DNA of 43,512 nt, taken from positions 1 to 43,512 of the forward strand of contig JAFSFT010000067.1 in NCBI GenBank assembly GCA_017435045.1. Direction: 5' to 3'. Shown one piece after another: positions 1 to 43,512 of this stretch (position 1 is its first letter; every line of letters begins with the position of its first letter). The notes beneath the pieces were generated by a model, which was given only the letters and a program-made list of their open reading frames with translations, was not told the DNA's origin and did not search any database. Source of the stretch: Oscillospiraceae bacterium. Lineage in GTDB: Bacteria; Bacillota; Clostridia; Oscillospirales; Ruminococcaceae. Position numbers and translations under genes: made by a program.

Positions 1-419
1 AACTTTTCTTCAATAATTTTGGTTGTTAATATACTTCCCCAAAAAACAATTGTTATAGGATTAGATAAAGTTAAAATAATTCCTTGTATAAATGCACTTG
101 AAGAATTTGGATTCAAATTTAATCCTGGTATAATATTTATCCCAAACACGTTTAAAATAATATTTAAACCAAATATCATTAAAACAATTGCACCAACTAT
201 TTTTACAACTTTCTCAACTTTTTCGTTTCCTAATAATTTACTAGCGCCTAAACTTGCTAATAAAATGTAAAATGCATCAACTAATGCTATCGCTATAACT
301 AATGACATTGCAACAAAAAATCCAGTATTTTGAGCAGTGTTAAAAACCATTAAACACATTGGTCCAACAGCAAATTGTAATAATAAGCCAAATTTTAGTC
401 CTTCTATATATTTTTTCAT
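1..419 (-). CDS. LysE/RhtB-type amino-acid exporter, 3' end cut off by the window
   Basis: The reverse strand reads from an ATG at 419 into the window edge without a stop, giving about 139 residues. The protein begins MKKYIEGLKFGLLLQFAVGP and continues with long hydrophobic stretches separated by a short charged loop (KLLGNEKVEKVVK), then the motif TLSNPITIVFWGS. A GP motif near the N-terminus and an NP-containing segment in the middle are typical of LysE/RhtB exporters, which move amino acids out across the inner membrane. The start at 419 is preferred over the in-frame ATG at 428 because a GAGG sits nine bases ahead of it. The gene is far richer in A and T than its neighbours, which suggests it arrived from a low-GC relative. 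The substrate cannot be told. The missing C-terminus lies outside the window. Confidence 0.75.
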   Translation of the reverse strand, partial: MKKYIEGLKFGLLLQFAVGPMCLMVFNTAQNTGFFVAMSLVIAIALVDAFYILLASLGASKLLGNEKVEKVVKIVGAIVLMIFGLNIILNVFGINIIPGLNLNPNSSSAFIQGIILTLSNPITIVFWGSILTTKIIEEK

Positions 420-557
420 ACATAACATCCTCAACAAATTCTAATTTATCGTTTAGTTCACTTTATCACATTTTCCTGTTCACATCAATGCTTGGTGAAA
501 TTGCCGGAGTTGAACAACATCAGTCCAAAAGTAAAAAGGGACGTTTTATATAAACAC

Positions 558-586
558 TTGATATAAACCGCACAAAAGAATATAAT
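558..586 (+). promoter_or_regulatory. Sigma-A type promoter for the murD operon
   Basis: TTGATA at 558-563 and TATAAT at 581-586 are separated by exactly 17 bases, 39 bases ahead of the murD start. The -10 matches the consensus perfectly. It marks where the host-like operon begins after the AT-rich left edge. Confidence 0.7.
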
Positions 587-624
587 ATATTAGATATAAC
601 AATATTTTTTACAGAGGTGACTGT

Positions 625-2004
625 ATGAATATCAAAGCAGAAAAATTTTATAACGAACTCAAGGGTAAAAAGGTTGCATTTATCGGTGCAGGTGTAAGCC
701 ATAAACAGCTTATAGAAATCTTTGCAAAAAAAGGTGCAGCTGTAACCCTTTGCGATAAAAAGGAACTGGGTGCTTTTGGCGACTATGCCGAAACACTTAA
801 AGAACTTAACATCAATCTCTCGCTGGGAGAAAATTATCTGGAGGGGCTTAAAAATCAGGACCTGATTATGAGAACTCCAGGGTTTGAATTCTTTACAAAG
901 GAACTTCAGGACGAACTGAACAAGGGTACAGAGGTTGCAAGCGAAATGGAACTTTTCTTCCGTCTGTGTCCATGTAAAATCTATGCGGTAACAGGCTCGG
1001 ACGGCAAGACAACCACCACAAGCCTTATTGCAAAAATGCTGGAAGAAAGCGGCAGAAAGGTTTATCTTGGCGGCAATATTGGCCGTGCACTGCTGCCGGT
1101 TGCAGAAGAAGTTGAATCAACAGATGTTGCAGTTGTGGAGCTTTCCAGCTTTCAGCTTATCAGCATGAAGCAGTCTCCGGATGTTGCGGTGGTTACAAAT
1201 GTTACACCAAACCACCTTGACCACCACAAGGATATGCAGGAATATATCGATGCAAAACGCAATATTCTCCTTTATCAGAACGAAAACTGCAAGGCAGTTC
1301 TCGGTTATGAAAACGAAGTCTCCAAAGGTATGGAAGCTGATGTAAAATGCACAGTTCGCTTCTTTACACGTCTTTCAAAAATTGATAACGGCGGATTTGT
1401 CGACGATGAAGGTTATCTTACACTTGACGGAAGACAGATTGTGCACCAGAAAGAGGTTGCACTGCGTGGTCTGCACAACCTTGAAAACCTTCTTGCTGCT
1501 TTTGCGGCTGTAGAGGGCGATGTATCCGAAGAAATTATGGCAAAGGTTGCAAGAGAGTTCAAAGGTGTTGAACATCGTATAGAACCAGTGCGTACACTCA
1601 ATGGTGTGCAGTGGTTCAACGACTCTATCGCAACAAGTCCTACAAGGGTTATTGCAGGTCTTAAGGCATTTCCGCAGAAAATCTGTATTATTGCAGGCGG
1701 ATATGATAAAAACATTCCGTACGAACCATTGGCAAAGCCTGTACTTGACCATGTAAAGCTGCTTGTGGTTATGGGTCAGACAGGTCCTAAAATTGAAAAG
1801 GTGGTTTGCGAGCATCCCGATTTTGCAGACAGCGGCATAAAAATTCTCCGTGCAGAAACTATGGAACAGGCAGTTCAGCTTATGTACGAAAATACAGCAG
1901 AGGGCGATATTGTCAGCCTTTCTCCTGCATCTGCCGCATTTGACCTCTATCCTAACTTTGAGTACAGAGGCAGACACTACAAAGAACTGGTAAATAAATT
2001 ATGA
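625..2004 (+). CDS. murD: UDP-N-acetylmuramoylalanine--D-glutamate ligase (MurD)
   Basis: This cytoplasmic enzyme adds D-glutamate to UDP-MurNAc-L-alanine, using ATP, in peptidoglycan precursor synthesis. The 459-residue length is normal for MurD. The N-terminal UDP-binding domain carries a Rossmann-like FIGAGVSH at about residues 19-26. The central Mur ligase domain has the ATP-binding TGSDGKTTT at 123-131, ELSSFQL, and NVTPNHLDHH. The C-terminal domain holds HRIEPV, NDSIATSPT and GGYDKNIPY. All are hallmark MurD positions. An AGAGGTG ribosome site precedes the ATG. It is the first gene of a three-gene operon and its stop overlaps the next start (ATGA). It lies away from the usual division and cell-wall cluster, which is uncommon but known in Clostridia. 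Confidence 0.97.
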   Translation: MNIKAEKFYNELKGKKVAFIGAGVSHKQLIEIFAKKGAAVTLCDKKELGAFGDYAETLKELNINLSLGENYLEGLKNQDLIMRTPGFEFFTKELQDELNKGTEVASEMELFFRLCPCKIYAVTGSDGKTTTTSLIAKMLEESGRKVYLGGNIGRALLPVAEEVESTDVAVVELSSFQLISMKQSPDVAVVTNVTPNHLDHHKDMQEYIDAKRNILLYQNENCKAVLGYENEVSKGMEADVKCTVRFFTRLSKIDNGGFVDDEGYLTLDGRQIVHQKEVALRGLHNLENLLAAFAAVEGDVSEEIMAKVAREFKGVEHRIEPVRTLNGVQWFNDSIATSPTRVIAGLKAFPQKICIIAGGYDKNIPYEPLAKPVLDHVKLLVVMGQTGPKIEKVVCEHPDFADSGIKILRAETMEQAVQLMYENTAEGDIVSLSPASAAFDLYPNFEYRGRHYKELVNKL

Positions 2005-2714
2005 TTGTAAATGCAACTGAAAATGTTAAGAAATTTGAGGAGATAATCCGAAATTCTGATTTTCTGGGGCAAAAAATATATGCCGACTATATAAGCGGTC
2101 AGGCAAAGGAGACAAACAGCTTTTATGTATCCGAAAACAGTGCGTTTATGCTGTCGGGGGTAAATCTTACGCTCTGCGGAAATCCGACAGATGATGAACT
2201 GGAGGAAATTTTGCGTTTCTGCGATTTCTGCACAGTAACTTCCATCGAAAGCCAGATTAAAAATCTGCCTATGCGTGTGGACAGAAACCTGCATATAATG
2301 GAGTATGCAGGTGCAGATACCGAAAGCTGCGATGATATTGTGGTAAACAGCGATATCTACTCCTTTATAAAATTCTGCTGCTCAAACTTTCATAACCTCA
2401 GCTTTGATATTGTATATTCCAACTTTACCCGCAAGGTTAACAGGGGAATAGCGGATATATTTTATCTGTGTGTGGATGACAGGATTGCCAGCGGTGCAAT
2501 AGCAACAGAATACGGTGAGGACAGTCTGTACATCACCTTTGTTTCCACTTTGCCTCAATATCGCGGCAGGGGGCTTGCAGCAAAGGTTCTGTCCCACATA
2601 ATAAATCAGAACAGGGATAAAAGGATTATTTTGAAATGCGAGGATGCACTGAAGCCTTTTTATGAAAAACTGGGCTTTATTGCTTCGGGCGCAATTACAG
2701 TATACAGAGAATAG
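2001..2714 (+). CDS. GNAT family N-acetyltransferase
   Basis: The 237-residue protein has a GNAT fold in its C-terminal half. The acetyl-CoA binding motif A is visible as a strand (YITFVSTLPQYRG) followed by RGRGLAAKVLSHII, and the motif B region reads FYEKLGFIASGAITVY. These proteins transfer an acetyl group from acetyl-CoA to an amine. The N-terminal 110 residues are not conserved enough for me to assign a substrate. The start overlaps the murD stop by four bases, so the two are translationally coupled. It could modify a cell-wall precursor or be an unrelated passenger; the sequence does not decide. Confidence 0.85.
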   Translation: MIVNATENVKKFEEIIRNSDFLGQKIYADYISGQAKETNSFYVSENSAFMLSGVNLTLCGNPTDDELEEILRFCDFCTVTSIESQIKNLPMRVDRNLHIMEYAGADTESCDDIVVNSDIYSFIKFCCSNFHNLSFDIVYSNFTRKVNRGIADIFYLCVDDRIASGAIATEYGEDSLYITFVSTLPQYRGRGLAAKVLSHIINQNRDKRIILKCEDALKPFYEKLGFIASGAITVYRE

Positions 2715-2724
2715 GTAAAAGTAA

Positions 2725-3996
2725 ATGATAGGAAATTTTTTTGATATAGATAAAGAGCTTCTTGCTGTTGACAAAGAGGTAATGGAGCTTTGTAAACCAT
2801 ATTTTGAAAGGGTAGACGAGGTACAGCAGTACAATCAGCTCAAGGTGCTCAAGGCTTTCAAGGAAAACCGTATCTCCGCACAGCACCTTGTGGGCACAAC
2901 AGGCTACGGATATGACGATATGGGCCGTGACGGGCTGGACCGTCTTTTTGCGGACATTGTAGGCGCAGAGGATGCACTCTGCCGCCACAACTTTATGTCG
3001 GGAACACATACCCTTACAGTTGCACTTTTCGGTGTTCTCCGTGCAGGCGACACACTTATGTGTGCAACAGGCAGACCGTATGATACTCTGCTTGGAGTTA
3101 TCGGTGTGGACGGCAGCGACGAAAATTACGGCTCACTCAAGGATTACGGTATAAACTATCAGCAGGTTGAACTGCTGGAAAATTCCGAGCCTGACCTTGA
3201 CGGCATCAGAGAGATGGCAAAGACCTCCACAGTATGTCACATACAGCGCAGCCGCGGATATTCCACACGCAAGGCACTCAGTCTCGAGCAGATTGGTGCA
3301 ATAAGCAAAGCGGCAAAGGAAGGCAACCCTGATATTATCGTTACAGTGGATAACTGCTATGGCGAATTTACACATAAAGAAGAGCCTTGTGCATACGGTG
3401 CGGACCTTATCATCGGTTCTCTTATCAAAAACCCGGGCGGCGGCATAGCACCTACCGGCGGTTACATAGCAGGCCGTGCCGACCTTGTGGAAAAATGCGG
3501 ACACCGTCTTACAGCCCCGGGTACAGGCCGTGAAATCGGCTGTACACTGGAGGTTATGCGCAGTATGTATCTGGGGGTTTACTTTGCTCCTATGATTACT
3601 GCAAATGCAATCAAGACAAGTATCTATGCATCCTGCCTTTACAACAAAATCGGCTTTGCAACCGACCCCCATTACACAGAGGACAGAAACGACATTATCA
3701 CATCCATTGCGGCAGAAAATGCCGATAACCTTATTGCAATCTGTCAGGCAATCCAGCATATGAGCCCTATCGACAGCTTTGCAACACCATATCCAAGCCC
3801 AATGCCAGGTTATGACAGCGATATCATTATGGCAAGCGGTTCCTTTACAATGGGCTCATCAATCGAGCTCAGCTGTGATGCACCAGTGCGAGCACCGTAC
3901 ACAACCTTTATGCAGGGCGGTACAACCTTTGATGCTTCCCGTGCAGCAGTTCTTTACTCTGCACAGAAGGTAAGAGAAATCAGCAAAAAAGCATAA
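2725..3996 (+). CDS. PLP-dependent lyase of the methionine gamma-lyase / 'aluminium resistance' family
   Basis: The 423-residue protein matches the family annotated as aluminium resistance protein (Alum_res, YnbB-like), a branch of the Cys/Met-metabolism PLP enzymes. Visible marks are GTTGYGYDDMGRDGLDRLFA near residues 52-71, the cofactor-stacking region FMSGTHTLTVALFG, the aspartate loop VTVDNCYGEF, and the probable Schiff-base lysine in GSLIKNPGGG. Members are predicted to cleave carbon-sulfur bonds in sulfur amino acids, but the physiological reaction is poorly defined. It is the third gene of the murD operon, ten bases after the acetyltransferase, and is followed by a strong terminator. 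The full length argues that it is intact. Confidence 0.85.
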   Translation: MIGNFFDIDKELLAVDKEVMELCKPYFERVDEVQQYNQLKVLKAFKENRISAQHLVGTTGYGYDDMGRDGLDRLFADIVGAEDALCRHNFMSGTHTLTVALFGVLRAGDTLMCATGRPYDTLLGVIGVDGSDENYGSLKDYGINYQQVELLENSEPDLDGIREMAKTSTVCHIQRSRGYSTRKALSLEQIGAISKAAKEGNPDIIVTVDNCYGEFTHKEEPCAYGADLIIGSLIKNPGGGIAPTGGYIAGRADLVEKCGHRLTAPGTGREIGCTLEVMRSMYLGVYFAPMITANAIKTSIYASCLYNKIGFATDPHYTEDRNDIITSIAAENADNLIAICQAIQHMSPIDSFATPYPSPMPGYDSDIIMASGSFTMGSSIELSCDAPVRAPYTTFMQGGTTFDASRAAVLYSAQKVREISKKA

Positions 3997-4007
3997 TACT
4001 AAAACAA

Positions 4008-4038
4008 AACCAGTCTGTTATAAAACGGACTGGTTTTT
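4008..4038 (+). terminator. Intrinsic terminator of the murD operon
   Basis: A 12-bp stem (4008-4019 with 4024-4035, one G:U pair) encloses a four-base loop and runs into a T-run. It follows the lyase stop by 11 bases. Confidence 0.85.
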
Positions 4039-4079
4039 TAGTACATATTTATCAGATAAGAACAATTTGTTTTTACATA

Positions 4080-4250
4080 TTATTCTTCAAGATTTTCCAA
4101 AGCGTATTCACAGCACTGCATAACAATTGCACTGAAAGACAGATTTTTCTCCTGAGCAACCGACTCAAGGCGGTTAATCAGGTCGTTAGGCAGTCTTACA
4201 GTTTTGTTTGATGATTCGCCCTTACCCTCTATTCTGAATGGTTTTTCCAT
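4080..4250 (-). CDS. Small ribbon-helix-helix (Arc/CopG-like) DNA-binding protein, 56 residues
   Basis: An ATG at 4250 opens a 56-codon frame ending at TAA 4082-4080. The product begins MEKPFRIEGKGESSNK, then TVRLPNDLINRLESVAQEKN and LSFSAIVMQCCEYALENLEE. This is the classic ribbon-helix-helix layout: one beta strand (TVRLP) for base contacts, helix A (NDLINRLESVAQEKN), a turn with a serine (LSFSA) and helix B. Such proteins bind DNA as dimers and act as repressors or antitoxins. A good GAGGTG lies ahead of the start. No toxin gene is adjacent; the neighbour on the other side is a divergently read LytTR regulator, so it may control itself or that gene. Too short for usual gene-size cut-offs. 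Confidence 0.85.
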   Translation of the reverse strand: MEKPFRIEGKGESSNKTVRLPNDLINRLESVAQEKNLSFSAIVMQCCEYALENLEE

Positions 4251-4293
4251 AACATCATCACCTCATAATAATTTTATCTTAAAAAGAAACATA

Positions 4294-4321
4294 TTGATAT
4301 ATGCAAAAAGTATGATAAAAT
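4294..4321 (+). promoter_or_regulatory. Possible promoter for the LytTR gene
   Basis: TTGATA at 4294-4299 and TAAAAT at 4316-4321 are 16 bases apart, in a very AT-rich divergent spacer between the ribbon-helix-helix gene and the LytTR gene. AT-richness makes chance matches likely. Confidence 0.35.
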
Positions 4322-4366
4322 TAGTATAAATATATTATAAAATTAATATACAAAATGAGGCAGAAA

Positions 4367-4735
4367 ATGAGCATATACTTTAGCAGAGCAACTATAGAAA
4401 CGGCAGACGGCATTTTAAAAATCAGCGGGACAGATACGGATATAATAATAAAAGCCGCAGATATTCTGTATATCGAAAGTTTCAACAAAACAATTGTTAT
4501 ACATACAGCGGAAACATTGTATATGATAAAGGCGAAGATAAGTGAACTGTATGAAACATTACAGCAATATGGTTTTGTGCAGATACACAAGAGTTATATT
4601 GTTAATCTGCATCACATAAAATCAATGAAAAACTATATTGTAACTCTGTATAACGGAAAACAGCTGCATACAAGTCAACGAAGATGGAAACATATAAAGG
4701 CAATATACAACGAAAAAAATACTGTCTGCAGATAG
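4367..4735 (+). CDS. Free-standing LytTR-type DNA-binding protein
   Basis: The 122-residue protein is a LytTR domain almost from end to end: ILYIESFNKTIVIHT, a central YMIKAKISELYETLQQYGFVQIHKSYIVNLHHIKSM, and NYIVTLYNGKQLHTSQRRWKHIK. The segment F-x-x-I-H-K-S-Y-I-V-N is the signature of the family, which normally sits at the C-terminus of a response regulator such as AgrA. Here there is no receiver domain, and no histidine kinase nearby, so activity would depend on expression or on another partner. I chose the ATG at 4367 because GAGG lies six bases ahead of it; the upstream ATG at 4355 has no ribosome site and would overlap that GAGG. It ends inside a bidirectional terminator. Confidence 0.85.
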   Translation: MSIYFSRATIETADGILKISGTDTDIIIKAADILYIESFNKTIVIHTAETLYMIKAKISELYETLQQYGFVQIHKSYIVNLHHIKSMKNYIVTLYNGKQLHTSQRRWKHIKAIYNEKNTVCR

Positions 4736-4751
4736 TGCCGGCAGTATTTTT
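4715..4751. terminator. Bidirectional terminator between LytTR gene and aminopeptidase
   Basis: AAAAATACTGTC (4715-4726) pairs with GGCAGTATTTTT (4740-4751), with A-runs on the left and T-runs on the right, so it can end transcription from both sides. It overlaps the last codons of the LytTR gene. Confidence 0.75.
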
Positions 4752-4760
4752 AAGTTACAA

Positions 4761-6014
4761 TTATTTTGCATTTGCCATAAATGCTTCAATTTCTTCGACA
4801 GTTTTTGGGATACCACCACTGAGAACTTCACATCCGTCCTTTGTAACAAGGATTGTATCCTCAATTCTTATGCCGAGCTTTTCATCGTCAAAGTAAAGAC
4901 CCGGTTCAAGCGTGAACATCATATCCTCTGCAAGAACGATATCGCTGTAGTCGCCTACATCGTGTACGTCAAGGCCGATAAAGTGTCCGCTGCCATGCAT
5001 ATAGTATTTATTGATGTCTTCTTCATTTTCGATATATCCGATTTTAACCAGTTCTTCAGCCATAACCTTTTTGCTTATCTGCTGAAGTTCGCCTTTAAGC
5101 TGACCGGGCTTGGAAAGGCTTTCGGCAACCTCAAGACCTTTAAGCACAACATTGTACAGCATCTTCTGCTTTTCGGTAAACTTGCCGTTTACAGGATATG
5201 TGCGGGAAACGTCTGTACAGTACAGATTGTACTGTGCACCAAGGTCAAACAGAATCATTTCGCCGTCCTGTGTAACGGTGTCGTTGTGGTCATAGTGCAT
5301 AATGCAGGCATTTTTGCCTGTTGCAGCAATAGTTGTGAAAGCAGGGAATTTGCAGCCGTGTTTTTTAAGAACAAAGTCGTAGTATGCTTCAATATGGCTT
5401 TCGGTCATGCCCGGTTTCATATTTGCAAGGATATTTTTAACAGCTTCCTCTGTAATTGCAGCAGCCTTGCGGTGTGCGGCAATTTCAGCAGCATCCTTTA
5501 CAGAACGCATTTTGCACACTGTGTGGTATGCATTGTGGATTGTGAGGAAAGGATATATTTCTTTCAGACGGTTTGCACGCTTCTGTGCTTCGTTTGCAGG
5601 GTAGTTCATATTGTGTCTTGCCAGGTCAATATAAACTGTCTGAACATCATTATAGAACATCATGCGGGAAATAAAGCTGTCCCAGTTTTCGTTTGGAACA
5701 AGGTTTGCAATGCCTGTTTCTGCTTTGATTTCCTCTGCGTCAAATCTTGTGCCGATCCAGCGCAGTTCCCTTTCGGTAGGAACGTGCATAAACAGTGTTT
5801 CGTTTACATTTCCGTTGATTTTTGCAATTACAAGTGTTGCATCAACATCCTGACGGCCTGTAAGATATACAAAGTTTCTGTATGGCTGGAAAATATAGTT
5901 GGCATCGTCTGTGGATTCAACCATATTGCCGCTGCATACAAAATAGAAAGAGTTGTCCGCCATAGTTTCAGCAAGGCGCTGTCTGCGGTTTACATAGTAT
6001 TCTGTATTGGACAT
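4761..6014 (-). CDS. Xaa-Pro aminopeptidase (M24 family, aminopeptidase P type)
   Basis: The 417-residue cytoplasmic metallopeptidase removes N-terminal residues from peptides with proline in second position. The N-terminal domain starts NTEYYVNRRQRLAETM, and the C-terminal pita-bread domain shows the metal ligands in order: FDLGAQYNLYCTDVSRTYP (two aspartates), HGSGHFIGLDVHD (histidine), TLEPGLY (glutamate) and GIRIEDT (glutamate). I placed the start at 6014, not 6059, because GGAGG lies eight bases ahead of that ATG. It sits 28 bases after a flavin reductase-like gene and is probably co-transcribed with it. It fits a peptide-degrading lifestyle together with the peptide transporter at 33.5-41.5 kb. 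Confidence 0.93.
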   Translation of the reverse strand: MSNTEYYVNRRQRLAETMADNSFYFVCSGNMVESTDDANYIFQPYRNFVYLTGRQDVDATLVIAKINGNVNETLFMHVPTERELRWIGTRFDAEEIKAETGIANLVPNENWDSFISRMMFYNDVQTVYIDLARHNMNYPANEAQKRANRLKEIYPFLTIHNAYHTVCKMRSVKDAAEIAAHRKAAAITEEAVKNILANMKPGMTESHIEAYYDFVLKKHGCKFPAFTTIAATGKNACIMHYDHNDTVTQDGEMILFDLGAQYNLYCTDVSRTYPVNGKFTEKQKMLYNVVLKGLEVAESLSKPGQLKGELQQISKKVMAEELVKIGYIENEEDINKYYMHGSGHFIGLDVHDVGDYSDIVLAEDMMFTLEPGLYFDDEKLGIRIEDTILVTKDGCEVLSGGIPKTVEEIEAFMANAK

Positions 6015-6042
6015 TTTTTTATCCTCCGATAAATGGGTATTT

Positions 6043-6519
6043 TTATTCGATAATGTCAATTACTTCGCCGATAAACATTGTATGAGGAGCTTCTTCTGTG
6101 TAATATTTTTCGATGGCATCGGCAGGCATTGCATCAAGTGTCATATCCTGACGATAGATTTTTTTGCAAAGAAGTGTGGTTTTTGCCTGTGCAAATGTAA
6201 CACTTTCGCCTGCGGAAACAGCGGTAAAGCCAACCTCTGCAACCTTGTCGCCGTCACGACCTGATTTTGTGCCAAGTACAGAAAGTGCACTGCGGTGTTC
6301 ATCATCGAAAAAGCTTACAGTAAAATAGTCGTTTGCTTCCATAAAGCTGTGTGTATAACGGCAGGGTTTAACATATACAGTGCACACAGGCTTACGCCAC
6401 AAGGTGCCAAAGCCGCCCCAGCCGATAGTCATTGTGTTGTAGTTTTTCATGCTGCCTGCGGTAACAAGTGCCCAGTCTTTCTGGAAAATGCTTAAAGAGG
6501 TATCAAGAAAATTTTTCAT
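6043..6519 (-). CDS. Flavin reductase-like (flavoredoxin family) protein
   Basis: The 158-residue protein has the FMN-binding split-barrel pattern of flavin reductases: the segment ALVTAGSMKNYNTMTIGWGG near residues 17-36, followed by KPVCTVYVKPCRYTHSFMEAND and FTVSFFDDEHRSAL. Members bind FMN without covalent linkage and pass electrons to partner proteins. A clear AAAGGAG ribosome site precedes the ATG. The next gene downstream on the same strand is the M24 aminopeptidase. The electron donor and acceptor cannot be told from sequence. Confidence 0.88.
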   Translation of the reverse strand: MKNFLDTSLSIFQKDWALVTAGSMKNYNTMTIGWGGFGTLWRKPVCTVYVKPCRYTHSFMEANDYFTVSFFDDEHRSALSVLGTKSGRDGDKVAEVGFTAVSAGESVTFAQAKTTLLCKKIYRQDMTLDAMPADAIEKYYTEEAPHTMFIGEVIDIIE

Positions 6520-6613
6520 AACAATACTCCTTTTACAGATATTTATTTAATTCCATTAAACATATTAGCACTAAAATGTTGCAAAAGCAATGAAGGAATG
6601 TAGCATAAAAATT

Positions 6614-6643
6614 AAAGCTCTGTGCAACGGCACAGAGCTTTTT
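6614..6643. terminator. Terminator after the first AGCS symporter
   Basis: A perfect 12-bp stem (AAAGCTCTGTGC at 6614-6625 with its complement at 6630-6641) and a four-base loop lie 11 bases beyond the symporter stop on the minus strand. Confidence 0.75.
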
Positions 6644-6654
6644 GCTGTAAATAA

Positions 6655-8043
6655 TTATTTTTTGTCTTTGAAATAATCCTTTGTCATGCTGCATACAACA
6701 CCGGAGAGGAGAAGAAGAGCAATCAAGTTAGGGATAGCCATCATACCGTTGAGGGTGTCGGAAATATCCCACATCAGTGTACCGCTGCCTGTTGCACCAA
6801 CCACGCAAACTGCAATAAAGATAACTTTATAGATTTTGTCAAAGAGTTTGTTGTTGTTTGTAAGATAACCCCAGCAGCGTTCGCCGTAATAGGCCCAGCT
6901 GAGAATTGTGGAAAGGGCAAAGAACAGAAGGCTTATCTGAATAATAAGGCCGCCAAGAGTGCCAGGAAGCACAGAGTTGAAAGCATAAACTGCCGCTGCA
7001 CCTTTGGATGCGTATGCACCAAGAGCTTCGGAACCCAGTTCGATACCGGAAAGCAGAACTGTGAAAGCAGTGATGGAACAGATAACGATTGTGTCGATAA
7101 ATACTTCAAAAACACCCCAGATTGCCTGTTTGCAAGGATCTTTTTCGGAGGATGCTGCGTGAGCGATAGGTGCGGAACCAAGACCTGCTTCATTGGAGAA
7201 AACGCCGCGTGCAAAGCCCTGTTTCATAGCAACCATAATTGCATAGCCGAATACGCCGCCGCCAACAGCTTCAAAGCTGAAAGCAGATGTAATGATATTG
7301 AGCAGAACAGCAGGAATGTCGCCGATACGCATTATAATAACAATAATACCTGCAGCAATATAGAAAATAGCCATAAACGGAACCATATAGCTGGTAACCT
7401 GACCGATTCTCTGTACACCGCCGATAGTAACAAATGCCACAACGATAGCAAGCATGATACCTGTAATAAGAGGATTGAGGCCAACAAGCCCTTTCATAGC
7501 ACCTGCAATTTCACTTGCCTGAGCAATGTTACCGATACCGAAAGATGCAAGACCGCCAAGAATTGCAAAGATAACAGCCAGCCATTTCCAGTTTTTGCCA
7601 AGACCGTTTTCTATGTAGTACATAGGGCCGCCCTTGTGAACGCCTTTTTCGTCTGTGATACGGTATTTCATAGCCAATGCAATTTCTGCATATTTTGTAC
7701 ACATACCGAAGAATGCACTTACCCACATCCAGAATACTGCACCAGGCCCACCAACGAAGATAGCACCGGTAACACCTGCAACGTTGCCTGTACCTACTGT
7801 ACCTGCAAGAGCTGTTGTAACAGCCTGAAAAGGTGTAAGGTTGCTGCCGCGGTCTTCATCCTTTTTGTCTTTTGCAAACAGGCTGCCCACGGTGTTTTTC
7901 ATAATGTAACCAAACCATTTAACCTGAATAAATCCTGTTTTGATTGTAAGATAGATACCTGTACCAACCAGAAGAGTAAGCATTACAGGACCCCAGACAA
8001 AACTGTTGATAGTGCCATTGATACTTGTGATGATTTCTAACAT
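6655..8043 (-). CDS. Alanine/glycine:cation symporter (AGCS family)
   Basis: The 462-residue integral membrane protein imports alanine or glycine with sodium or protons. It begins MLEIITSINGTINSFVWGPV and shows the family hallmarks ALAGTVGTGNVAGVTGAI, GGPGAVFWMWVSAFFGMCTKYAEI, the amphipathic KGGPMYYIENGLG, and FSNEAGLGSAPIAHAA. About ten to eleven membrane spans are visible. The start at 8043 follows AAAGGAG; the upstream ATG at 8076 has no such site. A tandem glycine riboswitch precedes the gene, which makes glycine the likely substrate or signal. A second AGCS gene lies at 13235-14620 without a riboswitch. Confidence 0.95.
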   Translation of the reverse strand: MLEIITSINGTINSFVWGPVMLTLLVGTGIYLTIKTGFIQVKWFGYIMKNTVGSLFAKDKKDEDRGSNLTPFQAVTTALAGTVGTGNVAGVTGAIFVGGPGAVFWMWVSAFFGMCTKYAEIALAMKYRITDEKGVHKGGPMYYIENGLGKNWKWLAVIFAILGGLASFGIGNIAQASEIAGAMKGLVGLNPLITGIMLAIVVAFVTIGGVQRIGQVTSYMVPFMAIFYIAAGIIVIIMRIGDIPAVLLNIITSAFSFEAVGGGVFGYAIMVAMKQGFARGVFSNEAGLGSAPIAHAASSEKDPCKQAIWGVFEVFIDTIVICSITAFTVLLSGIELGSEALGAYASKGAAAVYAFNSVLPGTLGGLIIQISLLFFALSTILSWAYYGERCWGYLTNNNKLFDKIYKVIFIAVCVVGATGSGTLMWDISDTLNGMMAIPNLIALLLLSGVVCSMTKDYFKDKK

Positions 8044-8087
8044 AAAATTAATCTCCTTTGTTTTTGTTTTAAACAATCAAATATCCC

Positions 8088-8132
8088 AAAAATAAAAAAT
8101 GAGAAATTAGGCATACGATGCAGAACTTCTCA
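8088..8132 (-). terminator. Terminator in the expression platform of the glycine riboswitch
   Basis: On the minus strand TGAGAA (8132-8127) pairs with TTCTCA (8105-8100), with an inner GCAT/ATGC helix, and runs into a long T-rich tract ending about 45 bases before the symporter start. A second hairpin (8143-8183, arms CCTTTTTATAAAC and GTTTATAAAAGG on the minus strand) lies between it and the aptamer. Glycine probably decides whether this terminator forms. Confidence 0.65.
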
Positions 8133-8183
8133 CAATGGAAAACCTTTTATAAACATAAGCATAGCTTTAAGTTTATAAAAAGG

Positions 8184-8346
8184 TGTCTCTGTCCTTTTGC
8201 CTGAGAGATTACGATAAAATCGTTTGCACCTTCGGCCCCCGCAACAAAAAAACGGGCGTCTCCAGAGTACCATCAACCTGCAGTCCCTATGACCTGAGAG
8301 TGTTATTCCTTCGGTAGATTCAAAAATCTTTTCCTGCAGACATCAT
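8184..8346 (-). promoter_or_regulatory. Tandem glycine riboswitch (gcvT motif)
   Basis: Read on the minus strand, the leader has two aptamer-like halves. The 5' half holds ACCGAAGG followed by ACTCTCAGGTC near 8315-8290; the 3' half holds GGCCGAAGG near 8240 and the very characteristic ATCTCTCAGGCAAAAGGAC ending near 8190. These are the conserved glycine-binding segments of the gcvT RNA element. The two aptamers are joined by a short linker around GGACTGCAGG. It lies directly upstream of the AGCS symporter and of a terminator, which suggests transcriptional control of uptake by glycine. Confidence 0.92.
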
Positions 8347-8377
8347 ATGGATGTATTTAATTGTTTGTTTGCTGATA

Positions 8378-8407
8378 ATTATACAATATATTGTATGTGA
8401 AAATCAA
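8378..8407 (-). promoter_or_regulatory. Promoter for the riboswitch-AGCS unit
   Basis: On the minus strand TTGATT (8407-8402) and a perfect TATAAT (8383-8378) are 18 bases apart and lie about 35 bases ahead of the first aptamer. Confidence 0.65.
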
Positions 8408-8443
8408 GATAAAATGCCTATCTTGATACAAAAGTATATATCA

Positions 8444-8478
8444 AAAAAACGGATATCTGCACAGGATATCCGTTTTTT
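8444..8478. terminator. Terminator after the 5'-nucleotidase gene
   Basis: The arms AAAAACGGATATC and GATATCCGTTTTT form a 13-bp stem with a seven-base loop and A/T runs on both sides. It separates the nucleotidase gene from the promoter of the symporter on the same strand. Confidence 0.75.
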
Positions 8479-8521
8479 ATAAAATCTGCCCATTAGTAAT
8501 TAATAAAACAGAAAAAATATT

Positions 8522-10423
8522 TTATTTTTTATTCTGTTTTTTATTTTTAACTTTAATAATTAAATGTATTATTGATACAACAATCAATACAACAATAGCG
8601 ATTGCTGCAAGTAAAATATATGTGAATTTATTTGCACCTTTAAGCAGCTTTACAGGGCTCAGACTGGAATAAACAACCTTTCTTCCGTCTGTCTGCGCAT
8701 ATCTGCTGTCCATTTCACCACCCATATTTTCAAGGTAGGAGGAGATTGCGTACCACTCCTTGAGAGGATTGCCGTTATTGTCTCTGATAACATATTTAGA
8801 AAGCTTGCTCATATCAATGGCATTGCCATCCTTATCCTTAGGAATGATAGAAATAAGACCAAAGGAGGTTTCTTTAACACTGCCAAGCATTCCGCCGCAG
8901 TACATACCTGTAACAACCTTGTACAGCTTGCTGTCATCAATTTCTTCCAGTGTTCCGTCTGCTCTGCGAAGCATAGCATAGTCGACCTTATTAAACAGCA
9001 TACGGTTTGTGTTGAAGGAGTATTCCACACCTGCAGGGAACAGCTGGGCACTTCTCATAAGAGGCTGAACGGAAGCATCAATCTCCAATACGGATTTAAG
9101 TTCTTCGCCTGTGAGATAAACACACACAAGCTCGCCCTCTGTACCTACACCAAGAGATGCGGCGTTGAATACGTCAGAAACTGTAACATCGCCTATCGGA
9201 AGGCTTTCACGGATAACACCTGCGGCGGTAACAGCCATATCCACTGTTTCGCCAAGGGTATTTTCGGCTGCCCATTTGTAAGCATCAGAGAAGATATTGC
9301 ACAGTGTGGATTCGTGCTGTGTAGCATAAACTTCATCAACAGTATCAAATTTATAGCTGTTGTTTACCAGCACCTTGTCAAAGGTCATGTTGTATTTTGA
9401 CAGATAGTTTTTTTCTACGTCGGCTTTGCATTTTTCCACAAGTGCGGCAATTTCTCTATCCTCGGCAATGCTGTCGTTTACAGGGATAAGTTCATATCCT
9501 GTAAGCACTGTTGTGCCGTCAACGGACAATTCAAGGTTTACAACACCAAGATTTTTGCCGTATTCGCCTGCGGAAGCAATTACTGTATTGTTTACGATAA
9601 TAGGCTCGGTAAGGGTGGTGTGGGTGTGTGCGGAGACAATAAGGTCAATGCCGTCAACAGCCTTTGCCAGCTCATAGTCTTCGCCTTCTCCGTTTTCTGT
9701 GCCGCTGTGGGAAAGGCAGATAACAACAGGCTCCTGATTATACAGTGCAATACATTCGCCCACAGCAGCGGTTACAGTTTTCTGTGCGGTTTCTATAGGG
9801 TCTGCAAGTGTCATGCCGCTGTTTGGTGCACAGTCGTCAGAATCAAAGCCTGTGATGCCGAAAATTGCATAATAAACACCGCCTCTTTCCAAAATGGTGT
9901 AATCGGCAACACCATAATCGCGGAGAGCCTGCATATATACAGCAGGGTCGATAAGAGTGCTTGTTATATCCGGCAGATAGTTTGCATCCACAATCTGCGG
10001 CACATATTCACCGCTGGATTTTGCAGCGTTCAGCATGGAGACAAGCCCCTGTGGCAGGTAGTCAAATTCGTGATTGCCAAAGGTGGTCACATCATAGCCC
10101 ATGGCCCCCATCATTCTCAGCTCAAGAGCACTGGTGGAATAGGCGGTCTGGAAAAGTGAACCCATGGAAAAGTCGCCGCCGTCCACAAGCACGGCATCAG
10201 GATATTTTTCTTTCTGCTGGCTGATAACGGTCATAAGACGTGCATAGCCGCCATAAAAATCACCGTTTTCATCACTGGCTGGCAGAAAATGGGAGTGTAA
10301 GTCGTGGGTGAAAAGCACTGTAACGTCTGTTTTCTCCGCCTCGGCAGATGCGAATACAGAAACAGAAAGGAAAATAACAGCAGTCAATGCAATAACACCA
10401 AGATGTTTTAATAATTTCTTCAT
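8522..10423 (-). CDS. Secreted, membrane-anchored 5'-nucleotidase / metallophosphatase (UshA-like)
   Basis: The 633-residue protein hydrolyses phosphate from nucleotides or related esters outside the cell. A signal peptide (MKKLLKHLGVIALTAVIFLSV) ends near A26. The metallophosphatase domain shows THDLHSH at 39-45, DGGDFSMGS at 81-89, GNHEFDY at 116-122, then CLSHSG and SAHTHT. The 5'-nucleotidase C-terminal domain follows, with DAYKWAAENTLGE and LTGEEL. The protein ends in one hydrophobic span and a lysine-rich tail (KVKNKKQNKK), which would hold it in the cytoplasmic membrane instead of using an LPXTG signal. I chose the start at 10423 because GAGGA precedes it and it yields a proper signal peptide. 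Substrate specificity is open. Confidence 0.92.
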   Translation of the reverse strand: MKKLLKHLGVIALTAVIFLSVSVFASAEAEKTDVTVLFTHDLHSHFLPASDENGDFYGGYARLMTVISQQKEKYPDAVLVDGGDFSMGSLFQTAYSTSALELRMMGAMGYDVTTFGNHEFDYLPQGLVSMLNAAKSSGEYVPQIVDANYLPDITSTLIDPAVYMQALRDYGVADYTILERGGVYYAIFGITGFDSDDCAPNSGMTLADPIETAQKTVTAAVGECIALYNQEPVVICLSHSGTENGEGEDYELAKAVDGIDLIVSAHTHTTLTEPIIVNNTVIASAGEYGKNLGVVNLELSVDGTTVLTGYELIPVNDSIAEDREIAALVEKCKADVEKNYLSKYNMTFDKVLVNNSYKFDTVDEVYATQHESTLCNIFSDAYKWAAENTLGETVDMAVTAAGVIRESLPIGDVTVSDVFNAASLGVGTEGELVCVYLTGEELKSVLEIDASVQPLMRSAQLFPAGVEYSFNTNRMLFNKVDYAMLRRADGTLEEIDDSKLYKVVTGMYCGGMLGSVKETSFGLISIIPKDKDGNAIDMSKLSKYVIRDNNGNPLKEWYAISSYLENMGGEMDSRYAQTDGRKVVYSSLSPVKLLKGANKFTYILLAAIAIVVLIVVSIIHLIIKVKNKKQNKK

Positions 10424-10513
10424 AATATATTCCTCGATATTACTGTTATTGTTTATATAACACAAATTTAAATATACCATATTTTGTTCCTTAAGTAAAT
10501 CCATAAAGAAAAC

Positions 10514-10542
10514 TTGAAACTTTACCTGTTGTATGGTTTAAT
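10514..10542 (+). promoter_or_regulatory. Promoter for the prolyl-tRNA editing gene
   Basis: TTGAAA (10514-10519) and TTTAAT (10537-10542) are 17 bases apart, 31 bases ahead of the ATG at 10573, in the divergent spacer from the nucleotidase gene. Confidence 0.5.
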
Positions 10543-10572
10543 TCTGTTATACGCTTTTAAAGGAGAAAAGAT

Positions 10573-11082
10573 ATGGCACAGCTTTATACAAAACAGAAGA
10601 TATATGATTTTCTGGACAGTAAGGGAATTGCATACGAAAAGCTTGAACACGATGCTGTTTTTACAATGGAGGAGATGGATGCGGCAGGCATAACACAAAA
10701 AGGTACAGTATGCAAGAATTTATTTCTCCGTGATGCAAAAGGCAAGACTCACTATCTGGTTACAGTGCCTGAAGAAAAGCACGTTGACCTGAAAGACCTT
10801 GCGGATGAGATAGGCAGCACAAGGCTCAGCTTTGCATCGGAAGAACGTCTTATCAAACATCTTGGTGTTACACACGGCAGCGTTTCTCCGCTGTGCATAC
10901 TCAATGACGAAACCGAAAGCGTTATAATGGTTTTTGACAGAGACCTTGTGGGTGACAAGGCAGTTGGTATCCATCCAAATGACAATACAGCTACAATGTG
11001 GCTTGATTTCAAGGATATCAAGGAGATTATCAAAAAACACGGTAATGATATCGTATTTGCAAAGTTCACAAAATTAGCATAA
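10573..11082 (+). CDS. Prolyl-tRNA editing protein (YbaK/ProX family, PrdX-like)
   Basis: The 169-residue protein is a free-standing trans-editing domain that deacylates wrongly charged prolyl-tRNA. Recognisable segments are YEKLEHDAVFTMEEM near the N-terminus, GTVCKNLFLRDAKG with the conserved lysine near residue 46, HYLVTVPEEKHVDLKDLA, and the C-terminal GVTHGSVSPLCILND followed by HPNDNTATMWLDF. The GxxxGSVSP loop and HPNDN are typical of the ProX/PrdX group, which acts mainly on alanyl-tRNA(Pro). A clear AAAGGAG lies ahead of the start. It is followed by small genes on the same strand. In some Clostridia PrdX lies near proline reductase genes, but none are seen here. Confidence 0.9.
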   Translation: MAQLYTKQKIYDFLDSKGIAYEKLEHDAVFTMEEMDAAGITQKGTVCKNLFLRDAKGKTHYLVTVPEEKHVDLKDLADEIGSTRLSFASEERLIKHLGVTHGSVSPLCILNDETESVIMVFDRDLVGDKAVGIHPNDNTATMWLDFKDIKEIIKKHGNDIVFAKFTKLA

Positions 11083-11125
11083 TATATTTGTATAATATAA
11101 AATATAATTTTTCAGGAGATATATA

Positions 11126-11359
11126 ATGGATTTAAAAACAGTAAAATTTATTCTTACAACAACTTTTCTTGTAATTATTGCTGCACTGCTTATCGGTTCC
11201 TTTACAAACAATCAGCTTCTCATCTACATCATGCTTGGATTCTTTGCTATCTTTGCATTGGTTTATCTTGTGGGCTGGAGATGTCCGGAATGCAAAAAGC
11301 ATCTGGGTAAACTGGTGGTACGTAAGTGTAAGCACTGCGGTCACAGAATCGATGTTTAA
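11126..11359 (+). CDS. Small membrane protein with a C-terminal zinc ribbon
   Basis: The 77-residue product has two hydrophobic spans (about residues 8-25 and 30-48) and ends in two CxxC knuckles, CPECKKH and CKHCGHR, spaced as in a zinc ribbon. The layout predicts a membrane hairpin with a metal-binding tail in the cytoplasm. A CAGGAG ribosome site precedes the ATG. I do not recognise a named family and cannot give a function. Confidence 0.75.
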   Translation: MDLKTVKFILTTTFLVIIAALLIGSFTNNQLLIYIMLGFFAIFALVYLVGWRCPECKKHLGKLVVRKCKHCGHRIDV

Positions 11360-11461
11360 AAAACAGAGGTATGATCTGTGTTGTATATGCAGATTATGCC
11401 TCGTTTTTTATTTACTGTTGTGATATACTTGGATAAAAAACATATGAAAAGGGCTGATATA

Positions 11462-11923
11462 ATGCTTGATCTGAACAATCTTGGAATATACAAAGAGGAC
11501 AACCGCATAGAAGCAAAAGAGGCTATGGGCGGACTTCCACACAGCATATGGGAAACATATTCTGCATTTGCAAACACTGCTGGTGGTATTATTCTGCTTG
11601 GTGTTGCCGAGGCGGAGGATAAATCACTGTATCCCATAGATCTTGACGTGCCCGAAAAACTGGTTACGGAATTCTGGGATATTATAAATAACCCCGAGTA
11701 TGTAAGCAGAAATATCCTGACAGAAGAAAATGTGCAGATAAGGCGTGCAGAAGGCAAAAGGGTTATTGTAATTGCAGTGCCGCAGGCAGAGCAGAAGGAT
11801 AAGCCTGTATACATCGGTCGTGATGTGTTACACGGAACATATATCCGCTGCGGAGAAGGGGATTACAGATGTTCTGCCGAGGCAGTGAAGCAGATGATTG
11901 AAGACAGTAAAAAAGTTTTTTAA
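11462..11923 (+). CDS. AlbA_2 (Schlafen-type) domain protein
   Basis: The 153-residue protein consists almost only of an AlbA_2 domain: EAKEAMGGLPHSIWETYSAF, ANTAGGIILLGV, RVIVIAVPQAE and a final GTYIRCGEGDYRCS. This domain occurs in putative transcriptional regulators and in Schlafen-type proteins, normally followed by a helix-turn-helix C-terminal region, which is absent here. Residues in ExKxA and NTxGG form the presumed nucleotide or nucleic-acid site. I chose the ATG at 11462, with AAAAGGG ahead, over a longer frame opening at 11378. The next gene, peptide deformylase, starts 11 bases on, so the two are likely one unit. Function is unknown. Confidence 0.85.
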   Translation: MLDLNNLGIYKEDNRIEAKEAMGGLPHSIWETYSAFANTAGGIILLGVAEAEDKSLYPIDLDVPEKLVTEFWDIINNPEYVSRNILTEENVQIRRAEGKRVIVIAVPQAEQKDKPVYIGRDVLHGTYIRCGEGDYRCSAEAVKQMIEDSKKVF

Positions 11924-11933
11924 AGAGGTATAT

Positions 11934-12347
11934 ATGATAAGAGAACTTGTACACGACCCGATTTTTCTGGCCAAGAAGTCGGAAACAGCCACATTATCAG
12001 ATATTGATATTGCAAAGGATTTGCTGGAAACACTTATACACCATCAGGATGGCTGTGTGGGTATGGCGGCCAATATGATTGGCGAGACAAAGAGGATAAT
12101 TGCTTTTGACAATGACGGGGAATATATGGTTATGTTTAACCCTGTTATACTTAAAAAATCAGAGCCTTACGATGCACAGGAGAGTTGTCTGTCCTTACTT
12201 GGAGGACCGAGAAAGGCAAAGAGATATAACAGTATAAAGGTGCAGTATCAGACGCAGGATTTTAAAACACGAATAAAAACGTTCAAAGGTTTTACAGCAC
12301 AGATTATTCAGCACGAGGTAGACCACTGTGATGGGATACTTATCTGA
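11934..12347 (+). CDS. Peptide deformylase family protein, variant active site
   Basis: The 137-residue protein has the deformylase fold. Motif 3, HEVDH (127-131), and motif 2, ESCLS (83-87), keep the metal-binding cysteine, both histidines and the catalytic glutamate. Motif 1, normally GxGxAAxQ, reads CVGMAANM here, so the catalytic glutamine is replaced by methionine (residue 48). The enzyme normally removes the formyl group from new proteins. The start at 11934 follows AAAGAGG; an earlier start would overlap the AlbA_2 gene. This variant recurs in Clostridia to my knowledge, usually beside a standard deformylase. Whether it deformylates peptides is uncertain. Confidence 0.88.
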   Translation: MIRELVHDPIFLAKKSETATLSDIDIAKDLLETLIHHQDGCVGMAANMIGETKRIIAFDNDGEYMVMFNPVILKKSEPYDAQESCLSLLGGPRKAKRYNSIKVQYQTQDFKTRIKTFKGFTAQIIQHEVDHCDGILI

Positions 12348-12356
12348 CGGAACAGC

Positions 12357-12396
12357 AGGGATAAAAAATTAAAAGCTTATCCCTTAGTTTATTTTT
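12357..12396 (+). terminator. Terminator after the deformylase gene
   Basis: AGGGATAA (12357-12364) pairs with TTATCCCT (12377-12384) and is followed by TAGTTTATTTTT. The stem is short but correctly placed. Confidence 0.6.
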
Positions 12397-12436
12397 GCGG
12401 GTATCTATAGCTGTACTGCAAAAAAGAGGTGATAAG

Positions 12437-13165
12437 ATGGAAAAAACAAATGGTCTGACCAATGACAAACTCAAAATAATTGCGGCAGCGGCAATGCTGG
12501 TTGACCATATAGGAGCATATCTGTTGCCATCGGTTACAGTTCTGCGTATCATCGGCAGAATAGCTTTTCCAATCTTTGCATTTATGATTGCAGAGGGCTG
12601 TACACATACAAAAAACAAAAAGAAATATCTGTTCAACCTATTTTTGCTGGCGGTATTATGTCATGGGGCATTCTACACCTTCAAGCCACCTGGTTATATG
12701 CGTATTCCGGTTACATTTACGCTGTCGGTTATACTTATATATATTTTGCAGTACAGTACATCCTGTGTATACGGGGAGTATGCAGTGGTAAAAAAGATTA
12801 TGGCAGCAGCTGTGTTTTTTGCAGCAGTTATAGCAGTGTGGTATCTTAATGAAATGTTTGTCATAGATTATGGCTTTATGGGATGTATGACTCCTGTTCT
12901 GGTCAGTGGAGCTTGTTGGCAGAAGGATATGCCGCAGAAGTACAGTAAATATGATACACTGTACCGTAAGATTGGCTTGCTGGCACTGGCATTGTTTTTT
13001 GTATACAGCGAATATGGCGGTGTGCAGATATACTCATTTCTGGCTATACCTTTGCTGGCAAAGTATAACGGCAAAAGGGAAAATCTGGTTCCGAAATACT
13101 TTTTTTATATGTTTTATCCGCTGCACTTAGCTGCAATTTATGCTGTTCAGTATTTTATAGGATAG
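12437..13165 (+). CDS. TraX-like integral membrane protein
   Basis: The 242-residue protein begins KLKIIAAAAMLVDHIGAYLL and contains the motif GRIAFPIFAFMIAEGCTHT, both typical of the TraX family. It has about seven to eight membrane spans. F-plasmid TraX acetylates pilin, and chromosomal relatives are thought to be membrane acyltransferases of unknown target. No conjugation genes are near, so a pilin role is unlikely. The start at 12437 follows GAGGTGAT, whereas the frame extends upstream without a ribosome site. The family call is firm; the role is not. Confidence 0.87.
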   Translation: MEKTNGLTNDKLKIIAAAAMLVDHIGAYLLPSVTVLRIIGRIAFPIFAFMIAEGCTHTKNKKKYLFNLFLLAVLCHGAFYTFKPPGYMRIPVTFTLSVILIYILQYSTSCVYGEYAVVKKIMAAAVFFAAVIAVWYLNEMFVIDYGFMGCMTPVLVSGACWQKDMPQKYSKYDTLYRKIGLLALALFFVYSEYGGVQIYSFLAIPLLAKYNGKRENLVPKYFFYMFYPLHLAAIYAVQYFIG

Positions 13166-13186
13166 GACAATTAAAGCTATATAACA

Positions 13187-13215
13187 AAAGACCGATTGAA
13201 TTTCAATCGGTCTTT
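13187..13215. terminator. Bidirectional terminator between TraX-like gene and second AGCS gene
   Basis: AAAGACCGATTG and CAATCGGTCTTT form a perfect 12-bp stem around a five-base loop, between two converging genes. Confidence 0.8.
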
Positions 13216-13234
13216 AACTTTGTTCTGAAATATT

Positions 13235-14620
13235 TTATTTTTTACTGAAATGTTCTTTTATAAGTTTAAGAACTACTGGTGCCATAAGGAATACGGCAAT
13301 AAGGTTAGGTACAGTCATAAATCCGTTGAAAGTATCGGATATACCCCATATAAGGTCAAGACTTACTGTTGCACCAACAATGGAAATAAGGGAATATGCA
13401 ACGTAAAATATTTTTGTTATCTTGCCGCCAAATAAAAATTCAGCACAGCGTGCACCGTACAGACCCCAGCCAATGATGGTGGAGAAGGCAAAACAGCACA
13501 TTGCTACAGCGGTAAAGATAGAAACCCAGTTGCCGTATACAAGTGTAAAGCCTGCAATTGTAAGCTCTGCACCTGCTGCAACACCATATGTAATATCTAC
13601 ACCACTGAGAAGAATTACAAGCGCTGTCATTGTACAAACAACGATAGTGTCCATAAATACTTCAAAAATACCAAACATACCCTGTTTTACAGGATCGTTT
13701 GTATCAGCACAGGCATGAGCGATGGAACCTGTACCAAGACCTGCCTCGTTGGAGAAGATGCCGCGTGACACACCCTTGGTCATACTTGTGAACATGCTGC
13801 CCACAACGCCGCCTGTTACAGCCTGTGGGTTGAATGCACCTGTAAAAATACTTGCAAAAACAGCAGGGAGTTTGCCGGCATTCATTGCAATAAGGCCAAG
13901 TGCAAGCAAAACGTAAAGAAGAGCCATAAACGGAACAAGTCTTTCTGCAACACTGCCGATTCTCTTTATACCGCCAAAGAGGATAAGAAGAACAGCAAAA
14001 CAGATAACTATACCGATAAGAAGGTTAAGAACCTGAAGACTGCCGTCAGAAACTGTGCCGTAGTTGAGCAGGGCACTGTCAATAGCAGCAACAATTGTAT
14101 TAACCTGTGTGGCATTGCCTGTGCCGAATACAGCACATACGCCAAAGAAAGCATAAAGATATGCAAGCCACATCCAGTTTTTGCCAAGTCCGTTTTTGAT
14201 GTAATACATCGGACCGCCGATATATTCGCCTTTGGTGTTGCGTTCACGGAAATGTACTGCAAGTGTAACTTCGCTGAACTTTGTACACATGCCAAGAAGT
14301 GCAGAAATCCACATCCAGAAAACAGCGCCAGGACCGCCTATTGCTATAGCACCTGCAACACCTGCTATATTACCAGTACCGATGGTTGCCGCCAAAGCGG
14401 TACATACAGCCTGAAAAGGAGTGATGGAGCCTGCTTCTGCAGAAGATTTATTGAAAATTTTGCCCACAGTATTTTTTAAGGCATAAGGAAATTTTCTGAT
14501 CTGAATAAATTTTGTACGGATACTGAGATAAAGTCCCACACCGATAATGCAAACCATTGCAGGAACACCCCAGATAAATCCGTTTAAAACATCATTGATA
14601 GATTTAATTGTTTCGTACAT
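13235..14620 (-). CDS. Second alanine/glycine:cation symporter (AGCS family)
   Basis: The 461-residue protein has the same architecture as the product of 6655-8043 and the same family hallmarks (ALAATIGTGNIAGVAGAI, GGPGAVFWMWISALLGMCTK, GGPMYYIKNGLG, FSNEAGLGTGSIAHAC). The two differ widely in their C-terminal halves, so they are paralogues, not a recent copy. It should import a small neutral amino acid with a cation. An AAGAGGG precedes the ATG. Unlike the first copy it has a short leader without a riboswitch, so the two systems are regulated differently. Confidence 0.94.
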   Translation of the reverse strand: MYETIKSINDVLNGFIWGVPAMVCIIGVGLYLSIRTKFIQIRKFPYALKNTVGKIFNKSSAEAGSITPFQAVCTALAATIGTGNIAGVAGAIAIGGPGAVFWMWISALLGMCTKFSEVTLAVHFRERNTKGEYIGGPMYYIKNGLGKNWMWLAYLYAFFGVCAVFGTGNATQVNTIVAAIDSALLNYGTVSDGSLQVLNLLIGIVICFAVLLILFGGIKRIGSVAERLVPFMALLYVLLALGLIAMNAGKLPAVFASIFTGAFNPQAVTGGVVGSMFTSMTKGVSRGIFSNEAGLGTGSIAHACADTNDPVKQGMFGIFEVFMDTIVVCTMTALVILLSGVDITYGVAAGAELTIAGFTLVYGNWVSIFTAVAMCCFAFSTIIGWGLYGARCAEFLFGGKITKIFYVAYSLISIVGATVSLDLIWGISDTFNGFMTVPNLIAVFLMAPVVLKLIKEHFSKK

Positions 14621-14658
14621 GATAAGCCCTCTTAATAAAACATAAAAATAACTTGTTT

Positions 14659-14687
14659 ATTATGACAAAATATGCCGTAAAAGTCAA
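14659..14687 (-). promoter_or_regulatory. Promoter for the second AGCS symporter
   Basis: On the minus strand TTGACT (14687-14682) and CATAAT (14664-14659) are 17 bases apart and 38 bases ahead of the start. The 316-base spacer 14621-14936 holds this promoter and the GntR promoter back to back, and nothing else I can name. Confidence 0.6.
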
Positions 14688-14840
14688 TAAATATAATAAA
14701 TAAATATAAAACATATTTTATATAACGGAAATATTGCGTATTTTAACCGGGTGAAAGGTGTCTTAAGTTATTAAAAACAGGTTTTTATTGAAATTGAGCA
14801 CAATTTGCTTGTTTTTTTTTAATAATAAAGTATTAATTGT

Positions 14841-14869
14841 TTGACATTTATTAAAGTTGCGGATAGAAT
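14841..14869 (+). promoter_or_regulatory. Promoter for the GntR-family regulator
   Basis: A perfect TTGACA (14841-14846) and TAGAAT (14864-14869) are 17 bases apart. The leader to the ATG at 14937 is about 60 bases. The inverted-repeat operator seen downstream of the gene is not found here. Confidence 0.7.
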
Positions 14870-14936
14870 ATTATTGGAAAAATATGTTTTTTAAGCATAA
14901 AATTTACTTTATCATTACTGGCAAAACGAGGGTTTT

Positions 14937-15692
14937 ATGATTAATCACGAGTCAAGTGTACCACTGTATATACAGCTTTCTGCAGACCTTGAAGAGTCTA
15001 TTTATAATAAAAAATATAAAGACGGAGAAAAACTTCCGTCTGAAAATCAACTGTGTCAGATGTTCAATGTAAGCAGAATCACAGTTCGTCAGGCACTTGC
15101 CAAACTGGAACAGAAAAATCTTGTATACTCTGTTCATGGCAAAGGCACTTTTGTCCGCCTTGCGGATATGTCTCAGAGTCTTGTAAAGATTACATCATTC
15201 CAGAAAACTTTGGAACAAAAGGGGCTAACCGGTTACACAGAAATAGAAGAATATACACTTAAAAGAATACCTGACTCTATTAAATCAATTTTCGGAGTTG
15301 ATAATCTCGCAAGGCTATGTCTTGTTGGTTATGCAAACGATCTTCCGCTTGTGTTCTACAATTCATATATGATAAATGTGATTGCGGCGGAAATGCTTCC
15401 TATCGCAAAAGAATGGGAGAAAGAAAAAAGGGCATTTTCCACGTGGGATATATATCCTGAAATCAGCATCAAAAAACTGCATATGGAACAAAAGCTCACA
15501 GCGGTTATAGCAGACAGCAACATCGCAAAAATTTTAAGAATTTCAAAAGGTGACCCTGTTCTCAAAATGGAAACACATGCATATTCAAACGGGGATCTGG
15601 TTGAATATAAAATTGCCTACTACCGTGCAGATAAATATGCATTTACAATAAAGCGTGAACTTGACAGAGATGTTTATGACAATAACTTCTGA
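14937..15692 (+). CDS. GntR-family transcriptional regulator with UTRA domain (HutC-like)
   Basis: The 251-residue protein has an N-terminal winged helix-turn-helix: PLYIQLSADLEESIYNKKY, GEKLPSENQLCQMFNVSR, ITVRQALAKLEQKNLVYSVH and GKGTFV, ending near residue 75. The rest is a UTRA ligand-binding domain (LVKITSFQKTLEQKGL through VLKMETHAYSNGDLVEYKIAYYRADKYAF). HutC-type regulators usually repress a catabolic operon until a small ligand binds. The gene is followed by a strong terminator and then by several inverted repeats ahead of the AtuA operon, which is the obvious target. The ligand is probably the substrate of that operon, unknown here. Confidence 0.93.
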   Translation: MINHESSVPLYIQLSADLEESIYNKKYKDGEKLPSENQLCQMFNVSRITVRQALAKLEQKNLVYSVHGKGTFVRLADMSQSLVKITSFQKTLEQKGLTGYTEIEEYTLKRIPDSIKSIFGVDNLARLCLVGYANDLPLVFYNSYMINVIAAEMLPIAKEWEKEKRAFSTWDIYPEISIKKLHMEQKLTAVIADSNIAKILRISKGDPVLKMETHAYSNGDLVEYKIAYYRADKYAFTIKRELDRDVYDNNF

Positions 15693-15730
15693 CAGTGAGA
15701 GATTTACAATAAAATAAAAATTGCAGTCAT

Positions 15731-15778
15731 ACGGCATACAAACTTGTATTACAAGTTTGTATGCCGTTATTTTTTTTG
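15731..15778 (+). terminator. Terminator of the GntR gene, also carrying an operator-like palindrome
   Basis: A perfect 16-bp stem (15731-15746 with 15752-15767) is followed by a run of T. Its centre, 15742-15756, reads ACTTGTA-T-TACAAGT, a DNA palindrome that shares TTGTATT/ATACAA with the operator repeats just downstream. Confidence 0.85.
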
Positions 15779-15798
15779 TAAAATCTATTGCTGACAGA

Positions 15799-15826
15799 TT
15801 AATACAAGTGACAAAGGTTGTATTAA
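15799..15826 (+). repeat. Inverted-repeat operator A (TTAATACAA-N10-TTGTATTAA)
   Basis: Two perfect nine-base arms flank ten bases. It is the first of three copies of the same 28-bp pattern between the GntR gene and the AtuA operon; its centre is 68 bp from that of copy B. A GntR-type dimer or dimer pair is the likely reader. Confidence 0.7.
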
Positions 15827-15861
15827 AACCTTTGTTTTCTGTTTGATAAAGAAAAATAAAA

Positions 15862-15899
15862 GTGTATTAATACAAGTCTGTATGCTTGTATTAATACAC
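15862..15899 (+). repeat. Inverted-repeat operator B, extended perfect copy
   Basis: Here the arms extend to 15 perfect bases (15862-15876 and 15885-15899) around an eight-base centre. The 28-bp core (15867-15894) matches copies A and C. Each arm itself contains the palindrome GTATTAATAC, so this copy could bind two dimers. Confidence 0.75.
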
Positions 15900-15933
15900 C
15901 TGATTTTTGCCCCAAAATGCAGCAAAAAAAGCG

Positions 15934-15961
15934 TTAATACAAGTTGCTGGTGTTGTAATAA
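15934..15961 (+). repeat. Inverted-repeat operator C
   Basis: TTAATACAA and TTGTAATAA flank ten bases, one mismatch from the pattern of copies A and B. Its centre is 67 bp from that of copy B and about 80 bp upstream of the operon's -35 box. Confidence 0.65.
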
Positions 15962-16040
15962 ATTCGTTGTTTTTTTACACAAAAATACCTTTTTGTATTC
16001 GTTATTTGTACAAACTTTACAAAAATCACCTTTTTTTTTA

Positions 16041-16069
16041 TTGACAAAACCTTTACATGAAGATATTAT
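16041..16069 (+). promoter_or_regulatory. Promoter of the AtuA/DUF4387 operon
   Basis: TTGACA (16041-16046) and TATTAT (16064-16069) are 17 bases apart. A perfect 12-bp palindrome, TTGTTATAACAA at 16081-16092, lies just past the expected start of transcription and is a second kind of possible operator. A strong AAGGAGG precedes the first gene. Confidence 0.75.
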
Positions 16070-16135
16070 AATGACATAACTTGTTATAACAACAAATGAC
16101 AAGACATAACGTTTCATTACAAGGAGGAATTATCT

Positions 16136-17515
16136 ATGTCAAAAGAAACCCTTAGAATCCATTGCTCAAACGGACATTTAGGATTCGCTCCAACAAAAGA
16201 AGAAAGCTTCTGGATAGGTGCAGAAACAAAACCAGACTACTACTGCTGTGACTCCGGTTCTGACGATATCGGTCCAGTGCCACTCGGTACAAACAAATGT
16301 GCTTCTCACCCTAACCACCAGAAACACGACCTTGAACTTATGCTGCTTGCATCCAGAGAACAGGGCGTACCAATGATTATCGGTTCATCCGGTGACACAG
16401 GCTCCAACGAAAAAGTTGATATGTACGTTGGCTTCATCAAAGAAATCGCTAAAAAACACAAGATGAAGAACTTCAAACTTGCATACTTCTACTCTGAAGT
16501 AGACAAAGAATACATCAGAGCAAAAATGGAAGCAGGCGACGTAATCGAAGGTCTCGACGGCAGAACAAACCTTACATTTGAAGAACTTGATGAAACAGAC
16601 AGAATCGTAGCTGTTGCAGGTGTTCATCCATTTATCAAAGCTCTTGAAATGGGCGCAGACGTAATCATCGGCGGCCGTTCCTCTGACGTAGCAGTATTCG
16701 CATCTGCATGTATCCATGAAGGCTTCCCGGAAAACATCGCATACTACTGCGGTAAAGTTCTTGAATGCTCATCCTTCTGCTGCGAACCATACGGTGCAAA
16801 AGAAACAATCATCGGTACAGTAACAAAAGACGACGTTAAAGTTACAGCAATGAGCCCATACCAGAGAGCTACACCAGCATCTGTTGCAGGCCACGCAATG
16901 TACGAAAGAACAAACCCATACTACGAATACGTAGCAGGCGGTATGATGGACATGAGTGAATGTGTATACGAACAGTTTGACGAAAAAACATGCCGTATCA
17001 CAGGCGCAAAATTCGTACCAATCGAAGGCAGAGTAAAAGTTAAACTGGAAGGTTCCGGCAAAGTTGGCGAAAGATATCTCGGTATGGCAGCAGTTCGTGA
17101 CCCATACACAATCCAGCACATTGACGAAGTTATCGACTGGGCAAAGAGCCAGGTAGAAGAAAGATTTGCAGGACAGAAATATGAACTGAGCTACAGAATC
17201 TTCGGTAAAAACGGCGTTATGGGCGAACTTGAACCAATCAAGGAAACAAAATCCCACGAACTTATGATCATCGTAGAAGGTGTTGCACCAACAGAAGAAG
17301 TAGCAGAAGAAGTAACACTTATCGGTATGAGACAGATCTTCTACGCAAGACTTCCAGAAGTTAAAGGTACAGCAGGTACAGCAGCATTCGTACTGGACGA
17401 AGTTATCAAAATCAGCCCAGCATACAAATGGACACTTGACCACACAGTTCCAGTAGACGATCCACTCGAACTGTTCCCAGTTACAATGATCGAAGTAAAC
17501 GGCGAAGAAGAATAA
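16136..17515 (+). CDS. AtuA family protein (formerly DUF1446)
   Basis: The 459-residue soluble protein belongs to the 'acyclic terpene utilization AtuA' family. Family marks are DSGSDDIGP at 39-47, MIIGSSGDTGSNEKVD, GVHPFIKALEMGADVIIGGRSSD, and a cysteine-rich YYCGKVLECSSFCCEPYG. AtuA was named from citronellol breakdown in Pseudomonas, but the reaction of the family is not established, and terpene use is not implied here. It is the first gene of an operon and is directly followed by a DUF4387 protein, its usual partner. Codon use is strongly skewed (threonine almost only ACA, proline almost only CCA), as expected for a highly expressed protein. It probably acts with DUF4387 on an organic acid, which is inference. 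Confidence 0.9.
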   Translation: MSKETLRIHCSNGHLGFAPTKEESFWIGAETKPDYYCCDSGSDDIGPVPLGTNKCASHPNHQKHDLELMLLASREQGVPMIIGSSGDTGSNEKVDMYVGFIKEIAKKHKMKNFKLAYFYSEVDKEYIRAKMEAGDVIEGLDGRTNLTFEELDETDRIVAVAGVHPFIKALEMGADVIIGGRSSDVAVFASACIHEGFPENIAYYCGKVLECSSFCCEPYGAKETIIGTVTKDDVKVTAMSPYQRATPASVAGHAMYERTNPYYEYVAGGMMDMSECVYEQFDEKTCRITGAKFVPIEGRVKVKLEGSGKVGERYLGMAAVRDPYTIQHIDEVIDWAKSQVEERFAGQKYELSYRIFGKNGVMGELEPIKETKSHELMIIVEGVAPTEEVAEEVTLIGMRQIFYARLPEVKGTAGTAAFVLDEVIKISPAYKWTLDHTVPVDDPLELFPVTMIEVNGEEE

Positions 17516-17533
17516 TATAGGAGGAGACGCACA

Positions 17534-17860
17534 ATGAAAACAGTAAAATTGGTTGACCTTGCAAAAACAATCCGTAGTAAAAATGCAGGTACAGACAGAA
17601 TTACTTTCGATATTATCTTCAGAGAAAAAGAAAAATACGAAATGGTAAAAGCATCCGGTGCTCTTACACCAGAAACAGTTAAAAAACTTTATGGTATCCC
17701 AGATGAAAGACTTGCAGCATTCGTAGAATTCGATCCAGGTCTTGCAATCAAATTCACAATCAACAGACTTAGACCATCCGGTTCCTTTGGTGAAGGCGAC
17801 ATCTTCGGTTGTCAGCAGTATGCACCACTTCTTGATGTTGAAATTCCAGTAGAAGAATAA
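17534..17860 (+). CDS. DUF4387 family protein, partner of AtuA
   Basis: The 108-residue soluble protein shows the family pattern: an N-terminal LVDLAKTIRSKNAGTDRITF, and FRPSGSFGEGDIFG-like ending (here RLRPSGSFGEGDIFGCQQYA). DUF4387 is nearly always found beside AtuA family genes, or fused to them, which argues for a two-subunit enzyme. It starts 18 bases after atuA with AGGAGG ahead, in the same codon style. No catalytic residues can be named with confidence. Confidence 0.9.
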   Translation: MKTVKLVDLAKTIRSKNAGTDRITFDIIFREKEKYEMVKASGALTPETVKKLYGIPDERLAAFVEFDPGLAIKFTINRLRPSGSFGEGDIFGCQQYAPLLDVEIPVEE

Positions 17861-17897
17861 AAGCAGGAGTAATTAAAGTTAAAAGAAGGTAGATATT

Positions 17898-19325
17898 ATG
17901 TCTATACAGTTAATAATTATTCTTGTGTATTTTGCGGCAACAGTGCTTATCGGTCTGTACGCACAGTCCAAAGCCAAAGACTCCTCCGCATTCCACGGTG
18001 CACAGCTTGGAGTGCTGATGTGTGTGGCAGCAGGCACAGGTGAATGGCTGGGCGGCACAGCAACAACAGGTGTTGCAGAATATGGTTTCGACTTTGGTAT
18101 CTCAGGTTCCTGGTACACAATTGCAAACGGTATAGGGGTTATCTTCCTTGCACTGCTCTTTGCAAAGCTGTACAGAAGTATGGAATCTGTAACAGTACCT
18201 GGCATCATCGGCAAGTTCCTTGGCGTAAAGGCAAGAACAGTATCCAGCGTGTTCCTTACATTTGTAATGATTGCAGTTGGTATCTCACAGATGATCGCAG
18301 CAGGCAGCCTGGGCGTTTCACTTATCGGTCTGGACTTTAATGTAACCGTAGTTGTTTTTGCGATAGTATTTATCGTTTACACCCTTGCAGGTGGCATGCA
18401 GGCAGTTGCATACACAAACATTATGCATCTTATCTTCATGTATGGCGGCGTTATCCTTGCAATCTTCCTTGCACTTGGTCAGGTAGGCGGTATGGAAGGT
18501 CTTAAAACAGCACTTCCTGATACATACTTCAACATGACAAGTATCGGTATGCCAAAGGTATCCAGCTGGGTAATCGCATCCCTTTTGGGTGCATGTACAG
18601 CACAGGCAGGTATCCAGCCGATCCTTGCAGCAAAAAATGAAAATGTTGCAAAAACATCAGCAATCATTACAGCATTTGTAGCAGCTCCATTTGGTCTGTT
18701 CACAGCAATGCTCGGTATGATAGCAAAATCCATGTCCCTCAACGGCACACTTACAAACACAGCAGGCGAAATCGTAACAAACGGTAAACTTGCACTTCCA
18801 ACACTTATGATGCATCTTCCACCGCTTGCAGGCGGCATCGTACTGGCAAGTATCCTTGCAGCAATCCTTTCCACAGTATCACCGCTGATTCTCGCAGCAG
18901 GCACAATGGTAACAAAGGATATCTACCAGGGAATCCTTAAGCCAAGTGCAGATGACAAGCAGGTAATGAAGATGAGCCGAATCACAACAGCGGTTTCCGG
19001 CATTCTCTGTTCAGTAGCAGCGATTGTTATGAACAGCTCAGGCATCAAGGTTCTGGACATTGTATACTTTGCATACTCAATGCGCGGCGCACTTTTCGTG
19101 GTAGTACTTCTTGGTATCTACTGGAAAAAGACGAGCGAAAAAGGTGCAGTATGGGGCATGCTGGCAACAGCAGCTGTGGGTCTGTTCTGGGTGGCATACA
19201 ACGCAATCGTTGGACACTTCCCGATCCCTGGCGTAACAGAAACATACATTTCTGTAATCACAGCACTTGTTTCCACAGTTATCTTCTCTCTTGTGTTCAA
19301 GAAAGAGAAAGAATCTGCAAAATAG
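17898..19325 (+). CDS. Sodium:solute symporter family protein (SSF)
   Basis: The 475-residue membrane protein has about 13 spans. SSF marks are GTGEWLGGTATTGVAEYGFDFG in the first two core helices, the sodium-site region TLAGGMQAVAYTNIMHLIFM, and SILAAILSTVSPLILAAGTMVTKDIY in the later core helix (the usual SASxxLLxxSS-like segment). It is expected to import an organic solute with sodium. Being the third gene after atuA and DUF4387, with a normal ribosome site, it probably brings in their substrate. The substrate class (carboxylate, amino acid or vitamin) cannot be read from sequence. Confidence 0.92.
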   Translation: MSIQLIIILVYFAATVLIGLYAQSKAKDSSAFHGAQLGVLMCVAAGTGEWLGGTATTGVAEYGFDFGISGSWYTIANGIGVIFLALLFAKLYRSMESVTVPGIIGKFLGVKARTVSSVFLTFVMIAVGISQMIAAGSLGVSLIGLDFNVTVVVFAIVFIVYTLAGGMQAVAYTNIMHLIFMYGGVILAIFLALGQVGGMEGLKTALPDTYFNMTSIGMPKVSSWVIASLLGACTAQAGIQPILAAKNENVAKTSAIITAFVAAPFGLFTAMLGMIAKSMSLNGTLTNTAGEIVTNGKLALPTLMMHLPPLAGGIVLASILAAILSTVSPLILAAGTMVTKDIYQGILKPSADDKQVMKMSRITTAVSGILCSVAAIVMNSSGIKVLDIVYFAYSMRGALFVVVLLGIYWKKTSEKGAVWGMLATAAVGLFWVAYNAIVGHFPIPGVTETYISVITALVSTVIFSLVFKKEKESAK

Positions 19326-19335
19326 CAAAACATCT

Positions 19336-19370
19336 ATGCGGGAGGCGGAATGCGCGTCCGTCTCCTGCAT
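19336..19370 (+). terminator. Strong hairpin in the middle of the operon (no T-run)
   Basis: ATGCGGGAGGCGGA (19336-19349) pairs over 14 bp (two G:U) with 19357-19370. It is followed by AACAGTAAAT, not by T residues, so it may trim or stabilise the upstream mRNA or reduce read-through without ending transcription completely. Confidence 0.5.
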
Positions 19371-19477
19371 AACAGTAAATCTGCCGGTATTTTACTGACA
19401 GAGATATTTTAAATTTTTATACTCCCCCAAAAAAGTGAGATTAAATTTTTAAAATCAATTCAGTTGTTATAAATATC

Positions 19478-19506
19478 TTGCAGTATTGCAAACGTAAATT
19501 TATACT
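19478..19506 (+). promoter_or_regulatory. Possible internal promoter ahead of the TRAP-type permease
   Basis: TTGCAG (19478-19483) and TATACT (19501-19506) are 17 bases apart in the 236-base gap 19326-19561. Together with the hairpin before it, this suggests that the last two genes can be expressed apart from the first three. Confidence 0.5.
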
Positions 19507-19561
19507 GCAGATTTTTATATATCCCACGCAAAAAAAATAAAAAAGAAGAGGAGTAAAAATT

Positions 19562-20914
19562 ATGCCTATAGAACTTATTTATCTGATAGTTTTATTAGCC
19601 GTTATCTGCTTACTGTTTATAGTTCTTAAAAGACCTATTTACGAAGCAATGTTTGTTGGCTACATCGCAATGGTAGCCTGTCTTGGTGCTTGGGGCGATT
19701 TTGGCACATATCTGCTTAAAATCTCCACAAACACACTGTTCTATGCAATTATCGCATTCTTGACAGTTGCACACATTTTCTCAACCACCGGTGTTATTGA
19801 CGACTGTATCGATGTTATCCTGTCCATCTTCGGTCGTTTCACAGGCGGTGCTGGTTACGTAGCACTTATCGGTTCCACATTCATGGGCGCTTTGTCCGGT
19901 TCCGGTGCTGGTAACGTTGCAGCAACAGGCGTTTTCACAATCCCTGCAATGAAAAAATCCGGCTTCCCACCAGAACTCGCAGCTAACGTTGAAATGTCTG
20001 CATCCACAATGGGTAATATGATCCCTCCTGCAGGCGTTATCACAGCAGCATTTGCAGCATTGGGCCTTGTATATCCAGAAACATACGATATGTCCCAGCT
20101 GTGGATGGTTATGTGGGGTATCGCACTCTGGTTCATCCTCCAGAGAGCTATCACACTCTTTGCATTCTGCAAATACTACAAAGTTAAACCAATGGATCCT
20201 GCTGATGTTCCAAAACTTGGCGCAGCACTTAAAAAAGGCTGGAAAGCTCTGCTTATCCCAGTAGTTATCTTCCTTCCATTCTGGCTTGACTCCCAGTTCA
20301 AAACAACACTCTTCAAAGACCTTATCGGTGACGGCGCAGCAGCAATGTCCAGCTGTATCCTTCTCTTTACACCAGGTCTTGCTGGTATGTATGCTCTCCT
20401 TATCTGCAAAGATAAGAAAAAAGCAAAAATTTCCAACCTTGCAAACGTTCTTTCCAACACAGTTAAAGGCATAGTTCCTGTATCTGCAACAATCTACTTT
20501 GCATACGCAATTTCTGAACTGTTCGCAGCTAAAGGCGTTGGCGATGCAATCGGCGCATGGGTACAGTCCCTTGGTTTCAGCCACCTTGCACTCGCAATCT
20601 TTATCCCACTCTTCTGTGCACTTCTCGGCATGGTTCTCCCTGGTTCTTCCCAGGTTGCAATCTTCGGTGGTATCTTTATCACTCTCTTTGCTAACTGCGG
20701 TCTTAACCCACTGCTTGCTTGTGGTATGCTCCCAGTTATCACAGGTGCTATGGAAGGTATGACACCTCCGCTTGCTCTCTGTATGTACACAGCTATGGGT
20801 ATTGCAGGCTCCGACCTCAAGAAGACAACAATGAACTGTCTCATCTGGGTAGGCTTACACTATGCACTCTCTGTAGTTTGCTTGATGGGCATTCTCCCAA
20901 TTATAGGTTTATAA
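19562..20914 (+). CDS. TRAP-type large permease (DctM-like), without a solute-binding protein
   Basis: The 450-residue membrane protein has about 11-12 spans. The segment SGSGAGNVAATGVFTIPAMK, then FPPELAANVEMSASTMGNMIPP, is the conserved core of TRAP permease subunits, and a second pseudo-repeat near the C-terminus reads MVLPGSSQVAIFGGIF and GAMEGMTPPLALCMYTAMG. TRAP transporters use sodium gradients and need a periplasmic or lipoprotein binding protein plus a small four-helix subunit. Neither is present; the next gene encodes a protein with only two spans. Strong codon skew indicates high expression. It may exchange substrate and product or form a binding-protein-independent system. Confidence 0.82.
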   Translation: MPIELIYLIVLLAVICLLFIVLKRPIYEAMFVGYIAMVACLGAWGDFGTYLLKISTNTLFYAIIAFLTVAHIFSTTGVIDDCIDVILSIFGRFTGGAGYVALIGSTFMGALSGSGAGNVAATGVFTIPAMKKSGFPPELAANVEMSASTMGNMIPPAGVITAAFAALGLVYPETYDMSQLWMVMWGIALWFILQRAITLFAFCKYYKVKPMDPADVPKLGAALKKGWKALLIPVVIFLPFWLDSQFKTTLFKDLIGDGAAAMSSCILLFTPGLAGMYALLICKDKKKAKISNLANVLSNTVKGIVPVSATIYFAYAISELFAAKGVGDAIGAWVQSLGFSHLALAIFIPLFCALLGMVLPGSSQVAIFGGIFITLFANCGLNPLLACGMLPVITGAMEGMTPPLALCMYTAMGIAGSDLKKTTMNCLIWVGLHYALSVVCLMGILPIIGL

Positions 20915-20936
20915 TACAGGAAAGGAGAATACAAAT

Positions 20937-21239
20937 ATGAAAGAAGCAGGAAAAGCATTAAATAAAGCATTTGGCTACATGGTATTTATCGCTCTTATGC
21001 TGGGCGGTCTGGCATTCTTCGGTTTCGTTGTAGCATTCATCCTTGGCCCAACAACAGGCGGTGCTCTCGGCGTATTTATCAAAGGCAAATACTTCCCATG
21101 GGTAATCAGATTCGGCACACTGACAATTGCAACAGGCCTTATCTCCATGTACCTCAACGGTGAAGAAGCACTGTCTCTTAAAGCTGACAAAGCTGAAGCA
21201 GAAGCAGAACTCAAAGAAATTCAGGCAAATCAGCAGTAA
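20937..21239 (+). CDS. Two-span membrane protein paired with the TRAP-type permease
   Basis: The 100-residue product has two hydrophobic spans (about residues 14-38 and 52-72) and a charged, helix-prone tail (ADKAEAEAELKEIQANQQ). It starts 22 bases after the permease with GGAGA ahead and shares its codon skew, so both are made together at high level. I do not recognise a family. Position suggests an accessory subunit that takes the place of the usual small TRAP subunit, but it has half the spans. A strong terminator follows. Confidence 0.78.
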   Translation: MKEAGKALNKAFGYMVFIALMLGGLAFFGFVVAFILGPTTGGALGVFIKGKYFPWVIRFGTLTIATGLISMYLNGEEALSLKADKAEAEAELKEIQANQQ

Positions 21240-21261
21240 TATAATATTCTGTATAGTTATT

Positions 21262-21292
21262 AAAGGTCTCCCTGAAAAAGGAGACCTTTTTT
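21262..21292 (+). terminator. Terminator of the AtuA operon
   Basis: AAAGGTCTCC and GGAGACCTTT form a perfect 10-bp stem around an eight-base loop, followed by TTTT. Confidence 0.88.
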
Positions 21293-21303
21293 ATGCAATA
21301 TAA

Positions 21304-21332
21304 TAAACCGACCTGATTATTAGGTCGGTTTA
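21304..21332 (-). terminator. Terminator of the DUF4125 gene
   Basis: TAAACCGACCT (21304-21314) and AGGTCGGTTTA (21322-21332) form a perfect 11-bp stem, 25 bases past the minus-strand stop. The T-run is weak. Confidence 0.65.
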
Positions 21333-21356
21333 TCGGCTTAAATGTATATTGATTAA

Positions 21357-21989
21357 TCATATGTTGGACATTGTTCTGATTTTCTGCTGTCTTTCAGCAT
21401 TATCGATGTCTTTGTAACCGTAAGCTTTTACCATGGCATCCATAATGATAAGAGAAAGTGATTTTCCTTCTTTTTTAAGATTTCTTACCATATCAAGATA
21501 AAGCTTTAAGGTGTGTTCGGAATATGTGTGCAGCTCGCCACGCAGATAGGTCTCGAAGCTGGTTTCGTATTCAGTATCCATTTTTGAACGCACAGGTCTG
21601 TTGCCGCTTGCCATATACGGATACTGCTTTTCATACTGTTCCATCCAGTATACTTCGGTTTCGATTATTTCTTCCATCATTTCTTCTGCCAGAATAGTAG
21701 GGAAGTGCAGATATTTGCTTATAAGACGAAATTCATACGGTGCGGTCTGTCTCATCATCCAGGCGTACTTTTCGCTTAACAGATTGCGCCCCTGAGCTTT
21801 TGCATCCAAAAGGTCTTTGTGCCAGCTTTCCACCAGTTCTTCGCCCCATGCAGTAAACTGAGCACGGCGCATAACTGCAAAGGTTTCGGGATTGTTCTGA
21901 CAGTCGGCCTTGCCGCCCTCATTCTGCACCGCGTGGAAATTTTCCCACTCTTCTTTAATCAATGCTTCCTTTTTTTCAAAAAGTGTCAT
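21357..21989 (-). CDS. DUF4125 family protein
   Basis: The 210-residue soluble, largely helical protein fits DUF4125: KKEALIKEEWENFHAVQNEGGKADCQ at the start, then FAVMRRAQFTAW, a central EEMMEEIIETEVYWMEQYEKQYP, and TYLRGELHTYSEHTLKLYLD. No catalytic motif is obvious. It is the last gene of a three-gene minus-strand operon (TPR, DUF4037, DUF4125) with gaps of only 17 and 11 bases. The same trio recurs in other Firmicutes and Actinobacteria to my knowledge, yet has no assigned role. Confidence 0.85.
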   Translation of the reverse strand: MTLFEKKEALIKEEWENFHAVQNEGGKADCQNNPETFAVMRRAQFTAWGEELVESWHKDLLDAKAQGRNLLSEKYAWMMRQTAPYEFRLISKYLHFPTILAEEMMEEIIETEVYWMEQYEKQYPYMASGNRPVRSKMDTEYETSFETYLRGELHTYSEHTLKLYLDMVRNLKKEGKSLSLIIMDAMVKAYGYKDIDNAERQQKIRTMSNI

Positions 21990-22000
21990 AATGTTCTCCT

Positions 22001-23002
22001 TTATCCTTCGGTAACGTGGCAGGCTTTAAGTTCATCGTCCTTTATATGCCCCATAATGCGCCAGGTGTGTGCTTCAAGAAAATCTTCGCTGCCGCTGGTC
22101 AGATTCTGATTTTTCAGCTCATCTGTAACCTCTGCACAGATTTTTTCTATAAGCACCACTTTTTTATCATATTTATTTACATACGGATTCCAGCCATCGG
22201 GATATGGAGGCTGCCACGCACTGCTCTGGTCAGGTGTGCATACAAGTTCCCGCAGCATATTTACTGCATCTGACAGCACAAAGCTGCAGTCAAATCCGTT
22301 TTTCAGTCGGTTAAGTCCGTAGAACTGCCATTTGTAATATGGCGAATATCTGCGGTTGAGCAGATATATCATAGAAATTGCAGATTTTACAAATTCCGCC
22401 TGTGCCATACTTGCAGCAACAACATCTCCGCGGCGCATACATCTGGAATAGTTGTACTGCCCGCTTTGAGCCATGGATGATGCACGTGCAGCTATCTTTT
22501 TTATGCGTACGTCTTCGGGATAATAGTTTTTGTAAATGTTTCGTATTGCGGTAAACTGGCCGAGATTATCTTCAAAAATTTCGCCGTTTACAGCGGTGGC
22601 AATTTTATGCTCGGGCAGATAAAGCCATCGCAGCATACTTTCCGGCGGCTGCCTGCTGCCTACAAACTGACGGTAAAATGCAGAAATTTCAAACACGCCT
22701 ACACGTCCGCCGCCACGCCTGCTGGTATTGCGGGCAGGAAAGCCCATAAATTCCTTTGGCAGTGCTTCATATGCCTGCTGCATTTTTTCACCGATTTCAT
22801 CGTAATCTTCCTTGCACAGCCAAATGCAGAAGCCTGCACCAAAATCGTGGTCACGGGATATTCCGTCGTCAAAGCCAAAGCATTCCGAGCCTTCGCCTAC
22901 AAGCCCTGCGGCAAGGCGTGGCAGATATTCGGGAAATTTTTCCTCCAGCATGGGCCGTCCTACTTTGGTGTAATATAGACGGCTAAGTTCAAGTCCTGTC
23001 AT
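22001..23002 (-). CDS. DUF4037 family protein, nucleotidyltransferase-like
   Basis: The 333-residue soluble protein has, near residues 36-55, the run GSECFGFDDGISRDHDFGAG. This resembles the polymerase-beta nucleotidyltransferase signature (a G-S pair followed by acidic metal ligands such as D-H-D). DUF4037 is placed among such folds by sequence. The middle region GFPARNTSRRGGGRVGVFEI and the C-terminal DCSFVLSDAVNMLREL are family features. It could transfer a nucleotide to a protein, an RNA or a small molecule; none is known. It lies between the TPR and DUF4125 genes. Confidence 0.85.
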   Translation of the reverse strand: MTGLELSRLYYTKVGRPMLEEKFPEYLPRLAAGLVGEGSECFGFDDGISRDHDFGAGFCIWLCKEDYDEIGEKMQQAYEALPKEFMGFPARNTSRRGGGRVGVFEISAFYRQFVGSRQPPESMLRWLYLPEHKIATAVNGEIFEDNLGQFTAIRNIYKNYYPEDVRIKKIAARASSMAQSGQYNYSRCMRRGDVVAASMAQAEFVKSAISMIYLLNRRYSPYYKWQFYGLNRLKNGFDCSFVLSDAVNMLRELVCTPDQSSAWQPPYPDGWNPYVNKYDKKVVLIEKICAEVTDELKNQNLTSGSEDFLEAHTWRIMGHIKDDELKACHVTEG

Positions 23003-23019
23003 ATTGTGTCCTTTCGGGA

Positions 23020-23823
23020 TTATTGGTTTTCAATCTCTTTGTGCAGCTTTTCCAGATTGCTGCGGATAATTTTACAGCCGTAGTTTTCGCCAAAGCGGTT
23101 TAAGGTAACGTTCAAGGCTTTTTCGTAGTATACAACAGCATCTGTATAGTACTTTTTACGCCACATAAATTCGCCCATTGCAGACAGTGCCGAGCCGTAA
23201 TGTCCGTCCATTGCACCAACAGGACTTTCGTAATATCCAAGTGCATCACGCAAATGTTTTTCTGCTTCGTCGTTCTGCTTCATCGACATAAGACAAAGGG
23301 CAAGTGCAACCTTGCTGGTGGCAATTTCCGCCTCGCTGTCTGGTATTACAGAAACGGTATTCAAAGCCATATTCAGGTATTCCAAGGCCTTTTCGTACTG
23401 TTTCTGCCCCTGATAAATGTGGCTGATATTGTTGTAAAGGCTTGCCATCTGATAGCTGGTATGCTGACCGAGATTTTTGTATATTTCGGCAGCCTGCTGA
23501 TACATATCCAGTGCTTTTGTAAAGTTGCCTGCCACACGGTTGGCAGTTGCACCATTCTGCAATGTGGTGGCGTGGTGTGTTGTGCCTGCAAGCCCCATCT
23601 GCACAATAAGTTCCAGTGCATTGTCGGAAATATCTGCGGCTTTATCTGCTCTGCCTGTAGTGCGGTAAAGCCCCTCCATCTCGTTGTAGATGGTAAGCAC
23701 AGCACTGTAGTTTCTGCTTTCCTGTGCTTCACAGAGAGTGTTATCAAGCAGCTTTTCAGCATCTTTAAGCCTGCCCTGTTCATAAAAATAATCCAGTTTT
23801 GCCAGCATTTCTCTTATATCCAT
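23020..23823 (-). CDS. Tetratricopeptide-repeat protein
   Basis: The 267-residue cytoplasmic protein is built from about six TPR helical pairs. Clear repeats are GNFTKALDMYQQAAEIYKNL, KQYEKALEYLNMALNTV, QNDEAEKHLRDALGYYE and KYYTDAVVYYEKALNVT. TPR arrays bind other proteins. As first gene of the trio, it is likely a scaffold for the DUF4037 or DUF4125 product. No signal peptide or enzyme domain is seen. Confidence 0.88.
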   Translation of the reverse strand: MDIREMLAKLDYFYEQGRLKDAEKLLDNTLCEAQESRNYSAVLTIYNEMEGLYRTTGRADKAADISDNALELIVQMGLAGTTHHATTLQNGATANRVAGNFTKALDMYQQAAEIYKNLGQHTSYQMASLYNNISHIYQGQKQYEKALEYLNMALNTVSVIPDSEAEIATSKVALALCLMSMKQNDEAEKHLRDALGYYESPVGAMDGHYGSALSAMGEFMWRKKYYTDAVVYYEKALNVTLNRFGENYGCKIIRSNLEKLHKEIENQ

Positions 23824-23896
23824 ACCGTCACCAGCCTTTCTGTTTAAAGTATATCAAAAGGCCAAAACCCAGTCAATTATATGTACAAGAAATCGG

Positions 23897-23925
23897 TTGA
23901 CAAACTGTTATGATGGTGCTAAACT
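23897..23925 (+). promoter_or_regulatory. Promoter of the thiamin salvage operon
   Basis: TTGACA (23897-23902) and TAAACT (23920-23925) are 17 bases apart, placing the transcript start just ahead of the first TPP riboswitch. Confidence 0.7.
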
Positions 23926-23939
23926 GAAACTGCAAAATA

Positions 23940-24031
23940 AATACAGGGGAGCCTGTTTGGCGGGCTGAGAAAAAGTAATCCAACTTTGACCCTTTAACCT
24001 GATGCGGATAATGCCGCCGTAGGAAGTCATA
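23940..24031 (+). promoter_or_regulatory. TPP riboswitch (THI element), first copy
   Basis: The conserved segments appear in order: CAGGGGAGC, GGGCTGAGA, GACCCTTTAACCTGAT, GGATAATGCC and CGTAGGAAGT. Thiamin pyrophosphate binding favours the terminator that follows and lowers expression of thiW-cytX. The stretch from 23931 repeats exactly 150 bases later, so this element was duplicated in tandem. Confidence 0.96.
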
Positions 24032-24046
24032 GAGCAGATTTTTTAC

Positions 24047-24081
24047 AGGAAGCATCCGCAGGGTGTTTCCTTTATTTTTTT
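24047..24081 (+). terminator. Terminator of the first TPP riboswitch
   Basis: AGGAAGCATCC and GGGTGTTTCCT form an 11-bp stem (two G:U pairs) around a three-base loop, followed by TTATTTTTTT. Confidence 0.8.
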
Positions 24082-24089
24082 GCAAAATA

Positions 24090-24181
24090 AATACAGGGGA
24101 GCTTGTAAGGCAGGCTGAGAAAAAGTAATCCAACTTTGACCCTTTAACCTGATACGGATAATGCCGGCGTAGGAAGTCATA
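24090..24181 (+). promoter_or_regulatory. TPP riboswitch (THI element), second copy
   Basis: It is almost identical to the first copy, with the same AAAAAGTAATCCAACTTTG core and the same conserved THI segments. Differences are confined mainly to the P3-like arm (GAGCTTGTAAGGCAGGC versus GAGCCTGTTTGGCGGGC) and single bases near 24153 and 24167. Two riboswitch-terminator units in series sharpen repression by TPP. Confidence 0.96.
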
Positions 24182-24200
24182 GCAAAGTTTGATTTTTATT

Positions 24201-24233
24201 CGGAGATATCCATATCGGGTATCTCCGTTTTTT
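24201..24233 (+). terminator. Terminator of the second TPP riboswitch
   Basis: CGGAGATATCC and GGGTATCTCCG pair over 11 bp around a five-base loop, followed by a run of six T. Its sequence differs entirely from the first terminator. Confidence 0.88.
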
Positions 24234-24244
24234 GTTGCAATTTT

Positions 24245-24410
24245 TAAGAAAAGAGGTGCTGCGGCAGATATTATCGGGCAGAGGGGGAGCGCCCTGTGCT
24301 TTTCGTAACAGCGATGGGAACCCGTGTTCCGGGGTGAGAGGATACCAGTAAGTGTCGACCGCACAGGATTTATTAAAATCCTGCTACAGTTTTAAATACG
24401 AAAAGAGGAA
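24245..24410 (+). other. Third structured leader element, class not recognised
   Basis: Between the second terminator and thiW lies a GC-rich stretch with its own structure. CCTGTGC (24293-24299) pairs with GCACAGG (24361-24367) and encloses GGAAC/GTTCC (24317-24330) and the purine-rich GGGGTGAGAGGATACCAGTA. The 3' arm overlaps a competing perfect 8-bp hairpin, CAGGATTT/AAATCCTG (24364-24383). In addition CTTTTCGTA (24299-24307) is complementary to TACGAAAAG (24397-24405), which touches the thiW ribosome site. It lacks TPP riboswitch marks. It could be a further riboswitch, for example for a thiamin precursor, but I cannot match it to a known class. Confidence 0.5.
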
Positions 24411-24416
24411 AAACAA

Positions 24417-25145
24417 ATGAATAAAACAAAACAGACTTTGAAAATGACAGTGCTTGCTATGCTTATTGCCCTTGGCGTTGTGATTTCGCCATTTTTAAGG
24501 GTAGAGGGAATGTGTCCGATGGCACATTTTATCAATATTGTATGCTCTGTGCTTATGGGGCCGTGGTACTCGCTGCTGTGTGCAACACTTATCGGTATTA
24601 TCCGCATGCTCACAATGGGTATTCCGCCAATTGCACTTACAGGTGCGGTTTTCGGTGCTTTTCTGTCGGGCGTATTCTATCGTGCGTCTAAAGGCAATAT
24701 TCTTTTTGCAGTTGTAGGCGAAGTAATCGGCACAGGTATCATCGGTGCAGTTGCCTCCTATCCTGTAATGTCAATACTGTGGGGCAAAGAGGGCCTTGGC
24801 TGGATGTTCTATGTGCCAAGCTTTATCTGCGGCACACTTATCGGCGGCAGTATTGCTCTGGTATTTCTCAAAAAGCTGTCTGCAAACGGAATGCTTAAAA
24901 AATTTCAGCTTATGCTTACAGATAAAAGTTTTGACGACAGAACAGGTATCATAAGCAACACAGCCTGCATTGCGGCAGTAGGGGCAATTCTCTATGTGGT
25001 AATAGAAATCCCAACAGGCATTTTTAACCTTTCATCTCCCGTATGGCACTATGTTTCAAAGGGCTGTATAGCGGTTTCAGTTGTTGCGGCGGCAGTATAT
25101 TTTGTGATGAATAAATTTAAAAAGGCAGACGAAAATGAATGTTAA
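24417..25145 (+). CDS. thiW: ThiW, substrate-binding (S) component of an ECF thiazole transporter
   Basis: The 242-residue membrane protein begins LKMTVLAMLIALGVVISPFL and has the ThiW marks GMCPMAHFINIVCSVLMGPW and MLTMGIPPIALTGAVFGAFLSG. ThiW proteins capture hydroxyethylthiazole and work with a shared ECF energising module (not in this window). Usual length is about 160-170 residues; here about 75 extra residues follow, with two more hydrophobic spans (ISNTACIAAVGAILYVVIEI and GCIAVSVVAAAVYFVMNKF). It is the first gene of the salvage operon and overlaps thiM by 11 bases. GAGGA lies seven bases ahead of the ATG. Confidence 0.92.
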   Translation: MNKTKQTLKMTVLAMLIALGVVISPFLRVEGMCPMAHFINIVCSVLMGPWYSLLCATLIGIIRMLTMGIPPIALTGAVFGAFLSGVFYRASKGNILFAVVGEVIGTGIIGAVASYPVMSILWGKEGLGWMFYVPSFICGTLIGGSIALVFLKKLSANGMLKKFQLMLTDKSFDDRTGIISNTACIAAVGAILYVVIEIPTGIFNLSSPVWHYVSKGCIAVSVVAAAVYFVMNKFKKADENEC

Positions 25146-25953
25146 CGATATAAACAGAATAAGAAAAAAGGTGCGAGACAGCAGACCGCTTATCCACTGT
25201 ATAACAAACCCGATATCAATCAACCAGTGTGCAAATGCGGTGCTGGCGGTGGGGGCAAGCCCTATTATGGCAGAGCATCCGCAGGAAGCAGCCGAGATAA
25301 CGCAGACGGCAAAGGCTGTTATGTTAAATATCGGCAATATAACTGATGTCCGTATGCAATCCATAATGATATCTGCAAAAACAGCGGCAGAAAAAGGGAT
25401 ACCTTTTGTTATAGATACGGTAGGAGCGTGCTGTTCTGATATGCGAAGAAAGTATGTTGAAAATCTTTTATCGCAGTGTACACCGTCAGTTATAAAGGGC
25501 AATTACTCCGAGATTATGGCAGTTAACAGCTGTTCCTACAGTCTGGCAGGGGTGGATGCTGATGGGACTATTGATATTAACAGCATTACAGCTGCTGCAG
25601 TCAGTTTGGCAGAAAAGCACAGCACTGTGGTGCTGGCAAGCGGAAAGACCGATATTGTAACCGATGGTAAAAAAGTTATATATGTGTACAATGGCACAGA
25701 ACAGCTTGCACAGGTAACAGGCACGGGTTGTATGCAGGGGGCACTGTGTGCTGCGTATCTGTCTGCTGCAGTGGATGCTGTGGCTGCGGCAGTGACTGCC
25801 TGTGCAGTGTTTGGAATATGCGGACAGCTTGCCCATACAGCAAAGGGCAGCGGCAGCTTTATGGTAAATCTTATGGATGCTCTTTCTGCTTTGACAGAGG
25901 ACGAGGTTGAAAATCTATTAAAAATCGAGGTAAACAAAATTGAAAAAACCTGA
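25135..25953 (+). CDS. thiM: Hydroxyethylthiazole kinase (ThiM)
   Basis: The 272-residue cytoplasmic enzyme phosphorylates hydroxyethylthiazole with ATP. Family marks are RPLIHCITNPISINQCANAV near the start, GASPIMAEHPQEA, ALMLN-like KAVMLNIGNI, VIKGNYSEIMA, and the C-terminal anion hole TGTGCMQGALCAAY with the catalytic cysteine. It receives the thiazole imported by ThiW and feeds ThiE. The ATG lies inside the end of thiW. Confidence 0.96.
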   Translation: MNVNDINRIRKKVRDSRPLIHCITNPISINQCANAVLAVGASPIMAEHPQEAAEITQTAKAVMLNIGNITDVRMQSIMISAKTAAEKGIPFVIDTVGACCSDMRRKYVENLLSQCTPSVIKGNYSEIMAVNSCSYSLAGVDADGTIDINSITAAAVSLAEKHSTVVLASGKTDIVTDGKKVIYVYNGTEQLAQVTGTGCMQGALCAAYLSAAVDAVAAAVTACAVFGICGQLAHTAKGSGSFMVNLMDALSALTEDEVENLLKIEVNKIEKT

Positions 25954-26569
25954 TACCACACTTTATTTTATAACAGACAGCACAAATATGTGTGAAGATG
26001 AATTTCTTTACAGGACAGAACAGGCACTTAAAGGCGGTGTAACTCTGCTGCAGATACGGGAAAAAGACAGAACAACAAGGGAATATATCCATCTGGCGTC
26101 AAAGGTGCACGAAATTGCAAAAAAATATAATGTGCCGCTTATAGTGGACGACCGTATAGATGTGGCAATGGCAATTGATGCCGAGGGCGTGCATCTTGGC
26201 CAAAGTGACATGCCGGTTGATATTGCCCGCAGGATTCTCGGCAAGGATAAAATTATCGGAGCAACTGCAAAAACAGTAGAGCAGGCTGTGGAAGCGTACA
26301 AAAACGGTGCAGATAATCTTGGGGTGGGGGCAATATATCCCACTACTACAAAGGTCAAAACCGTGCTTACATCGGTGGATACCTTAAAGGATATCTGTAA
26401 AGCTGTACCAATTCCTGTAAATGCAATAGGCGGTCTTAACAAGGATAATATAGACGTGCTGAAAGGCACGGGAATATCGGGTGTGTGTGTTGTGTCTGCA
26501 ATTATGAAGGCAGAAAATCCACAGACGGCAGCAGAACAGATAAAACAGCGTTTTATCTGTCTGGGATAA
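25940..26569 (+). CDS. thiE: Thiamine-phosphate synthase (ThiE)
   Basis: The 209-residue enzyme joins HMP pyrophosphate and thiazole phosphate to thiamin phosphate. Marks are TLLQIREKDRTTREY, PLIVDDRIDVAMAIDAEGVHLGQSD, GATAKTVEQA, VGAIYPTTTK and NAIGGLN. It starts with TTG at 25940, 14 bases before the thiM stop, supported by GAGG nine bases ahead. The reading frame runs straight into the domain, so no better start exists. Confidence 0.96.
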   Translation: MKKPDTTLYFITDSTNMCEDEFLYRTEQALKGGVTLLQIREKDRTTREYIHLASKVHEIAKKYNVPLIVDDRIDVAMAIDAEGVHLGQSDMPVDIARRILGKDKIIGATAKTVEQAVEAYKNGADNLGVGAIYPTTTKVKTVLTSVDTLKDICKAVPIPVNAIGGLNKDNIDVLKGTGISGVCVVSAIMKAENPQTAAEQIKQRFICLG

Positions 26570-26649
26570 TTTGTTTACAAGCGGCAGGTCGGGGGCACCA
26601 CTTTCTGTCGCTCAATAAAAATAATGTGAACAGAAAAGGAGAAAAAACT

Positions 26650-27456
26650 ATGAAAAAAGCATTATCAATCGCTGGCAGTGACTGCAGCGGAGGCGCCGGA
26701 ATTCAGGCAGACATCAAGACCATGACAATGAATGGGGTATATGCAATGAGTGTGCTGACTGCACTTACGGCACAGAACACCACCGGGGTTTCGGCAATTA
26801 TGGAGGTAACACCGGAATTTTTACAGCAGCAGCTTGATGCTGTGTTTGAGGATATCTTTCCGGATGCTGTAAAAATCGGTATGGTTTCTTCTGCACCGCT
26901 AATCGGGGTTATTGCAGACAGGCTTAAGCATTACAACGCAAAAAACATAGTGGTGGACCCTGTTATGGTGGCAACAAGCGGATCGGCACTTATAAAAAAT
27001 GATGCAGTTGAAGTGATGACACAGAAACTGCTGCCGCTGGCCACATTGGTTACGCCAAATATTCCCGAGGCAGAGGTACTTTCGGGAACAGTTATACATA
27101 CAAAAGAGGATATGCTTGCGGCGGCAAAGCTTATAGGGGATAAAAGCGGTATATCTGTTCTGCTCAAGGGCGGTCACAGTATAAACGATGCAAATGACCT
27201 GCTGTATACTGACGGAAAATTTGTGTGGTTCGAGGGCAGAAGAGTTGATAATCCCAATACTCATGGTACAGGCTGTACACTTTCCTCTGCAATAGCATCA
27301 AATCTTGCAAAAGGCTTTACACTTGAAGAGTCGGTTAAACGTTCCAAGGACTATATTTCGGGGGCTTTGGGGGCTATGCTGGACATTGGCAGGGGTTCAG
27401 GTCCTCTTATGCACAATTTTAATCTTGCGGGTGAATTTGCAAAGAAGGTGCTGTAA
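26650..27456 (+). CDS. thiD: Hydroxymethylpyrimidine / phosphomethylpyrimidine kinase (ThiD)
   Basis: The 268-residue ribokinase-fold enzyme phosphorylates HMP twice to the pyrophosphate used by ThiE. It starts KKALSIAGSDCSGGAGIQAD, continues with NGVYAMSVLTALTAQNT, VVDPVMVATSG and LVTPNIPEAE, and ends in NTHGTGCTLSSAIASNLA. AAGGAG precedes the ATG at 26650; a longer open frame upstream overlaps thiE and has no ribosome site. The 80-base gap from thiE contains a GCGGCAG/CTGTCGC hairpin. Confidence 0.96.
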   Translation: MKKALSIAGSDCSGGAGIQADIKTMTMNGVYAMSVLTALTAQNTTGVSAIMEVTPEFLQQQLDAVFEDIFPDAVKIGMVSSAPLIGVIADRLKHYNAKNIVVDPVMVATSGSALIKNDAVEVMTQKLLPLATLVTPNIPEAEVLSGTVIHTKEDMLAAAKLIGDKSGISVLLKGGHSINDANDLLYTDGKFVWFEGRRVDNPNTHGTGCTLSSAIASNLAKGFTLEESVKRSKDYISGALGAMLDIGRGSGPLMHNFNLAGEFAKKVL

Positions 27457-27457
27457 A

Positions 27458-28633
27458 ATGACAGAGAGAAGAACATCAGTTTTTGAAAACGGACTTATAT
27501 GGTTTGGTGCAGCAGTATCAATTGCCGAAATTATTACAGGTACATATTTTGCACCGCTTGGCTTTGAAAAGGCACTTGCAGCAATAATAACAGGACATAT
27601 CATTGGCTGTGCAATGCTGTTTATGGCGGGGCTTATCGGAGTCAAGGTGCGAAAAAGTTCCATGGAAACAGCAAAGATGACCTTTGGACACAAAGGTGGT
27701 GTGCTGTTTTCTGTACTTAATATTGTGCAGCTTGTCGGCTGGACAGCCATTATGATATACGACGGCGCTGTGGCGGCAAACGGCGTGTGGAATATAGGAA
27801 ACTGGATATGGGCTGTTATTATCGGCACTCTTATCATAACGTGGATTGTCATAGGTGTTGAAAATCTTGGCAGGGTAAACACAGTGGCCATGGCGGCACT
27901 GTTTGTTCTTACAATTGTTCTCAGCTTTGTTATTTTCGGAAGCACATCTGTGCAGAATATAAGCGGTGAGGGTATGTCTTTTGGTGCGGCGGTAGAACTT
28001 TCCGTTGCGATGCCGCTTTCATGGCTTCCGCTTATCAGCGACTATACAAGATGTGCAAAGGAACCTGTAAAGGCAACAGCGGCAAGTGCCGTTGTTTATG
28101 GTGCTGTAAGCTGCTGGATGTATATAATAGGTATGGGGGCGGCTGTGTTTACTGCAGAATACGATATTGCACAGATTATGCTTAAAGCAGGTCTTGGCAT
28201 TGCAGGCCTTGTGATAGTTGTTTTCTCAACCGTTACCACAACATTTCTGGATGCATATTCTGCAGGCATATCCAGTGAAGCTATAAGTGGAAAAATCAAC
28301 GGAAAAACAGTTGCAGCAGCAGTTACAGTTACAGGTATTGCGGGGGCAATATTCCTGCCATTGACAGATATCACAGACTTCCTTTATTTTATAGGCTCTG
28401 TTTTTGCACCTATGATAGCTGTGCAGATTGCAGATTTTTTTGTTCTTAAAAACAGAGAAAATACCAAGGCTTTTAACATTGCAAATCTTGCAGCATGGCT
28501 TGCAGGCTTTATCATATACAGACTGCTTATGAATGTTGATATTGCTGTGGGCAACACGCTGCCGGATATGATAATTACAGTTATAATCTGTGTTCTTCTG
28601 AATAAATTGTTGTGTAAAAAATCAGATAAATAA
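27458..28633 (+). CDS. cytX: CytX, putative hydroxymethylpyrimidine transporter (NCS1 family)
   Basis: The 391-residue protein has about 11-12 membrane spans and belongs to the NCS1 family. CytX marks include ENGLIWFGAAVSIAEIITGT at the start, GLIGVKVRKSSMETAKMTFG, and MPLSWLPLISDYTRCAKEP. By established comparative genomics CytX imports HMP, the pyrimidine half of thiamin, and is repressed by TPP. Here it starts one base after the thiD stop, with AAGAAGG inside thiD as ribosome site. Together with ThiW the operon imports both halves of thiamin. Confidence 0.93.
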   Translation: MTERRTSVFENGLIWFGAAVSIAEIITGTYFAPLGFEKALAAIITGHIIGCAMLFMAGLIGVKVRKSSMETAKMTFGHKGGVLFSVLNIVQLVGWTAIMIYDGAVAANGVWNIGNWIWAVIIGTLIITWIVIGVENLGRVNTVAMAALFVLTIVLSFVIFGSTSVQNISGEGMSFGAAVELSVAMPLSWLPLISDYTRCAKEPVKATAASAVVYGAVSCWMYIIGMGAAVFTAEYDIAQIMLKAGLGIAGLVIVVFSTVTTTFLDAYSAGISSEAISGKINGKTVAAAVTVTGIAGAIFLPLTDITDFLYFIGSVFAPMIAVQIADFFVLKNRENTKAFNIANLAAWLAGFIIYRLLMNVDIAVGNTLPDMIITVIICVLLNKLLCKKSDK

Positions 28634-28637
28634 TATG

Positions 28638-28675
28638 AAAAGACAGAATCTGTATGCTGCAGGTTCTGTCTTTTA
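28638..28675 (+). terminator. Terminator of the thiamin operon
   Basis: AAAAGACAGAA (28638-28648) and TTCTGTCTTTT (28664-28674) form a perfect 11-bp stem that encloses a second small helix. Confidence 0.75.
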
Positions 28676-28752
28676 GGCTTTTTGGAGCATATATGGAATG
28701 TGAACATATAATGAAAAATCATTTTATGCATACGGTCTGAAAGGAACAGTCG

Positions 28753-28781
28753 TTGACAAAAAAATTCCTTGATGTTACGAT
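28753..28781 (+). promoter_or_regulatory. Possible promoter of the proC-like genes
   Basis: TTGACA (28753-28758) and TACGAT (28776-28781) are 17 bases apart. Further on, GTACG(C)TTTTT and AAAAACGTAC (28810-28836) form an inverted repeat around six bases, a possible operator in the 110-base leader. Confidence 0.4.
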
Positions 28782-28891
28782 TAACAGGTAAGGATTTATA
28801 CAGTAAACAGTACGCTTTTTGACATGAAAAACGTACGTCTGCATTTTATATTCTATGTATTTTATATAAAGTTTTCAGAGAGGTAAACAGA

Positions 28892-29695
28892 ATGAAATTA
28901 GGTTTTATCGGATGCAGCAATATTACAAAGGCTATGATGAGAAGCTTTATCAGCCACAATGCTGTAGAGGCAAAGGACATTATCGCATCAGACCACGATA
29001 AATATAACCTTTTAAGGGTAAAAGAGGATTACGGCGTGGTTACAACCGATTCCAGAAAAGAGGTTGTAAACAACTGCGACATCATCATCCTTGCAGAAAG
29101 GGCACAGTATTATTACAGTGTGGCACACGACATCAGAAAGGTTATCAGACCTGAGCAGATACTTATCAGCACAGCACCGAATATGCCGATTACAGCGGTG
29201 GAAGAACGGTTTGGCGATGATGTAAAGATTATCCGTGCCAAACCAAACACACCTGCAATTGTGGGCGAAAGCATGACAGGTATATGCCATAACGACCTTG
29301 TAACACACGAGGAATTTGTGGAGGTATGCAACCTTATGCGCTGCTTTGGCGTGGTTGAAGAAGTACCTGAAAACCTTATGGACGTTGTTATTGCGGTAAG
29401 CAGTTCGTCCCCTGCATACGTATTTATGTTTATTGAGGCTATGGCAGACGCAGCATCTGCAGACGGCATGCCCCGTGCACAGGCCTATGAATTTGCGGCA
29501 CAGGCAGTTCTGGGCAGTGCAAAGATGATTCTGGAAACAGGCAAGCACCCTGGCGAGCTTAAGGATATGGTTTGTTCTCCGGGCGGCACAACCCTGGAGG
29601 CTATCCGTGTACTGGAGGCTCACGGTCTGCGAGGCAGTGTTTTTGAGGCAGTAAAAGCCTGTGCGGCACACTGCAAAAAGGTAACAGACAAGTAA
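28892..29695 (+). CDS. Divergent pyrroline-5-carboxylate reductase-like protein (first of two tandem copies)
   Basis: The 267-residue protein is a sister of the next gene. The C-terminal dimerisation domain is well kept (AVSSSSPAYVFMFIEAMADA, then ADGMPRAQAYEFAAQAVLGS and GTTLEAIRVLE). The N-terminal dinucleotide-binding domain is altered: the usual GxGNMAxAM loop reads GCSNITKAM, AVKP reads AERA, IAAG reads TAPN, and RTMPNTP reads RAKPNTP. The enzyme reduces pyrroline-5-carboxylate to proline with NAD(P)H, so these changes may alter cofactor or substrate, or leave a regulatory subunit. The frame is fully open with a good AGAGG, so it is not a simple pseudogene. Confidence 0.82.
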   Translation: MKLGFIGCSNITKAMMRSFISHNAVEAKDIIASDHDKYNLLRVKEDYGVVTTDSRKEVVNNCDIIILAERAQYYYSVAHDIRKVIRPEQILISTAPNMPITAVEERFGDDVKIIRAKPNTPAIVGESMTGICHNDLVTHEEFVEVCNLMRCFGVVEEVPENLMDVVIAVSSSSPAYVFMFIEAMADAASADGMPRAQAYEFAAQAVLGSAKMILETGKHPGELKDMVCSPGGTTLEAIRVLEAHGLRGSVFEAVKACAAHCKKVTDK

Positions 29696-29729
29696 TCATC
29701 GACAGGCAAGTATATACAGAGGTGTTATT

Positions 29730-30524
29730 ATGAAATTAGGATTTATTGGCTGTGGCAATATGGCACAGGCTATGATTAAGGGTATTGTTTTTAACGGAAT
29801 AATGGACAGCAACGATATTATCGCATCCGACGCATACAGACCGGGGCTTGAAAAGGCACAGCAGATGTATGGTATTAAAATTGCACAAACCAACGCAGAG
29901 GTTGTGGAAAATGCAGATGTTATTGTTCTTGCAGTTAAGCCATATATGTATGCGGAACTGGCAGCAGAACTTAAAAGTATGATAAAGGAAAATCATGTTA
30001 TCCTTACCATTGCAGCGGGCAAAACTCTTGCATGGATGGCAGAGCAGTTTGGCGACAATGTAAAGGTTGTGCGCACAATGCCAAACACACCGTCCATGGT
30101 TGGCGAGGGTATGACAGGCGTGTGCAAAAACAAGCTGGTTACACAGGCAGAGTTTGACGAAATCTGTGCAGTGCTCCGCGGCTTTGGCAGGGTAGGCGTT
30201 GTATCGGAAGACCTTATGGACGTTGTTACTGCAGTAAGCAGCTCGTCCCCTGCATATATTTTTATGTTTATTGAAGCTATGGCAGATGCCGCATCTGCAG
30301 ACGGTATGCCACGCGACCAGGCATATGGTTTTGCGGCACAGGCTGTTATGGGCAGTGCAAAGATGATTCTGGAAACAGGCAAGCATCCGGGAGAACTTAA
30401 GGATATGGTTTGCTATCCGGGCGGCACAACTCTGGAGGCTGTGCGTGTTCTGGAGGACCACAAGCTGCGCAGCAGCGTGTTTGAGGCTATGAAAGCCTGT
30501 GTGGCACACGCAAAAAAGATGTAA
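29730..30524 (+). CDS. proC: Pyrroline-5-carboxylate reductase (ProC)
   Basis: The 264-residue cytoplasmic enzyme carries out the last step of proline synthesis. All family marks are intact: GFIGCGNMAQAMIKG, VLAVKPYMY, LTIAAGKTL, VVRTMPNTPSMVGEGMTG, and the signature VSSSSPAYIFMFIEAMADA followed by PGGTTLEAVRVLE. It starts 34 bases after the divergent copy with AGAGG ahead, and the two share long identical stretches in the C-terminal half, which points to a tandem duplication followed by uneven divergence. Confidence 0.96.
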   Translation: MKLGFIGCGNMAQAMIKGIVFNGIMDSNDIIASDAYRPGLEKAQQMYGIKIAQTNAEVVENADVIVLAVKPYMYAELAAELKSMIKENHVILTIAAGKTLAWMAEQFGDNVKVVRTMPNTPSMVGEGMTGVCKNKLVTQAEFDEICAVLRGFGRVGVVSEDLMDVVTAVSSSSPAYIFMFIEAMADAASADGMPRDQAYGFAAQAVMGSAKMILETGKHPGELKDMVCYPGGTTLEAVRVLEDHKLRSSVFEAMKACVAHAKKM

Positions 30525-30553
30525 TGTGAAAAATACAGTACAGGGGAGACGGT

Positions 30554-31063
30554 ATGGACAGAATGATTTATTGTCAGCGTAATATCCCAAAGGAAAAATG
30601 GCGGTATGGTCTGCGTTCCAGTGCGGCGACGGGCTGCGGATGGATTGCAGTATATAATGCACTTTGCATTATGGGCTACCGACCGGATGCGGAAAAAATT
30701 ATCAGATTTTTTGAAAAGCAGATACCTGTTTTTAACGGGAATACGGGTACATTTATCCTTTCGCCTGCAATGTTTTTTAAAAAGCTGGGCTTTGCAGTTG
30801 ATGTAACTGTAAATATGGGTAAATTTGATGAGGCGGCAAAGTCGCACAATGTCAGCATACTGTACTTCTGGTGGCGCAATGGTTTTAAGATAGGTGCACA
30901 CTTTGTTGCGGTAAAACACACACCAAAAGGCTTTGTGGGCTATAATACCTACAAAAATTCCAAAGGTCCCGATTTTTACGGAAAAAGTCTGGAAGAATTT
31001 ATCAGAAAGCACAGGTATTTCGGTACAGTGCTCATATCCGTCAACAACAGAAAACAGATATAA
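30554..31063 (+). CDS. C39-like cysteine peptidase family protein, cytoplasmic
   Basis: The 169-residue protein has the order of a papain/C39-type active site: C28 in ATGCGWIAVYNAL, H116 in GAHFVAVKH and N131 in GYNTYKN. The cysteine opens a helix, as in papain folds. No signal peptide or membrane span is seen, so it would act inside the cell. Bacteriocin-processing C39 domains are fused to ABC exporters, which is not so here. It follows proC by 29 bases and may be co-transcribed. Target unknown; it could also be an inactive relative. Confidence 0.68.
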   Translation: MDRMIYCQRNIPKEKWRYGLRSSAATGCGWIAVYNALCIMGYRPDAEKIIRFFEKQIPVFNGNTGTFILSPAMFFKKLGFAVDVTVNMGKFDEAAKSHNVSILYFWWRNGFKIGAHFVAVKHTPKGFVGYNTYKNSKGPDFYGKSLEEFIRKHRYFGTVLISVNNRKQI

Positions 31064-31071
31064 AAGTCAAA

Positions 31072-31113
31072 ACCACGTATTATGGTGTTACGCATAATAC
31101 GTGGTCTTTTTTT
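31072..31113. terminator. Terminator between the peptidase-like gene and hydF
   Basis: A perfect 13-bp stem (31072-31084 with 31093-31105) around eight bases is followed by a run of seven T. Confidence 0.88.
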
Positions 31114-31158
31114 GCAATATTTTGTTGTCTGCAATAAACTGCTGCTGTTTATACAGCT

Positions 31159-32352
31159 TTACAGCATATCGGCAAGATTTGGAAAAACCGCAACACTGCG
31201 TTTAAGTATGCCCTGCATAAAAGCAATTGCAGTGCCGTAGTTTGTCATTGGTATAAGCTGGTCGCCTGCACATTTCATGCGGTACAGTACCTCGCGGGAG
31301 GGCAGCATACAGCCGCCGCAGAGTATAACCAGTTTGTATCTGGACAAATCTTCGGGAAAACTGTTGCCCGATGAAGTTTCTATTTTTATATCCTTGCCTG
31401 TATATTTTTTAAGCAGTCGGGGCAGTTTTACAGTGCCGATATCCTCGCACTGTCTGTGGTGGGTGCAGCCTTCGGAAATAAGCACGGTGTCGCCGTCCTG
31501 CAGCGAATTGATAGCGGACGCACCGTGAACTGCTGTTTCAAGAAAGCCTTTGTACCTTGCCATAAGGATGGAGAAGGAGGTGAGCGGTATATCCGCAGGT
31601 GTTGCTTCGGCTGCCTTGCCGAAAACCTGACTGTCGGTTATAACCAGTCTTGGCTTTGTGCCAAGTTTTTCCAGAGTCTGTGTAAGTTCCGTATCCTGAC
31701 ATACAACGGCCATTGCGTGATGGTCTATTATGTCACGCACCACCTGCTGCTGCGGCAGAATAAGCCTGCCTTTTGGTGCAGAAGCATCAATAGGACACAC
31801 CAGCACCACAAGGTCGCCTGCGTCTATAAGGTCGCTTACCAGCACAGGTTCAGGATCGTTTGATGCACAAAGGTGTGCAATCTTTTCCTTAAGTTCAAAT
31901 ATTCCATCCCCTGTAACAGCACTTACAGAGAGAATATCGGAGCTTTTTCCTGCCTGTTTCAGGTCGTTTTTGTTGTATACAACAATGTATGGGATGTTTT
32001 TTTCATTGAAAAGGGATACCAGTTCCTTGTCAGTTTCTCTCATCCCCACACTGCCGTCCACAACCAACACCGCTGCGTCGGTTTTGTTCAGCACCTGTTT
32101 TGTACGGCGTACACGCATTTCGCCGAGCTCGCCCTCGTCATCGTAACCAGGGGTATCTATGATAACCACAGGTCCCATAGGCAGCAGCTCCATAGCTTTC
32201 TGCACAGGGTCGGTTGTGGTGCCCTTTGTGTCGGAAACTATGCACAGCTCCTGACCTGTAACGGCATTTACAACGCTGGATTTACCTGCGTTGCGGCAGC
32301 CGAAAAATCCGATGTGCACCCGGTTTGCAGATGGTGTATTACCAAGACTCAT
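31159..32352 (-). CDS. hydF: [FeFe]-hydrogenase maturation GTPase HydF
   Basis: HydF is the scaffold on which the two-iron part of the hydrogenase H-cluster is built before transfer to HydA. The 397-residue protein has an N-terminal GTPase domain with GCRNAGKSS at 18-26, the TTTDPV switch, DTPGYDD and YNKND. The C-terminal cluster-binding domain shows the conserved CTHH and, later, LCGGCMLPSR. Length and motifs fit an intact enzyme. The usual partners HydE and HydG are not encoded in the window; between hydF and the TM1266-type gene there is only an 87-codon frame that seems to hold a HydE start. An AAGGAG precedes the ATG. Confidence 0.95.
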   Translation of the reverse strand: MSLGNTPSANRVHIGFFGCRNAGKSSVVNAVTGQELCIVSDTKGTTTDPVQKAMELLPMGPVVIIDTPGYDDEGELGEMRVRRTKQVLNKTDAAVLVVDGSVGMRETDKELVSLFNEKNIPYIVVYNKNDLKQAGKSSDILSVSAVTGDGIFELKEKIAHLCASNDPEPVLVSDLIDAGDLVVLVCPIDASAPKGRLILPQQQVVRDIIDHHAMAVVCQDTELTQTLEKLGTKPRLVITDSQVFGKAAEATPADIPLTSFSILMARYKGFLETAVHGASAINSLQDGDTVLISEGCTHHRQCEDIGTVKLPRLLKKYTGKDIKIETSSGNSFPEDLSRYKLVILCGGCMLPSREVLYRMKCAGDQLIPMTNYGTAIAFMQGILKRSVAVFPNLADML

Positions 32353-32384
32353 ACTGTCTTCTCCTTGTAAAAAATTTTTGCAGA

Positions 32385-32648
32385 TTAGCGGATAACAAGG
32401 CTGTTGATATCAACTGTGTTTTCAATCATGCCTGTTTCCAGCAAAAATTTCATTGTGGATTCCATTGCAGCAATGTCGCTGTCACGGATTGTCATGTCAA
32501 AGTCGTAGTAAGCGAACATATCTTTTACTGCATTTACGTCAAGGTCAAGATATTCCTCAGCTTCGGGATTGTCCATCTCTATAAGCTGCAGCAGTTCGCT
32601 GTGGCCAAGGTCATGGGTTTGTGCCAGGCGGTCAATTAATTTTTTCAT
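32385..32648 (-). CDS. 87-residue hybrid frame: HydE-like N-terminus joined to a binding-protein-like C-terminus
   Basis: The first 30 or so residues (MKKLIDRLAQTHDLGHSELL and the next ten) resemble the N-terminus of clostridial HydE, the radical-SAM maturase expected at this spot. The remainder (VNAVKDMFAYYDFDMTIRDS, then FLLETGMIENTVDINSLVIR) resembles the C-terminal end of NitT/TauT-type ABC substrate-binding proteins. No radical-SAM CxxxCxxC motif is present. The frame keeps a good GAGG and overlaps the upstream stop by one base, so it is probably translated. I read it as the scar of a deletion that fused two genes; it could instead be an independent small protein. Both matches are from memory. 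Confidence 0.5.
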   Translation of the reverse strand: MKKLIDRLAQTHDLGHSELLQLIEMDNPEAEEYLDLDVNAVKDMFAYYDFDMTIRDSDIAAMESTMKFLLETGMIENTVDINSLVIR

Positions 32649-32911
32649 TATATTTCCTCAGTATAAATACAGTTGGAATAGGCTGTTTTTGCTGTAATAC
32701 CATCAAGCCTGCCAACCTTGCCTGAAAGGGCGGATATTACATTCTGCGGTGCATCTACAGCAAGGCTGATGATATTTATGTTTCTTTTTCTGTATGGGAT
32801 GCCCATACGGCCCACAATATAATCACCATATTCGGTGAGAATTTCGTTAAGGCGTGGAATAGCTGTTGGGTTTTCCACAATAATGCCGATAACTGCAACT
32901 CTTGTTTCCAT
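32648..32911 (-). CDS. TM1266-family putative regulator of the iron-only hydrogenase system
   Basis: The 87-residue protein begins METRVAVIGIIVENPTAIPR and continues NEILTEYGDYIVGRMGIPYR and INIISLAVDAPQNVISALSG KVGRLDG in the ACT/NikR-C-like fold typical of this family. TM1266-type genes accompany hydE, hydG and hydF in many anaerobes and are thought to be regulatory, without proven ligand. AGGAG precedes the ATG at 32911; the longer frame from 32998 runs back through a terminator hairpin and lacks a ribosome site. Confidence 0.88.
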   Translation of the reverse strand: METRVAVIGIIVENPTAIPRLNEILTEYGDYIVGRMGIPYRKRNINIISLAVDAPQNVISALSGKVGRLDGITAKTAYSNCIYTEEI

Positions 32912-32929
32912 AGTAAACTCCTGTATAAA

Positions 32930-32961
32930 AATAAAAAAGCTGTATCGATAAAAGATACAGC
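32930..32961 (-). terminator. Intrinsic terminator in the leader of the hydF operon (attenuator)
   Basis: On the minus strand GCTGTATC (32961-32954) pairs with GATACAGC (32946-32939) around seven bases and runs into TTTTTTATTTTT. It lies between the promoter and the first gene, only about 20 bases ahead of its start, so it must be bypassed for expression. Confidence 0.8.
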
Positions 32962-33041
32962 AGTTGGTTCTGACACAGAGGAAAAACAGTAATGTCAAAA
33001 ATATAAAAATAATTTCTTACAATATAAATAAAAGTATTTGC

Positions 33042-33051
33042 CTGTATCTTT
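33042..33051 (-). promoter_or_regulatory. Candidate antiterminator strand in the hydF operon leader
   Basis: The minus-strand sequence AAAGATACAG (33051-33042) is the exact complement of CTGTATCTTT at 32960-32951, which forms the 5' arm and loop start of the leader terminator. Ten base pairs here would compete with the eight of the terminator. The same stretch starts a possible 19-codon leader peptide (33053-32994) rich in tyrosine and phenylalanine, but that frame has no convincing ribosome site. Confidence 0.5.
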
Positions 33052-33087
33052 CATCTCAATAAAATTTCAATGTCAGATTGTGTTTTT

Positions 33088-33116
33088 AGTATAACAACAG
33101 GGTATATAAAAGTCAA
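33088..33116 (-). promoter_or_regulatory. Promoter of the TM1266-hydF operon
   Basis: On the minus strand TTGACT (33116-33111) and TATACT (33093-33088) are 17 bases apart, giving a leader of about 170 bases before the TM1266-type gene. Confidence 0.7.
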
Positions 33117-33225
33117 GGTAACCAAACCAAACAAAGGGTAAATACAAGGAACAGAAAGTAATTTGCAGATATTAATAAAATTTGAACAAAATCTTATAAT
33201 ATGCAGTAAAAGTGCATTCACATTC

Positions 33226-33286
33226 AATATTGTAACATCGTAAAAACATTTGAAAAATGAATATTGTAACTGTTTTGTTACATATT
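33226..33286 (+). repeat. Repeated AATATTGTAAC motif upstream of the peptide transporter
   Basis: AATATTGTAAC occurs at 33226-33236 and again at 33260-33270. The second copy is followed by TGTTTT and GTTACATATT, forming TGTAAC-N6-GTTACA. This is a candidate operator. The rest of 33117-33536 is very AT-rich, with weak promoter candidates near 33399-33425 but no gene. Confidence 0.45.
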
Positions 33287-33536
33287 TTTGTGCAAACTGA
33301 CAAAAAGATTGGGCTAAATTTAATTAATTTGTGTGAATAATAGAAAAACATAAAAAAGCTTGAAAAATTGAATATTTAGTAATAAAATGACAGCTGTGTT
33401 GATGCTATTCAATTGGACACTGTTATATAGCTTATTATTATATTTAATTAATGTTTATATATAAAGAATAGTTTCTGACGATATTACGAATTATGCAATA
33501 ATATACAAAATTCTCGCAAAGAAAGGGGAAAGGATT

Positions 33537-34478
33537 TTGGGAAAATATATTTTAAAGAGACTTGGACAGATGGTGCTTTTGCTTTTGGGTATGAGTTTTA
33601 TAGTATTTGCCAGTCTTTACATAGCACCTGGCGACCCGGCACAGATGGTTGCGGGTGTTGCTGCGACAGAACAGGATATTGAGGCGGTTAGAATAAGCCT
33701 TGGCCTTGACAAGCCATTCCTTGTTCAGTATGGCATTTATCTTAAAAACCTGCTTACCCTTGACCTTGGTATGTCTTATACAACAAGACAGCCTATTATT
33801 CAGGAAATTGCAGTACGTCTGCCATTTACAATCAACCTTGCGGTTGCTGCTATTCTGATTGCTATTGTAATCGGCATTCCGCTTGGCATTCTCACAGCAC
33901 TCAAGCGAGATACAATTGTGGATAATGTGCTTACAACCAGTTCTCTGTTTGCAATTTCCATGCCAAACTTCTGGCTGGGTACAATGCTTATCCTCCTGTT
34001 CAGTGTTAAGCTTGGTCTGCTTCCATCAGGCGGTATGACACACTTTTTCTGGACAGCAACAGGCTTCAAGCAGGTTATACTGCCGGCCTTTGCACTTTCC
34101 ACATCAACCATAGCAAGCTTTATGCGTATCGGCCGCAGTGCAATGCTGGACGTTCTTCAGTCAGACTATATCAGAACAGCAAAATCCAAAGGCCTTTCCC
34201 AGAAGGTTGTTATATTTGTACACGCACTCAGAAATGCCCTTATTCCATTGCTGACACAGCTTGGTACAAGCTTTGGCGGTCTGCTTGGCGGTGCAATTGT
34301 TACAGAACAGGTTTTTGTTGTTAATGGTTTGGGTACATACCTTATCAATGCTATCAACTCCCGCAACTATCCTGTTGTACAGAGCACAGTTCTGGTAATT
34401 GCGGCAATGTTTATAATAATCAACCTTATAGTAGACATCGTTTACTGTCTGGTTGATCCAAGAATTTCACTGGAATAG
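33537..34478 (+). CDS. Peptide ABC transporter permease (DppB/OppB type)
   Basis: The 313-residue membrane protein has six spans. The N-terminus MGKYILKRLGQMVLLLLGMS and the segment YIAPGDPAQMV are typical of DppB-like subunits, and the coupling motif reads DYIRTAKSKGLSQKVVIFVHALRNALIPLL. With the next gene it forms the channel for peptide import. It starts with TTG at 33537 behind a strong GGGG-rich ribosome site. It is the first gene of a six-gene operon. Confidence 0.94.
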   Translation: MGKYILKRLGQMVLLLLGMSFIVFASLYIAPGDPAQMVAGVAATEQDIEAVRISLGLDKPFLVQYGIYLKNLLTLDLGMSYTTRQPIIQEIAVRLPFTINLAVAAILIAIVIGIPLGILTALKRDTIVDNVLTTSSLFAISMPNFWLGTMLILLFSVKLGLLPSGGMTHFFWTATGFKQVILPAFALSTSTIASFMRIGRSAMLDVLQSDYIRTAKSKGLSQKVVIFVHALRNALIPLLTQLGTSFGGLLGGAIVTEQVFVVNGLGTYLINAINSRNYPVVQSTVLVIAAMFIIINLIVDIVYCLVDPRISLE

Positions 34479-34490
34479 GAGGACACAGGA

Positions 34491-35387
34491 TTGGTAAACA
34501 ACAGACAAAAACAGTGGAAAACCGCTGTAAACAAACTTCTGCGCAACAAGCTTGCAGTTCTCTGTTTTGCAGTGCTTATAGTAGAAATATTACTTGTGCT
34601 TCTGGCAGGTGTTATCGCCCCTTTCGAGCCTGAGGCAGTTGACGCTTCCATAAAACTTGCTCCTGGTTTCTGGGCACAGTGGTCAAAAGACCCTGTTGAA
34701 GCAGCAAAATATGTTCCGGGTCATCTGTTTGGAACAGACCACCTTGGCCGTGACGTTTTATCCCGCCTGCTTTACGGCGGAAGAATTTCTCTGGCAGTTG
34801 GTTTCTGTTCCACTGCAATGGGTCTTTTCTTTGGTGTTATTCTCGGTATGCTGGCAGGCTACTATCCAAAACTGGACAACATTATTATGAGATTTATGGA
34901 CCTTTTGTTCACATTCCCTGGTACACTGCTTGCAATGCTCATTATGGCTATGCTGGGTGCAAGTACATTCAACGCAATGCTGGCTATCAGCATCTGGTCA
35001 ATTCCATCCTTTGCCCGTATGATACGCGGCAAGGTGCTGCAGATAAAGCAGGAAGACTACATCATGGCGGTAAAAAGTCTTGGTGCAAGCGACTTCCGTA
35101 TTATCTTCGGTCACATTCTTCAGAATGCACTTCCGCTTATCATAGTTATCGCAACCATGCGTATGGCATCTTCCCTTATTTCCATCTCAACACTCAGCTA
35201 TCTTGGTATGGGCGTTCCTGCACCTGCACCTGAATGGGGCAGTATGATTGCAAACGGCAAAAACTATATGTGGCAGCGTCCAAGCCTTATAGTTATTCCG
35301 GGTATTGCAGTAATTATCACCGTTATCTGCTTTAATATCCTTGGCGATAAGCTGCGTGATATTCTTGACCCAAGTCTTAAAGACTAA
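34491..35387 (+). CDS. Peptide ABC transporter permease (DppC/OppC type)
   Basis: The 298-residue protein has an N-terminal span, the HLFGTDHLGRDVLSRLLYGG motif characteristic of DppC-like permeases, and the coupling motif EDYIMAVKSLGASDFRIIFGHILQNALPLI. It starts with TTG at 34491, seven bases after AGGAGG and 12 bases after the first permease. It ends DKLRDILDPSLKD, a usual family ending. Confidence 0.95.
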   Translation: MVNNRQKQWKTAVNKLLRNKLAVLCFAVLIVEILLVLLAGVIAPFEPEAVDASIKLAPGFWAQWSKDPVEAAKYVPGHLFGTDHLGRDVLSRLLYGGRISLAVGFCSTAMGLFFGVILGMLAGYYPKLDNIIMRFMDLLFTFPGTLLAMLIMAMLGASTFNAMLAISIWSIPSFARMIRGKVLQIKQEDYIMAVKSLGASDFRIIFGHILQNALPLIIVIATMRMASSLISISTLSYLGMGVPAPAPEWGSMIANGKNYMWQRPSLIVIPGIAVIITVICFNILGDKLRDILDPSLKD

Positions 35388-35511
35388 CAACGAATGATAA
35401 GAGCCGAAAGGCCTTGTTATATACAACTGATTACATAAAGCAATAAAGGGATTTCCCAATTAGCCCTGAAAGCTTTACGATAGTAGAAAAAATAAAAGAG
35501 GAGTTTTAGTT

Positions 35512-37083
35512 ATGAAAAAATTCAGAAAACTTACATCCCTTGCACTTGCACTCGTGATGGCTTTGTCACTTGTAGCATGTGGCGGCGGTGAAATCGGTGG
35601 CGAATCTCAGCCAACAGGCGGCGAAGCAGCAGGCGTTACTGAAGACAGAATGTTCAACGTTGTTATGACAGCTGCTTACACAGGTTTTGACCCACTTAAA
35701 ACAAACGACGCAGCATCCACTTATATCACAGCACAGATCTACGAAACACTTTATCTTATTGCAGATGACGGCAGCTTTGTTCCGCTTCTTGCAGAAAGCC
35801 TCCCGGAATTCAGCGAAGACGGTCTTACAGCAACAATCAAACTTCGTGAAGGTGTTATGTTCCACGACGGCACACCATTTAACGCAGAAGCAGTTAAATA
35901 CACATTTGAACTTATCAAAGACCCTGACTTCGGTTCTGCACGTGCTTCCATTGCAGCTTCCATCGACAGCATCGAATGTCCTGATGAATACACAGTAGTA
36001 TTCCACCTCAACTACGAAGACGGTGTTCTTCTTGCTAAACTTGCACACACAAACAGCGCAATCGTTTCCCCAACAGCACAGCAGAAACAGGATTTGATGG
36101 TTGACCCTGTTGGTACAGGTCCTTACAAATATGTAAGCCACGTTTCCGGTTCCAACGTTGTTCTTACAAGAAATGACGAATACTGGGGCGAAAAAGCACA
36201 GATTAAAGATGTAACATTTACAGTTATCACAGAAGAATCCACAGCTCTTGCCCGTCTTGAAACAGGCGAAGCTGACTACATCCCATCCATCACTGTAGAA
36301 AGCCTCCCAAGAGTACAGGCAATGCAGAATGTTACAACTGAAACACAGGATTCCGCACAGATTTACTATGTTGGTCTGCGTCAGAACTCTTACATCAACC
36401 CACTGATGGCTAACAAAGACTTCAGAACAGCTATCGTTAAAGCTCTCGACAGAGAAGGCTTTGTAAACTACACAATGGAAGGCCATGGCTCCTACGCTAA
36501 ATCCTTTATCGGTCCTAAAGTTCTCGGTTACACAGAAAACGCAGAAACAGCCAACATCGGTTACGACCCAGAAGGTGCAAAAGCTATCATCGAAGCAAAT
36601 GGCTGGCAGGACGAAGAAATCGTATTTCTTTGCCCATCCACACCTGCATACGCACCAATCGGCGAATACTTCCAGGCTAACCTTACAGCAGCAGGCTTCA
36701 ACAATGTAAAACTCGAATCCATCGAATACTCCGCATACCTTACAGAATCCAAAGCAGAAAACCGCTTTGACATTTCTCTCTTTGCATGGGCAAACGTAAC
36801 ACGTGACGGTTCTGAACTTCTTGAACCAAACACACATTCCGTTTCCAGCGCAAGACTTAAAATCAACAGCGACGAGCTTGACAATATGATTCTTGCAAGT
36901 AAAACAACTTCTGTAGAAGCTGACCGTGTTGCAGCACTTGAAGAAGCAAATATGTTCCTTCTCGAAAACGCACTTATCGCTCCAATCTACAACGGCGAAT
37001 ACAGATTTGCATACAACTCTGCTTACGAATGTTCCTTGGATACAAGCAGCGTATTCTATCTCAACACATTTAAAATCAAATAA
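35512..37083 (+). CDS. Peptide ABC transporter substrate-binding lipoprotein (SBP family 5)
   Basis: The 523-residue protein is exported and lipid-anchored: its signal peptide ends in the lipobox LVAC with cysteine 23. The mature part has the family-5 pattern (FDPLKTNDAASTYITAQIYE, LREGVMFHDGTPFNAEAVKY, DPVGTGPYKYV, NDEYWGEKAQIKDVTF and KDFRTAIVKALDREGFV). It captures peptides outside the membrane for the permeases. Codon use is strongly skewed (GAA, ACA, CCA, AAA), unlike the permease genes, which fits a high copy number of binding protein. The 124-base gap before it contains a small GCCGAAAGGC hairpin, and the next gene lies behind two hairpins. Confidence 0.95.
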   Translation: MKKFRKLTSLALALVMALSLVACGGGEIGGESQPTGGEAAGVTEDRMFNVVMTAAYTGFDPLKTNDAASTYITAQIYETLYLIADDGSFVPLLAESLPEFSEDGLTATIKLREGVMFHDGTPFNAEAVKYTFELIKDPDFGSARASIAASIDSIECPDEYTVVFHLNYEDGVLLAKLAHTNSAIVSPTAQQKQDLMVDPVGTGPYKYVSHVSGSNVVLTRNDEYWGEKAQIKDVTFTVITEESTALARLETGEADYIPSITVESLPRVQAMQNVTTETQDSAQIYYVGLRQNSYINPLMANKDFRTAIVKALDREGFVNYTMEGHGSYAKSFIGPKVLGYTENAETANIGYDPEGAKAIIEANGWQDEEIVFLCPSTPAYAPIGEYFQANLTAAGFNNVKLESIEYSAYLTESKAENRFDISLFAWANVTRDGSELLEPNTHSVSSARLKINSDELDNMILASKTTSVEADRVAALEEANMFLLENALIAPIYNGEYRFAYNSAYECSLDTSSVFYLNTFKIK

Positions 37084-37133
37084 TTGATTTGAAACAGCAG
37101 AAATTTAATTGGAATTTTAAAATGATAAATCAC

Positions 37134-37203
37134 CTGCAGGCGGCCAATCCGCCGCCTGCAGAGGTTTATATTATGAGCTTAGCTGACAAAAATATTTGTC
37201 AGC
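37134..37203 (+). terminator. Two hairpins after the binding-protein gene
   Basis: CTGCAGGCGGC (37134-37144) pairs perfectly with 37151-37161, and GCTGACAAA (37182-37190) with 37195-37203. Neither is followed by a good T-run. They probably protect the abundant binding-protein mRNA and reduce, but do not stop, transcription of the ATPase genes. Confidence 0.6.
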
Positions 37204-37247
37204 ATAGCTGATAATCTGACAGACCACAAAATTCAGGGGGTACAATA

Positions 37248-38228
37248 ATGGCAGAAAAAGTTCTCAGTGTTAAAAATCTTATCACTGCATTCCGCATAGA
37301 CAAAAAAGAATATCCTGTTCTCAGGGATATATCCTTTGATATATATGAAAACGAAACTGTATGCATGGTTGGCGAAAGTGGCTGCGGCAAAAGTGTAACC
37401 ACACTTTCCGTAATGGGTCTCTTGCCTGAAAATGCTGTTGTACAGCAGGGCGAGGTTGAACTTTGCGGAGAAGTTATCAGCGGCAAAAGCCAGAAGGAAC
37501 TGAACAAGGTTCGCGGCAGCAAGATGGGTATGATTTTTCAGGAACCTATGACCAGCCTTAACCCGCTGCTTACCATCGGTCATCAGCTTACAGAAGGCCT
37601 TATCAGACATAAGGGTATGAGCAAAAAGGAAGCTTATGCAACAGCGGTTGAATATCTTGAAAAGGTTGGCATTGCAAATGCCGAAAGCCGTATGAAGCAG
37701 TATCCTTTCCAGCTTTCCGGCGGTCTGCGTCAGCGTGTTATGATTGCTATGGTTATGTCCATGCAGCCAAAACTGCTTATTGCCGACGAACCGACAACCG
37801 CACTGGACGTTACAATTCAGAAGCAAGTGCTTATTCTTCTCAACAAGCTGAAAAAGACAATGAACACAGGTGTTCTGTTTATCACCCATGACCTTGGTGT
37901 TGTTGCAGAAATTGCAGACAGGGTTATAGTTCTCTACAGCGGCACAAAGGTGGAAGAGGGCAGTGCAAAACAGATTTTCGAAAACAATATGCACCCTTAC
38001 ACACAGGGGCTGCTTGCGGCAGTGCCAAATGTGGACAAGGACGATTTTGAAATCAAGGCTATCCCGGGCACATTCCCTGCAATAACAGAAACTATAATCG
38101 GCTGCCGCTTCCATCCAAGATGTCCATACGCAACCGACCGTTGCCGCAGCGAAATTCCGCAGGCAATAGAATATGAAAAAGGACACTTTGTAGCTTGCCA
38201 CAAGGTAGAGGAGGAAAACAAGTGTTAG
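37248..38228 (+). CDS. Peptide ABC transporter ATP-binding protein (DppD/OppD type)
   Basis: The 326-residue cytoplasmic ATPase has Walker A GESGCGKS near residue 45, Q-loop MIFQEPMTSLNPLL, signature LSGGLRQRVMIAMVM, Walker B LLIADEPTTALD and switch histidine in FITHDLG. The C-terminal oligopeptide-type extension has the usual cysteines (GCRFHPRCPYATDRC). The signature differs from the common LSGGMRQR by one residue. It overlaps the next gene by seven bases. Confidence 0.95.
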   Translation: MAEKVLSVKNLITAFRIDKKEYPVLRDISFDIYENETVCMVGESGCGKSVTTLSVMGLLPENAVVQQGEVELCGEVISGKSQKELNKVRGSKMGMIFQEPMTSLNPLLTIGHQLTEGLIRHKGMSKKEAYATAVEYLEKVGIANAESRMKQYPFQLSGGLRQRVMIAMVMSMQPKLLIADEPTTALDVTIQKQVLILLNKLKKTMNTGVLFITHDLGVVAEIADRVIVLYSGTKVEEGSAKQIFENNMHPYTQGLLAAVPNVDKDDFEIKAIPGTFPAITETIIGCRFHPRCPYATDRCRSEIPQAIEYEKGHFVACHKVEEENKC

Positions 38229-39802
38229 AACATAGACCGGCATTAATTGAACTGAATAAACTCAAAAAATACTTTCCGGTAAAAAGAGGTGTAAACCTTA
38301 AGGCTCTGGAGGACGTAAGCCTTGAAATCTATGAAGGCGAAAAGTTCGGTGTTGTTGGTGAAAGCGGCTGCGGTAAATCCACCCTTGGCCGTGTAATTCT
38401 CCAGCTTTACCGCCAGACCAGCGGTGCCTGCGTGTACCACGGTAAAAATATCGAGGAAGTTGCTCCTAAATATATCGGCAAAGAGATAGACAAGCTGCTA
38501 GAATATCAGCAGAAAGCCGATGAATACTATAAAAAATCTCTCGAACTGGACAAAAAGGTAGAAGCTCTTGATGAGAAAATCGAAGCTTTGTCTGACCACG
38601 GTACAAAGCAGGAGGTTGCAAAACGCCGTAAGCTTACACAGGAAAGAGACAAGCTGGCTTTTCAGTCCAAAGAGCATAAAAAGGATGCTTCCCGTCAGCT
38701 GCGTGAAGGCAGCCGTACAGTAGGAAGCCTTATCCTCAGTGCAAAACTGCCTGAAATTCAGAAACTTTACAAAGATGCCTATGATGCTACAGTACACGCA
38801 GGTGAATATGTAAAGGAATATAACAGATATCACGCAGAGTATGCCGAAGCAGTTACAAAAGGCGAAACACCTTCTGCTGAAGTTGAAAAACTGATGAAAG
38901 AAGCAGAAGAAAAGGTAAAAAAATACCGAGATAAAGCCCTTACCTGCAAGGCACAGGCACTTTCTATGCGCCGTCAGGACATTCTGCCTATTACAGAACG
39001 CTGTCTGGACGAAGAGTATCAGCGTAAGCTTGACCATAACTATGAAACAGGCATAAACCTTGCAAAGCTGACAGAAAAAGAAATGCGCAGTCTGAGAAAA
39101 GATATGCAGATGATTTTCCAGGACCCTGCAGCCAGCCTTGACCCAAGAAAGACAGTGGGCAAAGCGATCGAAGAGGTTTTTGAAATTCACACCGACTATG
39201 GCAAGGAAATGCGCAGGGAAAGCACAATGAAGCTGCTGGAGGACGTTGGCCTTAAGCGTGAACAATACTATTCCTATCCGCATCAGCTTTCAGGCGGTCA
39301 GAAGCAGCGTGTAGGTATTGCAAGGGCAATTGCTCTCAATCCCAAATTTGTTGTTCTGGACGAATCTGTTTCTGCTCTGGACGTTTCTGTTCAGGCACAG
39401 ATTCTGCAGCTGCTGGAAGAGCTCAAAGAAAAACAGAACCTTACATATTTCTTCATCACCCACAACCTTGGTGTTGTAAAGCATTTCTGCGACAGGGTTA
39501 TGGTTATGTATCTTGGTGGCGTATGTGAACTTGCAGAAAGCAAGGAACTGTTCCGTCAGCCTTTGCACCCATATACCAAATCCCTGCTTAAAGCGGTTCC
39601 ACGCCCTACAGTAAGGGATAATTACGAGGAAGAAACTGTGCTGGAAGGCGAAGTTCCATCCGCAATTAATCCTCCAAAGGGCTGTACATTCCACACACGC
39701 TGCAGTGAGTGCATGGAAATCTGCAAAAAGGTTAAACCAACTTTGCAGCAGGTGGAAGACGGACGCTTTGTTGCCTGCCACCTTTACAATAAAAACAAAT
39801 AA
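38222..39802 (+). CDS. Peptide ABC transporter ATP-binding protein (DppF/OppF type) with a large helical insertion
   Basis: The 526-residue ATPase is about 200 residues longer than usual. Walker A GESGCGKS is at 46-53, but the Q-loop MIFQDPAASLDP comes only at about 297-308, because a lysine- and glutamate-rich, coiled-coil-like segment (about 82-285) is inserted between them. Signature LSGGQKQR (356-363), Walker B VVLDE (377-381), switch HNLG and the cysteine-bearing C-terminal tail are intact. I placed the start at GTG 38222, behind GGAGG, within the end of the previous gene. The insertion lies in the region of the ATPase that follows the P-loop, and its partner is unknown. Confidence 0.93.
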   Translation: MLEHRPALIELNKLKKYFPVKRGVNLKALEDVSLEIYEGEKFGVVGESGCGKSTLGRVILQLYRQTSGACVYHGKNIEEVAPKYIGKEIDKLLEYQQKADEYYKKSLELDKKVEALDEKIEALSDHGTKQEVAKRRKLTQERDKLAFQSKEHKKDASRQLREGSRTVGSLILSAKLPEIQKLYKDAYDATVHAGEYVKEYNRYHAEYAEAVTKGETPSAEVEKLMKEAEEKVKKYRDKALTCKAQALSMRRQDILPITERCLDEEYQRKLDHNYETGINLAKLTEKEMRSLRKDMQMIFQDPAASLDPRKTVGKAIEEVFEIHTDYGKEMRRESTMKLLEDVGLKREQYYSYPHQLSGGQKQRVGIARAIALNPKFVVLDESVSALDVSVQAQILQLLEELKEKQNLTYFFITHNLGVVKHFCDRVMVMYLGGVCELAESKELFRQPLHPYTKSLLKAVPRPTVRDNYEEETVLEGEVPSAINPPKGCTFHTRCSECMEICKKVKPTLQQVEDGRFVACHLYNKNK

Positions 39803-39913
39803 TAGACTCTTCCATATTGGGCTGATGCCCGCATCGGCTGTTTTATACTGACAGATGCTGGTATCGGCTCTTTTGCTAACAGAATGCAGCAAGTCTGCAA
39901 AAAGGAGAAAGTT

Positions 39914-41530
39914 ATGAATTTCAACTCTACATATATTCCATACGCTTCCAAGCGTTATCCAATCTATGCACAGCATGGTATGGTGTGTGCATCCAGCCCA
40001 CAGGCTGCAGCAGCAGGTCTTGAGGTTATGCGTAACGGCGGCAACGCAATGGATGCCGCCGTTGCGACAGCAGCAGCACTTACAGTGTGTGAGCCTACAG
40101 CAAACGGCATTGGCGGCGACTGCTTTGCTCTTATCTGGTCAGAAAAGGACCAGCAGCTTTACGGTCTTAATGCCAGCGGTATCTCTGCAAAGAATATATC
40201 TCTGGAAAAGGTTAAGAAACGTATAAACGATGATAAAATGCCTGTCTACGGCTGGATTCCTACAATGGTACCGGGGGCACCAGGCGGCTGGGCAAAGGTG
40301 GCAGCACGTTTTGGCAACCTGCCTATGACCGAAAGTATGGCACCTGCAATCCGCTATGCAAGGGAGGGTTATCCTTGTTCTCCTAACCTTGCAAGAATGT
40401 GGGACAGAGCGGCAAAAAAATACAAACAGATGTGCACAGGCGAAGAATATGACGAATGGTTTAAAACATTTACTCCTGACGGCGTAATTCCAAAAGCAGG
40501 GGATATCATTAAATTGCCAAACCACGCCAACACACTGGAACTGATTGCAAAAACAAATGCCGAGGCTTTTTACAAAGGTGAACTGGCAGACAAAATTGTT
40601 GCAGACAGCGAAAAATTCGGTGGTTACTACTGTAAAGAAGATTTTGAAAACTATGAAGCTGCATGGGTTGAACCAATCAGAGTAAATTACAAAGGTTACG
40701 AAATCTGTGAGATTCCGCCAAACGGTCAAGGCATTGTAGCACTTATGGCACTCAATATTCTCAAAGAGTTTGACTACAAGGAAAAAGAATGTGTTGATAC
40801 GTTCCACAAACAGTGGGAAGCTATGAAGATTGCATTTGCGGACGGCAAGTTCCACGTTACAGACCCAAAATGTATGTCAATCAACTACAACGACCTTATA
40901 AAACCTGAATACGGTGCATACCGTGCTGCACAGATTACAGATCAGGCAGCATCACCTTGTCCGGAAACACCACCATCCAGCGGCACAGTTTATTTCTGTA
41001 CGGCTGACGGCGAGGGCAATATGGTTTCCTTTATTCAGTCCAACTATATGGGCTTTGGCAGCGGTATTGTTGTAAGAGATACAGGCATTGCCCTGCAGAA
41101 CCGCGGTGCAGACTTCTCTCTTAATGCCGAAGATGCAAATGCTCTTGCACCTTGCAAAAAATCATATCATACAATTATCCCGGGATTTATTATGAAGGAT
41201 GGCAAGGGCCTTGCTCCGTTTGGAGTTATGGGAGGATATATGCAGCCACAGGGACACGTTCAGGTTGCTATGAACCTTATTGACTTTGGCATGAACCCAC
41301 AGCAGGCACTTGATGCGCCACGCTGGCAGTGGATGAAGGACAAAACCTTTATGGTGGAAGACAATTTCTCAAACGAAATTGCAAAACAGCTTGCTGCAAG
41401 AGGTCACGATGTACAGGTGGCACTGGATGCGGTTAACTTTGGCAGGGGGCAGATTATTGTCAAACTGCCAAACGGTACATTGGTTGGTGGTACAGAATGC
41501 CGTACCGACAGCAATATTGCTTGCTATTAA
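39914..41530 (+). CDS. Gamma-glutamyltransferase family protein, cytoplasmic
   Basis: The 538-residue Ntn-hydrolase has the family motifs GMVCASSPQAAAAGLEVMRN, GGNAMDAAVATAAALTVCEP, GIGGDCFALIW, and VPGAPGGWAKVAARFG. The self-cleavage and catalytic threonine is in SSGTVYFCTADGEGNMVSF, and the oxyanion region in IVVRDTGIALQNRGADF. Classical GGT enzymes are exported; no signal peptide is seen here, as in YwrD-like members. It cleaves gamma-glutamyl peptides. As the sixth gene of the peptide transporter operon it probably processes imported gamma-glutamyl peptides, such as glutathione, inside the cell. AAGGAG supports the ATG at 39914. The gap before it contains two similar GATGC/GTATC-GGCTNTTTT units. 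Confidence 0.92.
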   Translation: MNFNSTYIPYASKRYPIYAQHGMVCASSPQAAAAGLEVMRNGGNAMDAAVATAAALTVCEPTANGIGGDCFALIWSEKDQQLYGLNASGISAKNISLEKVKKRINDDKMPVYGWIPTMVPGAPGGWAKVAARFGNLPMTESMAPAIRYAREGYPCSPNLARMWDRAAKKYKQMCTGEEYDEWFKTFTPDGVIPKAGDIIKLPNHANTLELIAKTNAEAFYKGELADKIVADSEKFGGYYCKEDFENYEAAWVEPIRVNYKGYEICEIPPNGQGIVALMALNILKEFDYKEKECVDTFHKQWEAMKIAFADGKFHVTDPKCMSINYNDLIKPEYGAYRAAQITDQAASPCPETPPSSGTVYFCTADGEGNMVSFIQSNYMGFGSGIVVRDTGIALQNRGADFSLNAEDANALAPCKKSYHTIIPGFIMKDGKGLAPFGVMGGYMQPQGHVQVAMNLIDFGMNPQQALDAPRWQWMKDKTFMVEDNFSNEIAKQLAARGHDVQVALDAVNFGRGQIIVKLPNGTLVGGTECRTDSNIACY

Positions 41531-41548
41531 CATCAATCGTGATATAAT
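41521..41548 (+). promoter_or_regulatory. Possible promoter for the chromate transporter genes
   Basis: TTGCTA (41521-41526) overlaps the end of the gamma-glutamyltransferase gene, and a perfect TATAAT lies at 41543-41548, 16 bases on. Confidence 0.45.
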
Positions 41549-41567
41549 AGAATAGTAAAATGCATTT

Positions 41568-41603
41568 AACAATCCGGTAAATATACAAGTTTGCCGGATT
41601 GTT
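41568..41603 (+). terminator. Hairpin between gamma-glutamyltransferase and chromate transporter
   Basis: AACAATCCGGTAAA (41568-41581) pairs with TTTGCCGGATTGTT (41590-41603), 14 bp with one G:U. The T-run after it is poor, so some read-through is likely. Confidence 0.65.
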
Positions 41604-41643
41604 GTCACTGTTAATGCGGTTAAAGGTGAAAGAGGATTTTACA

Positions 41644-42219
41644 GTGAAAGAAATTCTGAATATATATCTTAAGTTTTTAAAAATAGGTTCTGTTACGTTT
41701 GGCGGAGGCTATGCAATGCTGCCTATTCTTCGCAGAGAGATAGTTGAAAAGGAAAAATGGCTGTCCGAAGAAGACGTAATGGATTTTTACGCAATAGGGC
41801 AGAGTATGCCTGGAATCATTGCTGTCAATGTAGGCGGTTTTATCGGGTATCAGCGCAAAAAAGAAGCAGGTGCTGTTGCAGCAGCACTGGGCGTAGTTTC
41901 GCCTTGTCTTATAATTATCACTATAATTGCAGCATGCCTTTCCAACTTTCAGGACAATGTGTATGTACGCCATGCTTTAAGTGCTGTGTCTGTATGTGTA
42001 TGTGCCCTTATTTTGGACAGTATTATTTCAATGTGGAAAAAGGGCGTAAAGGACATATTCGGTTTTGTACTTTTTGCCATAATGCTTGTGGCAATGACTT
42101 TTACCGAAATAAGCCCCGTGCTGTTGGTTGTACTTAGTGCAGTTGGCGGTATAATTTACAAATCATTGCAGGGGTTGTTTGCGAAAAATGATAAAGAAAA
42201 GGGAGGTAAACAGAAATGA
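41644..42219 (+). CDS. Chromate transporter family protein, first half
   Basis: The 191-residue membrane protein is a short-chain CHR protein. It shows FLKIGSVTFGGGYAMLPILR, then EKWLSEEDVMDFYAIGQSMPG, NVGGFIGYQ and ALGVVSPCLIIITII, the known family motifs. Paired short CHR proteins form one transporter; many export chromate, while others carry different anions. I chose GTG at 41644, behind GAGG; the frame extends into the upstream hairpin. It overlaps the next gene by ATGA. Confidence 0.9.
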   Translation: MKEILNIYLKFLKIGSVTFGGGYAMLPILRREIVEKEKWLSEEDVMDFYAIGQSMPGIIAVNVGGFIGYQRKKEAGAVAAALGVVSPCLIIITIIAACLSNFQDNVYVRHALSAVSVCVCALILDSIISMWKKGVKDIFGFVLFAIMLVAMTFTEISPVLLVVLSAVGGIIYKSLQGLFAKNDKEKGGKQK

Positions 42220-42779
42220 TTTATCTTAAGCTTTTCTATGAGTTTTTCAAAATAGGCCTTTTTGCTGTGGGCGGCGGTATGGCAACATTGCCGTTTTTAC
42301 AGCGTCTGGGCGAAAGCACAGGCTGGTTTGACCAGATGCTTATTACAGATATGGTTGCAATTTCCGAATCAACCCCTGGTCCTATAGGTATCAATATGGC
42401 AACATATGTCGGCTATAATGTTGCAGGTTTCTGGGGTGGATTTGCAGCAACAATGGGCGAAGTGATGCCTTGCGTTGTGTTGGTAATACTTTTCTCAAAA
42501 TTTCTCAATAAACTCAGCGGCAACAAATATCTGGATTTTGCATTTTATGGTATGCGCCCTGCAGTTACAGGACTTATTGCAGCAGCGGCAGTATCTGTTA
42601 TGCAGGTGGCAGTTTTCAATACAGAATTGTTTAAGCAGACAGGTGTTATAACAGACCTTGCAGACCCCAAAAAAATAATTTATTTTGTCATTGTATTCTG
42701 GGCAATCAAAAAGTTCAAAAAACACCCGATAACTTATATTGCAGCTTCTGCGGTTATAGGGTTGATATTTATGTTTTGA
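42216..42779 (+). CDS. Chromate transporter family protein, second half
   Basis: The 187-residue protein repeats the CHR pattern: FFKIGLFAVGGGMATLPFLQ, ITDMVAISESTPGPIGINMA, TYVGYNVAGFWGG and GEVMPCVVLVILF. It is translationally coupled to the first half by a four-base overlap with AGGAGG-like GGGAGG ahead. The two halves are antiparallel partners in known short-chain CHR systems. Substrate is likely an oxyanion, without proof of chromate. Confidence 0.92.
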   Translation: MIYLKLFYEFFKIGLFAVGGGMATLPFLQRLGESTGWFDQMLITDMVAISESTPGPIGINMATYVGYNVAGFWGGFAATMGEVMPCVVLVILFSKFLNKLSGNKYLDFAFYGMRPAVTGLIAAAAVSVMQVAVFNTELFKQTGVITDLADPKKIIYFVIVFWAIKKFKKHPITYIAASAVIGLIFMF

Positions 42780-42782
42780 CAA

Positions 42783-42820
42783 AAAAGGAGTAACAGCTTT
42801 TACGGTGTTACTCCTTTTAT
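42783..42820 (+). terminator. Terminator of the chromate transporter operon
   Basis: AAAAGGAGTAACA and TGTTACTCCTTTT form a perfect 13-bp stem (42783-42795 with 42806-42818), four bases past the stop. Confidence 0.9.
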
Positions 42821-42863
42821 AATTGGAAAATTGTAGCAAATTACATCTTAGGTTTATTATTAA

Positions 42864-43049
42864 ATATTAATAAAAGGTGTTAATATAAGCATAGGCAGGG
42901 GTAAAAACAGAACACAGCATCTAATCATTCACTACAGATTTATGGGTGTGTTAGACATTCCAAAGCAGTATCAGGGTGACAATGTGGTTGTGGACACAAG
43001 ACAAGGTGTATCGGTAGAATACATACCTATTACCAACAAAACAACGTAA
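42864..43049 (+). pseudogene. 3' remnant of a serine recombinase (DUF4368-type C-terminus)
   Basis: An open frame without a proper start runs from 42864 to TAA 43047-43049. It reads GRGKNRTQHLIIHYRFMGVL near the middle and ends VVVDTRQGVSVEYIP plus a short tail. This resembles the C-terminal DUF4368 region of large serine recombinases from Tn916/Tn4451-type elements, where an IHYRF-like strand and a DTRQGVxVxY ending are usual. The catalytic N-terminal domain is missing, and a stop codon at 42861-42863 cuts the frame. It marks a decayed mobile element. The match is from memory. Confidence 0.55.
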
Positions 43050-43080
43050 AAACAGCAGGCTGCACCAGCCTGCTGTTTAA
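43050..43080. terminator. Hairpin after the recombinase remnant
   Basis: AAACAGCAGGCTG and CAGCCTGCTGTTT form a perfect 13-bp stem around three bases, starting right at the remnant's stop codon. It is probably the terminator of the former recombinase gene. Confidence 0.75.
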
Positions 43081-43102
43081 GAAAAATATGTACAAATAAA
43101 AA

Positions 43103-43139
43103 ATAACGGACAGTCACTTGCCTTATGACTATCCGTTAT
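43103..43139 (-). terminator. Terminator of the small minus-strand gene at the right edge
   Basis: ATAACGGA and TCCGTTAT (43103-43110 with 43132-43139) plus AGTCA/TGACT form a long stem with one mismatch. On the minus strand it is followed by TTTTTTATTT. Confidence 0.65.
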
Positions 43140-43232
43140 GTCTATAGGCTACAAAAAAGATATTTTTGCCGTTTTTGAGTATGAATTCGAACTCTTATGT
43201 TGTGCAAAGGTTCCTATAGTTACCGTTATTTC

Positions 43233-43466
43233 TTACCACTGATTTCGCCTTGCAATCTCTCCAAAACATACCATAAATAACTGTTCTTGATGTTGATTAT
43301 CGACCTTCTGAACGGCATCAAGAAAATCGTTAAGTGCCTTATGTGCGTTTAGGATTTCTTTCTGCTGATCTCGTTCATATTCTTGCGTAATGCGGATCTG
43401 CTGATCGTGATATGCTTGTGGGTTAATATAATTGGGGTTATATAACCACTCATTAAAATTTCTCAT
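43233..43466 (-). CDS. Hypothetical 77-residue protein
   Basis: The frame starts at ATG 43466, nine bases after AAGGAG, and ends at 43233. The product begins MRNFNEWLYNPNYINPQAYH and is otherwise a long, charged, glutamine-rich helix (ITQEYERDQQKEILNAHKAL, then DAVQKVDNQHQEQL). No membrane span or known motif is seen. Its position beside a recombinase remnant suggests cargo of a former mobile element. I do not recognise a family. Confidence 0.6.
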   Translation of the reverse strand: MRNFNEWLYNPNYINPQAYHDQQIRITQEYERDQQKEILNAHKALNDFLDAVQKVDNQHQEQLFMVCFGEIARRNQW

Positions 43467-43512
43467 GTTAATCAACTCCTTCAAGTGTAATTCTTTTCCT
43501 TATGTAATCATT

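What the first reader, a model, noticed from the sequence alone, without database searches (positions are those of the whole stretch)
16136..21239. AtuA-DUF4387 enzyme pair with two unrelated transporters and no other enzyme: an undescribed uptake/conversion system
The operon holds only AtuA, DUF4387, a sodium:solute symporter, a TRAP-type permease and a two-span protein. AtuA/DUF4387 has no established reaction. With no CoA transferase, dehydrogenase or aldolase nearby, the pair may carry out one step, with substrate brought in by one carrier and product exported by the other, possibly saving energy through the sodium gradient. Strong codon skew in the AtuA, DUF4387 and TRAP genes suggests high expression.
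Basis: partly seen in the sequence, partly recalled or inferred. Interest (0 to 1): 0.75.

Follow-up and report, generated by a model that had tools for sequence, protein, structure and literature searches.

The report
Uptake operon with citramalate-lyase-like enzyme
A gut bacterium carries a regulated set of genes that seems to import a small organic acid and split it with a two-part enzyme related to citramalate lyase, but from a separate branch of that family whose own fuel molecule is still unknown.

Summary
Gene content and coordinates are right: AtuA, DUF4387, a sodium:solute symporter, a TRAP-type large permease and a small membrane protein form one compact operon beside a GntR-UTRA regulator. 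The claim that AtuA/DUF4387 has no established reaction is wrong for the family. Both subunits match PDB 9erq/9evf, deposited as citramalate lyase CmlA/CmlB (E 1.9e-72 and 2.3e-21; model TM-score 0.89 to 9evf, "Citramalate lyase - ADP - pyruvate complex"), and two other family members are described as C-C lyases. The pair most likely cleaves a hydroxy acid in one step without CoA. It is probably not this organism's citramalate lyase: its clade (50 rows, 100/100 support, long stem, 32% identity to an E. coli CmlA) is distinct, and the genome has CitF-type lyase genes besides its methylaspartate cluster. Relatives of this clade sit beside glutarate genes (GlaH+LhgO in 6 of 51 loci; a less certain CoA-transferase+dehydrogenase pair in 2) and amide hydrolases, so a glutarate-related substrate or product is my leading guess. 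The import/export and sodium-energy scheme is untested, and weakened because relatives manage with either carrier alone. Strong codon bias in AtuA, DUF4387 and TRAP is confirmed.

The parts
14937..15692 (+). GntR-UTRA transcriptional regulator, likely controls the operon
   Evidence: PF00392 69.6 bits, PF07702 57.2 bits; a GntR-family match within 6 kb of AtuA in 39 of 51 loci
15731..15767 (+). terminator-like hairpin after the regulator gene (17 pairs, then T run)
15799..15944 (+). three exact TTAATACAAGT elements and an inverted copy with one mismatch, candidate regulator sites (not kept as such in relatives)
   Evidence: 6 matches with up to 1 mismatch in the window, 1.67 expected; relatives differ here
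16041..16069 (+). promoter-like site TTGACA-17-TATTAT
   Evidence: 11 of 12; such sites as a class are no more frequent than in shuffles, 15 against 17.3
16081..16092 (+). palindrome TTGTTATAACAA just downstream of the -10 site, candidate operator
   Evidence: identical in all 6 aligned loci of the genus while the leader around it varies; only exact copy in the window
16136..17515 (+). AtuA family protein, CmlA-like lyase subunit (459 aa)
   Evidence: PF07287; PDB 9erq_A E 1.9e-72; fold match 9evf_A TM 0.89/0.90
17534..17860 (+). DUF4387, CmlB-like lyase subunit (108 aa)
   Evidence: PF14330; PDB 9erq_B E 2.3e-21
17898..19325 (+). sodium:solute symporter (475 aa)
   Evidence: PF00474 168.7 bits; a homologue of at least 50% identity near AtuA in 15 of 51 loci
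19395..19423 (+). second promoter-like site before the TRAP gene (weak)
   Evidence: 10 of 12; 236-bp gap in which the scan lists no + strand terminator
19562..20914 (+). TRAP-type large permease (DctM), no DctP/DctQ gene beside it in the window
   Evidence: PF06808 173.2 bits; fold matches IseQM 9pym, SiaQM 7qha
20937..21239 (+). 100-aa small membrane protein, partner of the TRAP permease by context; number of spans not settled
   Evidence: no family above cut-off; homologue found in 25 of the 32 loci with the permease; hydropathy
21262..21289 (+). terminator-like hairpin followed by a T run
   Evidence: read by eye, not listed by the scan

Best explanation
A nutrient operon, probably under its GntR regulator. 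The sodium symporter and/or the TRAP-type permease with its small partner bring in an organic acid. The AtuA/DUF4387 pair, a CmlAB-type lyase of a separate subfamily, then splits it in one step without CoA. The general reaction, inferred from three described family members, is R1R2C(OH)-CHR3-COO- -> R1R2C=O + R3CH2-COO-. Shown here: gene order, homology, predicted fold, clade separation, codon bias, context. Inferred: lyase activity in this clade, co-transcription, regulation, direction of transport. The substrate is unknown; relatives point to glutarate as a product or close neighbour, and to a substrate that in some hosts first arrives as an amide.
For: Both subunits match CmlA/CmlB. AlphaFold model (pLDDT 86.6) has one PDB match at E<=0.001, 9evf_A. 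61 AtuA and 19 DUF4387 positions are shared by this clade and the CmlA clade. Other members are described as lyases: AtuA (passages of PMC4847356), ThnQS at a tertiary carbinol (passages of PMC12016498, which cites unpublished results). Context: GlaH+LhgO downstream of DUF4387 in 6 of 51 loci, in two different orders; CoA-transferase+acyl-CoA dehydrogenase near it in 2. GlaH is in 8 of 13 Bacillaceae-type carrier genomes against 35 of 299 genomes of the Fictibacillus order; Fisher against the 32 of 296 left after removing three known carriers: 3e-5, or 7e-4 with Thalassobacillus counted once. Amide hydrolases near AtuA: peptidase C26-like in 17 of 51, D-aminoacylase-like in 3, AAT in L047.
Against: Only 32% identity to an E. 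coli CmlA; 39 AtuA positions are fixed differently. Glutarate genes are adjacent in a minority of loci and not in the window; GlaH is absent from 5 of the 13 Bacillaceae-type carriers and from the 4 carriers tested outside Bacillaceae and Paenibacillus. Carrier genomes are not independent, and the AtuA status of the background genomes was not checked. The CoA-transferase scores below its cut-off for succinate-glutarate CoA-transferase (464 of 750 bits), and the dehydrogenase's best match is acryloyl-CoA reductase, with glutaryl-CoA dehydrogenase second, both below cut-off. No biochemical data for this clade. How CmlAB works was not read; the ADP in 9evf may mean that a nucleotide is needed.
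Confidence: 0.62

Rival explanations
1. It is this organism's citramalate lyase, serving either its own methylaspartate pathway or imported citramalate.
For: Nearest solved enzyme is citramalate lyase. The genome has a fumarase-type mesaconase candidate and methylaspartate ammonia-lyase with GlmS, MutL and MutE between them (named by eye) and no lyase beside them. AtuA/DUF4387 codon bias equals that of MutE and the ammonia-lyase.
Against: The genome also has CitF with CitE and CitD (by eye); in two genus relatives the operon continues with genes I read by eye as CitC, CitXG and a corrinoid adenosyltransferase, the classical type of citramalate or citrate lyase (recalled). AtuA and CitF occur in the same 6 of 16 genus genomes, but these are close kin. 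AtuA/DUF4387 pairs inside ammonia-lyase clusters in G063, G047, Prevotella and E. coli form another clade; G325 has such a pair too (not in the tree).
Confidence: 0.2
2. One reading: substrate in through one carrier, product out through the other, saving energy by the sodium gradient.
For: Two unrelated secondary carriers in one operon, both present in 14 of 51 loci; a lyase would release an acid that an anaerobe might excrete.
Against: Relatives with only one carrier, or only an ABC importer, are at least as common; in 12 of 13 Bacillaceae-type loci the TRAP genes stand next to an amide hydrolase gene, which looks like uptake.
Confidence: 0.15
3. The pair is not a lyase here but a different activity on the same fold (for example ATP-dependent activation of an acid).
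For: 39 fixed differences and a very long stem branch; the 9evf title names ADP.
Against: Many positions invariant in the CmlA clade are kept, a good part of them also in all 12 other AtuA rows; three branches of the family are described as lyases.
Confidence: 0.1

Closest known systems
CmlAB citramalate lyase (PDB 9erq, 9evf; close relative ECs_0760/ECs_0759 in the mal/fumD cluster of E. coli O157:H7)
   Same: two-gene AtuA + DUF4387 pair, same predicted fold (TM 0.89), shared conserved positions
   Different: 32% identity, separate clade, 39 fixed differences, own operon with a GntR gene and two transporters, not in a methylaspartate cluster
ThnQ/ThnS AtuA-like lyase of anaerobic naphthalene degraders
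   Same: AtuA-type lyase at a tertiary hydroxylated carbon, as reported in PMC12016498 (passages seen)
   Different: acts on a CoA thioester inside a long beta-oxidation-like operon; sequence not compared here
[quoted passage not shown]
   Same: same family name and lyase-type reaction as stated in PMC4847356 (passages seen)
   Different: longer protein (615 aa in Thauera), CoA substrate, terpene operon; sequence not compared here
TRAP transporters (SiaQM, IseQM)
   Same: DctM family and fold
   Different: no DctP or DctQ gene beside it in the window; a 100-aa membrane protein instead

Membership tests
AtuA/DUF4387 two-subunit lyases (CmlAB kind) | both subunits adjacent and homologous to the solved complex | tested here: met
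AtuA/DUF4387 two-subunit lyases (CmlAB kind) | same fold (AtuA subunit) | tested here: met
   9evf_A E 1.1e-52, TM 0.89/0.90, from a predicted model; DUF4387 was not modelled
AtuA/DUF4387 two-subunit lyases (CmlAB kind) | active-site residues kept | tested here: inconclusive
   61 AtuA and 19 DUF4387 positions shared with the CmlA clade, but which residues are catalytic was not looked up
AtuA/DUF4387 two-subunit lyases (CmlAB kind) | C-C lyase activity | not testable with these tools
   needs protein
citramalate lyase CmlAB proper | belongs to the clade of CmlA linked to methylaspartate ammonia-lyase | tested here: not met
   outside; own clade of 50 rows 100/100
citramalate lyase CmlAB proper | gene beside methylaspartate ammonia-lyase, glutamate mutase or mesaconase genes | tested here: not met
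   operon and flanks; the ammonia-lyase and fumarase genes are on another contig
TRAP transporter | large permease DctM | tested here: met
TRAP transporter | solute-binding protein DctP in the operon | tested here: not met
   none in the operon or the genes scanned beside it; two DctP genes elsewhere in the genome, so sharing is not excluded
TRAP transporter | small permease DctQ | tested here: inconclusive
   the 100-aa protein matches no family above cut-off (it and 17 relatives scanned)

The most novel reading that the evidence does not exclude
This subfamily is a new CoA-free lyase that releases glutarate (or another linear dicarboxylate) plus an oxo acid from a branched hydroxy acid, perhaps through an ATP/ADP-linked acyl phosphate that could conserve energy, and it is the committed step of an undescribed nutrient pathway found in gut and environmental bacteria.
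Probability: 0.25. Interest if true: 0.72.

Novelty: new variant of a known kind. Interest (0 to 1): 0.47.

Why it matters
A strongly conserved enzyme pair (AtuA at 58% identity or more in 16 of 398 genomes sampled from the window's phylum, the window's own included) with high-expression codon usage marks a nutrient that these bacteria use and for which I found no name in print (searches listed below). Linking it to citramalate lyase turns an open annotation (acyclic terpene utilisation / DUF4387) into a short list of testable acids.

Tried and rejected
Acyclic terpene use: set aside; I recognised no terpene genes in the neighbourhoods, but did not search for them systematically. The CmlAB role in glutamate fermentation: considered first because the genome has that pathway, and put second because of the CitF-type genes and the tree. 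Nicotinate, glutarimide, homoisocitrate, gamma-glutamyl compounds and 3-hydroxy-3-methylglutarate as substrates: considered from chemistry only, no gene evidence for any. Nearness to thiamine genes in the window and a few relatives: not seen in L019 or L020 of the same genus, dropped.

Paper searches: AtuA+DUF4387 (0 papers), DUF1446/DUF4387 (7), AtuA/mesaconate terms (8), citramalate lyase or DUF4387 (9), citramalate/methylaspartate since 2020 (7), 9ERQ/9EVF/CmlAB (22, 20 listed, unrelated by title), AtuA family terms (2), glutarate hydroxylase terms (11, 10 listed), ThnQ/AtuA (1), TRAP without binding protein (41, 10 listed). By title and abstract start none of those listed is about this clade, the structures, or a DctP-less TRAP; most subscription journals are not held.

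Limits: my ORF caller and contig ends hide genes, so context counts other than DUF4387 are lower bounds. Five short rows were left out of the tree. Script one search stopped with an error at L162, so of 8 fetched GlaH loci 6 were examined. In relatives I did not test TRAP neighbours for DctP.
Full report
What is there. Upstream is a GntR-UTRA regulator gene (14937-15692) followed by a strong terminator-like hairpin (15731-15767). AtuA then has a promoter-like site (16041-16069) directly followed by the palindrome TTGTTATAACAA (16081-16092). That palindrome is identical in all six genus loci aligned, although the leader around it varies. The TTAATACAAGT repeats further upstream are not kept as such in the relatives. 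Gaps inside the operon are 18, 37, 236 and 22 bp; in the 236-bp gap the scan lists no terminator on the + strand but a second promoter-like site, so partial internal transcription is possible. A hairpin with a T run, read by eye, closes the unit at about 21262-21292. Co-transcription itself was not tested.

What the enzyme pair is. Searching the PDB sequences with the window proteins gave one significant match each: 9erq_A, "Citramalate lyase, subunit A (cmlA)", E 1.9e-72, and 9erq_B, "subunit B (cmlB)", a DUF4387 protein, E 2.3e-21 (alignments). ECs_0760 of E. coli O157:H7 Sakai aligns to 9erq_A over all 456 residues at 970 bits, closely similar but not identical; it lies with its DUF4387-type partner beside methylaspartate ammonia-lyase, glutamate mutase and a fumarase gene. 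The 2015 FumD paper had noted the DUF1446 gene there as of unknown function (passages of PMC4682846). The AlphaFold model of the window AtuA (pLDDT 86.6) has one PDB match at E<=0.001: 9evf_A, titled "Citramalate lyase - ADP - pyruvate complex", TM-scores 0.89/0.90. Titles and molecule names are all I saw of these entries. [quoted passage not shown] Together these suggest one reaction type: cleavage between a carbinol carbon and the alpha carbon of a carboxylate. This generalisation is mine.

Why it is a separate branch. In a tree of 67 AtuA proteins the window row lies in a clade of 50 with 100/100 support, on a stem of 2.5 changes per column. The four CmlA-type proteins linked to methylaspartate ammonia-lyase (L069, L073, L074, L093) and one from a Klebsiella plasmid cluster that also holds a fumarase gene (L092) lie in another clade (several outgroup branches are long, the root is at the midpoint). 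61 AtuA and 19 DUF4387 positions are shared by both clades, while 39 AtuA and 4 DUF4387 positions are fixed differently (50 and 5 AtuA rows, 47 and 5 DUF4387 rows; shared or fixed means at least 95% of the window's clade and all 5 of the other). In 398 genomes of the window's phylum 97 have an AtuA match: 16, the window's own included, with a best match of 58-100% identity, 6 of 48-51%, and the rest of 39% or less. Same-family genomes G063 and G047 carry an AtuA/DUF4387 pair behind glutamate mutase and ammonia-lyase genes.

Is it this organism's citramalate lyase? The own genome (1.88 Mb, 86% complete) has methylaspartate ammonia-lyase and fumarase-type mesaconase genes about 5 kb apart on another contig, with GlmS, MutL and MutE between them (named by eye), and only one AtuA. 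But it also has CitF cut by a contig end, with CitE and CitD beside it (by eye); in two genus relatives the operon goes on with genes I read by eye as CitC, CitXG and a corrinoid adenosyltransferase. AtuA and CitF are in the same 6 of 16 genus genomes; the ammonia-lyase is over cut-off in 6, of which 5 are shared. These genomes are close kin, so this is weak, but it offers another lyase for the pathway. I give the citramalate reading 0.2.

Context of the clade. Around 50 loci from genome contigs plus the window (34 of 51 have at least 3.5 kb on both sides) DUF4387 follows AtuA in 48, the other 3 ending at the contig end. Within 6 kb are a GntR-family match in 39, the TRAP permease in 32, a recognisable small partner in 25, this SSS in 15, another SSS in 6, a peptidase C26-like protein in 17, a Dpp-type binding protein in 5. 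In the 13 Bacillaceae-type loci the TRAP gene is divergent from GntR-AtuA-DUF4387, with a C26-like gene in its operon in 12. Downstream of DUF4387, GlaH and LhgO (both over NCBIfam cut-offs for glutarate dioxygenase and L-2-hydroxyglutarate oxidase in the examples scanned) follow in 6 loci, as LhgO-GlaH in the three Bacillaceae-type loci and as GlaH-LhgO in the three Paenibacillus loci. A family III CoA-transferase and an acyl-CoA dehydrogenase lie downstream in L046 and on the divergent side in L038. The former's best NCBIfam match is succinate-glutarate CoA-transferase; the latter's is acryloyl-CoA reductase with glutaryl-CoA dehydrogenase second; all are below cut-off, so this pair is weak support. 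An L-2-hydroxyglutarate route and a glutaryl-CoA dehydrogenation route for glutarate are described in PMC5974017 (abstract start seen). GlaH is in 11 of the 20 carrier genomes tested: 8 of 13 Bacillaceae-type, 3 of 3 Paenibacillus, 0 of 4 others. It is over cut-off in 35 of 299 genomes of the Fictibacillus order (at least three of them carriers, the rest not checked for AtuA) and in 1 of 398 of the window's phylum. In six GlaH loci away from AtuA, four of them in carrier genomes, DUF3870 lies near in 6 of 6 and LhgO in 5 of 6. C26-like, D-aminoacylase-like (named by eye; amidohydrolase family below cut-off) and AAT-type hydrolases recur, so the substrate may often arrive as an amide. The window itself has neither glutarate nor amide-hydrolase genes in the operon, as expected if an anaerobe uses only the oxo-acid product or excretes the dicarboxylate; that is inference.

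Transport. The TRAP permease model (pLDDT 76.7) matches TRAP QM structures, but there is no DctP or DctQ gene beside it in the window; two DctP genes exist elsewhere in the genome. A homologue of the 100-aa protein was recognised in 25 of the 32 loci with the permease; of the other seven, L018, L026, L031 and L033 are cut by or close to a contig end and L038 has an unclassified 103-aa ORF in that place. It has no family above cut-off. Because relatives keep either carrier alone, import by both is at least as likely as import plus export.

Expression. Codon bias of AtuA and DUF4387 equals that of the ammonia-lyase and MutE and is stronger than that of CitE in the own genome or CitF in two relatives, so the pair is probably an abundant catabolic enzyme.

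Verdict. A dedicated uptake-and-cleavage operon built on a known kind of two-subunit lyase, in a subfamily for which I found no description. The chemistry class is well supported by homology, the substrate is open, and a glutarate connection is the best lead. On re-checking, the dehydrogenase's best match (acryloyl-CoA reductase) weakens that lead a little, and I lowered the novel reading from 0.28 to 0.25.

Noticed in passing
window 23935-24192 (+): Two TPP riboswitch aptamers in tandem upstream of a thiamine gene set (24417 onward; ThiM/ThiE-like by eye).
   Followed up: no
window 8187-8346 (-): Tandem glycine riboswitch aptamers just upstream of a - strand gene at about 6655-8076 that clusters with the agcS amino-acid carrier gene at 13235-14620.
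   Followed up: no
window 35512-37083 (+): Dpp-like ABC binding protein gene with strong codon bias (effective codon number 32.8); it clusters with the binding proteins next to AtuA in Paenibacillus.
   Followed up: no
window 19562-21239 and related loci: A TRAP large permease with no DctP/DctQ gene beside it in the window, accompanied by a small membrane protein in 25 of 32 loci with the permease: possibly an undescribed TRAP variant.
   Followed up: partly
plasmid loci L091, L092, L094-L101: AtuA-DUF4387 pairs occur in other catabolic contexts (TTT transporters, MmgE/PrpD, LLM oxidoreductases, citrate synthase-like gene), suggesting a family of lyases with different substrates.
   Followed up: partly
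L150-L154: An intermediate AtuA group at 48-51% identity; Dpp-type genes beside it in L152-L154 and a C26-like gene in L153 and L154.
   Followed up: no
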